This document shows, in pieces, positions 1 through 45,919 of a stretch of DNA of 45,919 nucleotides. Within the stretch, counting starts at the first letter, position 1, and every line of letters starts with the position of its first letter. The notes under the pieces are model-generated. The model was not told where the DNA came from. It saw only the letters and a list, made by a program, of their open reading frames with translations, and did no database searches. A program made the position numbers and the translations under genes. Origin of the DNA: Thiorhodospira sibirica ATCC 700588 (GTDB lineage: Bacteria; Pseudomonadota; Gammaproteobacteria; Ectothiorhodospirales; Ectothiorhodospiraceae); contig NZ_MU255056.1 of NCBI RefSeq assembly GCF_000227725.2, positions 2,737,809-2,783,727 on the forward strand, read 5' to 3'.

Positions 1-51
1 ATCCTCTGATCGGAAGGTGTTTTCTTAACACCCCCCCGCAGCACTCAAAGC

Positions 52-91
52 AGCGGACGAATCCAGGCAATACTCACGGAATTCGTCCGCT
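52..91 (-). promoter_or_regulatory. pufA-pufL intercistronic hairpin
   Basis: An 11-bp perfect inverted repeat (AGCGGACGAAT at 52-62, ATTCGTCCGCT at 81-91) lies about 100 bases downstream of the pufA stop in the direction of transcription. In Rhodobacter a hairpin at this place slows 3'-5' decay of the pufBA segment and raises LH1 over reaction-centre subunits; the same role here is inferred from position. There is no T-run after it, so it is not a typical intrinsic terminator. A smaller hairpin (GGTGTT 16-21 / AACACC 27-32) follows. The minus strand ends at position 1 with AGAGGAT, which could be the ribosome-binding site of pufL outside the window. The rest of 1-190 shows no gene. Confidence 0.6.
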
Positions 92-190
92 CCTTCACCC
101 CCTGGCTCAGCCAAACCAAGACATACACTTGTGGTGCAAGCGATGGCTTGATCTGCATACCAGTCAATCAGAACGCGTAGGTTCTAACGA

Positions 191-322
191 TTACTGAGCC
201 AGCCAGTTGAAGTTCTCTGTGCTGAGCACGATAAAATGGATGATGAATGCCAGCAGGGTCAGGAAAGCAAACAGAGCAGTCAAGGTGCCGCGTGGATTAA
301 AGGTCTGCCACATTTTATACAT
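191..322 (-). CDS. pufA: LH1 light-harvesting alpha polypeptide (PufA)
   Basis: The gene encodes 43 residues, the alpha subunit of the core antenna that binds bacteriochlorophyll and carotenoid around the reaction centre in the intracytoplasmic membrane. The sequence shows the family pattern: an N-terminal MYKMWQTFNPRGTL, one membrane helix at about residues 14-35, the bacteriochlorophyll-ligating His in FIIHFIVLST, and the C-terminal FNWL motif. It ends right after NWLAQ, shorter than many LH1 alphas, which carry 10-15 more residues. The start ATG at 322 is preceded by GAGGAG at good spacing. It lies 17 bases downstream of pufB, with which it must be cotranscribed. Confidence 0.93.
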   Translation of the reverse strand: MYKMWQTFNPRGTLTALFAFLTLLAFIIHFIVLSTENFNWLAQ

Positions 323-339
323 GATGCGCTACTCCTCAA

Positions 340-579
340 TTAACCCAAGTTGGTGAATGCAAAAGGAACATAGGTTTGTGCCAGCACTTTGGCCTGATCA
401 ACGATCATGCCAACCTGCCAGGAATAGCCTTCTGGACCAGGAATCCAGGGGCGCCAGGACCATGCCAGGAAGTGGGCCACGATGGCCACCAAAATGAAGG
501 CAGCAAAGCTCATCATGAAAATGCCGTGGAACTCAAGCGCTTCGTCTTCTGTCAGACCCGTTACTGATTTATCAGCCAT
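340..579 (-). CDS. pufB: LH1 light-harvesting beta polypeptide (PufB), C-terminally extended
   Basis: The gene encodes 79 residues, the beta subunit of the LH1 antenna. Residues 1-51 match the family: [15 protein letters not shown] before the helix, the chlorophyll-binding His in [10 protein letters not shown], and the WRPW end. Typical LH1 betas stop within a few residues of WRPW, at about 45-50 residues; this one continues for roughly 28 more (PGPEGYSW... to FTNLG). The ATG at 579 was chosen because GGAGG stands just upstream and the product begins MADKS, like other betas; an in-frame start at 627 has no such support. pufA follows 17 bases downstream. No pufQ is visible between bchZ and pufB. 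Confidence 0.93.
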
Positions 580-630
580 TTTATAACCTCCAAGATTTAA
601 GGTTTTTTTAGATTTACACCAACTCAAATA

Positions 631-684
631 GCTGCGCCTTGACAGCGCAGCCGCTCAGCGCAACGGCATTGAGCCGCTGCGCTG
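631..684 (-). promoter_or_regulatory. Tandem hairpins in the bchZ-pufB leader
   Basis: Two stem-loops lie side by side in the 159-base bchZ-pufB gap. The first in the direction of transcription (656-684) pairs CAGCGCAACGGC with GCCGCTGCGCTG, 12 bp with one G-U on the minus-strand RNA. The second (631-651) pairs GCTGCGC with GCGCAGC, 7 bp perfect. With the hairpin at 52-91 they bracket pufBA. Likely roles are 5' stabilisation or processing of the puf message. No TGT-N12-ACA (PpsR/CrtJ) palindrome was found in the gap. Confidence 0.5.
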
Positions 685-738
685 GCTTACCCCCCGTAAA
701 TCGGGCAGATAATTCTATATTACAACACCTGCCGGGCT

Positions 739-2178
739 TTAGCTCAGAACCCTCTTGGCCTGCTCTACATGGTGTTGCGTAACCATTTCGGCGCCACTTT
801 CCTGGGCCAGTTTTTCCGCCTGATCCCGCAGACGTTTGGCGGCGGAGATACGAATCAATACCGGGTAGGCATTGACGATTCGATCCAGCGCCAGTCTTGC
901 TTCATCCTCCCACGGCAGCTCCCGATGGAGTCGGGCGCGGGTGGCCTCAACTTTATCTAAGTCTGTGCCTAACGGCAAGATGTTGAATAAGGCATCAAAC
1001 AAGGCATTGCATACCTCTTGCACGATATAGGTCGCCCCGGCATAGCCCATAAAGGGGGTTCCGGTATGGCGGCGAATAATCGCCCCGGGAAAAGACACCG
1101 GGATATACATCGCCCGCCCGCCGATCTCGGCCAGATACATGCGCTCATTATAGCTGCCAAACAATACCAGCGGCGTTTTTTCATGCACGGCACGGCGCAC
1201 CTGTGCGTTATCGAGCTTGACACCGGGGCTGCGCATAAAGCTGAAAGTGCAGGGGAAGCCCATTTCCTGTTCGAGAAAATGGCGAATCCCGCGAGCATGT
1301 GTTTCGCTGGCCACGATGGCAAAACTGGCGGTGCCAAAGAAATCCTGGGTCACCGAACGCCAGAGATCCCAAATAGGCTTTATAGTCGTATGTTTTTCAC
1401 GTTCAATAAAGGGGTCTGGATCAAGTTTTAGTAATTCACCCAATTTTTTTAAGAATTGAGTGGTGCTATGCAGACCAATCGGCGCTTGCAAATAGGGGCG
1501 ATCCAGGGCTTCGCAGAGCTGGCGCCCAAATTCACGGTACATGCAGATATTGACATCCGCATCGGCAAGCTTGGGGATATCGGCCAGATGCGTACCCAGC
1601 GGGAACACCAGATTGACCTCAGCCCCGATACCCTCGACCAGCCGGCGAATTTCGGCCAGATCCGAGGCGCTATTAAAATAGCCATAGCTTGGGCCAATGA
1701 TATTCACGCGGGGTTTTTGATCGACGGCACGCGGGCTTTTTGGGCTACGCTGGGCCGCTTTCAGACCAAATTCACGCCATAACCAGAATAAGGCGCGATC
1801 CGCGCTTTGCCATTGATCTTCGTCAATAGTGCGCGGTAAAAAACGCAAAATATTGGTGCCTTCAGGTACCACACCACCACCGATCATCTCGGCAATGGAG
1901 CCGGTGACCACCACGGAGGGCAAATCCGGATCCAGTGTGCGATGCGCCCGCTCCATCGCCTGCTCCGTACCCAGTTGGCCCAGCTCTTCTTCACCCAGGC
2001 CGGTGACGACAATGGGCAGCTCATGCGGCGGCAGGGCATCGGTATAATGCAATACCGAGGTCACCGGCAGGTTTTCACAGCCCACCGGCCCGTCAATGAT
2101 GACCTGCAGGCCCTTGACGGCGCTGAAAACATACACGGCGCCCCAATAGCCGCCGGCGCGATCTAAATCCAGCAACAT
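739..2178 (-). CDS. bchZ: Chlorophyllide a reductase subunit Z
   Basis: This is the 479-residue BchZ subunit of chlorophyllide a reductase, the nitrogenase-like enzyme that reduces ring B of chlorophyllide a on the way to bacteriochlorophyll. BchY and BchZ form the catalytic NifDK-like component. The N-terminus, with [18 protein letters not shown] (Cys34), and the following [17 protein letters not shown] are characteristic of BchZ. The C-terminal [10 protein letters not shown] and HVEQAKRVL are helical, as in the family. Its ATG overlaps the bchY stop by one base (TGATG), indicating translational coupling. It belongs to the bchCXYZ block. Confidence 0.96.
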
Positions 2179-3581
2179 CAGCAGCCCTCCTTGCCAGGCA
2201 ATACATTGATGCGATGCAAGGTGCGCTGTGCATAACGCTGACGGAATTGCGGACGGTCGTGTGGAATGTCTTCCCAGATACCGGCGGCATAGCCGGTTCC
2301 GGCGCCTTCAAAAAAAGATCTCATCACATCAAAACGCGCTTTATTATTCAAGGCTGTATTGATTACCTGCGCCAGTGAACCGGCCCCGGCAACCCCCATC
2401 AGCGGGCGGGCAGAAATCAGGTTGGTAAAATACAAAGCAGGAATGGCCATCTCTTTGGCCTTTTGCACCACCGGCGTGGTTCCTATGGCCAGGTCGGGCT
2501 TGAATTCGCGCACGGCCTCAATATCTTGTTCCAGGGAGGCACGAAACTGCACCCGCACGCCTTTGGCTTGTAGCCATTGGCGATCCGCATCTGACCACGG
2601 GGTACGCCCACAAGCGCTGCCCACATAAGGCACCTCTGCGCCACTTTCAAGCAGCAGGCGTGCAACCAACAGCTCCGAGCCTTCATAGCCGGACACGGTG
2701 ATGCGCCCCTTGATCGGGGTTTGTGCCAAAACGCCCTTGATGGCCGGCAAAAACTGGTTCTTGGCGGCGTCAATGGTATCTCTGGTGATCCCGCACAAGG
2801 TGCCAATCCCTTCCAGCCAGCCTGCGGTGCCCTCGTAACCGACCGGCGCAGAACCAATCACCTCGCGACCGGCCAGATTAAACTCACGCACACTGGCGGT
2901 ATAAAACGGGTGAATCGCCGCTACGGCGGCGCAATCAAGCGCGGCATACAGCTCGCGCCACTCCCGCGTCGGCACCACCGGCCCACAGGCTAACCCCAGC
3001 GGCTCAAGCATCATGCCGATGCTCATCGGGTCTGCCGGGAACATCTCACCCAGTAAGGTCACTGTCGGCTTGGCACTACGCCCGCCGCGAGGGGCCTGCA
3101 CCGGCCCCTGTTCGGCTTCATTGCGCGCATAACGCAGCATGGTGGCGGCCAGCAGGTCTTTTGCCTCAGCATGGGTGGGCACACCAAACCCCGGCACATC
3201 CAGACCAATGACGCGCACCCCATTGATTTCCTTGGGCAATAACTGCAGCGGCACCCCGGAGGCCGTCGGCACGCACAGGTTCATGATGGCAATGGCATCA
3301 TAGCGTTCCGGGTCGGCCAGTGTTTCCACTGCGGCGCGGATATCTTCAAAGACCTTGCCGGTCACCAGGGTTTCGGAATCAAAGGGCACATAGCCCACAG
3401 TGCGCCGGGCACCATAAAAATGCGAGGTAAAACTCAGGCCATACACGCAGCAGGCCGAGCCACACAGCACGCTGGCGGTGCGCCGCATCCGTAGCCCCAC
3501 GCGCAAGGCACCAAAGGCCGGGCACATGGTTTGCGGGCGATCATGAGGTCCCTGGGGACAGGAGGGATTTGATTCAGTCAT
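2178..3581 (-). CDS. bchY: Chlorophyllide a reductase subunit Y
   Basis: This is the 467-residue BchY subunit, partner of BchZ in the catalytic component of chlorophyllide a reductase. Cysteines at 20 (MCPAFGALR), 40, 44 and 45 ([11 protein letters not shown]) lie in the N-terminal region, where BchY supplies cluster ligands; [22 protein letters not shown] is a conserved BchY stretch. The ATG at 3581 has only a weak upstream purine tract. It follows bchX by 18 bases and overlaps bchZ by one base. Confidence 0.96.
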
Positions 3582-3599
3582 GCCGGGATCCAGTGCGTG

Positions 3600-4544
3600 T
3601 TACGCGTCGTCGTAAATCACTTCAAGCGAAGGCTTCTTGGTCACGGTCTGACCACACATATCTTCGAGGGTGGCAGGCTCTAACACCACATCACGCCCTA
3701 CGGCATCCCCGGCAAACAGCCCTAACAAGGCGTCCTGGCTCAGGGCCGTGGGGTGCATCGGCGGGGCGGTGGTGACGTTTTCTGCCAGCTGATTAAACAA
3801 CGGCGCCCAGGCACTGTCTGCGCCACTGACAATCTGATAGCTGGCGCTTTTGCGCCGGATTTCTTCGTTGGCCGGAATGGTCGCCAGTACGGGAATCCCT
3901 ACCTGGGCGGCGAAAGTTTGCGCCTCGCCCGTGCCATCGTCTTTATTGATCACCATACCGGCGACGCCGACATTGCCGCCCAGCTTACGGAAATATTCCA
4001 CCGCCGAGCAGACATTATTCACCACATACAGCGATTGCAGGTCATTAGAACCGACCACAATCACCTTCTGGCACATATCGCGCGAAATCGGTAAGCCAAA
4101 GCCGCCACAGACCACATCGCCGAGAAAATCCAGCAAAACGTAGTCAAAGCCCCATTCATTGAAGCCCAGTTTTTCCAATAACTCAAAGCCGTGAATAATG
4201 CCGCGCCCACCACAGCCACGCCCGACTTCCGGACCACCGAGTTCCATGGCGAAAACGCCGTCACGCTTGAAGCACACATCGCTGATGGTCACTTCTTCCC
4301 CAGCGAGCTTTTTTCTGGCCGAGGTTTCAATGATGGTCGGGCAGGCACGCCCGCCGAACAGCAATGAGGTGGTATCACTTTTTGGATCACAGCCGATCAG
4401 CAATACTTTTTTGCCCTGCTGGGCCAAGGTATATGACAGATTGGCCAAGGTAAAACTTTTGCCAATACCTCCCTTGCCATAAATAGCGATAATCTGGGTC
4501 TCTTTTGCCGATGCAGCCTGCGCATCCTGGGAGCTCAGGGTCAT
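3600..4544 (-). CDS. bchX: Chlorophyllide a reductase iron protein, subunit X
   Basis: This is the 314-residue NifH-like ATPase that passes electrons to BchYZ. It has the P-loop GKGGIGKS at 23-30. Cys111 (GRGCGGRG) and Cys146 (DVVCGGFG) match the two cysteines that bridge a 4Fe-4S cluster between the monomers of the dimer. DPKSDTTSLLFGG follows the second strand as in BchX. The start ATG abuts the bchC stop with no gap. The N-terminal 14 residues before the first strand are low in conservation. Confidence 0.96.
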   Translation of the reverse strand: MTLSSQDAQAASAKETQIIAIYGKGGIGKSFTLANLSYTLAQQGKKVLLIGCDPKSDTTSLLFGGRACPTIIETSARKKLAGEEVTISDVCFKRDGVFAMELGGPEVGRGCGGRGIIHGFELLEKLGFNEWGFDYVLLDFLGDVVCGGFGLPISRDMCQKVIVVGSNDLQSLYVVNNVCSAVEYFRKLGGNVGVAGMVINKDDGTGEAQTFAAQVGIPVLATIPANEEIRRKSASYQIVSGADSAWAPLFNQLAENVTTAPPMHPTALSQDALLGLFAGDAVGRDVVLEPATLEDMCGQTVTKKPSLEVIYDDA

Positions 4545-5522
4545 TTACATGCTTCTCCAGTCTAAGATCATTTTCAAACAGGCCGGGTCGCCAAAGGCCG
4601 TACGATAGGCACGATCTGCCTTGTCAATGGGCATCCGGTGCGTAATCAAGCCTTCCAGCGAAAGGCTTTCGTCGGCAAGCAGCGCTTTGACGGCCTTGAT
4701 ATCGGTCTCACGCCATTCGGCGGCCACCCGCAAACGCGCTTCGCGCATGAAGGCCGGGGGGAAATGAAACGACAAGGGCTGACTATAAAAACCGGCCAGC
4801 ACCACCTCGCCTTGCGGTGCCAGATGGGCAATCAGGGTATCCAGTATGGTGGAATCGCCGCTGACATCAAGGATAGTTTTATACTGCTTGCAATCATCGG
4901 CGTCCGGATCAAGCACAGTATAGCCCAATGCACCACTGGCGCGTTCGGGGTTACGCTCCCAGACTGTAACGCTGTGCGGGCCTTTTTTGGCAACAATGAT
5001 GCGCGCCAGCAAGCGTCCCAACACGCCATGCCCGACCACCAGGGTTTTACCCAAGTCCTCGCTCAGGTGGAAAACAGCATGATACGCGGTAGCCGCCAGG
5101 GCCAGCAAAACCGCCTGCTCGCCCAGGGATTCACTGATCGGAACCAGACGCACGCCGGGTATCACCACCCGCGAGGCCGCCCCGCCAAACAAACCGTTAA
5201 CCTCACCATAACAGCGCGCCCCAGGCACAAACACAAATTCATCGACACAACGCCCGGAATCTGCGCCTGCCCAGATGACTTTGCCGACAGACTCATAGCC
5301 TGGCACCAGCGGGTAGCCCATGCCGGGGAAACTCGGCATGCGCCCCATCCACAGCAAACGCTCCGTGCCCGTACTGATACCACTGTAGTGAATATCCACC
5401 ACCGCATCTTCAGCGCCCGGCGGTGTCAGATCCAGGGTCTTGACCACCAGGGATTCAGGACGCTCCAGCACAACAGCGGTGGCGCTCAGGCTCAGATTTG
5501 GATCAAATGTTGCAGCAGACAA
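4545..5522 (-). CDS. bchC: Bacteriochlorophyllide a dehydrogenase BchC
   Basis: This 325-residue zinc-free medium-chain dehydrogenase oxidises the 3-hydroxyethyl group to 3-acetyl in bacteriochlorophyllide synthesis. The GroES-like N-terminal half has SGISTGTERLLW and PGYESVGKV. The Rossmann nucleotide site is GHGVLG at about 164-169. The start appears to be TTG at 5522, with GGAG 7 bases upstream; no ATG or GTG lies nearby in frame before the conserved region. It is followed directly by bchX. The 186 bases between crtF and bchC hold no gene, and no PpsR-type palindrome was seen there. Confidence 0.94.
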   Translation of the reverse strand: MSAATFDPNLSLSATAVVLERPESLVVKTLDLTPPGAEDAVVDIHYSGISTGTERLLWMGRMPSFPGMGYPLVPGYESVGKVIWAGADSGRCVDEFVFVPGARCYGEVNGLFGGAASRVVIPGVRLVPISESLGEQAVLLALAATAYHAVFHLSEDLGKTLVVGHGVLGRLLARIIVAKKGPHSVTVWERNPERASGALGYTVLDPDADDCKQYKTILDVSGDSTILDTLIAHLAPQGEVVLAGFYSQPLSFHFPPAFMREARLRVAAEWRETDIKAVKALLADESLSLEGLITHRMPIDKADRAYRTAFGDPACLKMILDWRSM

Positions 5523-5708
5523 GGCAGTCTCCAGATAAAAATACGGGTGATGGACACACCGATATGCGGGTCGTCGATCTTAGGCGTGGCATTGTAGCGA
5601 CGCCCTGTATGTCCCTGCAAGCGCAGTCCCACCGCCAACGGCAGAAACGCGCTTCAAATACATCAGGCATCATGCCGCTTAATGTCGCTTAGCTCGCCGC
5701 CGCTGATC

Positions 5709-6827
5709 TCAGCGGGCTGGATGCGCCAGCATGACGCGCGTCAATAGGGGCGTGTGGGTGGCTAAAATGCGAAAGCGCTCAAAGCCTGCGGCAATCAGCA
5801 GCGCTTGAAGCTCGGTGGGGGTACGTGCCCGACCGGTTCCCATCGCCAGGAGATAAAAGCCAAAATAAGCATCGCTGATCGGCTCTGCACCGCTGGTACC
5901 CGCCATTGGTTCGGCCAGCAACAAGACCCCATCATCGGGCAAGGCCGCACGCGCAGCGCGCAAAAAGGCCAGTGCCACCTCATCTTCATGGTCATGAATC
6001 ACCCGTACCAGAGAGATAATATCCGCCCCCTGGGGCAAGGTATCCGACAAGGCGCTGCCGCCAAATACCTGCACGCGCTCGGCAAGCCCGGCATCATTAA
6101 AGCGCGCTTTGGCCTGCTGCGCCACGGCGGGCAAATCAAACAGCATCAAGCGCAGCTGCGGGGCCTGTGCAGCCACCGCCCGCAAAAAGGTACCATCGCC
6201 CCCACCCACGTCCAGCAAGCAGCGATGCCGCTTGAAGGAATAAACATTCAAGACCTCTTGGGCGACCATCGGCTGCGAGGCAGCCATCAGCTCGGTGTAA
6301 GCGGCGATTTTTTCCGCCTGCAGGCTGGAGGGTTGATCCGTCGTCGCATAGGGCCAGTACTGTCCCAGGCCCGTTTGCTCCTGCTCACCACGCAGTAGGG
6401 CCAGCGGGTCACGCAAATCATGGTAGAGCAGCGCATGGTGCTCTACCATCGCCATGATGCCCTGATTATCAATCATCGCCGCACCCAGGCGACCCAGACC
6501 ATAACGCCCGCCACTGCGCGCCTGCACCAGCTTGAGCGAGGCGGCGGCCCGCAACAGGCGCAGCATCGCCTCCTCCGATAAGGCAAAACGGCTGGCCAGC
6601 TCCGCCGGGCTTTGCGGGCCATGCTGGGACAAATGTTCAAACAGACGCAGGCGCACACAGGCGAGCAGGGTCTGGGAATACACAAAGCCCGCGCATACAT
6701 CGAATAAGGCGCGGGCATGGTGGCGCGCCAGCGGGCGGGTCAAGGGGAAGGCGGCGGCAAAGCGGCGAAAGCGCGCATTGCTCAACCAGCGGTCACGGGC
6801 AGCAAAGAAATGATCAAATAGGCTCAT
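5709..6827 (-). CDS. crtF: Carotenoid O-methyltransferase CrtF
   Basis: This SAM-dependent methyltransferase (372 residues) O-methylates 1-hydroxy carotenoids such as demethylspheroidene or hydroxy-rhodovibrin. An N-terminal dimerisation winged helix (about 40-110) precedes the SAM-binding motif LLDVGGGDG at about 204-212. The conserved AAFPLTRPLARHHARALFD near the N-terminus is typical of CrtF. I start it at ATG 6827 (MSLFDHFF), which aligns with other CrtF N-termini; an in-frame GTG at 6851 directly follows the crtE stop and is the alternative. A short palindrome (CCGCT...AGCGG) overlaps the TGA stop. Confidence 0.92.
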   Translation of the reverse strand: MSLFDHFFAARDRWLSNARFRRFAAAFPLTRPLARHHARALFDVCAGFVYSQTLLACVRLRLFEHLSQHGPQSPAELASRFALSEEAMLRLLRAAASLKLVQARSGGRYGLGRLGAAMIDNQGIMAMVEHHALLYHDLRDPLALLRGEQEQTGLGQYWPYATTDQPSSLQAEKIAAYTELMAASQPMVAQEVLNVYSFKRHRCLLDVGGGDGTFLRAVAAQAPQLRLMLFDLPAVAQQAKARFNDAGLAERVQVFGGSALSDTLPQGADIISLVRVIHDHEDEVALAFLRAARAALPDDGVLLLAEPMAGTSGAEPISDAYFGFYLLAMGTGRARTPTELQALLIAAGFERFRILATHTPLLTRVMLAHPAR

Positions 6828-6851
6828 GGCAAATAAGGCAATACGCGACAC

Positions 6852-7721
6852 TCAGGCGGCAAACCGCGCCAAGGCCTTGGGCAGAAACTGCTCGGCTTCC
6901 TTGGCAAAAGAGGCCCGGAGCTCAGCCTGGCCGGGGCAGGGAGGGATGGATTCAATGGCCTCGGCCAACAGCGTCCGCAGGCGGGTCTTGGCACCGGACA
7001 AGCCCAGCTCATTGGCAGCACTGGGTCGCCCCAGGGCCGCATCACGCCCGCCGGGTTTGCCAATATCAGCCTCGGTGGCGGTGGCATCGAGAATATCATC
7101 AGCAACCTGATAAGCCTCGCCCAAGCACTCACCCAGCGTCCGCCAGGGTTCATGTTCTGCACCCGCTGCAGCCGCACCCGCCATCGTCGCAGCGGCAAAC
7201 AAGGCGCCGGTTTTGGCGCGCTGATAATCGGCCAGCACAATCTCTGACTCGCATTCCCAGGCCTGTCCGGGGATGATGCCGCTGGGCAGGCCGACCGCAC
7301 GACCCACAATCGCGATCAAAGCCGGCAGACGCTGCGGCGAATCCGTGGCCGCCCGCGCCAGGGCCTGAAAGGGCAACACAATCAAGGCATCACCGGCCAA
7401 TACCGCAATGCGCTCACCAAAGGCGACATGCACGGAGGGTTTGCCACGGCGAATGCAGGCATTATCAAAACAGGGGAGATCATCATGAATCAGGGAGGCG
7501 CAGTGCATGATTTCCACGCTCGCCGCCGCCATGGCCGCCAAGCGCGGATCATCCTCACCGCAGGCCTGTGCAACCGCTAAAGCCAGACTTGGACGCACCC
7601 GCGCCCCACCCGGAAACACGGCATATCGGATGGCAGCAGCCAATTGGGGCGGACAATGCGGCCCTTGTTCATAGGCCAACGCCTCAATGAGGGCCTGTTC
7701 GATACGCATCAAGGGGTCCAC
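6852..7721 (-). CDS. crtE: Geranylgeranyl diphosphate synthase CrtE
   Basis: This prenyltransferase (289 residues) makes GGPP for carotenoids and the phytyl tail. The first aspartate-rich motif is D80-D81-LPCF-D86 and the second is D208-D209-IL-D212; FPGGARVRPSL is the conserved helix-B region. The GTG start at 7721 is preceded by GGGAGC at 8 bases; an internal ATG at 7709 lacks this. It is the first gene of the leftward crtEF-bchCXYZ-pufBA array and has a candidate promoter upstream. Confidence 0.95.
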   Translation of the reverse strand: MDPLMRIEQALIEALAYEQGPHCPPQLAAAIRYAVFPGGARVRPSLALAVAQACGEDDPRLAAMAAASVEIMHCASLIHDDLPCFDNACIRRGKPSVHVAFGERIAVLAGDALIVLPFQALARAATDSPQRLPALIAIVGRAVGLPSGIIPGQAWECESEIVLADYQRAKTGALFAAATMAGAAAAGAEHEPWRTLGECLGEAYQVADDILDATATEADIGKPGGRDAALGRPSAANELGLSGAKTRLRTLLAEAIESIPPCPGQAELRASFAKEAEQFLPKALARFAA

Positions 7722-7751
7722 GTTGTTTAGCTCCCAAAGAGATTTGATTTA

Positions 7752-7780
7752 ACGATAAAAAAGCCCGGCAACTCGGTCAA
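7752..7780 (-). promoter_or_regulatory. Candidate sigma70-type promoter for crtE
   Basis: On the minus strand TTGACC (7775-7780) is separated by exactly 17 bases from TATCGT (7752-7757), giving a transcription start about 25 bases upstream of the crtE GTG. This would drive the crtEF-bchCXYZ-puf array. No TGT-N12-ACA site was found in the crtE-crtD gap, so control by PpsR/CrtJ is not supported here. Confidence 0.45.
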
Positions 7781-7902
7781 CACCATCACGTTAAATCACG
7801 CAAGGCAAAGACAAAAGCGCCTTTTATTGAGCACACGACTTGCTTAATGCCGATTTGAGTCATGTAGAATAGACATTGCACGGATAAGGAGTCAAGCACA
7901 CC

Positions 7903-8022
7903 TTGGCCTGGCTTGCCGAAGATTGGCGCAAACAGCAAGTCCGTCGGGAAGCAGGCGTAGATCATTGCAGATCATCAATGCGTACCCCGGTGGCGTTACA
8001 TCAAAAATTTCAGGACCAATGA
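7903..8022 (+). CDS. Possible 39-residue ORF upstream of crtD
   Basis: A TTG-initiated frame runs to a TGA 13 bases before the crtD ATG. An AAGGAG stands upstream of the TTG, with rather long spacing. The product starts LAWLAEDWRKQQ and is charged. I do not recognise it. It may simply be leader sequence of the crtD message, since the region has no other coding signal. The rest of 7722-8035 appears to be the divergent promoter region. Confidence 0.2.
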   Translation: MAWLAEDWRKQQVRREAGVDHCRSSMRTPVALHQKFQDQ

Positions 8023-8035
8023 TCAGGATCAATGC

Positions 8036-9532
8036 ATGCCGACACATCGTGTGATTGTGATTGGGGCGGGCATGGGAGGCTTAGTGAGCGCCCTTGAGCT
8101 GGCCTCGCAAGGCTTTGAGGTCACGCTGCTTGAGCGCGCGGCCACCCCCGGCGGGAAAATGCGTGAGGTTCGTCTCGCCGACCATGCCATCGATGCCGGC
8201 CCAACGGTATTTACCATGCGCTGGGTATTTGAAGAGATTTTTGCCGAGGCCGGGGCGCAGCTTGCAGATTATATTGATCTGCAGCCGGTTGAAACCCTCG
8301 CCCGTCATGCCTGGGCGGATGGCCAACAGCTGGACCTGTTTGCCGATCTGGCCCGCTCGCATGATGCCATTGCGAATTTTGCCGGGGCTAAAGAGGCGCA
8401 AGGCTTTCTGGCCTTCAGCGAACGGGCGCGCTCCATCTATCAAACCCTGGAACACTCATTCATTCGCACCCTCAAACCCAGCCCCTTGACACTGATGAAG
8501 GATGCCGGGCTGAGTGGGTTAAGTGATCTGTGGCGCATCAATCCCTTTAGCATCCTCTGGCAAAGCCTCGGGGAGTTTTTCCAAAACCCGCGCCTGCGCC
8601 AACTGTTTGGGCGTTATGCCACCTACTGCGGCTCTTCGCCCTTTGCAGCCCCGGCCACTCTGATGCTGGTCGCGCATGTGGAGCAAAACGGCGTCTGGCT
8701 GCCGCAAGGCGGAATGCACCGCATGGCTCAGGCGCTCGCAACCCTTGCGCAACAGCAGGGCGTCAGCCTGCGTTACAATTGCCACGTCGCCGAGATTTTG
8801 CTAAAAAACGGACGTGCGCAGGGTGTGCGCCTGGCCGATGGTGAGTCCGTATATGCCGATGCGGTGGTGGTCAATGCGGACCCTGCCGCCCTGGCGGCTG
8901 GTCTTTTTGGCGCCTCCGTACAGTCTGCCGTGTCCCCCATCCCGGTGCGAATGCGTTCGCTCTCGGCCCTGACCTGGAGTCTGCTGGCGCGCTGTGAAGG
9001 AATGCCCTTGCTGCGGCACAATGTGTTTTTTTCCGATCAGTATCAGGACGAATTTGACGCCATTTTCAACCAGCACAAGCTCCCGCAAACCCCCACTGTG
9101 TATATTTGCGCACAGGATCGCGATGATCATGAACACCTCAATCCAGCCAGCCCTGAGCGCCTGCTATGTCTGGTCAATGCGCCCGCTATCGGTGATCAAC
9201 GCCCCTTCGCCCCCAATGAGATTGCATCATGCCAAGAAACGACCTTTGCCCTGCTTCAGCGCTGTGGCCTGACCCTTCATCCCGAGACGAGCGTACTGAG
9301 TACCCCCAGCGACTTCAACCAGCTTTTTCCGGCGACCGGGGGCGCCCTGTATGGTCAGGCCTCCCACGGCTGGCGGGCCTCCTTCACGCGCCCTGCTGCC
9401 AAAACGCGCATCCCGAGGCTGTATCTGGCGGGGGGGAGCACACACCCAGGGCCGGGCATTCCGATGGCCGCGATGTCGGGACGCCTGGCGGCACAGATTT
9501 TGATCAAAGACCTGCTTTCGACCAAGCGATAA
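8036..9532 (+). CDS. crtD: Carotenoid 3,4-desaturase CrtD
   Basis: This FAD-dependent desaturase of the CrtI/CrtD family (498 residues) acts on 1-hydroxy carotenoids in the spheroidene/spirilloxanthin branch. The dinucleotide-binding motif GAGMGG is at residues 10-15, and TLLERAATPGGKMREV follows. GPTVFTMRWVFEEIF is typical of CrtD rather than of CrtI. The C-terminal LYLAGGSTHPGPGIPMAAMSG is the conserved second FAD-contact region. The start is ATG 8036, with AGGATC upstream. It is transcribed divergently from crtE, and crtC follows with an overlap. Confidence 0.93.
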   Translation: MPTHRVIVIGAGMGGLVSALELASQGFEVTLLERAATPGGKMREVRLADHAIDAGPTVFTMRWVFEEIFAEAGAQLADYIDLQPVETLARHAWADGQQLDLFADLARSHDAIANFAGAKEAQGFLAFSERARSIYQTLEHSFIRTLKPSPLTLMKDAGLSGLSDLWRINPFSILWQSLGEFFQNPRLRQLFGRYATYCGSSPFAAPATLMLVAHVEQNGVWLPQGGMHRMAQALATLAQQQGVSLRYNCHVAEILLKNGRAQGVRLADGESVYADAVVVNADPAALAAGLFGASVQSAVSPIPVRMRSLSALTWSLLARCEGMPLLRHNVFFSDQYQDEFDAIFNQHKLPQTPTVYICAQDRDDHEHLNPASPERLLCLVNAPAIGDQRPFAPNEIASCQETTFALLQRCGLTLHPETSVLSTPSDFNQLFPATGGALYGQASHGWRASFTRPAAKTRIPRLYLAGGSTHPGPGIPMAAMSGRLAAQILIKDLLSTKR

Positions 9533-10437
9533 CGCCGGGGGGCTATCTCTGGTGGTATGTGGATGCCTTCAGCGAAGACCATCGCTTTGGCATCATCCTG
9601 ATTGCCATGCTGGGAAGCGTGTTTTCCCCGTATTACGCCCGTTCTCGGGCACGCGGTGAGCTTGACCCGCTGAATCATTGCGCGCTCAATGTTGCCCTTT
9701 ATGGCCCGAATGGCAAACGCTGGGCCTTGACCGACCGAGGCCGTTCATCGGTTGAGCGCGGCCGTGATTTTCTACGCATTGGCCCCAGCCAGTTATGCTG
9801 GCAGGATGGCGCCTTGCTCATTGACATCAACGAAGTCACCGTGCCCGTTCCCTCAAAAATCCGGGGACAGGTGCGGGTTTATCCGCAAGCCTTCAATCCG
9901 CAAAGCTTTAGCCTGGATGCGGCGCAGCGTCATCACTGGCGCCCGGTGGCCCCCTGTGCGCGGGTGGAGGTGGCGCTGAACAGCCCAGAATTGCACTGGA
10001 GTGGGCCGGGTTATCTGGACAGTAACTGGGGCGATGAGTCGATTGAGCAGGGCTTCACCCGCTGGGACTGGTCACGCGCCGAGCTTAAAGACGGCACGGC
10101 GATTTTGTACGACATCACCCGACGCAATGGCGAAGCCTTTGCCCTGGCCTTGAAATACCACCCTGACAGCGGGCTGACCCAACTACCGCCGCCGCCTGCC
10201 CACCCCTTGCCCAGCGGCCCGATCTGGCGGGCGGGGCGCAACATGCAAGCCGATGAGGGCCATCAGCCCAGGATTGCCAAAACCTTTGAAGATACGCCGT
10301 TTTATGCCCGCTCCATGGTACATTCACAGCTCTTTGGCGAGCCCGTCACCGCGATGCATGAAAGCCTGGATCTGGATCGCTACAGCAAAAAATGGGTACG
10401 CTCCCTGATGCCCTTTCGGATGCCGCGTGTGGAGTGA
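9517..10437 (+). CDS. crtC: Carotenoid 1,2-hydratase CrtC (start unresolved)
   Basis: This membrane-associated hydratase adds water across the terminal 1,2 double bond of neurosporene, lycopene or their derivatives. Family hallmarks are PGGYLWWYVDAFS, GSVFSPYYARSR, DPLNHCALNVALYGP and SGPGYLDSNWGDE. Homology begins near 9517, 16 bases inside the end of crtD. In this frame there is no ATG, GTG or TTG between 9229, which is deep inside crtD, and GTG 9559, which lies inside the conserved block. The true start is therefore not visible; I give the first conserved codon. The end overlaps rnfC. Confidence 0.88.
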   Translation, partial: FDQAITPGGYLWWYVDAFSEDHRFGIILIAMLGSVFSPYYARSRARGELDPLNHCALNVALYGPNGKRWALTDRGRSSVERGRDFLRIGPSQLCWQDGALLIDINEVTVPVPSKIRGQVRVYPQAFNPQSFSLDAAQRHHWRPVAPCARVEVALNSPELHWSGPGYLDSNWGDESIEQGFTRWDWSRAELKDGTAILYDITRRNGEAFALALKYHPDSGLTQLPPPPAHPLPSGPIWRAGRNMQADEGHQPRIAKTFEDTPFYARSMVHSQLFGEPVTAMHESLDLDRYSKKWVRSLMPFRMPRVE

Positions 10438-11983
10438 GGCACTGCGCCGCGTGTGGCGCCGTGCCGTGCCAACCGCGCACCCCAAAACATGGCATTTCCC
10501 CGGCGGCCTGATACTGCCAGATCGTAAAGCGCTCAGCACACACACACCGCTACAATCCACGCCACTGTCCACACACTTGTATCTGCCGCTGCGCCAGCAC
10601 ATCGGTGCAGCGGCCACGCCGGTGGTAACAATGGGTGACTACGTTTATCGGGAGCAGCTGCTGGCGCGCTGCGAAGATCCCCTTGGCGCCCATCTGCACG
10701 CCCCCACGTCCGGCTGGATTGAGGGGCAGGTCGAAATGGCCGTGCCGCACCCCTCGGGACTGCGTGCTCCCGGCCTGATCCTGCAAGCGGATGGCCTGCA
10801 TCAGCGCACCCCGTCCCCCTTACTCCCCATTGAAAACCCGTTCAACCAGCCCAACGCGCGGCTGCGTGAACGGATGCGCGAGGCGGGGATTGTCGGTCTG
10901 GGCGGGGCCGGCTTTCCCACAGACCGCAAAAATCACCCCCCAGAGGGGCTGGTCATTGACACCCTGATTGTCAACGGCGCCGAATGTGAGCCATACATCA
11001 GCTGCGACGATCTGCTGATGCGCACCCAGCCCGAAGCCATCTTGCAGGGCGCCCGTCTGATACGCCATCTGCTCGGCGCTGCGCGCATCCTCGTGGGCAT
11101 CGAAGACAACAAGCCCCAGGCGCTGGCAGCCATGCATCAGGCGCGCACGCAATGGCCGACAGAACACATCGACATTATCACCATCCCCACCCGCTACCCC
11201 GCCGGCGGTGAACGCCAGCTCATCTACACCCTCACCGGGCGCATGGTTCCCAGTGGACGTTTACCCGCCCATAGCGGCGTGGGTTGCCATAATGTCGGCA
11301 CCCTCGCCGCCATTGCCCAGGCCGTCTATGCAGGCCAGCCGCTGATCTCGCGCATCGTCACCGTCAGCGGGCACGGCGTCCGCCAGCCGGGTAATTTTCA
11401 GGTCGCTATCGGCACCCCGGTGAGCGCCCTGATAGCCGCCGCTGGCGGTTATCGGGAACGCGCACCGCGCCTGATTCAGGGCGGGCCGATGATGGGCTTT
11501 GCCTTGGCGCATGATCAGCTGCCGATCATCAAAACCAGCAACTGCATCCTCGTGCCTGGCAAAGAGGAACTGGGCCACCCTCGGCCTGCACAGGCCTGTA
11601 TCCGCTGCGGGGCCTGTCAGCCGGTTTGCCCAGCACAGCTGCTGCCGCAACAGCTTTACTGGTTCGCCAAAGCTCAGGATTTTGCGGCACTGGAGGATTA
11701 CCACCTGTTTGACTGCATTGAATGCGGCTGCTGTGCCTACGTCTGCCCCAGCCATATCCCTTTGGTGCAGTATTATCGCTTCGCCAAACACAGCATTCGC
11801 ACGCAGCAGCAAGAGCGCCGCAGCGCCGCCGAGGCCCGGCAACGCTACGAACACCGTCAGCAACGCCTGCAGCGCGAGGCCCAGCTCAAGGCCCAGCGCC
11901 GCGCCAAGCGCAAGACCCCAACTCCTAAGCCATCGCCTCCTGCGTCAAAAGCGTCCGATAATGCGCATAGCGACGCGCATTGA
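10427..11983 (+). CDS. rnfC: Rnf electron transport complex subunit C
   Basis: RnfC (518 residues) is the peripheral NADH-binding, ferredoxin-like subunit of the ion-translocating Rnf complex. FPGGLILPDRKALST opens the conserved part. GLGGAGFPT at about 158-165 is the nucleotide-binding glycine region. Two 4Fe-4S motifs follow, CIRCGACQPVC (391-401) and CIECGCCAYVC (430-440). The tail after about 450 is rich in Arg, Lys, Gln and Ala. The GTG at 10427 overlaps the end of crtC, so coupling is likely; a second GTG at 10454 is possible. rnfG and rnfE are 18 kb away, and rnfA, rnfB and rnfD are not in the window. The last 59 bases overlap rsgA on the opposite strand. Confidence 0.92.
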   Translation: MWSEALRRVWRRAVPTAHPKTWHFPGGLILPDRKALSTHTPLQSTPLSTHLYLPLRQHIGAAATPVVTMGDYVYREQLLARCEDPLGAHLHAPTSGWIEGQVEMAVPHPSGLRAPGLILQADGLHQRTPSPLLPIENPFNQPNARLRERMREAGIVGLGGAGFPTDRKNHPPEGLVIDTLIVNGAECEPYISCDDLLMRTQPEAILQGARLIRHLLGAARILVGIEDNKPQALAAMHQARTQWPTEHIDIITIPTRYPAGGERQLIYTLTGRMVPSGRLPAHSGVGCHNVGTLAAIAQAVYAGQPLISRIVTVSGHGVRQPGNFQVAIGTPVSALIAAAGGYRERAPRLIQGGPMMGFALAHDQLPIIKTSNCILVPGKEELGHPRPAQACIRCGACQPVCPAQLLPQQLYWFAKAQDFAALEDYHLFDCIECGCCAYVCPSHIPLVQYYRFAKHSIRTQQQERRSAAEARQRYEHRQQRLQREAQLKAQRRAKRKTPTPKPSPPASKASDNAHSDAH

Positions 11984-12854
11984 TCTGCCCACGGGCAACC
12001 GCCGCCTGCACCGCACAGCCCGGCTCATGAAGATGCAAACAATTATGAAAGCGACACTCCCCGGCCAGGGCGCGAATTTCCACAAAGCCCTGTTGCAAGG
12101 CCGCCTTATCCAGCCCTTGCGGAATAAAATCACGCAGGCCCGGCGAATCAATCAAAGACCCGCCCTGCGGCAGATGATATAAGGCGGCACTGGTGGTGGT
12201 ATGTTGCCCTTCGCCGCTCAAGGCCGACAAGGCACCAATGCGGATCTCCAGCCCCGGAATCAAGGCCTGCACCAGCGACGACTTACCAACCCCCGACTGC
12301 CCCACACACACCGCCGTACCCTCGCCTATGCGGGCGGCCAGTGTGTCAATCCCCGTGCCCTTGAGCGTGCTGGTTTGCACGATGGCATAGCCCAAGGCCG
12401 CATATTCATCCAGCAACGCCAACGCCGCATCATCCGCACTACACAAATCACATTTATTAAGCACCAGCAGCGCCTGTGCCGGCAGATTTTCCGCCGCGAT
12501 CAGATAACGATCCAACAGCAAAGGATTGGGCGCAGGGCGTGGCGCCAGAACAATCACCAATTGACTCAGGTTCGCGGCAATGCCCTTGAGCTGCCCCCGT
12601 GCATCGGCACGCTGTAACAGATTACGGCGCGGCGCAATCGCCGTCACCACATGGCCGCGCCGCGCCGCATCGTGCGTCCAGGCCACGCCATCCCCACAGA
12701 CTGCATCCTGCAAGCGCCGCCGCAAGGTACACCGATACAAGCCGCCCTGCGCATCCTCCACCAAAACCTGCGCGCCAAAACGCTGCACAATCCGCCCAGA
12801 CAACGCACCATCCGCCGACGAAGGCACCAAAAGATCTTTTTTCAAAGGAATCAC
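11925..12854 (-). CDS. rsgA: Ribosome small-subunit GTPase RsgA
   Basis: This circularly permuted GTPase (309 residues) acts in late 30S maturation. An OB-like N-terminal domain (about 18-80) precedes GTPase motifs in permuted order: NKCD at 133-136 (G4), GQSGVGKS at 185-192 (G1) and DSPG at 236-239 (G3). The C-terminal zinc-binding region has Cys267, Cys272, His274 and Cys280. The GTG start at 12854 has GGAG five bases upstream. The gene lies downstream of hsdM in the same direction, but a link to that island is not implied. Confidence 0.95.
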   Translation of the reverse strand: MIPLKKDLLVPSSADGALSGRIVQRFGAQVLVEDAQGGLYRCTLRRRLQDAVCGDGVAWTHDAARRGHVVTAIAPRRNLLQRADARGQLKGIAANLSQLVIVLAPRPAPNPLLLDRYLIAAENLPAQALLVLNKCDLCSADDAALALLDEYAALGYAIVQTSTLKGTGIDTLAARIGEGTAVCVGQSGVGKSSLVQALIPGLEIRIGALSALSGEGQHTTTSAALYHLPQGGSLIDSPGLRDFIPQGLDKAALQQGFVEIRALAGECRFHNCLHLHEPGCAVQAAVARGQINARRYAHYRTLLTQEAMA

Positions 12855-12912
12855 AAATGCTCCAAATTAAATGCTCCAGCGTCTCTGGTGCCATGCGCCC
12901 GGTAATCCGCGC

Positions 12913-14517
12913 TCACACCGGCGGCAGATTTAGCTGTTTCAGATACTGGTTATGCTGGTTTGCTGCCTCAGCCATGCGCTTTTCGATCTCCCCCAGCCGC
13001 GCATGTACCGCTTCCAGGTCGATGTCCTCCTCGGCCTTGGCGGTGCTGACATAGCGGGAGATGTTCAGGTTGTAGTCGTTCTTCTCGATCTCCTCCATGC
13101 TCACCCGGCGGGAATAGCGTTCTTCTTCCTGGCGGTGCTGGTAGGTCGCGACGATCTTGTCGATGTGCTCGGGCTTGAGGAAGTTCTGGCGCTTGCCTTT
13201 CTCGAAGTGCTCGGCGGCGTTGATGAACAGCACGTCGTCGGGCTTTTTGCATTTCTTCAGCACCAGGATGCAGACCGGGATGCCGGTGGAGAAGAACAGG
13301 TTGGGCGGCAGGCCGATGACGGTGTCGATGTGGCCGTCTTTGAGTAACTTGGTGCGGATGCGCGACTCGACCCCGCCCCGGAACAGCACGCCGTGGGGCA
13401 GGATGATGGCCATCGTGCCTTCGTCGCTGAGGAAGTGGAAGCCATGCAACAGAAAGGCGAAGTCGGCAGCGGATTTCGGGGCTAGACCGTGGCTCTTGAA
13501 GCGGAAGTCCTCGCCCAGCGCCTCGTTGGGCTCCCAGCGGTAGCTGAAGGGTGGATTGGCGACCACCGCATCGCATTTCAGCTTCTTGGCCGGGTTCATC
13601 TCGCTAAGCAGCGGCCAGTCATTGGTGAGGGTGTCGCCGTGGTAGATGCTGAACTCGCTGTCTTTCAACCCGTGCAGCAGCATGTTCATGCGCGCCAGGT
13701 TATAGGTGGTGATGTTTTTCTCCTGCCCGTAGATCATGCCGATGCCATGCGGCCCCATCTGCTGGCGGACGTTGAGCAGCAGGGAGCCGGAGCCGCAGGC
13801 GAAATCAAGCACAGATTTCAGGCGCTGCTTCTTGCCGGTGGAGGGGTCCTGGCTGTCGAGGGTGACGATGCGCGAGAGGATGGTGGAGAGCGTCTGCGGG
13901 GTGTAGAACTCCCCGGCCTTCTTGCCAGAGCCAGCGGCAAACTGGCCGATCAAATACTCATAGGCATCGCCCAAAATGTCGCTGTCGGTGGAAAACTCAG
14001 CGATACCCTCGGCGATCCTGGTGAGGATGGTGCAGAGCTTTTTATTGCGCTCGGCGGGAGTGCGCCCGAGTTTTTCGGAGTTCAGGTTAATCTCGGAAAA
14101 CAGACCCTGAAAGGTGCTGGAAAAGGATTCGTTCTCGATGTACTTAAAGCCGCGCTCCAGGGTTTGCAGCAACGCATTGTCCTGGGTGCGGGCGCGCTCG
14201 TACAGACTGCTCCAAAGATAGTCCGGGTGGATAACATAGTGAATCTTGCGCCGTATATGCGCCTCAAACTCGGGCACATCAGCGGCATTGTCGGCATACC
14301 AGAGCGCGAGCGGGGCGCGGCGGTCGTCGGCGGCGGGCGTGGGGTAGTCCCCCTTGAGTTCATTTTGCGCGGCGGCCTCGTAGTTGTCGGAGAGGTAGCG
14401 CAGAAACAGAAACGACAGCATGTAATCGCGGAAATCGTCGGCATTCATCGCGCCGCGCAGATCATCAGCGATGCTCCAGAGGGTTTTGCCGAGTTGGCTC
14501 AGTTGTTCTTGGGTCAT
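12913..14517 (-). CDS. hsdM: Type I restriction-modification methylase subunit HsdM
   Basis: HsdM (534 residues) is the N6-adenine methyltransferase subunit that acts with HsdS, and with HsdR for cleavage. The helical N-terminal domain (about 5-150) is followed by GEFYTP (202-207), SAM motif I DFACGSG (238-244) and catalytic motif IV NPPF (321-324). The ATG overlaps the stop of the RelE-like gene as ATGA, so it is translated from the same message. It is the last gene of the island, with toxin-antitoxin pairs separating it from hsdS. Confidence 0.96.
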   Translation of the reverse strand: MTQEQLSQLGKTLWSIADDLRGAMNADDFRDYMLSFLFLRYLSDNYEAAAQNELKGDYPTPAADDRRAPLALWYADNAADVPEFEAHIRRKIHYVIHPDYLWSSLYERARTQDNALLQTLERGFKYIENESFSSTFQGLFSEINLNSEKLGRTPAERNKKLCTILTRIAEGIAEFSTDSDILGDAYEYLIGQFAAGSGKKAGEFYTPQTLSTILSRIVTLDSQDPSTGKKQRLKSVLDFACGSGSLLLNVRQQMGPHGIGMIYGQEKNITTYNLARMNMLLHGLKDSEFSIYHGDTLTNDWPLLSEMNPAKKLKCDAVVANPPFSYRWEPNEALGEDFRFKSHGLAPKSAADFAFLLHGFHFLSDEGTMAIILPHGVLFRGGVESRIRTKLLKDGHIDTVIGLPPNLFFSTGIPVCILVLKKCKKPDDVLFINAAEHFEKGKRQNFLKPEHIDKIVATYQHRQEEERYSRRVSMEEIEKNDYNLNISRYVSTAKAEEDIDLEAVHARLGEIEKRMAEAANQHNQYLKQLNLPPV

Positions 14518-14759
14518 CGATAGCTTTCTCTTCGGTGAAGAACCCGGCCAATCAGGATAGTCTCGCCGTCGATATCGAATAAAACGCGATAATCGCCAAT
14601 CCTAAGCCGATAGGCCGGCTCGAAATTCGTCAATCGTTTCAGATTAGGTACATCTGGAAAATCGACTAACGTCTTGATCGCCTCATGCAGGCGTTGTTTT
14701 TGGTGCTTGTCAATCCGTTGCAGATCCTTGATCGCGCTCTTGCGCAATTCAATCCGCAT
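14514..14759 (-). CDS. RelE/ParE-family toxin
   Basis: This is an 81-residue basic protein of the RelE/ParE superfamily. MRIELRKSAIKDLQRIDKH opens the alpha-helical hairpin and YRLRIGDYRVLFDID is the conserved beta-sheet core. The end, ILIGRVLHRRESYR, carries the conserved C-terminal His-Arg region. RelE members cleave mRNA on the ribosome; ParE members inhibit gyrase. This one looks more RelE-like, but I cannot decide firmly. The ATG at 14759 overlaps the antitoxin stop by 11 bases; a TTG at 14777 in frame is the alternative. Its stop overlaps hsdM as ATGA. Confidence 0.85.
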   Translation of the reverse strand: MRIELRKSAIKDLQRIDKHQKQRLHEAIKTLVDFPDVPNLKRLTNFEPAYRLRIGDYRVLFDIDGETILIGRVLHRRESYR

Positions 14760-14937
14760 GGGATAAGTAATCCTCAAACGGCACTGACGCCTCTCGGCGC
14801 GTCGCGTGAAGCGCCTTCAAGTCTTCAAGGTCTTCGACAGAGATGATCTCCAGGCCATCCTCCTTGAAGTGCTCAAGCCACCACAGAACCTGTTTGGCTA
14901 ACTGATCGTCTTTGATGTTGATTGTGATCTGATGCAT
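14749..14937 (-). CDS. RelB-like antitoxin of the RelE pair
   Basis: The gene encodes 62 residues, acidic, directly upstream of and overlapping the RelE-like toxin. The sequence begins MHQITINIKDDQLAKQVLWW, a short strand and helix seen in small antitoxins that dimerise through the N-terminus. The C-terminal part, with SVPFEDYLSHAD, would wrap the toxin. GAGGAA of the preceding scar ORF serves as ribosome-binding site. The role is inferred from size and position. Confidence 0.75.
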   Translation of the reverse strand: MHQITINIKDDQLAKQVLWWLEHFKEDGLEIISVEDLEDLKALHATRREASVPFEDYLSHAD

Positions 14938-14943
14938 TATGAA

Positions 14944-15048
14944 TTATTCCTCTTCGGTGACGGATACAACCGGAAAAAGCGTCTGCATCCGCCCTTTTTT
15001 GTGGGTTTTTAGGGTTTTGCCGAGTTGGTTCAGTTGTTCTTGGGTCAT
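14944..15048 (-). pseudogene. Chimeric scar: hsdM 5' end fused to hsdS 3' end
   Basis: A 34-codon in-frame ORF starts MTQEQLNQLGKTL, almost identical to the hsdM N-terminus at 14517 (MTQEQLSQLGKTL). It then switches to KTHKKGRMQTLFP and ends VSVTEEE, matching the end of hsdS (LKLHKKGLMQQLFP and SATEEE near 15660-15730). It is thus the two outer ends of an hsdM-hsdS pair with everything between deleted. Its ATG overlaps the PIN toxin stop as ATGA, just as hsdM overlaps relE. It may still be translated as part of the coupled message. Function is unlikely. Confidence 0.8.
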
Positions 15049-15437
15049 TGTTCAAGACTCGGCTTCAGGGTCACTCTCTCGGTATTGAGTCCAAGGCGCT
15101 CAAAATCGCTCGTATTATGAGTCACCACTGTTAAATCATGAACGAGCGCCGTCGCGGCGATGATGGCGTCCGGGGTTTTGGTTTTAAACTGCTGCCGCAA
15201 GCGAATCGTCTGCTCAATGATTGCCTCGGAGAGCGCGAACACTTGAGCATGGCTGAGAAAGGCTTGCGCCTGGTTGTAGAGCCGAGGATCGCTGGCAAAT
15301 CCGCTCCATCCCAAGAACTCGATCTTGGTGATGGCGGAGATGTTGAAACTCTCGGCCAGACGCTGATGCAGGGTTTCATCGGCGGTCAGACCGTTGAAGT
15401 AATAGATGACGATATTAGTATCGAAAAGATGAGTCAT
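15045..15437 (-). CDS. PIN-domain (VapC-like) ribonuclease toxin
   Basis: This is a 130-residue PIN-domain protein. The first acidic residue is in MTHLFDTNIVIYY (Asp6), a Glu lies in ITKIEFLGW, and the C-terminal acidic pair is in TPDAIIAATAL and VTHNTSDFERL. This is the VapC pattern of an Mg-dependent endoribonuclease toxin. The start ATG overlaps the preceding antitoxin stop as ATGA, and the stop overlaps the hsdM/hsdS scar the same way. Confidence 0.88.
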   Translation of the reverse strand: MTHLFDTNIVIYYFNGLTADETLHQRLAESFNISAITKIEFLGWSGFASDPRLYNQAQAFLSHAQVFALSEAIIEQTIRLRQQFKTKTPDAIIAATALVHDLTVVTHNTSDFERLGLNTERVTLKPSLEQ

Positions 15438-15652
15438 TCACGCCAACCTTCGCGCGCTTCGGCCAGGTACTGATCTACGGCTTGCCGTGACTGGTGTGCT
15501 AGACCATAAAAGCGTTTAGGGTCAAAGCGTTCCCGTGCTCGCTCAGTGGTGCCATCATCCTGCACAAGTTGTTCAAGAACAATCTGCATCAAGCGGATTT
15601 TTTCCGCATGAGACAGCGAATTCACCGAAGGAATCAGTTGTTCGATGGTCAT
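15434..15652 (-). CDS. Antitoxin of the PIN-domain toxin
   Basis: This is a 72-residue protein directly upstream of the PIN toxin and coupled to it by an ATGA overlap; its own ATG overlaps the hsdS stop in the same way. The N-terminal half is helical (LSHAEKIRLMQIVLEQL). The C-terminal half, with FDPKRFYGLAHQSRQAVDQY, resembles toxin-wrapping tails. I do not assign it to a named antitoxin family. Confidence 0.75.
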   Translation of the reverse strand: MTIEQLIPSVNSLSHAEKIRLMQIVLEQLVQDDGTTERARERFDPKRFYGLAHQSRQAVDQYLAEAREGWRE

Positions 15653-16932
15653 GGCGTCGGTTCCTCTTCGGTGGCGGATGCCACCGGAAAAAGTTGTTGC
15701 ATCAGCCCTTTTTTGTGCAATTTGAGGGCGTCGAGTTTGTCGGCTTGGGCGGTGATGAGGGTGTCGAGGGAGGAGAGGCAGGCGGCGATTTTTTGTTGTT
15801 CGTCTAATGTAGGTGGTATCTGAAAAGGTAAGGATGCATATTCTTTTCCGTTTATTCCAGGCTGGCCGCTACGAGCAGAGATAAAGGCAACCCAGCGCCA
15901 ATATTTTTCGGTTGAAAGGAATTGATACAATAATTCGGAATCGAGTTTATTTTCGTCCGGTCTTATCCGAATCAAGAATCCAGCAAAAACCAACCTGCCA
16001 TCTTTTTTTCTGTACTTGTAAGCTTTACCAACACTCGCGCCAGTTCTAGCAAGTACGATATCGCCTTCCTCCAGATAATTCTGGTCGGTTACATTCTTGG
16101 CAACAGATACCTTTTGATCTTGACGGATCTGCCCATCGTCAGAAATGTCAGTTATCCGGAGATAGACAGGAAGTTTTTCGTGGTATGCCACCGCTGGCGC
16201 ATTGATTCCATACTCAGGCTGTCTTGAAAGATGTTGGCCTAACGTAGTTTCCTCCCACTCCCCAGCCTCCCGAAACTCGGGAAAGCGCAGGCGGGGGACG
16301 GTTTCGCCCTCGCGGGGGAAGAGCTGCTGCATCAGCCCTTTCTTGTGGGTCTTGAGGGCGTCGAGTTTGTCCGCCTGCGCGGTGATCAGGGCGTCGAGGG
16401 AGGAAAGGCAGGCGGCGATTTTGCGTTGTTCTTTTAGGTTTGGTAGGTAGACCGCGAGTTTTGAAATGTCTTCTTTTGTAAAGCCTTTAATAGCCATGCC
16501 TTGGCCAAAGCTTTCCAGTACACTTCTGTTTGACGCAAGCAAATAGCCAAGAAATTCAAGATTATCGTTCCACGGTGTCAAATTGGTAAAGTCTTGACTT
16601 GTGCAAACAGAAGATTTCGTTATCGCAAGTTTTCCAACCCCAACACGAGACACAAGAAGAATACTGTTCTTGGGCACTAGCTTTGTAGCTGAGTTTTTCA
16701 GAGCTTCAGGAGTGATGAATCGGCTGATTTTAATTTCATGGATCGAGTCTTCTGATATGTCAGAACTCGAAACCCATGGAATATTTCCTTTCCAAAAAGA
16801 GTCATTGCTTCTACTTGGCGTCCCGCCGCCAGTAAATTCACCAATTCCTTCAAGCGGCTTCTCCTCCCACTCCCCCGCCTCCCGAAACTCGGGAAACCGC
16901 AACCTCGGCACCAATCCTTTTTTCTCGCTCAT
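15649..16932 (-). CDS. hsdS: Type I restriction-modification specificity subunit HsdS
   Basis: HsdS (427 residues) recognises the bipartite DNA target. Two target-recognition domains are each introduced by PRLRFPEFREAGEWEE (from residue about 8 and about 213) and followed by a conserved helix (CLSSLDALITAQADKLDAL and its near copy CLSSLDTLITAQADKLDAL). Each half ends with HKKGLMQQLFP. The two halves are nearly identical in these spacers but differ in the recognition domains. The ATG overlaps the dinD fragment stop as ATGA. Confidence 0.95.
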   Translation of the reverse strand: MSEKKGLVPRLRFPEFREAGEWEEKPLEGIGEFTGGGTPSRSNDSFWKGNIPWVSSSDISEDSIHEIKISRFITPEALKNSATKLVPKNSILLVSRVGVGKLAITKSSVCTSQDFTNLTPWNDNLEFLGYLLASNRSVLESFGQGMAIKGFTKEDISKLAVYLPNLKEQRKIAACLSSLDALITAQADKLDALKTHKKGLMQQLFPREGETVPRLRFPEFREAGEWEETTLGQHLSRQPEYGINAPAVAYHEKLPVYLRITDISDDGQIRQDQKVSVAKNVTDQNYLEEGDIVLARTGASVGKAYKYRKKDGRLVFAGFLIRIRPDENKLDSELLYQFLSTEKYWRWVAFISARSGQPGINGKEYASLPFQIPPTLDEQQKIAACLSSLDTLITAQADKLDALKLHKKGLMQQLFPVASATEEEPTP

Positions 16933-17102
16933 TGATCCTCCAACCCGTCATAGCAGGCGTAGCACGTCAGCATGATGTCGCTGATCTCGCGTTGACTGCC
17001 GGAGCCGAGTTCGACCATTTTCCCGACATCGGCAAAATGGTCGGCGATGTCGTGGCCCCACACGAAGCTTTCCGTCATGGCGTAGACAAATTCATTGTGC
17101 AT
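16929..17102 (-). pseudogene. dinD-like fragment (57 codons)
   Basis: A 57-residue ORF with a good ribosome-binding site (AGGGGA) fills the gap between hsdR and hsdS. Residues 20-50, with ADHFADVGKMVELGSGSQRE followed by ISDIMLTCYACY, match the conserved core of DinD-type damage-inducible proteins, which are often carried in type I restriction loci. The full family is several times longer, and here the sequence departs after CYACY and stops. It is most likely the remnant of an intact dinD-like gene. The stop overlaps hsdS as ATGA. Confidence 0.65.
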
Positions 17103-17119
17103 ATCTCGATTTCCCCTTG

Positions 17120-20100
17120 TTATTCATATGCTGCTAATCCCGAAATCTCGCGTGCCCCGGCTTGCTTCTTGAGCACCGGGACTAATTCTACCATTAAGGC
17201 TGTCTCGGCCTTGCCGCGTGCCTTCCAGCCGAGATCTTGCGGAGCGAACAGCTCGCTCAGTTGCTCGCTGTCGAATCTCCCCCGCTCGATAATCTCCTCA
17301 AAAAAGCTGTGCAGCGCGTCGGCGTCAAGGCCGTGTCGCTCAGCGATGGCGGTGAGTTCTTCGCGGCTTTTGTTTGTCTTGAACACCTGATACTCGCCTT
17401 TGATCTCCTCAATACCGCCGTGGCCCTTGCCGACGTTCAGGGTGTCGATGTAGGCGATGATGTCCTCGCGCTCGTCCATCAGGTTGCTGTGGGCGCAGAG
17501 CAGATTGACGATCTGCTCGCGGGTCATGGTTTCCTTGCCCGGTGCCTCCTGACGATATTGGGCAATCAGGCCCATGATGTAGTCGTAATCAATCAGTGCC
17601 GAGGAGAACAGCACGAACTCGAAGTCGAGTTGGTCGATCTCCGGCGGAAGGGCGCCGTCGTTGCCGGTCTTGCCCTGCTTTTTGCGCAGCCGCTGGGCGA
17701 TCTCTATGTATATGCCCTTGAAGCCGCGATCAATCTCGGTGGGCAGGCATTGCTCGATCTGTTCGCGCTGGGCGTCGCTTAAGTCGGTGTATTGATTCAG
17801 ATCGGTCTTGATCCTTTGCACCGCCTTGAAGCATTCGATGAACTCAGCGCGGGCGATGTCGCCCTTGAGGTTGTTGACCGCTGCGGGGGTGAAGGGCTGG
17901 TTGTGGGCGGCCATGAACTGTTCGAGCTTTTGCACGGCGGCCTCGAACTTTTGGATGACGGTGGGCGCGGAATCGGCCAGCCAGATGTCGCGCGAGCGGT
18001 GGGTGTTTTCGCCGGAAAACAGCGCGATGGCGGCATCAACAGCCTGCTCTTGGGCGCGGAAGTCGAGAATCTGCCCGTGCGGCTTGGTGTCGTTGAGCAC
18101 CCGGTTGGTGCGCGAGAAGGCTTGAATCAGACCGTGGTGCTTGAGGTTTTTATCGACATAGAGGGTGTTGAGGTATTTGGAATCAAAGCCGGTCAGCAGC
18201 ATATCGACGACGAGGGTGATGTCGATCTTGAGGCGATGCGGCACGTCTTTTTTGGAGTACTGCTGATCCTTGATGCGGGTCTGCACGTCCTGATAATAGA
18301 GATCAAACTCGCTCAAGCTGTGGTTGGTGCCGTATTGAGCATTGTAGTCGTTGATGATGGCTTGCAGCGCGGCTTTTTTGTGCTCGGGCTCCTGCTGGTT
18401 GTCGGCCTTTTCTTGCGGCAGGTCTTCCTGAAGCTGCTTGACATCGCGGTTGCCCTCAGCGGGCGGCGAGAAAACGCAGGCGATGTTGAGCGGGTGATAA
18501 TCCGGGGTTTGTGTTTTGCGCTCGGCCTGAAGCTGCTTGAACAGGTCGTAGTAAGCGATGGCCTCGTTAATTGAGCCGGTGGCAAACAGGGCATTAAAGC
18601 GACGCTGGTTGGTGGCGGCGTCGTGCTTGGTAAGAATCGCCTCGGCGATGGCGCGCTGGGTCAGCGCCTGGTTGGGCTTGGGCGTGGCCGCAGACTCGCC
18701 CTCGGTCCTGACTTCGGGCTTGTAATACTCGATATGAAAGCGCAGCACATTGCGGTCATCAATGGCGTGGGTGATGGTGTAGGCGTGCAGCTGCTGTTGA
18801 AAAATATCCTCGGTGGTCTTGAAGGTGCCCTGTGTGCCGTCAATCTGGGTGTGGCTGGCGTTTTCTTCAAAGATCGGCGTGCCGGTGAAACCGAACAGTT
18901 GCGCCTTGGGAAAGAACGCCTTGATGGCCTGATGGTTCTCGCCAAACTGCGAGCGGTGGCACTCGTCGAAGATGATCACCAGGCGCTTGTCGCGCAGCGG
19001 GGCCAGGCGTTCCTTGTAGGTCTGCTTGCCTTTCTCCTTGTGCTGCAAGGCTTTCTTGCTGGATTCATCCAGCGCCAGGCCGAGCTTTTGAATGGTGGTG
19101 ACAATCACCTTGTCGGCGTAGTCCTCGGAGAGCAGGCGGCGCACCAGGGTCTCGGTGTTGGTGTTCTCCTCAACGCAGCCTTCTTGGAATTTGTTGAATT
19201 CGAGCCGGGTCTGGCGGTCGAGGTCTTTGCGATCCACCACGAACAGGCATTTCTCGATGTCGGGGTTGTCCTTGAGCAGGGTGGAGGCTTTGAAACTGGT
19301 CAGGGTTTTGCCGCTGCCGGTGGTGTGCCAGATATAGCCGTTGCCGCGATTCTGATGGATGCAGTCCACAATGGCCTGCACGGCGTAGATCTGATAAGGC
19401 CGCATGATCAGCAGCTTCTGTTCGCTGGCAACCAGCACCATGTAACGACTGAGCATCTGCCCAAGGGCGCATTTCGCCAAGAAAGCCTCGGCGAAGTCGT
19501 TCAGATGGGTGATCTTGCGGTTGTTCTGATCCGCCCACTGATAGATAGGTAAAAAGCGCTCGTCAGCGTTGAAGGCGAAATGCTGGCTGTGGTTGTTGGC
19601 GAAGTAGTAGGTATTGTTGCGGTTGCTGACGATGAACAACTGCATGAAGCAGAGCACGCTGTTGGTGTAGCCGTTGCCGGGGTCGTTCTTGTAATCAACG
19701 ATCTGCTCCATGGCGCGGCGCGGGGTAATCTCCAGGGTCTTCAGCTCGATTTGTACCAGCGGCAGGCCGTTGAGCAGCAGGATGACATCGTAGCGGTGGT
19801 GGCTGCTGTCGGTGTTGATGCGCAGCTGATGGATGACCTCGAAATGGTTTTTGCACCAATCTTTGAGTTTGACCAGCATGTAATGCAGCGCCGAGCCGTC
19901 CTCGCGCTGAAAATAGCCGATCTCGCGCAGCTGTCTGGCGGCCTGGAAGACATCGGCGCAGATGATCTTATCGCGCAGCCGGGCGAACTCGGTATCGGTG
20001 AGGCTGACCTGGTTCAGCGCCTCGAACTGGACGCGAAAGTTGGCCTCCAGCGCGGCTTTGTCGCGGATATCGGGGCGGTAGGTGTATTTCAGCTCCTGAA

Positions 20101-20146
20101 GCTTGGCGATCAGCGTTTGTTCAATCTGGCTTTCTGTCAGAGTCAT
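17120..20146 (-). CDS. hsdR: Type I restriction endonuclease subunit HsdR
   Basis: HsdR (1008 residues) is the translocase/nuclease subunit. The N-terminal nuclease site shows Asp120 in YDVILLLNGLPL and Glu134-x-Lys136 in QIELK. The superfamily 2 motor motifs are TTGSGKT (275-281), DECH (394-397) and TGTP (421-424). A C-terminal helical domain (after about 800) contacts the methylase. It is the first gene of the leftward island, and its length is normal for the family. Start ATG 20146 has GAGAAGG upstream. Confidence 0.96.
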   Translation of the reverse strand: MTLTESQIEQTLIAKLQELKYTYRPDIRDKAALEANFRVQFEALNQVSLTDTEFARLRDKIICADVFQAARQLREIGYFQREDGSALHYMLVKLKDWCKNHFEVIHQLRINTDSSHHRYDVILLLNGLPLVQIELKTLEITPRRAMEQIVDYKNDPGNGYTNSVLCFMQLFIVSNRNNTYYFANNHSQHFAFNADERFLPIYQWADQNNRKITHLNDFAEAFLAKCALGQMLSRYMVLVASEQKLLIMRPYQIYAVQAIVDCIHQNRGNGYIWHTTGSGKTLTSFKASTLLKDNPDIEKCLFVVDRKDLDRQTRLEFNKFQEGCVEENTNTETLVRRLLSEDYADKVIVTTIQKLGLALDESSKKALQHKEKGKQTYKERLAPLRDKRLVIIFDECHRSQFGENHQAIKAFFPKAQLFGFTGTPIFEENASHTQIDGTQGTFKTTEDIFQQQLHAYTITHAIDDRNVLRFHIEYYKPEVRTEGESAATPKPNQALTQRAIAEAILTKHDAATNQRRFNALFATGSINEAIAYYDLFKQLQAERKTQTPDYHPLNIACVFSPPAEGNRDVKQLQEDLPQEKADNQQEPEHKKAALQAIINDYNAQYGTNHSLSEFDLYYQDVQTRIKDQQYSKKDVPHRLKIDITLVVDMLLTGFDSKYLNTLYVDKNLKHHGLIQAFSRTNRVLNDTKPHGQILDFRAQEQAVDAAIALFSGENTHRSRDIWLADSAPTVIQKFEAAVQKLEQFMAAHNQPFTPAAVNNLKGDIARAEFIECFKAVQRIKTDLNQYTDLSDAQREQIEQCLPTEIDRGFKGIYIEIAQRLRKKQGKTGNDGALPPEIDQLDFEFVLFSSALIDYDYIMGLIAQYRQEAPGKETMTREQIVNLLCAHSNLMDEREDIIAYIDTLNVGKGHGGIEEIKGEYQVFKTNKSREELTAIAERHGLDADALHSFFEEIIERGRFDSEQLSELFAPQDLGWKARGKAETALMVELVPVLKKQAGAREISGLAAYE

Positions 20147-20223
20147 CCTGTGACCTTCTCGTGATGTTGGGGTAATGCGTCTGGATTTTTTGTGTGCTTA
20201 GGTTTTCCATGCTACAACATGCG

Positions 20224-20258
20224 GCTATTTGAATTTTATCCCATAAAAAACAAATAGC
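20224..20258. promoter_or_regulatory. 35-base near-perfect palindrome upstream of hsdR
   Basis: Arms GCTATTTG (20224-20231) and CAAATAGC (20251-20258) enclose a second paired segment, TTTTAT (20234-20239) with ATAAAA (20243-20248), around CCC, with an AA/AA mismatch between the two stems. It stands 78 bases before the hsdR ATG in the AT-rich gap between hsdR and the divergent diguanylate cyclase gene. It could be an operator for the island or a structured leader. The rest of 20147-20437 holds no gene. Confidence 0.45.
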
Positions 20259-20356
20259 TTAAATCATCTTTTGCCGTAATGCAGAAGTCTTTAAAATACA
20301 AAGCAGCGCATTTTATCCTGTCTTGCGTTGAGCGTTCCTTAAATGTCCCCGCGCTT

Positions 20357-20366
20357 CTGGTACAAT
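20357..20366 (+). promoter_or_regulatory. Extended -10 promoter for the first diguanylate cyclase
   Basis: TCTGG-TACAAT gives an extended -10 (TGG followed by TACAAT at 20361-20366) 72 bases upstream of the ATG at 20438. No convincing -35 lies 16-18 bases upstream. This is a sequence call only. Confidence 0.35.
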
Positions 20367-20437
20367 GCGCTGCCTCTGGGATAGAGTGCCCGCCATGCAC
20401 TCGCGATAAACACGATTAGGCGGCCTTGCGCCGTACC

Positions 20438-21628
20438 ATGGACCCCCCCGTGCCAAAAAACCCATTGTCGCAACTGCCCATCCCCGAGATTGCCGAGATC
20501 CGGCGCCTGCGCGCCCGTTTTGTAGATCAGCAGGTCGAAAATACCTATTGCAAGCTACGCATTGCCGGATTTTTGCGCACCTATCTGATTATCCTTGGTC
20601 TGATTATCCTCATGGCCGCCGCCATCGCTCCGCTGGATATCGAACGCTTAAGCGGTGGGCAATTGCATGCGGTCTTGGCGGTGCGCAGCTTCTTTATCGG
20701 CGGCCTGATCATTTTGGGCATTATCGCCTGTTACCGCCCGGCAAGCCTGATGCGCATCGCCCCGGCCACCGGCATACTGGCCACCCTCTGTACCCTGCTG
20801 ATTACCTTGCTATACAAAACTGACCATGGTTCCGTGGTGGGCAATGTCACCCAGTTTGCCTTCATCGGCCTGGTGTTTTTGCTGCTGCTGCCTAACACCT
20901 TCACCACCCGCCTGCTGCTCACGCCCCTGATCCTGGTGTCCACCTGGCTGGTTGCGCTAGACAGCCAAGGCGTGGCCACTGATGCGCAGATCTTTATGAG
21001 TGGTCTGTTTGTCAGCGGCGTCGTTTTGATGATTCTGGCGGTGGCTCATCGCGAAGATCTGATGCGCCGCGAACAATTCGCCACGCTGCATGCGCTGATA
21101 CGCCTCTCCACCACCGATATGCTCACCGGCATCGCCAACCGTCGGGCATTTTTTCATCATGCCGAACACCTACTGAAAAGCGCGGCTCAACAAGGCCGCG
21201 CGGTCAGCGTGCTGATTTTTGACATTGATCATTTCAAGTGTATTAACGACCGCTTTGGTCATGCCAATGGCGATGAGGCGCTGCGCTGCTTCAGCCGGAC
21301 CATTCAGGCCCTGCTGCGCCCTGACGACCACTTCGCCCGGATCGGCGGGGAGGAATTCAGCGTGATGCTCCCGCAAACCACGCTCAATGAGGCGTTGGCC
21401 ATCGCCGAACACCTGCGTCAAGGTGTCGCCGCCATCCGTCTGCAAAGCCCGCAAGGATATATCCCGCTAACCACCAGCATCGGCGTCGCGCAATGGCAGC
21501 CGCATGAAACCATCGACCAGACCTTGGCCCGCGCCGATCAAGCCCTATACCTGGCTAAAAATAGCGGACGCAATCGCGTTATTGCCAGCGAGAGCACTGC
21601 CGAAAGCTGCACCTTGCCGCAATTTTGA
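20438..21628 (+). CDS. Membrane-anchored diguanylate cyclase
   Basis: A 396-residue protein. Six or so hydrophobic segments (about residues 40-205) form a membrane sensor domain I do not recognise. They are followed by a GGEEF domain with the active-site motif GGEEF at 303-307, which makes cyclic di-GMP from two GTP. An RxxD inhibitory site (RPDD) lies exactly five residues before GGEEF, predicting product feedback. FDIDHFKCINDRFGH is the metal-binding strand. ATG 20438 was preferred to an upstream TTG at 20426; the ribosome-binding site is weak for both. A second GGEEF gene follows in tandem. Confidence 0.88.
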   Translation: MDPPVPKNPLSQLPIPEIAEIRRLRARFVDQQVENTYCKLRIAGFLRTYLIILGLIILMAAAIAPLDIERLSGGQLHAVLAVRSFFIGGLIILGIIACYRPASLMRIAPATGILATLCTLLITLLYKTDHGSVVGNVTQFAFIGLVFLLLLPNTFTTRLLLTPLILVSTWLVALDSQGVATDAQIFMSGLFVSGVVLMILAVAHREDLMRREQFATLHALIRLSTTDMLTGIANRRAFFHHAEHLLKSAAQQGRAVSVLIFDIDHFKCINDRFGHANGDEALRCFSRTIQALLRPDDHFARIGGEEFSVMLPQTTLNEALAIAEHLRQGVAAIRLQSPQGYIPLTTSIGVAQWQPHETIDQTLARADQALYLAKNSGRNRVIASESTAESCTLPQF

Positions 21629-21792
21629 CACCCGCCCGCGTGGCGTTTATCCAAACCCGCCCGCGCATCAATATTTTGACTCGTATAAAAATCAAGTCTT
21701 TTACAATCAAAAGATTAAACAATAAAGTTAAATTGGCACAGAACTCGCATCAGACCCGTCAACATACTAAATCTTCATTTGAGGTCTGCGCA

Positions 21793-22818
21793 ATGAACCA
21801 TAACTCCACAAGCCCGCAGCTTTTGACCTCTGTGGCAACTGCCGGCGCTTTCCCCCAAGAGCTCAATACATTAAACCATGCTTTACTGACGCCAACCGCA
21901 CTGGCCTTGCGTTTGCAAACCACGCTGGAGATTGAAAAGCTGCTGGATCTGTTTTCGCAAACGGTTGGCTACGCCATCCCCCACGATGGTCTGACCTTTA
22001 GCCATCAAGACAGCGGCCTGCACCTGTCTCAAGGTCGCATCTCCCGCCACAGTTGCAGTTATCGGCTGAGCCTGGAAAACGAGTCATTGGGGGAATTGCG
22101 GTTTTTGCGGGGGCGCAAATTCCGTGAGGCTGAATTGAGCCTGCTGGAGGAGTTTTTGGCGGTATTGGCGTACCCGATTCGTAACGCCTTGTGGTATCGC
22201 CGGGCGTTGCTGGCCGCGCAAACCGATGTCTTGACTGGGCTTTCCAACCGCCTGGCGATGGAAACCCTGGTCAACAAAGAGCTGGCCCAGTTTCGCCGGG
22301 GCGGCCCAAGCACCGCCCTGGTCGTCATTGATCTGGATCACTTCAAGCGTATTAACGACGAATATGGCCACCTCACCGGGGATCTGGTCTTAAGAACCGT
22401 TGCCCAAGCCCTGCAAAAAGCCACCCGCAAAAGCGATAGCCTGTTTCGTTATGGCGGCGAGGAATTTGTCGTCTTGATCCCCAACACCGACGCTGAACAG
22501 GCACAGCTCGCCGCAGAACGCTTCTGCCAGGCGGTACGCGATTGTGAAGTCATCCTCGAAGACGGCACACAACTGGCCTTATCCGCCAGCGTCGGCGTAG
22601 CCCTGTGCGAATTACAAGACAGTTGCATTGACTTGTTCCAGCGCGCTGATGCGGCCATGTACGCCGCCAAAACCGCCGGGCGCAATCAGGCCAGAATGGC
22701 ATCGTATACGGGCGATTTTGTGGCCAAAGCGCATCCCGATACCACAACGGTGAGCCAGCGCGAATGCGGCGCGGATCTATCCAGCGGTGCCGCAAAAGCG
22801 CTGGATCAGCGCGCGTAA
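21793..22818 (+). CDS. Soluble diguanylate cyclase with N-terminal sensor domain
   Basis: The gene encodes 341 residues. No membrane segment is seen. Residues about 25-145 form an alpha/beta domain (TLEIEKLLDLFSQTVGYAIP, ELSLLEEFLAVLAYPIRNAL) that looks GAF-like. The GGEEF domain has VVIDLDHFKRINDEYGH and the GGEEF motif at 221-225, with RKSD as the RxxD inhibitory site five residues upstream. The ATG at 21793 has GAGG 8 bases before it. The 3' end overlaps argE on the other strand by 42 bases. The 164-base gap upstream is AT-rich and holds only possible promoter elements. Confidence 0.88.
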   Translation: MNHNSTSPQLLTSVATAGAFPQELNTLNHALLTPTALALRLQTTLEIEKLLDLFSQTVGYAIPHDGLTFSHQDSGLHLSQGRISRHSCSYRLSLENESLGELRFLRGRKFREAELSLLEEFLAVLAYPIRNALWYRRALLAAQTDVLTGLSNRLAMETLVNKELAQFRRGGPSTALVVIDLDHFKRINDEYGHLTGDLVLRTVAQALQKATRKSDSLFRYGGEEFVVLIPNTDAEQAQLAAERFCQAVRDCEVILEDGTQLALSASVGVALCELQDSCIDLFQRADAAMYAAKTAGRNQARMASYTGDFVAKAHPDTTTVSQRECGADLSSGAAKALDQRA

Positions 22819-23934
22819 CAGTGTCACGGTTGGCGCCAGGCGCTCCACGGCGAGATATTCGTTGTGCTGATGAGCCTGGGCGATATCGCCGGGGCCGCAG
22901 ATGACCACATCCATGCCCAAGGCGTGCAGATAAGGCGCTTCGGTGCCAAAGGCCACCGCCTGGGCTTTTTCGCCGGTCAAGGCTTCCAGGCTCGTCACCA
23001 GATGCGAATCCGCCGGGGTTTCCATCGCCGCAATCCCTTCAAACAGGCTAAACAGCTCCAATCCAAGGCCGTGGCGCTGGGCAATCGGCGCCAGGCGTTC
23101 GCGCAGGGTGTGACGCAGTTCATCCAGCGCCATGCCGGGCAGCGGGCGCAGATCAATATGCAATTCACACTGGCCGCAAATGCGATTGGGATTGTCTCCG
23201 CCGTGGATATGGCCGAGGTTGAGCGTGGGATGGGGGACGCTGAACAAGGGATGGTGATGGTGTTTTTGCAGCGTGTCACGCCAGGCGAGTAGCTCCCCGA
23301 TCACGGCATACATCCCTTCCAGGGCATTGATGCCCAGTGCGGGGTTGCTCGAATGTCCGGAGCGCCCGGTCAGGCGGATGCCTTCCATCAGAATGCCTTT
23401 GTGCATCCGTACCGGAATCAGGTTGGTCGGCTCGCCAATGACCGCATAGCGGGCCGGTAAAGGGGCGATGCTGCTCAGCAGCTTGGCGCCTTCCATGGAG
23501 CTTTCTTCATCGGCGGTGGCTAACAATATCAAGGGACGATGCAGATCTTCAGCCTTGATACCCCGCACCGCTTCCAGTGCCAGGGCAAAAAAGCTTTTCA
23601 TGTCGCTGGTGCCTAACCCGTACAGCTTGCCGTCGCGCTCCGTCAGGCAGAAGGGATCACTATCCCACAATGCCGGATCGCAGGGCACTGTGTCGGTGTG
23701 CCCCGCCAATAGCAGACCCTCTTCGCCATGCCCCAGGGTTGCCACCAGATTGGCCTTACCGGGCCGCCCCGGCAAAGGTTGAATGCTGACCTCAAAGCCG
23801 GCGCTTTGGCAAAACTCCGCCAGAACCTCAATCAGCGGCAGATTGGACTGATCAAAGGCAGGGCTGACACTGCTGACGGAGGGAATCTCAATCAGCCGCC
23901 GCAGGAGTGTGTGCAGATCAGGAAGTGTGGACAT
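22777..23934 (-). CDS. argE: Acetylornithine deacetylase ArgE
   Basis: This M20-family zinc hydrolase (385 residues) converts N-acetylornithine to ornithine in arginine synthesis. The first metal site is LLAGHTDTVPCD, the bridging and catalytic acids lie in ATADEESSMEGA, and GRSGHSSNPALG marks the dimerisation/substrate His region. A C-terminal His follows in AHQHNEYLAVE. The start at ATG 23934 (MSTLPDLHTLLRRLIEIPSV) has GAGAG upstream. It is 50 bases downstream of hisC in the same direction. Related M20 enzymes such as DapE are less likely given HTDTVP and FGTEAPY. Confidence 0.88.
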   Translation of the reverse strand: MSTLPDLHTLLRRLIEIPSVSSVSPAFDQSNLPLIEVLAEFCQSAGFEVSIQPLPGRPGKANLVATLGHGEEGLLLAGHTDTVPCDPALWDSDPFCLTERDGKLYGLGTSDMKSFFALALEAVRGIKAEDLHRPLILLATADEESSMEGAKLLSSIAPLPARYAVIGEPTNLIPVRMHKGILMEGIRLTGRSGHSSNPALGINALEGMYAVIGELLAWRDTLQKHHHHPLFSVPHPTLNLGHIHGGDNPNRICGQCELHIDLRPLPGMALDELRHTLRERLAPIAQRHGLGLELFSLFEGIAAMETPADSHLVTSLEALTGEKAQAVAFGTEAPYLHALGMDVVICGPGDIAQAHQHNEYLAVERLAPTVTLLRALIQRFCGTAG

Positions 23935-23984
23935 GAGGCTGCTCTCTATCAGACAGCAAAAGGGTTTGTAACGGCGTGGGTTGC

Positions 23985-25097
23985 CTACAGGCAATCTGCC
24001 AGCGCGGCTAAAAAGGCGCGGTTTTCATCCGGTGTCCCGATGGTGACGCGCAGGCAATCGTGCAGCAAACCGCCCGCTGGGGCGAGATTTTTAATTAAAA
24101 TCCGCCGTTCGCGCAGGGCATTGAAGATTGAGGTGGCCTGCCCGCTGGGCGTGCGCAACAGGATAAAGTTGGCCTCACTGGGAAAGGGTGTGATACCCGG
24201 CATCGCAGACAAGGCTGCAAAGACCTGCTCGCGGTCGCGGCAAATGGCCTGTGCCTGGGCGGCAAAAACGTCCTCATGCTCCAAAGCAAAGCTGACGCTG
24301 ATCTGGGTCAGGACATTGATATTATACGGCAGGCGCACCTTGTCAAATTCACTGATCCAGGCCGGATCGCCACACAGATAGCCCAAACGCAGCCCTGCCA
24401 GCCCTTGCTTGGACACCGTGCGCATCACCAAAAGCTGCGGATGCGCGGGCAAATCAGCCATGAAGCTGTCGCGGGCAAAGGGGGCATAAGCCTCATCCAG
24501 CACCACCAGCCCCGGCGCAACCTCCAGCAAGCGCTCAATATCGGCACGCGCAAAACAGTTACCCGTCGGATTATTCGGATAGGCAATAAACATCACCGCC
24601 GGCTGATGATGCTCAATGGCGGCCAGCATCGCCGGCATATCCAGCGAGAAATCCTCGCGCAGCGGCACCCCCACATACTCAAGCCCGGTAAACCCGGCAA
24701 TCATCCGATACATCACAAAGCCTGGCTCCGGTGCCAGCACACACTGCCCCGGCTGGGCCAGCGCCAGCAGCAGGATCTGGATCAATTCATCCGAGCCATT
24801 GCCCAGCATGATCGACTGCCCCTGGGGCACCTGAGCATGACGGCGCACCCGCTCAAGCAACGCACTGGCCCGAGGATCTGGATAACGATTGACGCTCACC
24901 TCACGCAGGCGCGCCAGCCACTGCTCGGTCAACGGTTCTGGCCAGTGATAGGGATTTTCCATCGCATCCAGTTTGATCATGCCGGTACTGTCAGGCACCG
25001 GATAGGCGCTGATCGTGCGCACCAGCGGCTTGATCCAGCGCGTCAGCGCGTTCTCCAGCGCGTTCTCCAGCGCGGTCTTAGGCGTCGTCACGGGCAT
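23985..25097 (-). CDS. hisC: Histidinol-phosphate aminotransferase HisC
   Basis: This PLP-dependent aminotransferase (370 residues) catalyses the imidazole-acetol phosphate step of histidine synthesis. [10 protein letters not shown] and [11 protein letters not shown] are the cofactor-contact motifs, and the Schiff-base Lys is in [26 protein letters not shown] follows as in HisC. The ATG at 25097 overlaps the end of hisD by 20 bases. An unusual Ala-Leu-Glu-Asn repeat at residues 9-17 is encoded by a short tandem DNA repeat. Confidence 0.94.
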
Positions 25098-26400
25098 CGT
25101 CCTGCATCAAGCGATATTCCGCCGAACGGGCGTGGGCAATCAGACCCTCGCCGCGTGCCAGAATGGCCGCCGTGCGCCCCAGAGTATCCGCGCCCTGGGC
25201 GCTGGCATGTACCAGGGTGGTACGCTTTTGAAAATCATAAACCCCCAGCGGCGAGGAAAAACGCGCCGTGCGCGAGGTCGGCAACACATGATTAGGCCCG
25301 GCGCAATAATCGCCCAGCGCCTCACAGGTATAACGCCCCATGAAAATCGCCCCGGCATGACGGATGCGTGGCGCCAGCGCCTGCGGATTATCCACCGATA
25401 ACTCCAGATGCTCCGGCGCAATATAATTGGCTAACTCCACCGCCTCATCCATATCCTGCACATGAATCAAGGCCCCGCGCAAAGACAGCGAGGCGCGGAT
25501 AATCTCAGCGCGTGGAATATCCTCAAGCAGGGTATCCATCGCCGCCGCCACCGCATCCAAAAAAGCCTCATCGGGAGACACTAAAATCGCCTGCGCATCC
25601 TCATCATGTTCCGCCTGCGAAAACAGATCAGCGGCAATCCATGCCGGATCAGTTTGGCCATCACAGATCACCAAAATCTCCGACGGCCCGGCCACCATAT
25701 CAATGCCCACCGTGCCAAACACCATCCGCTTGGCCGTGGCGACATAGATATTGCCCGGCCCAACGATTTTATCCACCTGCGGAATGGTCTGCGTGCCATA
25801 GGCCAGCGCCGCAATCGCCTGCGCCCCGCCAATGGCAAACACCCGATCCACATCCGCCACATCCGCTGCCGCCATCACCATATCGTTAATCTCGCCATCG
25901 GGCGTTGGCACCACCATAATCAGCTCCGGCACCCCCGCCACCTTGGCAGGAATCGCATTCATCAACACCGACGACGGATAAGCCGCCTTGCCACCGGGCA
26001 CATACATCCCCACCCGATCCAGCGGCGCCACCTGCTGCCCCAGCAAAGTGCCATCCGCCTCGGTATAGGACCAGGACGCCAGCCGCTGCTTTTCTGCATA
26101 AACGCGAATCCGCTCAGCCGCCAGCTCAATGGCCTCAAGCTGCGCCGCCGGAATATTACGCCGCGCCTCCGACAGGCGCTCATGGGAAATCTCCAGCTCC
26201 GCCAGCGAACTAGTCGACATACGATCAAAGCGATTGGTGTATTCCACCACCGCCTGATCCCCCTCACGCCGGACGGTTTTCAGAATATCCTTGACGGTAT
26301 TAAACACGCCCTCATCAGAGACCGAATCCCAGGCAAGCAGGGTATCTAAGCGTTGGCGAAAATCAGACTGGCGGGAACTTAAGCGGACGATATCAGGCAT
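25078..26400 (-). CDS. hisD: Histidinol dehydrogenase HisD
   Basis: This zinc-dependent NAD enzyme (440 residues) catalyses the last two oxidations of histidine synthesis. Conserved stretches are [57 protein letters not shown] and [12 protein letters not shown], the last with the zinc-site His. The start was placed at ATG 26400 (MPDIVRLSS), where family homology begins; the frame is open upstream without support. hisG, often adjacent, is not in the window. hisC and argE follow downstream. Confidence 0.95.
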
Positions 26401-26508
26401 GATCTCGATCAATCGAATGGTTGCAAGAAGAGCCTCAAGTTTAGCGGTGCAAGCCAAGTCACCGCAAGAGCGCAGCGCCAAAGCGACTCTGTATGGGCGC
26501 GGCACGCA

Positions 26509-26740
26509 GTGGCGGCGGCTTCTAGCCGTCGCTTTCTTTTTGCGGCATCAAGATGATGCCGCCCCTTTAGGGGGGGGGGTTATAAAAGCAAACACCTTAA
26601 AACATAACCCCCTCCCCGCCTGTGGCGGGAGTTCCCCTTAACAGGGGGAGAGTTTTTTAACGGCCACGGAGCTGGAGCTCGGCGCTCCCAGTGGCGGCAT
26701 CTTCCAGATGCCGTTGCAAAGCGACGGGTGGAAGCCGCCG
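26509..26740. repeat. Inverted pair of a dispersed hairpin repeat with structured centre
   Basis: Unit 1 (about 26509-26565, plus strand) has GCGGCGGCT-TCT-AGCCGTCGC (26512-26532) followed by GCGGCATCA-AGA-TGATGCCGC (26542-26562). Unit 2 (about 26735-26690, minus strand) reads GCGGCGGCTTCCACCCGTCGC, then CGGCATCT-GGA-AGATGCCG, the same order and nearly the same sequence. Between them lie further inverted repeats: GGGGGTTAT with ATAACCCCC, CCCGCC-TGT-GGCGGG, and GGAGC with GCTCC. No gene is seen in the 512 bases between hisD and the Spy-like gene, so this is a REP- or MITE-like block. Confidence 0.6.
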
Positions 26741-26912
26741 CTACTTCGGGCCAGGCGGGTGCTCGGCACGCCCAAGCCGCAGGAGAAACTTTCACAGTCT
26801 TTGCACAATCTATGCAAAACACTTGCAATGTTAGCGAGTAGACTAGGTTCCAACGGTGAGGAAAATAGGCTCCGAGCCGCTTCGTTCGTTGAATCATTTT
26901 TAGGAGAACACC

Positions 26913-27515
26913 ATGAGAAAACATGCACTCGTACTTGCTCTGGGGTTGCTGGCAGGCACCGCTACGGTTCACGCGCAGGGCTTCGAATACGGGCCGTATG
27001 GTCCGGGAGCCGGGCCGGGGGCCTGGCAGCAGCCGCAAGGCCATTATTGCCATCCCGGCATGATGCAGCCTCGTCATGGCCAAGGGCAGATGCAAAAAGG
27101 CCAGCGCATGATGCAGGCCGATCCACAACAGCGGATTGAGCAACGGCTGCAACGCATGACACAGCGCTTAGAGCTTGATGCCGATCAGCAAGAACAGATG
27201 CGCAGCTTGCTCAAAGAGCAGCAGGAACAGCGCGACGCACAGCGCGCCGAACGCATGAAACAGCGCGAGGCGATGCAGGCACGCATGGATGAGATTCTCA
27301 GTCCGGAGCAGCGGATGATGCAGCGCCAAGGCGGTGCTAACCCGGCTTTTCGTGGCCCTTGGCAAGGGATGTCGCCGCAACAGGGAATGCCACAGCAGGG
27401 CATGGGACGTGGTCAAGGCTATAATAACCCCTATGCCCAGCAGCCCTGGCACCCCGCACCTTACGGACAGCAGGGATTTGGCCCCGGCCCCGGTTATGGC
27501 TATGGCCGCTTTTAA
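26913..27515 (+). CDS. Spy/CpxP-like periplasmic protein
   Basis: A 200-residue exported protein. Residues 1-21 form a signal peptide with cleavage after VHA-Q. The central helical part (about 70-135) is rich in Arg, Gln and Met and carries LELDADQQEQMRSLLKEQQE and EILSPEQRMMQ, which resemble the LTxxQ repeats of the Spy/CpxP periplasmic chaperone family. Both flanks are low-complexity, rich in Gly, Pro, Gln, Met and Tyr (MMQPRHGQGQMQKGQRMMQ at 50-68). AGGAG stands 7 bases before the ATG. A terminator follows. The role is probably envelope stress or metal handling, inferred from the family. Confidence 0.75.
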   Translation: MRKHALVLALGLLAGTATVHAQGFEYGPYGPGAGPGAWQQPQGHYCHPGMMQPRHGQGQMQKGQRMMQADPQQRIEQRLQRMTQRLELDADQQEQMRSLLKEQQEQRDAQRAERMKQREAMQARMDEILSPEQRMMQRQGGANPAFRGPWQGMSPQQGMPQQGMGRGQGYNNPYAQQPWHPAPYGQQGFGPGPGYGYGRF

Positions 27516-27570
27516 GCACGCCACGCGCATTCGATAAATATACTTGACTTATACACTAAGGCTTTGCTAG

Positions 27571-27624
27571 ATTCGGGTCAAATGGCGTCGCTAAATCACG
27601 GCGCTGTTTGACCCGAGTTTTTTT
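27571..27624 (+). terminator. Rho-independent terminator after the Spy-like gene
   Basis: CGGGTCAAA (27574-27582) pairs perfectly with TTTGACCCG (27607-27615), with partial pairing inside, and is followed by seven T at 27618-27624. It lies 58 bases downstream of the Spy-like stop. Confidence 0.75.
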
Positions 27625-27646
27625 GATACACGGCTGAAATACACAC

Positions 27647-27790
27647 ATGTCATGCGCAAACGCTCACCATAGTGCTGTTTGGGTGACGCCGCCATCGACA
27701 GGCTGCGTCGCTACGGTGTTGCCGGTTGCCTTGTTATCTTCCCTCCTGGTTTTGCTGCGACTGCCGCGGCTGTGCGGCGACTTCTCCTGA
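27647..27790 (+). CDS. Candidate leucine-rich leader peptide upstream of leuA
   Basis: A 47-codon ORF lies in the 295-base gap before leuA. Its second half is strikingly rich in leucine (9 Leu in the last 23 residues; core ALLSSLLVLLRLPRL) with a mix of TTA, TTG, CTC and CTG codons. Leucine-rich leader peptides that control leu or ilv operons by attenuation are known in proteobacteria. Against this, the ribosome-binding site is weak and no clear terminator with a T-run lies between the ORF and leuA. A shorter version starting at a GTG is possible. Nothing else is seen in 27625-27919. Confidence 0.4.
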   Translation: MSCANAHHSAVWVTPPSTGCVATVLPVALLSSLLVLLRLPRLCGDFS

Positions 27791-27919
27791 TCATGCCTGG
27801 CGAGGCTTAACGCATTCCCCAAAACACGCCTGTCCTGATGGTGGCAGGAATCGTATAAGATAGCCCCACTTTTAACCGCAGCAGGTGCCGCCGTGCGCCT
27901 GTTTTATGAGGTCGCAGCC

Positions 27920-29470
27920 ATGTCCAAAGATAAATTGATCATTTTTGATACCACCTTGCGCGATGGTGAACAAAGCCCCGGCGCCTCCATGACTCGTGAT
28001 GAAAAGGTGCGCATTGCCAAGGCCCTGGAAAAGATGCGGGTCGATGTGATCGAGGCCGGTTTCCCGATTGCCAGTGTCGGTGATTTTGAGGCGGTCAACG
28101 CCGTGGCCAAGGTGATTAAAGACAGCACCGTGTGCGGCTTGGCACGGGCCAAGGAGGCCGATATTGACCGCGCCGGTGAGGCTTTAAAACCCGCCGAATC
28201 CAAACGCATTCACACCTTTTTGGCCACCTCGCCCATTCACATGCAGCATAAGTTGCACATGACCCCGGATCAGGTCGTGGAGCAGGCGGTGCATGCGGTC
28301 AAGCGGGCACGCCAATGGACGGATAATGTCGAATTTTCACCCGAGGATGCCGGGCGCTCTGAATTGGATTTTTTGTGCCGCGTGATTGAGGCGGTGATTG
28401 ACGCCGGGGCCACGACGATCAATATTCCCGATACCGTGGGGTATAACATCCCGCAACAATTCGGCGAATTGTTGAAAAACTTGATCGAACGGGTTCCCAA
28501 TGCCGACAAGGCGGTATTTTCCGTGCATTGCCATAATGACCTGGGGCTGGCCGTGGCCAATTCCTTGAGCGCCGTGCTCAATGGTGCCCGGCAGGTGGAA
28601 TGCACCATCAATGGCTTGGGGGAACGGGCTGGCAATGCCGCGCTGGAAGAAATTGTCATGGCGGTGCGCACCCGCCAGGATATTTTTGCGTGCGATACCA
28701 CCCTGGATACCACGCAAATTCTCCCCTGCTCACGGCTGGTATCCGGGATTACCGGCTTTCCGGTGCAGCCGAATAAGGCCGTGGTGGGTGCCAATGCCTT
28801 TGCCCATGAGTCCGGGATTCATCAGGATGGCGTACTAAAATCACGCGAAACGTATGAAATCATGCGCGCCCAGGATGTGGGCTGGACCGATAACCGCATC
28901 GTCTTGGGCAAACTCTCCGGGCGCAATGCCTTCAAGACCCGCTTGAAAGATTTGGGCATTGAAATAGCCTCTGAGGAAGAATTAAACGAGGCCTTTGCCC
29001 GCTTCAAGGATTTAGCCGATAAAAAACACGAGATCTACGACGAGGATTTGCAGGCGGTGGTCAAAGATGCCTTCAGCACCATGGAACACGAAAGCTTAAA
29101 ATTGATTGCGCTGAAAGTCTGCTCAGAAACCGGCGAAACCCCGGTGGCAACCGTAACCCTCAATGTGCGCGGTGAGGAATACACCGGCAGCGCCCCCGGC
29201 AGTGGCCCGGTAGATGCCTCCTTTCGGGCGATAGACAGCGTGGTCGGCAATCATACCCAGTTGATGTTGTATTCGGTCAACAACATCACCAGCGGCACCG
29301 ACTCACAAGGCGAGGTCAGCGTGCGCCTGGAAAAAGCCGGGCGCATCGTCAACGGCCAGGGCGCGGATACCGATATCGTCATCGCCTCTGCCAAGGCCTA
29401 TCTCAATGCGCTTAACCGCTTTGAACTCCCCGCCAACCCCCGCGCTCATCCACAACTGGGCGATGTGTAA
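27920..29470 (+). CDS. leuA: 2-Isopropylmalate synthase LeuA
   Basis: This is the first committed enzyme of leucine synthesis (516 residues). The TIM-barrel catalytic domain opens with [18 protein letters not shown] and carries the metal-binding [14 protein letters not shown] and [28 protein letters not shown] follows in the linker subdomain. The C-terminal regulatory LeuA domain (about 390-516), with [14 protein letters not shown], binds leucine for feedback inhibition. ATG 27920 has GAGG 9 bases before it; the upstream in-frame start at 27893 does not. A leucine-rich leader ORF lies upstream. Confidence 0.96.
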
Positions 29471-29488
29471 ACCGGCATAACCCCGCCC

Positions 29489-29510
29489 CGGCAAGCCATC
29501 GCGCTTGCCG
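29489..29510. terminator. Hairpin between leuA and rnfE 3' ends
   Basis: CGGCAAGC (29489-29496) and GCTTGCCG (29503-29510) form an 8-bp perfect stem with a six-base loop between the converging leuA and rnfE genes. There is no T-run, so it may be a weak bidirectional terminator. Confidence 0.35.
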
Positions 29511-29545
29511 CCTCTGGTGAGTTTGCGGCCTTGTCAATGCCTGGA

Positions 29546-30196
29546 TCAGGTTTTGTGTGCGCGCGCCGTCAGCCAGTTTTTCAATGCCAGCAAAAGCCCC
29601 AGGGCAATGAATGCCCCTGGGGGCAGCAGCGCCAGTAAAAAGCCGGGGTAGTCGGGGAAGATGATCAGGCTCAGGGCCTTAGCCTTTTCGCCAAACAGCA
29701 GATGCGCCTGGGTTAACAGGGTGCCTTGTCCGATCAGTTCACGCACGGCGCCCAAGGCGATGAGTGCCAGGGTAAAGCCCAGACCCATGGCCAGCGCATC
29801 CAGCAGCGCCCGTGGTAGGGGCTGGCGCGAGGCAAAGGCCTCGGCGCGCCCGATAATCAGGCAATTGGTGACAATCAGCGGGATGAAAATCCCCAGCAGG
29901 GTGTGCAGTTCATAGAAATACGCCTGCATCAGATGTTCAATCGTGCTCACCACCGAGGCAATGATCAATACATACAGCGGGATGCGGATCTCCGGGCGTA
30001 TCCAGTGGCGCAACAGCGACACGCTGGCATTGGAGATCAGCAGGGTCAACATTGTCGCCAGACCCAACCCGAGGGCGTTGATCACCGTTCCTGACACCGC
30101 CAGCAATGGACACAATCCCAGCAATTGCACCAGCGCCGGGTTATTCGTCCACACCCCTTGATACACAATACTGCGATAACTCGGCGGCGCTATCAT
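29546..30196 (-). CDS. rnfE: Rnf electron transport complex subunit E
   Basis: RnfE/RsxE (216 residues) is a six-helix membrane subunit of the Rnf complex. It starts with [20 protein letters not shown] and has [22 protein letters not shown] and [23 protein letters not shown], all hallmark stretches; the central Cys in TNCLIIGR is one that RnfA/RnfE use for an in-membrane iron centre. Its ATG overlaps the rnfG stop (ATGA). In most bacteria it sits in rnfABCDGE; here only rnfG accompanies it. Confidence 0.94.
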
Positions 30197-30813
30197 GATG
30201 GCTCGGTGGGCTCATGCCACAGTTGCGGATGTAGGGCCACATAGCGCAGCACATCACGCACCGCATGAACCACAGCGCGGGCCGTAATCGTTGCGCCGGT
30301 GAATTGGTCAAACACCCCACCATCGCGCCGGACGGCCCATTGGGTCAGCGCCGGATCAGTCAGCGAGCGTCCATTAAAACCCAGAATCCAATCGCTGCGG
30401 CGTAGCTCAATATCATCACCCAGTCCAGGGGTTTCCTGATGCGCCACCACCCGTACCCCCACAACCGCACCGTCTTGTGCAATGGCAATCAGCAGATCAA
30501 TCGGTCCGGCATAGCCTTTAGGCGCCCGGGCGGCAAAAATCAGCGCAGTGGTCCGCCCCTGCTGGCGCACCGGGTACACCCACACCGGCTGGCTGTGACC
30601 TAAGCACGGATCGGGCGCAACGGTAAAAGCCTGCGCGAGGATGTCGTTATCATAAACCCGGTTAGCCAGCAAAGCCTCCAGACTCAGGCGCATCGCCTCC
30701 GCCGTATTGGCCTGGATGCGCGGCGCCGTGGCCCAATGGGTCAGCGCCACCAGCCCCGTACCCACGCTGGCAAACACCGCAAGCACCATGGCCGCAAGCA
30801 GGCTACTACGCAC
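30193..30813 (-). CDS. rnfG: Rnf electron transport complex subunit G
   Basis: RnfG (206 residues) carries one N-terminal membrane helix (residues 3-27) and a periplasmic domain that binds FMN covalently. The flavinylation motif is [12 protein letters not shown], with the FMN on the second Thr of TGATIT by family knowledge. [15 protein letters not shown] is another conserved RnfG stretch. It lies 14 bases downstream of the antiporter gene and overlaps rnfE, so the three are probably cotranscribed. rnfD, normally just upstream, is missing. Confidence 0.93.
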
Positions 30814-30827
30814 AACGGCGAAGGTCC

Positions 30828-32555
30828 TTAGGCATCATCGCGGATCAACTTCAGGCCCACGCGGGTCACTTGATCCCCCTCCATTTCGCGTACCACCAGC
30901 TCCACACCGCCGATCTGCAGTCGATCGCCGACGACCGGCTGGGTTTGCAGATGCGCGTGAATCACCTCATTGAGGGTCTGATCCGCCTGTTCTGGCGGCA
31001 TATTCAGGCCATACACCAAGGACAGCTCGCCGAGCGTCGCCTTGCCATTGAGCGCAAACTCGCCGAAAAAGCGCTGCTCCGAGAGCCGCTTGGGTGCCAG
31101 ACTCTGGGTAAACAGACTATCCAGCACCGCAAAATCCTGGGGTACAGCCATCAGATATAAATAATCGTTTGGCCGCAGATCAAAGAAATCCAACGTATCC
31201 AGCAGCCGTTTATCACGCAGATGGGCCACCACCCGCACCGTCTTTGGCAGGGTGAAATTGCTCCACTTTTTGCGCACCACCGGGGTATTTTCGGTCAGGC
31301 GATAGCCTACCAACACCAGCTCCTGCTGACCGGGAATATCCAGCGCCACCCGCTGCACCTCCTTGCTGGTCGGCGGCACCTCCAGTTTCAGCAGGCGCGC
31401 CGACAAAGACACCGTCCAGCCCTGAATCAACAACGACAGCAACACCACGAAAAACACGATATTGAAAAAGCTCGCCGCGACATCCAGCCCGGCCAGCAGC
31501 GGAAACAGCGCCAGAATAATGGGCACGGCCCCGCGCAAGCCCACCCAGCCAATAAACACCTGCTCACGCCAGGGAAAATGAAAGGGCAACAAACACAGCC
31601 ACACGGCCAGCGGCCGCGCCAGCAAAATCAGCACCAAGCCGATCAGCAAAGCATCCAAGGCCACCGGTAACAGCGCCGAAGGCGTCACCAACAGTCCCAA
31701 CATCAAAAACATGCCGATTTGTGACAGATTCGCAATGCCATCATGAAAGCGGCTGATATGGTGACTAAACTGCAGCGGACGATTGCCCAGAATCAAGCCC
31801 ACCAGATAAATCGCAAGAAAACCACTGCCATTGACAACAGACACCAGACCAAAGATTGACAAGGCCCCAGCCAGCGCCAGCAAAGGATACAAACCCGCTG
31901 ACAGCTCCAGACGGTTAATCAGCCACAACAGCGCAAAACCCCCGGCAATGCCAAGCAAGGCCCCCAGCCCCATTTGCTGGACAAACTGCCACAACACCAT
32001 CAGGCCCATATGCTCAGCGCCACTGAGCAAAAGCTCAATTAACAGAATCGTTAAAAAAATCGCCATTGGGTCATTACTGCCCGACTCAATCTCCAGCGTT
32101 GCGCCCACCCGCTGCTTAAGCTCCAGACCGCGAGAATGCAGCAAAGAAAATACCGCCGCCGCATCGGTTGAACCCACAATGGCGCCGAGTAACAAGCCCT
32201 CCAGGATGCCCAGTTGCAGCCACCACGCCACAAATGCACCGGTTATCGCCGAGGTAATCACCACCCCCACGGTCGCCAGCACCAGCGCCGGTTTCAAACC
32301 CACCCGGAAGTTTTTTACCGGTGTGCGCATCCCGCCATCAAACAAAATAATTGCCAAGGCCAGTGAGGCAAATAAATGCGCAATCTGCACATTATCAAAA
32401 TCAATCCCCCCAAGCCCCTCCTCGCCCAGCAACATGCCGATGATTAAAAAAACCAGCAATAAAGGCGCACCGACGCGGGCCGTGATGACATTGGCCAGCA
32501 CACTGACCAATAAAATCAGACCACCAAGCAAAATAATATGATTCGTTAAATCCAT
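30828..32555 (-). CDS. NhaP2/CvrA-type cation (K+ or Na+)/proton antiporter
   Basis: A 575-residue CPA1-family antiporter with about 12 membrane helices in residues 1-390. LAIILFDGGMRTP, GAIVGSTDAAAVFSLL and IESGSNDPMAIFLT carry the family's ion-binding Asp residues. The cytoplasmic C-terminus has a TrkA_C-like domain (about 410-480) and a CorC/HlyC-like domain (about 490-575), the architecture of potassium/proton antiporter NhaP2. It is followed by rnfG-rnfE, an unusual link between an ion antiporter and an ion-pumping redox complex. Confidence 0.92.
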   Translation of the reverse strand: MDLTNHIILLGGLILLVSVLANVITARVGAPLLLVFLIIGMLLGEEGLGGIDFDNVQIAHLFASLALAIILFDGGMRTPVKNFRVGLKPALVLATVGVVITSAITGAFVAWWLQLGILEGLLLGAIVGSTDAAAVFSLLHSRGLELKQRVGATLEIESGSNDPMAIFLTILLIELLLSGAEHMGLMVLWQFVQQMGLGALLGIAGGFALLWLINRLELSAGLYPLLALAGALSIFGLVSVVNGSGFLAIYLVGLILGNRPLQFSHHISRFHDGIANLSQIGMFLMLGLLVTPSALLPVALDALLIGLVLILLARPLAVWLCLLPFHFPWREQVFIGWVGLRGAVPIILALFPLLAGLDVAASFFNIVFFVVLLSLLIQGWTVSLSARLLKLEVPPTSKEVQRVALDIPGQQELVLVGYRLTENTPVVRKKWSNFTLPKTVRVVAHLRDKRLLDTLDFFDLRPNDYLYLMAVPQDFAVLDSLFTQSLAPKRLSEQRFFGEFALNGKATLGELSLVYGLNMPPEQADQTLNEVIHAHLQTQPVVGDRLQIGGVELVVREMEGDQVTRVGLKLIRDDA

Positions 32556-32950
32556 GCAGGGCTATTGATGAGGTAAAAGTCGGAAGACAACGGATGGCGC
32601 GTATTGTCACACCACGCAACCGTCATAAAACGCCAGTATACAAAAAACTGTGCTGTTCAGCGCACAAACCCTTTGAGTTTTGCGACTTAACGAAACAATG
32701 GCGATAACCTTGCAGGACTTACCGCTCATCAATGGCTGAGATAATCGACACCATCCGTCCTTGTCTCGCCATGTTCACGCCGTCAGCACCCGCGCGGGCG
32801 AACCCGTCTTACCTGGCTCTTGCGTGCGTTTAACGTCCGGCCTGAGCGCGTCCAGACGATCCAGACCATTGCGGTCTAAATCTTCGCCCGCTTACGGTGT
32901 TTCTTTGAACGGCTGCCATAAAGACGCACGCTTTCTAACCCTCTAACGAT
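32556..32950. other. Intergenic region, no gene seen
   Basis: This is 395 bases between the antiporter start and the glycosyltransferase stop. Short open frames occur on both strands, but none has a ribosome-binding site or a recognisable product. It should contain the antiporter promoter near 32600-32720. Confidence 0.4.
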
Positions 32951-34174
32951 TTAAAACACGTCGCGGCGGCTTTGCTGAAGGTTGAAGATGCGTAGATAAG
33001 TGTCGGCTACATAGGATGCCATGAAGCGGCGGCAAATTTTGGCGCTGTCTTCTTCTATGGGTAAGGCATCCAGCGCGCGTTCCATGCCTTGCGTGAGCGC
33101 TTGTACGTCATTGGGGGGAACCAGGGTGCCGTATTTCCCCTGTTGCAGAATATCGCCTGCATCGCCGGGGGCATCGGTAGCAACGACCTTGACGCCCAGG
33201 TATAAAGCCTCGGCGAGGGTCTGCGGAAAGCCTTCCCATCGTGCGGATGTGACAAATAAATCGGCCCGCGCCATCAGTGGGTAGGGATTAAACACATGCC
33301 CATGAAATTCCACAAAGGCACCGATGGCCAACGCTTTGACCAAGGTTTCCAGGGCGGCACGGTCTGGCCCATCGCCTAAAATCAGCAGACGCGCCGGGCG
33401 CTGCTTGAGTAAATGGGTAAAGGCGTGCAGCAGGGTTCGATAATCTTTATGCCGGGTTAGGCGCCCAACACTGATGATCAGTGGGATGCCGGGCTGTGAC
33501 AACCATGGATGTTCAACCACTTGGGCGGCCTTTTTTTCCATCATGGGCGCGGCGCAGGCGGGGTATACGGTGATGATGCGCGTCCCCCCAAGGCCGGTGA
33601 TCTCGGCCAGTTCCTGCCGGATGCTGTCGGAAAAGGCGATGATATGTTGTGCACTGGGGTAGCTGCGCTGTATCTCGCGCAGTCGCTGGCGTAAGCTGTC
33701 GGGGTCATGTTGCAAGGCCTGGGTATGCAGCGTTGCAGCGGTCAAAACACAGCGGGTATGCACGAAGGGGCGCTTGCTGACACGCGCCGCCAGAAGACTT
33801 GCAGGGTGTGAGGTGGCGAGCAGTACATACGGCTTGCGCGTGACCAGATAGCGCCATAAGGCCGTGCGCGTGGCAAAACCGCCATCCCCTTCCAGCTCAA
33901 CCCAGCGCACGAGGTAGGCGATTTCATCCGGATAGCATAGTGTGCCGTCGGCGAAATTGACCATTTCAACCCGCAAGCCCCGGCTAACCCATTCCCGCAC
34001 CAGATTTGCCAGATGGCGACATAAGCCGCCCTCACCACGAAAATGCCCCAACACGCTGATATCCGGCGCCCGGCGAAAGCGGGGGTCGTCGTCATCAATC
34101 GCGGGGAAAAGATCGGGTGAGTTGTCGCTTGCGTGATTGCGGGGTGTTTTATGCTGGTTTGGGTCTTGGCTCAC
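32951..34174 (-). CDS. Glycosyltransferase, family 4 (GT-B)
   Basis: A 407-residue GT-B-fold glycosyltransferase. The acceptor domain (about 35-220) has VLGHFRGEGGLCRHLANLV. The nucleotide-sugar domain begins at IPLIISVGRLTRHKDYRTLL, followed by LLILGDGPDRAALE and the retaining-GT4 signature SARWEGFPQTLAEALYLG with its E-x7-E pattern. It would build a cell-surface polysaccharide or glycolipid from a nucleotide-sugar; the donor and acceptor cannot be read. It stands alone, not in a polysaccharide cluster. The first 33 residues are acidic and poorly conserved. Confidence 0.88.
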   Translation of the reverse strand: MSQDPNQHKTPRNHASDNSPDLFPAIDDDDPRFRRAPDISVLGHFRGEGGLCRHLANLVREWVSRGLRVEMVNFADGTLCYPDEIAYLVRWVELEGDGGFATRTALWRYLVTRKPYVLLATSHPASLLAARVSKRPFVHTRCVLTAATLHTQALQHDPDSLRQRLREIQRSYPSAQHIIAFSDSIRQELAEITGLGGTRIITVYPACAAPMMEKKAAQVVEHPWLSQPGIPLIISVGRLTRHKDYRTLLHAFTHLLKQRPARLLILGDGPDRAALETLVKALAIGAFVEFHGHVFNPYPLMARADLFVTSARWEGFPQTLAEALYLGVKVVATDAPGDAGDILQQGKYGTLVPPNDVQALTQGMERALDALPIEEDSAKICRRFMASYVADTYLRIFNLQQSRRDVF

Positions 34175-34630
34175 TCAATAACCTATACTTTGACGGCTCG
34201 GGATGGGGTGCGCTATTTTTTCTTAATGCGCGCGGTTTTTCCAGTCTTAACCGACATTTTCCACTCGCCGGGGTTTGTAACTGCTGGCTAAAATCTATCA
34301 TTTTCTATAAAAACCTTGTCTTTTTGCGCCCGGTTGCGCTGTGCTTTGTTATGTAGTAGGCTGTCCTTGTGCGCTTTTGCACCGTCCAGACAGGCTACGG
34401 CTGGACGTTAATCCGTACGCAAGAGTTATGTAAGACCCGGTTTTTCCTGGCAATAGCAGTGACGGCGTATACAAATCCGTGAAATAAATTTTCATAGATT
34501 TTTAGTAGCGGCACAGTGAATGGATACTGCACTATGGGTAACATGGAGCGGCGGTGTGTTGCCGGGCGAGTGCCCGGCATTCCATGATGCCTATGGTGGC
34601 AAAAATTTCACCTTTCGTAGCAAAGCGCCA
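34175..34630. other. Intergenic region with hairpins
   Basis: This is 456 AT-richer bases between the glycosyltransferase start and the ankyrin gene stop. Perfect stems are CGTCCAG (34383-34389) with CTGGACG (34401-34407), and TGCCGGGC (34560-34567) with GCCCGGCA (34572-34579) around GAGT. The latter lies 50 bases beyond the ankyrin stop and may end its transcript, although no T-run follows. No gene or known riboswitch was recognised. Confidence 0.4.
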
Positions 34631-37600
34631 TCATTGCTCCGCACTGGGCGCGGCGCTGGAGAGCAGACGGAATATCTCGGCATGGCGGGAATATCTGGCA
34701 AGGTCTCGCGGGGTATATCCCTGTTCATTGTGGGCATGTACATCGGCCTGGTGGTCAAGCAAACGCTGCACCAGCTCGATATGGCCTTCTTCTGCGGCGC
34801 TGTGCAACGGGGTGTTGCCGTCAGCGTCGCGTACATTGACCTGTGCGCCGTAGCTCAGTAGCTGTTCTACCAACGCTGCCTGGTTTGCAGCGACGGCATA
34901 GTGTAAGGGGCTGCGTTGGCGAAAACCCGCTGTTTGCTCAATGTCTGCACCCAGTTCATGCAATAGTGCCAGACGCGGCGCATTCCCATTGTCAATCGCC
35001 TCATGCCAGAGGGTCTCGTCAAATCGGCTGATGCGGTTGATGTCCGCTCCCAGTTGATGCAGGTGACGCAGCAGCGCATCATCATCTACCCTAAAGAGCA
35101 GCGCATCGCCGGAGTTTATATACTCGGCATTCAAATCAACGCCGGCGGCGACCAACTGGCTTAGTGCCTCAAGATCGCTTTGGTACATCGCACCACGCAC
35201 GAGATCATCCAGCGGTGTGGGATCAGCCCCCAGCGCCAGCAGGCGTTGCACCGTCTGCGCATGGCCATGCAAGGCGGCCTGGGCAAGCGGTGTGTCTTCC
35301 CGCCGGCCTTCGTTGGGATCAGCCCCGGCGGCGATCAGCGCCTCAATGCTCGCGGTTTGGCCGACGCGGGCTGCCGCCTGGAATACCGACCAGGCAAAGC
35401 GCTCGCTATCCTCGGCCAACACTGCCACGCCACGCCGCAGCAGACGCTCAAGCTGTTTGACATCCCCTTGCAGTGCTGCGATGCGTACCGGTGGCCAGTC
35501 GATGTGTTGTGGATCCACTGCCGCACCGCGTGCAATCAAGGCCTCGGCCATGCCCAAAGGCATTTCCTGATCCTCCTGACCCAATAAGCCCGTCAGCGCC
35601 GTTTGCCCCTGTGCATCGCGGCTATTGATATCCACGCCCTGAGCCAGCAGGTAATCCACGGCCTCAAAAAGCCCACGGCTGACCGCATCGTGCAGCATCA
35701 ATGGGCCATATTGCGCCAGTTCCGGCTTTGCCCCCCGGGCGATCAGCCATTCTGTCAGGGCCTGCTGGCCTTCATTGATGGCCAGATGCAGCGGTTGCAG
35801 CCCGCCCTGCTCGGGTAAATCCAGGCGTGCCCCGTGCGCCAACAGCTCCGCCAGCAGTGTTTCATCGCCCAGCAAAACCGCAAAATGCAGTGGGGAGAAT
35901 GACTGTTCGTCATCCAGCACATTCACTTCAGCGCCGTGCGCCAAGAGCTGTGATATGGCTTCGCGCAACGCCTGTTGACGGGCCAGCATCCCTTCGTCGA
36001 TGTCCCAGCCGCGCATCACTAATTCCTGGTGTTGCTGATGAAAGTCGCGCATCAGCTTGCTGAGTTGCAGCAGCGGCGTCTCGCCATGAACATTGGTGGC
36101 GTTGATGTTCACGCCCTGTTTAAGCAGATAGCTGAGCGCATCCTGATATGCCAGATCATAGGCCACCCCTTGCAAGGCATAATGCAAAACACCATCACCC
36201 TGTTGATCGAGACTGTGCGCATTGGCCAACAGGCTTTGATCAGCCCCCTGGGCGATTAAAAGCGCCACTATCTCAGGATCATAATAGGCGACGGCCAGAT
36301 GCAGGGCGCTGACCTGGTGGGCATTGAGTGCATTGACCGGCGCTCCTGCCTCAAGTAATCGCTGTACCGCTGCAAGATGGTTACCCCCTGCGGCCAGATG
36401 CAGCGCCGTATGACCATCCTCATCCTGGGCATCCACCGCCACCCCGCGCTCAAGGTGACGGTTTATATCATCAAGATAGCCTACAGCGGCGGCTTGATGC
36501 AGTGAGGGATAGACCGTGTCGATATGCGCCAGCAAGACCTCAAGCACAGCCTCATGCCCTCTGGCATGGGCGCGTATGGCCGGAGTATCGCCACGCTGGT
36601 CAGCCAACAGCGGATCAGCCCCCAAACTCAGCAGAAACGCGACCACCTCCTGATGGCCACCCTCGGCGGCTAAATACAGAGCGGTTTGCTGATTGCGCGC
36701 CACGGGTAGATTGATGTGATCAGCCTGGGCCAGCAGACGCACGGCCTCAAGATGTCCCTGCCGGGCGGCGAGATGCAAGGGCATCTGTCCGTGGCGCTGG
36801 GTGGCCTGGGGCTCCGCACCCTTGGCCAGCAGGTGTTTGATAATTTCGGTATATCCTTGCTGTGCGGCCTGATGCAATGGCTGCTCATCGGCCTCATTGG
36901 CGACATTCACCGCAGCCCCGGCGGCCAGCAACAGCTCAACGATCTCCGGCTGATCCTGTCTGACCGCATGATGCAATGGCGTATTGCCGCGTGCATCTGC
37001 TGTGTTGGGATCAGCACCCTGCGCCAGCAGGGCGGCGACGGTGTGTGTCAGCCCCTGCTCAATGGCCAACTGCAGCAGGGTTCGCTGACTGCGATCAAGC
37101 AAGCCGGTATCCAGTCCGGCCTTGACCAGGGCAACACTGATGCGCTCCTGGGTTGCAGTGTCAAACTGGCGCTGCTGCAAGGTGAGATGAAAGGGACTGG
37201 GTGCATTGGCCTCAAGCGGATGCGGATCTGCGCCCTGCGCGATTAAACGCAACGCAATCTCGGCATGACCGCGTTCAATGGCGCGGGTTAAGGGGGTGTG
37301 CTGACGCTGGTCAGGCTGATTCAGTGCAATGCCGGGGCGCTTTAACAGCATTTCGACCAGGCCCAGTTGCCCCACTTGGCTGGCCAGCAGTAGCGGCGTC
37401 TCGTTTCTGGGGCTTTGCGCATTCACATCAGACCCCAGCGCCAGCAAAGCCTCAGCAAAGGCAACGGCGCCGCGCAGGGCGGCAAAATGTAGCGCGGTCC
37501 AGCCTGAAGTCAGCTCCTGATTCAGATCAATTTCCGGATGATACAGCCTGCCGAGGATGGCCGCTGCCCCCTGTTCCTCATAAGGATCAATAAGAATCCC

Positions 37601-39049
37601 CGCCATGACAAACTCAAAGGGATAGTCCCCCCGTCGGGAGGCTAAGGCAGGATCAGCACCCGCATCAAGCAATACCTCAAGCAGCGGAAAGACCGCCGCA
37701 TTGCGTCGTATGCCAGCCGCCACAAGCAAGGCCGTGCGCTCATCGGGCAAGCGGGCATTGATCGGGGCACCGGCTTCGAGTAAAAGATGGGTAATCTGCG
37801 CATCGACCTGCTCAACCGCCAGGATCAACGGCGGCAGACCGCCCTTCGGGCCGCTCCCCACGGCATTGACATCCGCCCCCTGCGCCAATAAATAGGCCAC
37901 TATGTCGCGGTGCTGTTGTAAAACCGCCTGCTGCAATGGGGTGTACTGATCGGCCTGCCGCACAAAACCTATCGCGGCAGGTGCGCTTGGCGCATTCATA
38001 TCCACACCGGCCTGTACCAAGGCCCTCACCCCCTCAAGATCCCCGGCAGTCACCAGCGCCAGCAGGCTGGGCGGTTCGGCGTCCTCATCGGCTTCCACCA
38101 CTACCCCTAATTTAGCCAGCTCCATGCGGGCCGCCTGCTCCAAAATACTGCTGGAACGGCGCGTGGCGTGCGCCAGATACGCCTGATAAATCGCAATCGC
38201 CTGATCCGGTTGCCCAAGTCCTTGCAGGGCCCGACCGTAGGCGATGAAGTGATCCACCAGCCCCTCCGGCGCTGCCGCAGGCTCAGGAATCAGCGCCGCA
38301 TATAGTGCCACCGCCTTATCCCACTGCGCTGTCTGTTGATATAAAGACAGCAGGCGTTGTTTGACAAGGGGCAAGCCTTCACGGGCAAACATCGCAAAGT
38401 GCTCATCGAGCAGCGTGGAATCCGGGTAACGCGCAAGATACTGCTCCAAAAGCGCGATAGCCTGTTCCTGGCGCGGCGGGGTATAGCCTTGCAGATACAG
38501 ATTGCTCAGGCGCCAGTAGCCCATCTGCGCCTGTGGGGTATCCGGGGCTTCTTTAATCAGGCGCAAAAATAACGCCTCGATGGCCTCATGCTCCCAGCGT
38601 TCGTGCGCCGCAATCTGCGTACTGAGATCACGCGCCAGTATCTGCTGGGCTCTGAGATCCGCCTTACTCGAAGCAGGCGCAGCCAGTACTGCCTGCATAT
38701 GCTCGGCCAAGGCTGCCAGCGCGTCACGATATTCATGCAAGGACGAATCGGCGGCCTGTGCCTGCGCCATCAATGCCTCCAGCGCCGCACGATCCGCCGC
38801 CAGCAGATCAACATCCAGTGCGTGCAGACTCAGGGCCAACTGCACAAAAGGCGCGGGCAACTGATCCCAGGCACGCAAGGCACGCACCGTCAGCTTGCCC
38901 TCGGCCTCAAGCTGCTGTAATGAAGGCGGTGCCTGTGGCATGGAAGGTTCTGCCATCACCACCGTCAATGGATACAACAACACCCCACCAAGCACTGCCC
39001 GATACAAAGCCCTCAGCCTCTGAGGTCTGACACTGGCCGCATACTGCAT
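34631..39049 (-). CDS. Giant exported ankyrin-repeat protein
   Basis: A 1472-residue protein. A basic N-terminus and hydrophobic stretch (LGGVLLYPLTVVMA, ending near residue 33) look like a signal peptide, so the bulk should be periplasmic or surface-exposed. Residues about 40-330 are helical and TPR-like (GYWRLSNLYLQGY, YGRALQGLGQPDQAIAIYQAYL). From about 325 to the end are some 30 ankyrin repeats of the pattern G-x-TPLHxAAxxGHxxxVxxLLxxGADxxxxxxx. The last few are the best preserved, for example GNTPLHSAAEEGHIELVQRL. No catalytic domain is seen. It is flanked by IS remnants on its upstream side. The role is probably protein-protein interaction; the partner is unknown. Confidence 0.88.
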   Translation of the reverse strand: MQYAASVRPQRLRALYRAVLGGVLLYPLTVVMAEPSMPQAPPSLQQLEAEGKLTVRALRAWDQLPAPFVQLALSLHALDVDLLAADRAALEALMAQAQAADSSLHEYRDALAALAEHMQAVLAAPASSKADLRAQQILARDLSTQIAAHERWEHEAIEALFLRLIKEAPDTPQAQMGYWRLSNLYLQGYTPPRQEQAIALLEQYLARYPDSTLLDEHFAMFAREGLPLVKQRLLSLYQQTAQWDKAVALYAALIPEPAAAPEGLVDHFIAYGRALQGLGQPDQAIAIYQAYLAHATRRSSSILEQAARMELAKLGVVVEADEDAEPPSLLALVTAGDLEGVRALVQAGVDMNAPSAPAAIGFVRQADQYTPLQQAVLQQHRDIVAYLLAQGADVNAVGSGPKGGLPPLILAVEQVDAQITHLLLEAGAPINARLPDERTALLVAAGIRRNAAVFPLLEVLLDAGADPALASRRGDYPFEFVMAGILIDPYEEQGAAAILGRLYHPEIDLNQELTSGWTALHFAALRGAVAFAEALLALGSDVNAQSPRNETPLLLASQVGQLGLVEMLLKRPGIALNQPDQRQHTPLTRAIERGHAEIALRLIAQGADPHPLEANAPSPFHLTLQQRQFDTATQERISVALVKAGLDTGLLDRSQRTLLQLAIEQGLTHTVAALLAQGADPNTADARGNTPLHHAVRQDQPEIVELLLAAGAAVNVANEADEQPLHQAAQQGYTEIIKHLLAKGAEPQATQRHGQMPLHLAARQGHLEAVRLLAQADHINLPVARNQQTALYLAAEGGHQEVVAFLLSLGADPLLADQRGDTPAIRAHARGHEAVLEVLLAHIDTVYPSLHQAAAVGYLDDINRHLERGVAVDAQDEDGHTALHLAAGGNHLAAVQRLLEAGAPVNALNAHQVSALHLAVAYYDPEIVALLIAQGADQSLLANAHSLDQQGDGVLHYALQGVAYDLAYQDALSYLLKQGVNINATNVHGETPLLQLSKLMRDFHQQHQELVMRGWDIDEGMLARQQALREAISQLLAHGAEVNVLDDEQSFSPLHFAVLLGDETLLAELLAHGARLDLPEQGGLQPLHLAINEGQQALTEWLIARGAKPELAQYGPLMLHDAVSRGLFEAVDYLLAQGVDINSRDAQGQTALTGLLGQEDQEMPLGMAEALIARGAAVDPQHIDWPPVRIAALQGDVKQLERLLRRGVAVLAEDSERFAWSVFQAAARVGQTASIEALIAAGADPNEGRREDTPLAQAALHGHAQTVQRLLALGADPTPLDDLVRGAMYQSDLEALSQLVAAGVDLNAEYINSGDALLFRVDDDALLRHLHQLGADINRISRFDETLWHEAIDNGNAPRLALLHELGADIEQTAGFRQRSPLHYAVAANQAALVEQLLSYGAQVNVRDADGNTPLHSAAEEGHIELVQRLLDHQADVHAHNEQGYTPRDLARYSRHAEIFRLLSSAAPSAEQ

Positions 39050-39092
39050 GACTACCCCCTTGATTCATTGATTCAATGCCTTACCATCCTAA

Positions 39093-39182
39093 GGAAGCTC
39101 TGAATAACTCCGCATTTTTGCGATAATTCACTCATCAGTCAATCAATCGGTATTTGCCCCATGGATCAGATGAGCTTTGCTG
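39093..39182 (+). mobile_element. Left-end remnant of an IS5-family element
   Basis: GGAAGCTCTGAATAAC at 39093 resembles IS5-group terminal inverted repeats and is preceded by CTAA (39089-39092), the kind of 4-base target IS5 elements duplicate. At 39161 an ATG opens MDQMSFADL, the usual start of IS5-family transposases. The frame is lost where the IS4-type element begins at about 39183. The rest of the IS5 element is not found on the other side of that insertion. Confidence 0.65.
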
Positions 39183-40374
39183 ACCTTACCACCTATCAAT
39201 TTACTCACGGGCACGAAAAGCCGGCAGCGGCAGGTCGTTTTGCAGACAGCGCATCAGGTAGCGCAAGCCACGTGTGAACCACGAAACCAGGCTGCGGGCA
39301 AGCTTGCGAAAGCGCCAGTGGTTCGGATCGTCCTGTGCTTGGTTTTTTTTCGAGCGGGGTCGGAGGGTGGCACGCCTGTTCGCGCCCAATGCGCACACAC
39401 CCATACATCGCCAAGGCCATGATCAACACCCGGCGTTCCAAACGATCCGCATGGCGCAGGTGCGAATCCCCCAAGCCAAATCCTCGCCCCTTGAAGTCGG
39501 AGAACATCGGCTCGATGCCCCAGCGCGTGGCATAGTCCAGTACGCGCGCACGGGTCGGAATCGCATCCATGGCCATGATCCATGGCTGTGGATGCCCCGG
39601 GTCATGCACAATTCCCAGGTGGGTCACCACCCCAGAGGCGAACAGGCGCACACCCGGAAAATACGCTTCCCGCACACCCTTGGCCAAATCCCCGGTCGTG
39701 GTCTCCGCCACGCCGGTGTCCACCCGCAGATTCCCCTTCAAGCGCAACCGGTAGCCCCATTCGTGCGCATGCAACCACGCGAACAGCGCCGCCGATGGGT
39801 AGAACCGATCCGCCAACAGCAGCACCCGCGCCCCAGCCGGCAGCCAAGCCAACACCGTCTCCAGGAGGGCTTGCTGGCCCGCAAAGCCGATGTTCGCCGC
39901 GCCTTGCCTGGCCCACCAAACCAACGGCAACGCCCGCTCGCTCACGCGCAAGGCCAACACCCGCAATGCCATCCGATCCCCCAAATCGGTTTGATCCAGA
40001 CTCAGGCACAGCGTCTGATCGTGACGGGCCGCCTGCGCCAGTTCGGCCATCGCCAGCGGCTTGATCATGTCGGTTGGACACACCAACGGGTTCTTCAGCA
40101 AGCGTCTCAACCACTGTTCGCGCATGTCTTGGCGCTCGGTCTCCAGCGGCAACACATTCGCCAACTCCACCGTGTTGGCGGTTTGCCCCTCGATCATCGC
40201 TCCGACCACCAGCGACAGCTTCCTCACCACCGTCAGGCGCAGCCCCGGATGCGGCTTTGCGCAGTCCACGTTCCACCTCTTCTGCCAAGCGTTTGATGCT
40301 TCCCATGCCCACCCCCATGACCTCAGTTCAGCTAACCCTCAGAGTTTGCCATAAAAGTGATAGGTGGCAAGGTT
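39183..40374 (-). mobile_element. IS4-family insertion sequence, copy 1
   Basis: About 1.19 kb, bounded by terminal inverted repeats: ACCTTACCACCTATCA at 39183 and, reversed at the right end (to about 40374), AACCTTGCCACCTATCAC. One transposase fills the element. No target-site duplication could be matched between the two flanks, which suggests that deletion or recombination followed insertion. Confidence 0.85.
39205..40269 (-). CDS. IS4-family transposase
   Basis: A 354-residue DDE transposase. The acidic triad appears as Asp in LSLDQTDLGD (about residue 85), Asp in LLADRFYPSAAL (about 157) and Glu in RWGIEPMFSDFKGRG (about 240), the last within the Y-R-E-K signature of IS4. The N-terminal 60 residues are a helical DNA-binding region. 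The GTG start at 40269 is used because homology begins there in both copies. The gene appears intact. Confidence 0.88.
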   Translation of the reverse strand: MDCAKPHPGLRLTVVRKLSLVVGAMIEGQTANTVELANVLPLETERQDMREQWLRRLLKNPLVCPTDMIKPLAMAELAQAARHDQTLCLSLDQTDLGDRMALRVLALRVSERALPLVWWARQGAANIGFAGQQALLETVLAWLPAGARVLLLADRFYPSAALFAWLHAHEWGYRLRLKGNLRVDTGVAETTTGDLAKGVREAYFPGVRLFASGVVTHLGIVHDPGHPQPWIMAMDAIPTRARVLDYATRWGIEPMFSDFKGRGFGLGDSHLRHADRLERRVLIMALAMYGCVRIGREQACHPPTPLEKKPSTGRSEPLALSQACPQPGFVVHTWLALPDALSAKRPAAAGFSCP

Positions 40375-40412
40375 CTGAGATCGGTGGCTTTTCTTTTGTG
40401 CGTTGAGGTCGC

Positions 40413-40418
40413 TATAAT
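40413..40418 (+). promoter_or_regulatory. -10 element of the tRNA-Ala gene
   Basis: A perfect TATAAT lies 22 bases before the mature tRNA 5' end; the -35 region (about 40390-40396) is a T-rich stretch and weak. The IS4-type element ends about 39 bases upstream of TATAAT. Confidence 0.6.
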
Positions 40419-40439
40419 TTAGCACCTGTAGCAGATTAT

Positions 40440-40515
40440 GGGGCGGTAGCTCAGTTGGGAGAGCGCAGCAATCGCACTGCTAAGGTCGTGGGTTCGACCC
40501 CCATCCGCTCCACCA
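40440..40515 (+). tRNA. tRNA-Ala (anticodon CGC)
   Basis: 76 bases fold as a full cloverleaf: acceptor GGGGCGG with CCGCTCC including the G3-U70 pair that identifies alanine tRNAs, D stem GCTC/GAGC, T arm GTGGG-TTCGACC-CCCAT, and an encoded CCA end. The anticodon loop ATCGCAC places CGC at 34-36, reading GCG. The anticodon stem has one mismatch (C27-A43). Confidence 0.95.
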
Positions 40516-40710
40516 TGTATGATCCAATGAACCACGGGCGCTGTTTGAGCGTGCCCTTCCGTTAAGCCCCGCCAGCGGTCGATCTGTGCAATGTTATCGT
40601 CTGCAAGCCAAGCTCAAGCAGTATTTTCTATCTACAGGTGCGACAAATCTGATCTCAATGTGGTCGGCTATCCGCGAAATTGTGAACGGCTTGCCACTAG
40701 ATGTAAACCG

Positions 40711-41559
40711 ATGAAAATTGCCAGATACTGGGCGTCAAAATCGACGCAGCTACAGGATACCAAAGGCCACCCCGTGCATCTAAAGCGGTGGGGCTATTCG
40801 GATGACAGCATGGCGGATGCGCATACGATGGCGGCGAGCAAGCTGGAAAAAACCTTGGATTTGGTGCGTCTGTATCCGCGTCAGTGGCAGGATCGGCACT
40901 ATGCCAGTGATTATGCACACGGCATGCGGCGTGAAGAGATCATTGAGGAATTTTGCGACGCACAGGGGCAGCGCAAGGCTGCTGTGACGCGCAATCGTTA
41001 CGGCGCCTTGGTGCTGAATACAGCGGATCTGCTGATTGCGGATATTGACCGGCGCAGCGTGGGCGTATTCGGTTTTTTCGCCGACTTGTTTCGCGTCAAG
41101 GGTACGCCCAGGCCGCGCACGCTAGCGGCGATTGAGGCGTATCAGCAGGACCATCCGGAATATCAGTTGCGCATCTATGAAAGCTTTGCCGGCTACCGGG
41201 TGATGGTGGTCAACCAAACGCTGGCCCCCGATGCCCCGCAGACACAAAGGCTCTTTGCCGAACTTGATTGCGATCCTTTGTATATCCGGTTATGTCAGGC
41301 ACAGCAAAGCTTTCGCGCACGACTCACCCCCAAGCCTTGGCGTTGTCGCTGTCGCACGGCACCCAACACCTATCCACGCGAAACCGTTGCTGCGCAACAG
41401 ACCTTCAACCAATGGCTCAATGCGTATGAAACTGTCAGTCGACGCCATGCGGTATGCAGGCTCATCCATGGTGCCCAGTATGAGCCTTTACCTGCGTTCA
41501 AGCCCTTGCTGGCCCTTCATGATCGGTATGTCTTGCGTGAAGGCTTACCATTGGCGTGA
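40711..41559 (+). CDS. Conserved protein of unknown function, possibly primase-polymerase-like
   Basis: The gene encodes 282 residues from ATG 40711 (MKIARYWASKS); an upstream in-frame ATG at 40591 adds 40 poorly coding residues. The family appears conserved in proteobacteria but I cannot name it. Conserved-looking blocks are VTRNRYGALVLNTADLLIAD followed by IDRRS, YESFAGYRVMVVNQ and FRARLTPKPWRCRC. The Asp-x-Asp at the end of a strand (ADID), followed some 60 residues later by a Ser/Gly-rich turn and strand, resembles the order of motifs in archaeo-eukaryotic primase-like folds; this is speculation. The gene converges on the YgfX-like gene with a 15-base overlap. Confidence 0.6.
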   Translation: MKIARYWASKSTQLQDTKGHPVHLKRWGYSDDSMADAHTMAASKLEKTLDLVRLYPRQWQDRHYASDYAHGMRREEIIEEFCDAQGQRKAAVTRNRYGALVLNTADLLIADIDRRSVGVFGFFADLFRVKGTPRPRTLAAIEAYQQDHPEYQLRIYESFAGYRVMVVNQTLAPDAPQTQRLFAELDCDPLYIRLCQAQQSFRARLTPKPWRCRCRTAPNTYPRETVAAQQTFNQWLNAYETVSRRHAVCRLIHGAQYEPLPAFKPLLALHDRYVLREGLPLA

Positions 41560-42024
41560 TGCTAAGCTTTTGGCGGGTTGATGTGCGAGCAGATAGGTAC
41601 GCAGGCGTCTGAGCGTTTCGGGGTGTTCGCAGTGGCGCGTGAGGAGTAATGTTGTGCCTAGGCTGAGGCGTGGGGCTTGATGTTTTCGCAGGCGCAGGAT
41701 GATGAAGGTGGGCAAGACGAGATTTTCCTGTTGCAGTTGTGCGGTCCATGCCGTGCCGCGCAGGGTTTCGCCATACCAGCTTCCGTCGGCATTACAGCGC
41801 AGATATGTCAGGCTTTTACTGCTGCAGCGCAAGGCATGCAGACGTATCGTGTACAGCCCGTTGAGGATGATAAGCAGCGCCAGTCCGCTCAATATCCATC
41901 CCGGCAGAGCGGTATAGACCAAGGCCAGCAGGGCGACGGCGTGCGGCAATGCCAGCCCTCCGGCCAAGACCCAGGAAGGCTTGGGTCTTAACTCGATCAC
42001 CGCGACCTGGGCGCCCCTGTTCAC
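41545..42024 (-). CDS. YgfX-like (CptA family) membrane protein
   Basis: The gene encodes 159 residues from GTG 42024 (GAGG 8 bases upstream, directly after the HIT stop). Two adjacent membrane helices (about residues 18-55) are followed by a cytosolic beta-rich domain: GSWYGETLRGTAWTAQLQQ, LPTFIILRLR, and ETLRRLRTYLL near the end. This layout is that of the YgfX/CptA family, usually found beside sdhE. The assignment rests on layout and a few motifs, so it is moderate. Confidence 0.55.
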   Translation of the reverse strand: MNRGAQVAVIELRPKPSWVLAGGLALPHAVALLALVYTALPGWILSGLALLIILNGLYTIRLHALRCSSKSLTYLRCNADGSWYGETLRGTAWTAQLQQENLVLPTFIILRLRKHQAPRLSLGTTLLLTRHCEHPETLRRLRTYLLAHQPAKSLASRQW

Positions 42025-42034
42025 CGGAAAACCC

Positions 42035-42379
42035 TCAGCCGGGTGGCCAGCTGTGTTTGCGTCCTGCCAGCAGGTGCAGGTGAATGTGATAAACCGATTG
42101 GCCGCCATCCAGGTTGCAGTTGATCACACACCGATAACCGCGCTCAGCAAAGCCAGCCTGGGCGGCGATGTGCTGTGCGGCAAGATACATTTGCCCCAGC
42201 AGCGGCGCATCGGCCTCGGTGAGGTCATTGAGGGTGGCAATATGCTTGCGCGGGATAATCAAGGCGTGTAGCGGGGCTTGCGGATTCAGATCATGAAAGG
42301 CCAGCAGTTCCGGCGTTTCGTAAATAATCTTGGCGGGAATGTCGCCGGTGATAATTTTACAAAAGATACATTCTGTCAT
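42035..42379 (-). CDS. HIT-family (HINT-like) nucleotide hydrolase
   Basis: A 114-residue histidine-triad protein. The triad HIHLHLL lies near the C-terminus ([12 protein letters not shown]), [19 protein letters not shown] opens the family as in HINT proteins, and [16 protein letters not shown] is the third hallmark. Such enzymes hydrolyse AMP-lysine and related phosphoramidates. Its ATG overlaps the recR stop as ATGA. Confidence 0.93.
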
Positions 42380-42978
42380 AAAAAATACTCGCGTCGTCCT
42401 TCAAAAGCATGCAGTAAAGTCCCCTGATCGACGTATTCCAGCTCGCCACCCAGAGGGACGCCGTGGGCAATGCGGGTGGTTTTGATGGCCCGCACACGGG
42501 CCAGTTCACCGATATAGTGGGCGGTGACCTCGCCTTCTACCGTGGTATTGGTGGCCAAAATCAACTCGCGAATGGCGCCGCTGTTGAGGCGCTGTTCAAG
42601 CTGATCCAGCCCCAACTCAGCCGGGCCGATGCCATCCAGCGGCGATAAGCGACCTAGCAGGACATGATATTGGCCGCGAAAGTGGGTGGATTTTTCAATC
42701 GCCAGGACATCCGCCGGCGTTTCCACCACGCACACGATATCGCGCAGACGGCTTTGATCAGCGCACAGATGGCATACGGGATGTTCGCTCAGGGTACGGC
42801 ACTGCTGACAGTGGCCGATACGCTCAACTGCCTGCAACAGGTGATGCGCCAACTGCCGCGCCCCTTCACGATCCCGCTGCAACAGGTGCAAGGCCATCCG
42901 CTGCGCCGATTTTCGCCCAACACCCGGCAGGCATTGTAATGCCTGCATCAGGCTATCCAGCAAAGGGATGTCCTTCAC
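42376..42978 (-). CDS. recR: Recombination mediator RecR
   Basis: RecR (200 residues) acts with RecF and RecO to load RecA at gaps. A helix-hairpin-helix ([20 protein letters not shown]) is followed by the four-cysteine zinc motif [16 protein letters not shown] and a Toprim domain ([27 protein letters not shown]). The C-terminal Walker-B-like end has [13 protein letters not shown]. The start is GTG 42978, 12 bases after ybaB. Confidence 0.95.
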
Positions 42979-42990
42979 CGACCGGTGGAC

Positions 42991-43317
42991 CTAAAAGGGC
43001 AGTTTCATGCCCGGAGGCAGGGGAATGTTGGCGGTCACGCTGGCCATGCGTTCCTTACCCGTGGCGCTGGCTTTTTGCAGGGCATCGTTGAATGCAGCGG
43101 CGACCAAATCTTCCAGCATGTCTTTATCATCCCCTAGCAGACTGGGGTCAATCGTGACCCGGCGGACTTCGTTGCGACAGGTCATCAGCACACTCACCAT
43201 GCCGCCACCAGCCTGGCCAGTGACCTCAATATTGGCGAGTTCTTCCTGCATCCGTGCCATATCTTCCTGCACTTTCTGCGCCTGTTTCATCAGGCCGCCA
43301 ATTCCACCTTTAATCAT
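42991..43317 (-). CDS. ybaB: YbaB/EbfC nucleoid-associated protein
   Basis: A 108-residue small DNA-binding protein of the YbaB/EbfC family. [25 protein letters not shown] is the long N-terminal helix, and [27 protein letters not shown] the C-terminal dimer part. It sits between dnaX and recR, as in most gammaproteobacteria. The 188-base gap to dnaX contains a possible -10 (TATACT on the minus strand near 43430) and an imperfect palindrome near 43360. Confidence 0.94.
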
Positions 43318-43505
43318 TAGTCGACTACCTTATGTGTTTTATGTTGATGTGAAGGGTTTGGATTGATCCATTGAATCAATCGACGGATCACATGGAGCGG
43401 ATCCAGAATGACTAGCTTGCAAAGTATAGCCCATTCCGCCCGACAAGCGGCGTCTTCAGTGTGGTTTTGCCAAGGGAGAGGGTGCACGCTGGCCTGAAAA
43501 GCGGC

Positions 43506-45200
43506 TCAGGCATCGGGCTTGGGGTTGAGTGGGCGGATTGAGCCGGGGACAATCTCGGCGTCAAAGGTCTGACATACCGAGTGTGTCAGTGCATCATCAT
43601 GAATCGCCTGTTCAGCGGCGAGCTGGCGTTCCTGATTGAGCCGTGACAAGCGCTGTGCCGGAGTTTCCAGGGAGTGTGCCTGCGCCTCCAGAATCTCAAT
43701 GTGCAGCGTGACCTCGCTGCCGAGCACCTGCTGCAGGGCCTGCGTCAAACGCAGCTGCGCATTCTCCGTTCTCATGGCCCCATGTTGTTCGGTGAGTCCC
43801 AGTCGCAGGACGTGATTCTCATAAGAAAGCAGCACACAATTATTAGCCAAGGCGGAGGTCATGCCGCGCAGATTCAAATGGGGCAACAACTCTGCCCAAT
43901 CCAAGGGGCCGGAAGCGGCTGGCCTTGCCACGGGCACGGATTCCAGCGGTGGCGATGCAGCAGGCGGTACGGGCGCATTCAATGGGACTGGCGCAGGAGC
44001 GCGGGCGGGCGGCACCGGGGGCGCGGCTGACATGGCGACTGGTGGGGCCAGCGGAGCACTGGGCTGCGATGTCACCGGTGCGCATGGGGTCGGGCTACTC
44101 ACTGCACCTGCCTCCGGGGCTAGGCGAAAACTCAACATGCGCAGCAAGGCCATCTCCAGACCCAGGCGCGGGTTAGGCACAAAGGGCAAATCACGCCGGG
44201 CCAGCACGGCAATCTGATAATACAGCTGGAGATCTTCTGCCGGAATCTGCGCGACTAACGGCAATAATGCCGCTGTATCGGTGCGCAGCTGTTCGGCGGC
44301 GTGCGGCAGTTGCTGCAACACCGCCAGCTGGTGCAACAGGCTGATAAACTCCGCCAGCAAGGCATCATAATCCGGGCCTTGGGTGGCCAGCTCATCCAGC
44401 GTGCTCAACAAGGTCTGCGCATCGGAATGGATCAAGGCCTGCAACAGGCGCAGCAAATGGGTGCGCGACACCACCCCCAGCATCTGCCGCACCGCCTCTT
44501 CCTCCAGGACACCGGCCCCATAGGCAATCGCCTGATCCAGCAAACTCAAGGCATCGCGCATACTGCCATCGGCCTGCTGAGCAATTTGCAGCAGTGCCGC
44601 CGGTTCTGCGCGGATTTGCTCGGCTTGCATAATGCGTTCCAGATGGCGGGCAATCAGCTCTGCCGGCATCGGCTTGAGATGAAATTGCAGACAGCGCGAT
44701 AACACGGTCGGCGGCATTTTTTGCGGATCGGTGGTGGCCAGCAAAAACTTGACGTGCGGGGGAGGTTCCTCAAGGGTCTTGAGCAGGGCATTAAAACTGG
44801 ATTTGGAAAACATGTGTACCTCGTCGATGAGATACACCTTGAAGCGGCCATGACTGGGGGCATACGGCACATTTTCCAACAGATCGCGGGTATCATCGAC
44901 CCCGGTGCGCGAGGCCGCATCCACCTCAATCAAATCCAGAAAACGCCCGCTGTCAATCTCCTGACAGGCGCTGCATTGACCGCAGGGGGTGGGCGTAATC
45001 CCTCCCTCACAATTCAGACACTTCGCCAGCACCCGCGCCACCGTGGTTTTGCCCACGCCACGCGTTCCGGTAAACAAATAGGCATGGTGCAAGCGCTGCG
45101 CCTGCAAGGCATTACTAAGCGCCTGCACCACATGCGGCTGGCCGACCATCTGCTCAAAACTGCGCGGGCGCCACTTACGGGCGAGAACCTGGTGACTCAT
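43506..45200 (-). CDS. dnaX: DNA polymerase III subunits gamma/tau
   Basis: The clamp-loader ATPase (564 residues). The AAA+ module has Walker A GTRGVGKTTVARVLA, a zinc module (CLNCEGG...CGQCSAC) and Walker B YLIDEVHMFS; TLEEPPPHVKFLLATTDPQK and sensor motifs follow. A Pro/Ala-rich linker (about 370-435) precedes the tau-specific C-terminal domain. No A-rich slippery heptamer of the Escherichia coli kind was seen near the linker, so a separate gamma form by frameshift is not predicted. The SRP RNA lies just upstream. Confidence 0.96.
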   Translation of the reverse strand: MSHQVLARKWRPRSFEQMVGQPHVVQALSNALQAQRLHHAYLFTGTRGVGKTTVARVLAKCLNCEGGITPTPCGQCSACQEIDSGRFLDLIEVDAASRTGVDDTRDLLENVPYAPSHGRFKVYLIDEVHMFSKSSFNALLKTLEEPPPHVKFLLATTDPQKMPPTVLSRCLQFHLKPMPAELIARHLERIMQAEQIRAEPAALLQIAQQADGSMRDALSLLDQAIAYGAGVLEEEAVRQMLGVVSRTHLLRLLQALIHSDAQTLLSTLDELATQGPDYDALLAEFISLLHQLAVLQQLPHAAEQLRTDTAALLPLVAQIPAEDLQLYYQIAVLARRDLPFVPNPRLGLEMALLRMLSFRLAPEAGAVSSPTPCAPVTSQPSAPLAPPVAMSAAPPVPPARAPAPVPLNAPVPPAASPPLESVPVARPAASGPLDWAELLPHLNLRGMTSALANNCVLLSYENHVLRLGLTEQHGAMRTENAQLRLTQALQQVLGSEVTLHIEILEAQAHSLETPAQRLSRLNQERQLAAEQAIHDDALTHSVCQTFDAEIVPGSIRPLNPKPDA

Positions 45201-45326
45201 CGACGGGGTGGCTCACAAAGGCCGTACAGGCGTGTACATAAGACGGGGATATAAAGAGAACAAGCAGGCGGGTGCATTAGATTCATTGATGTGTGCGCCT
45301 TGTCTTCATCAAGGACGGCAACCCAT

Positions 45327-45428
<102 letters not shown>

Positions 45429-45446
45429 ACAACATTGCGAGGCCGG

Positions 45447-45476
45447 ACTATACCGCAAGCACCACGCCAAGAGCAA
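45447..45476 (-). promoter_or_regulatory. Candidate ffs promoter
   Basis: TATAGT (45447-45452, minus strand) with TTGCTC (45471-45476) at 18-base spacing would start transcription near 45440, shortly before the SRP RNA core. The IS copy begins only about 15 bases upstream of the -35. Confidence 0.5.
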
Positions 45477-45490
45477 GCCGCGCTTGCTGA

Positions 45491-45919
45491 AACCTTGCCA
45501 CCTATCACTTTTATGGCAAACTTTGAGGGTTGGCTGAACTGAGGTCATGGGGGTGGGCATGGGAAGCATCAAACGCTTGGCAGAAGAGGTGGAACGTGGA
45601 CTGCGCAAAGCCGCATCCGGGGCTGCGCCTGACGGTGGTGAGGAAGCTGTCGCTAGCCGTCGGAGCGATGATCGAGGGGCAAACCGCCAACACGGTGGAG
45701 TTGAGCCATGTGCTGGTGCTGGAGACCGAGCGCCAAGACATGCGCGAACCGTGGCTGAGACGGTTGCTGAAGAACCCGTTGGTGTGTCCAACCGAGATCA
45801 TGCAGCCGTTGGCGATGGCCGAACTGGCGCAGGCGGCCCGTCACGATCAGACGGTGTGCCTGAGTCTGGATCAAACCGATTTGGGGGATCGGATGGCGTT
45901 GCTGGTGTTGGCCTTGCGC
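45491..45919 (+). mobile_element. IS4-family insertion sequence, copy 2 (cut by window end)
   Basis: It begins with the same terminal repeat as copy 1 (AACCTTGCCACCTATCAC at 45491) and runs off the window. It is in inverted orientation to copy 1 and differs at many positions in the shared part, so it is a related rather than identical copy. Confidence 0.85.
45596..45919 (+). CDS. IS4-family transposase, partial
   Basis: The first 108 codons, open to the window edge, from GTG 45596. The product parallels copy 1 with substitutions such as VELSHVLVLE for VELANVLPLE, PTEIMQP for PTDMIKP and TVCL for TLCL. The first catalytic Asp region (LSLDQTDLGDRMALL) is present. Confidence 0.85.
   Translation, partial: MDCAKPHPGLRLTVVRKLSLAVGAMIEGQTANTVELSHVLVLETERQDMREPWLRRLLKNPLVCPTEIMQPLAMAELAQAARHDQTVCLSLDQTDLGDRMALLVLALR

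Follow-up and report, generated by a model that had tools for sequence, protein, structure and literature searches.

The window analyzed here, a 45,919-nucleotide stretch of the Thiorhodospira sibirica ATCC 700588 genome, encodes an exported ankyrin protein of 1472 residues that is probably one partner of an envelope machine rather than a host-directed oddity. The reading we favor, with moderate confidence, is that of a periplasmic scaffold docked by an N-terminal module on a TagQRST-like envelope sensor that is independent of type VI secretion (T6SS); the docking itself we infer. Following export to the periplasm by Sec, the module of some 80 residues would dock the protein on a T6SS-free machine predicted to comprise a kinase-less VWA protein, an ABC ATPase, a LolCE/FtsX-type permease with an insert, a periplasmic protein of FGE fold and a glycine-zipper outer-membrane lipoprotein. 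The permease insert is the candidate receptor of the module, and the TPR domain and the ankyrin solenoid of about 30 repeats would together form a large scaffold that may bind other periplasmic or incoming proteins. By analogy with TagQRST, the job of protein and machine is likely a response to envelope damage or contact. An "odd ankyrin protein" then serves to mark an envelope system that is found scattered among Gammaproteobacteria and Desulfobacterota and is apparently undescribed.

Results and Discussion

The ankyrin gene (34631..39049, minus strand) is one intact open reading frame with an ATG start, and at 1472 uninterrupted codons' worth of protein the very large size claimed in a preliminary description stands. 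The N-terminus, MQYAASVRPQRLRALYRAVLGGVLLYPLTVVMA with EP following the cut, has the three regions of a Sec-type signal peptide as judged by eye (residues 1–33, 38951..39049, minus strand, cleaved after VMA as read from the sequence). The protein contains no cysteine at all, where 14 other window proteins would lead one to expect about 23, and for this reason fits an extracytoplasmic location; together these observations bear out its earlier assignment as exported. A lipobox is absent from it. Residues 335–1439 (34733..38047, minus strand) form the ankyrin solenoid, a tandem array that makes this a genuine ankyrin-repeat protein: Pfam ankyrin models score 255 to 419 bits (Ank_2, 418.7 bits), and a repeat model derived from its own sequence finds 31 matches, 26 of them at ≥10 bits between these limits and the remaining 5 weak or spurious. 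The previous count of about 30 repeats is therefore fair, with 26 clear repeats and degenerate ones beside them. Ahead of the solenoid a single helical, TPR-like front part had been described. All-helical and TPR-like it is in the AlphaFold model (pLDDT 87.8), but it really consists of two units, the module (residues 40–120, 38690..38932, minus strand) and a TPR-like domain (residues about 135–315, 38105..38647, minus strand). The latter is supported by the structure model, by weak TPR and BamD-type profile matches (none at E ≤ 0.001) and by a homologue in genome G169, where it is a stand-alone protein adjoining the VWA gene (122 bits).

Among the genomes searched, just one other, a Thioalkalivibrio MAG, has a full-length relative, so that the protein is not a core gene and a sporadic occurrence is supported. 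With GC 0.601 and GC3 0.639 the ankyrin gene matches the bch/crt/his genes of the window (GC3 in the window's hsd genes is 0.79–0.82), and recent horizontal transfer, considered because horizontal acquisition had been raised earlier, has no support in composition since both values are those of resident genes. An IS element of ~1.19 kb does lie directly upstream, IS scars nearby having been noted before (39183..40373, minus strand; DDE transposase ORF 39205–40269; 20-nt terminal inverted repeats, 90% complementary); it is a neighbor of the gene with no part in its function. That the protein is a horizontally acquired ankyrin effector directed at a host or predator, as its size, its repeats and the adjoining IS could suggest, we regard as very improbable in view of the Sec signal peptide, the lack of cysteines, the resident-type composition and the absence of a T6SS sheath gene from the host genome. 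Matches to Dot/Icm ankyrin effector models likewise point that way, but stay far below their cut-offs (best 244.6 bits versus 600) and would be given by any ankyrin. Nor is there evidence for the symbiotic or otherwise host-directed role formerly envisaged: exported ankyrins occur in other bacteria, and the genome of this Ectothiorhodospiraceae phototroph (bchXYZ, bchC and crt genes are in the window) holds a second exported ankyrin ORF, lacking the module and located beside an mnmE-like gene.

Exported ankyrins of the AnkB type are encoded together with a catalase; none was found among the scanned window genes. AnkB itself, cited as a periplasmic ankyrin in PMC10294975, resembles our protein in being an exported bacterial ankyrin, and differs from it in that ours has about 30 repeats, a TPR domain and the N-terminal module. 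Could the protein nevertheless be an ordinary periplasmic ankyrin of this kind, binding and stabilizing one enzyme, with the module an old fusion devoid of functional meaning? Exported ankyrins known elsewhere, as PMC10294975 indicates for AnkB, and the module-free second ORF in this genome would accord with that, but we judge it improbable. The parts best conserved in the Thioalkalivibrio relative are the module and TPR domain (55–56% identity versus 38–44% in the ankyrin part), and module distribution follows the machine described below. A targeted literature search on ankyrin in Ectothiorhodospira showed nothing relevant among the papers listed.

The module is a helical unit of ~80 residues (LTVRALRAW..LP...F..LAL.LH....DLLAAD) common to many exported proteins. 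Profile and sequence searches of Pfam, NCBIfam and the PDB yielded no relative; PDB sequence matches at E ≤ 1 numbered 4, and the best of them (E 5e-4), to a designed helical repeat protein, was taken as chance, and fold searches returned one Foldseek match at E 9.9 and none by VIA-align. The 80-residue region of the ankyrin protein matches the other family members with its own row left out of the model, and phmmer with residues 1–345 alone retrieved 20 ORFs from the set assembled for this search (best E 8e-17). We collected 64 distinct module copies, mostly behind signal peptides and fused to unrelated partners: ankyrin, FGE-like lectin fold, NHL, Sel1, WD40 and protease heads. The usual position is right behind the signal peptide; in some proteins the module is C-terminal or internal, and in four genomes it sits at the C-terminus of the S41 peptidase of the operon itself (L053, L054, L056, L140).

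This module tracks a conserved gene set encoding a VWA protein, an ABC ATPase, an FtsX/LolCE-like permease, an FGE-like protein, a glycine-zipper lipoprotein and an S41 peptidase. In the host the machine is split: permease-FGE-lipoprotein are encoded at C4:1.26 Mb, lipoprotein-VWA-ATPase at C4:2.36 Mb. Against docking, the ankyrin gene lies far from both loci, at distances of about 1.5 and 0.4 Mb, and no S41 peptidase was found at either of them. The ankyrin gene had been said to stand alone, which is true of the window and yet misleading, as through the module its product is linked to an envelope machine whose genes are at other places in the genome. Of 47 host-family genomes, 10 (three genera) have the module, and precisely these 10 have the full-length permease, a match whose probability by chance, with kinship left uncorrected, is 1 in C(47,10). 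In the class sample, a long permease is confined to two genomes, the very two that have strong module matches, and none of the 20 genomes with only short permeases has a module match. Of 16 module genomes checked individually, 12 contain the full-length permease, and in 18 of the 21 genomes that have both, the two are no more than about 10 kb apart on a single contig. Permease is missing from 4 of 25 module genomes, three of them small MAGs (G321, G323, G324) and the fourth with a borderline module match (G290). Because module and machine genes usually form one cluster, co-occurrence alone is no proof of contact; furthermore, the short-permease loci showed no module protein, and the wider permease family therefore cannot depend on docking.

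The permease has an FtsX-type C-terminus (Pfam PF02687), its PDB sequence matches are LolF, LolC and LolE, and the long form carries an extra periplasmic insert of ~207 residues (model positions 229–435) compared to short homologues, which we take to be the TagS-like ones. In a tree of 17 permease sequences bearing on the arrival of the machine in this lineage, the host copy is on a long, unresolved branch. LolCDE, FtsEX and MacB-type ABC systems share the FtsX-type permease C-terminus and the LolD/FtsE-like ATPase, and differ from the machine in its long periplasmic region, its other operon partners and scores far below the LolCE/LolD cut-offs. Some members of this permease type transfer membrane cargo to the outer envelope, and this, along with the usual placement of the module behind the signal peptide (C-terminal and internal copies aside) and a processing S41 peptidase in the operon, would suit a module that is a mere assembly or sorting tag, recognized by the permease and then removed or handed on, with carriers displayed or released and the ankyrin protein acting outside the cell. 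We think this unlikely, considering that the ankyrin protein has no lipobox, that no conserved cleavage motif was seen by eye beside the module, and that the module on the operon's own peptidase would go unexplained.

TagR carries an FGE domain and PpkA a VWA part, and active formylglycine-generating enzymes have catalytic cysteines after an RGGS stretch. Among the operon FGE-like proteins, 7 of 8 have the RGGS stretch, none of these 7 with a cysteine in it, and the eighth (L151) has neither the stretch nor any cysteine, so that they do not qualify as active enzymes. The machine resembles TagQRST-PpkA of the Pseudomonas aeruginosa H1-T6SS in component types and gene order: an FtsX permease and a LolD/FtsE-like ATPase are adjacent as TagS and TagT counterparts (split over two loci in the host), and the glycine-zipper lipoprotein and FGE-domain protein, candidate counterparts of TagQ and TagR, are encoded in the corresponding order. 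Unlike the Ser/Thr kinase PpkA, the VWA protein scanned (L137) gave VWA matches and no kinase match; unlike TagQRST, the machine adds the permease insert, the S41 peptidase and module-bearing proteins. In contrast to an H1-T6SS setting, the sheath gene TssC/VipB (PF05943) is absent from the host genome, for which a T6SS accessory in the strict sense is therefore rejected; 5 of the 47 family genomes have this gene, and 6 of the 10 with module and long permease, the host among them, lack it.

TagQRST of P. aeruginosa is described in PMC11881912 as sensing outer-membrane damage, consists of an outer-membrane lipoprotein, periplasmic TagR and the ABC pair TagS/TagT (PMC6657622, PMC10482370, PMC11881912), and by the locus tags given in PMC6657622 has the order tagT-tagS-tagR-tagQ. 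Tag-type genes outside a T6SS context have a precedent in the tagQRST/ppkA genes that PMC3608642 reports alongside srfABC in host-associated deltaproteobacteria that mostly have no T6SS; the available excerpts of that paper do not describe module-bearing proteins. The srfABC link it suggests was rejected here, as 10 neighboring proteins scanned gave no Srf family match. A targeted search for literature on the formylglycine/FtsX/VWA/glycine-zipper combination found none; that the envelope system looks undescribed is judged from targeted searches of this kind.

More tentatively, the module may be a new docking domain that defines a T6SS-independent, TagQRST-derived envelope system, in which the enlarged TagS-like permease would read it on exported carriers with interchangeable heads. 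A single damage-sensing machine could in this way serve many outputs in the periplasm or at the surface, one of them the giant ankyrin protein. Both the role of TagQRST-type sensors in the absence of a type VI secretion system and module recognition by the enlarged permease become testable questions, and the module provides a sequence tag for finding clients of the envelope system. The host genome itself encodes a module paralogue, ~1.6 Mb from the ankyrin gene.

Results and Discussion

The ankyrin gene (34631–39049, minus strand) is an intact ORF with an ATG start and encodes a protein of 1472 residues, whose N-terminus reads by eye as Sec-type, ahead of a helical front part and the ankyrin solenoid; the latter gives an Ank_2 match of 418.7 bits and 31 repeat profile matches, 26 of which score at least 10 bits. 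The preliminary description of an exported ankyrin protein was thus right. The protein contains no cysteine, where the composition of 14 other window proteins would predict about 23, and is acidic (180 acidic versus 101 basic residues). Its gene has a GC content of 0.601 and a GC3 of 0.639, like the bch, crt, his and leu genes, which lends no support to recent horizontal transfer; the suggested role in host interaction is likewise unsupported. The organism, a member of the Ectothiorhodospira family, makes bacteriochlorophyll (bchXYZ, bchC and crt genes). Only hsdM (GC3 0.82) and hsdR (GC3 0.79), part of a type I restriction-modification set with hsdS at 12913–20146, deviate from the 0.61–0.72 of the other genes measured, and both therefore look acquired. 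The ankyrin gene is separated from tRNA-Ala(CGC) by an IS element (39183–40373) about 1.19 kb long, which is bounded by 20-nt terminal inverted repeats and ends 133 bp upstream of the ankyrin start codon. Another exported ankyrin ORF, of 618 aa (locus L030:6019–7875, contig C4 at about 0.437 Mb), is present in the host genome; it has a signal-peptide-like N-terminus and, directly downstream, a gene that by eye resembles mnmE.

A whole-protein search of 58 genomes gave matches in 31, the host included; those outside the host were partial, none being full-length, with residues ~30–130 matching ORFs of widely differing lengths. Residues 40–120 form a discrete module with the consensus PxELxxLxxxGxLTVRALRAWGxLPxRFxxLALxLRxxxxDLLxAD, for which neither Pfam nor NCBIfam holds a family. 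Its AlphaFold model has five helices (pLDDT 83.8, pTM 0.66), and no relative of this fold was found in the PDB. The genome scan placed the module at 25 loci in Ectothiorhodospira, Thioalkalivibrio, Wenzhouxiangellaceae, Oceanospirillales and several Desulfobacterota; the 618-aa ankyrin ORF gave no match. Among 64 distinct instances in all fetched loci, the module starts no more than 160 residues into the ORF in 51, ends no more than 40 residues short of the ORF end in 10 (two truncated ORFs count in both groups) and is internal in five. By a crude test 47 of the 51 N-terminal instances have a hydrophobic signal-like stretch, and among the other four are a truncated contig end and ORFs for which too early a start was probably called.

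The proteins that carry the module are diverse. Of nine carriers tested against Pfam, two have FGE-sulfatase as partner, one has NHL, one has weak DUF1349 and Big_2 matches, and the other five have no partner; an S41 peptidase partner occurs among other carriers, and WD40, Sel1 and ankyrin partners were read from the sequence of further ones. In four genomes (loci L053, L054, L056 and L140) the module forms the C-terminal end of the operon's own S41 peptidase. Large carriers of 1190–1510 aa lie beside the operon or apart from it (L033, L034, L037, L136, L137, L139, L141, L148), Pfam matches being absent or marginal in the two scanned, L033 and L137. A 2268-aa exported protein (L032:62–6868) combines weak Ig-like parts and a part that by eye resembles FecR with the module at its extreme C-terminus. 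In the Ectothiorhodospira family the most frequent carrier, of ~720–820 aa (L029:6236–8617; relatives at L038, L040–L042, L044, L045 and L061), belongs to no Pfam family as checked on L029.

One true relative of the ankyrin protein was found, a 1307-aa protein from a Thioalkalivibrio MAG that is 33% identical in the best BLAST alignment; a module-FGE gene comes after its gene, at a distance of no more than three bases. Identity reaches 55.6% in the module and 55.0% in the TPR domain versus 38–44% in ankyrin stretches, and in genome G169 a similar TPR domain (122 bits) stands on its own, encoded next to the VWA gene; module and TPR therefore make up the conserved end and the solenoid the variable one. 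Such a pattern would be expected if the first served for docking and the second as a surface for binding.

Module genes cluster with an operon whose proteins, assigned by Pfam and NCBIfam, come in the order VWA protein, ABC ATPase, FtsX/LolCE-type permease, FGE-like protein, glycine-zipper lipoprotein, ~181-aa protein with coiled-coil-type matches and PDZ/S41 peptidase, after which the module carriers follow. Across phyla, permease and VWA proteins share 53–74% identity with the sequence in the first row of the respective alignment. Within the host family the module occurs in 10 of 47 genomes and the full-length permease (>900 bits) in the same 10, other permease matches in the 47 reaching at most 40 bits and covering the FtsX C-terminus only. 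In the class sample the module was matched in 3/274 genomes, one borderline (E 7e-4), and the long permease in the two with strong matches. Shorter homologues without model positions ~229–435 occur in 21 of the 274 (in two, only one half of the model was matched), 20 having the short form alone and one also the long form. Eleven of these short, TagS-like permeases were examined (L198, L200, L202, L204–L211), and all lack the insert, which would fall between membrane segments one and two; the VWA–ATPase–permease order is kept at all eleven loci, and none has a module match better than E 3. The module is found in 2/297 genomes of the phylum of Desulfopila (G327). Full-length permease was detected in 12 of 16 module genomes tested by handle, the exceptions being G290 (borderline module match), G321, G323 and G324, and in 21 of 25 when pooled (G315 and G318 counted as one); 14 genomes were picked for having the module, which leaves the family, class and phylum samples as the unbiased ones. 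By match coordinates, permease and module share a contig and are no more than ~10.3 kb apart in 18 of the 21, with G013 and G322 (separate contigs) and the host (51 kb to the nearest module gene) as exceptions.

The operon matches TagQRST-PpkA in the types of its components and in their order, but its VWA protein (one scanned) lacks a kinase match, and a T6SS sheath gene is absent from six of the 10 family genomes with module and long permease, including the host. Membership of the H1-T6SS pathway was therefore set aside and the operon named TagQRST-like. The eleven short-permease stretches likewise contain no match to T6SS-region queries. No cysteines occur in the catalytic stretch of the FGE-like operon proteins, judged against the FGE cysteine motif, and for one of these proteins the PDB match is a Treponema variable protein of lectin-like fold, which together suggest ligand binding instead of catalysis. 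TagQRST is needed for the outer-membrane damage response in P. aeruginosa (PMC11881912), and Tag genes without T6SS context had already been noted in host-associated deltaproteobacteria (PMC3608642). Distribution and architecture of module and machine are direct observations; the likeliest mechanism, in which contact and function are inferred, is that the ankyrin protein would serve as a periplasmic scaffold docking through its module on the TagQRST-like envelope sensor.

Besides the ankyrin gene, the host genome has one other module gene, which encodes a ~793-aa protein at C4:1.208 Mb. Its permease, FGE-like and lipoprotein genes lie at C4:1.257–1.262 Mb and a lipoprotein-like gene, the VWA gene (1193 bits) and the ABC ATPase gene at C4:2.361–2.365 Mb, the operon thus being split between ATPase and permease; no S41 peptidase was seen at these two loci. 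Right after the permease–FGE–lipoprotein genes lies an ORF with a TnpB-like zinc finger by eye (L166:10468–11061), a possible relic of the rearrangement by which the operon was divided.
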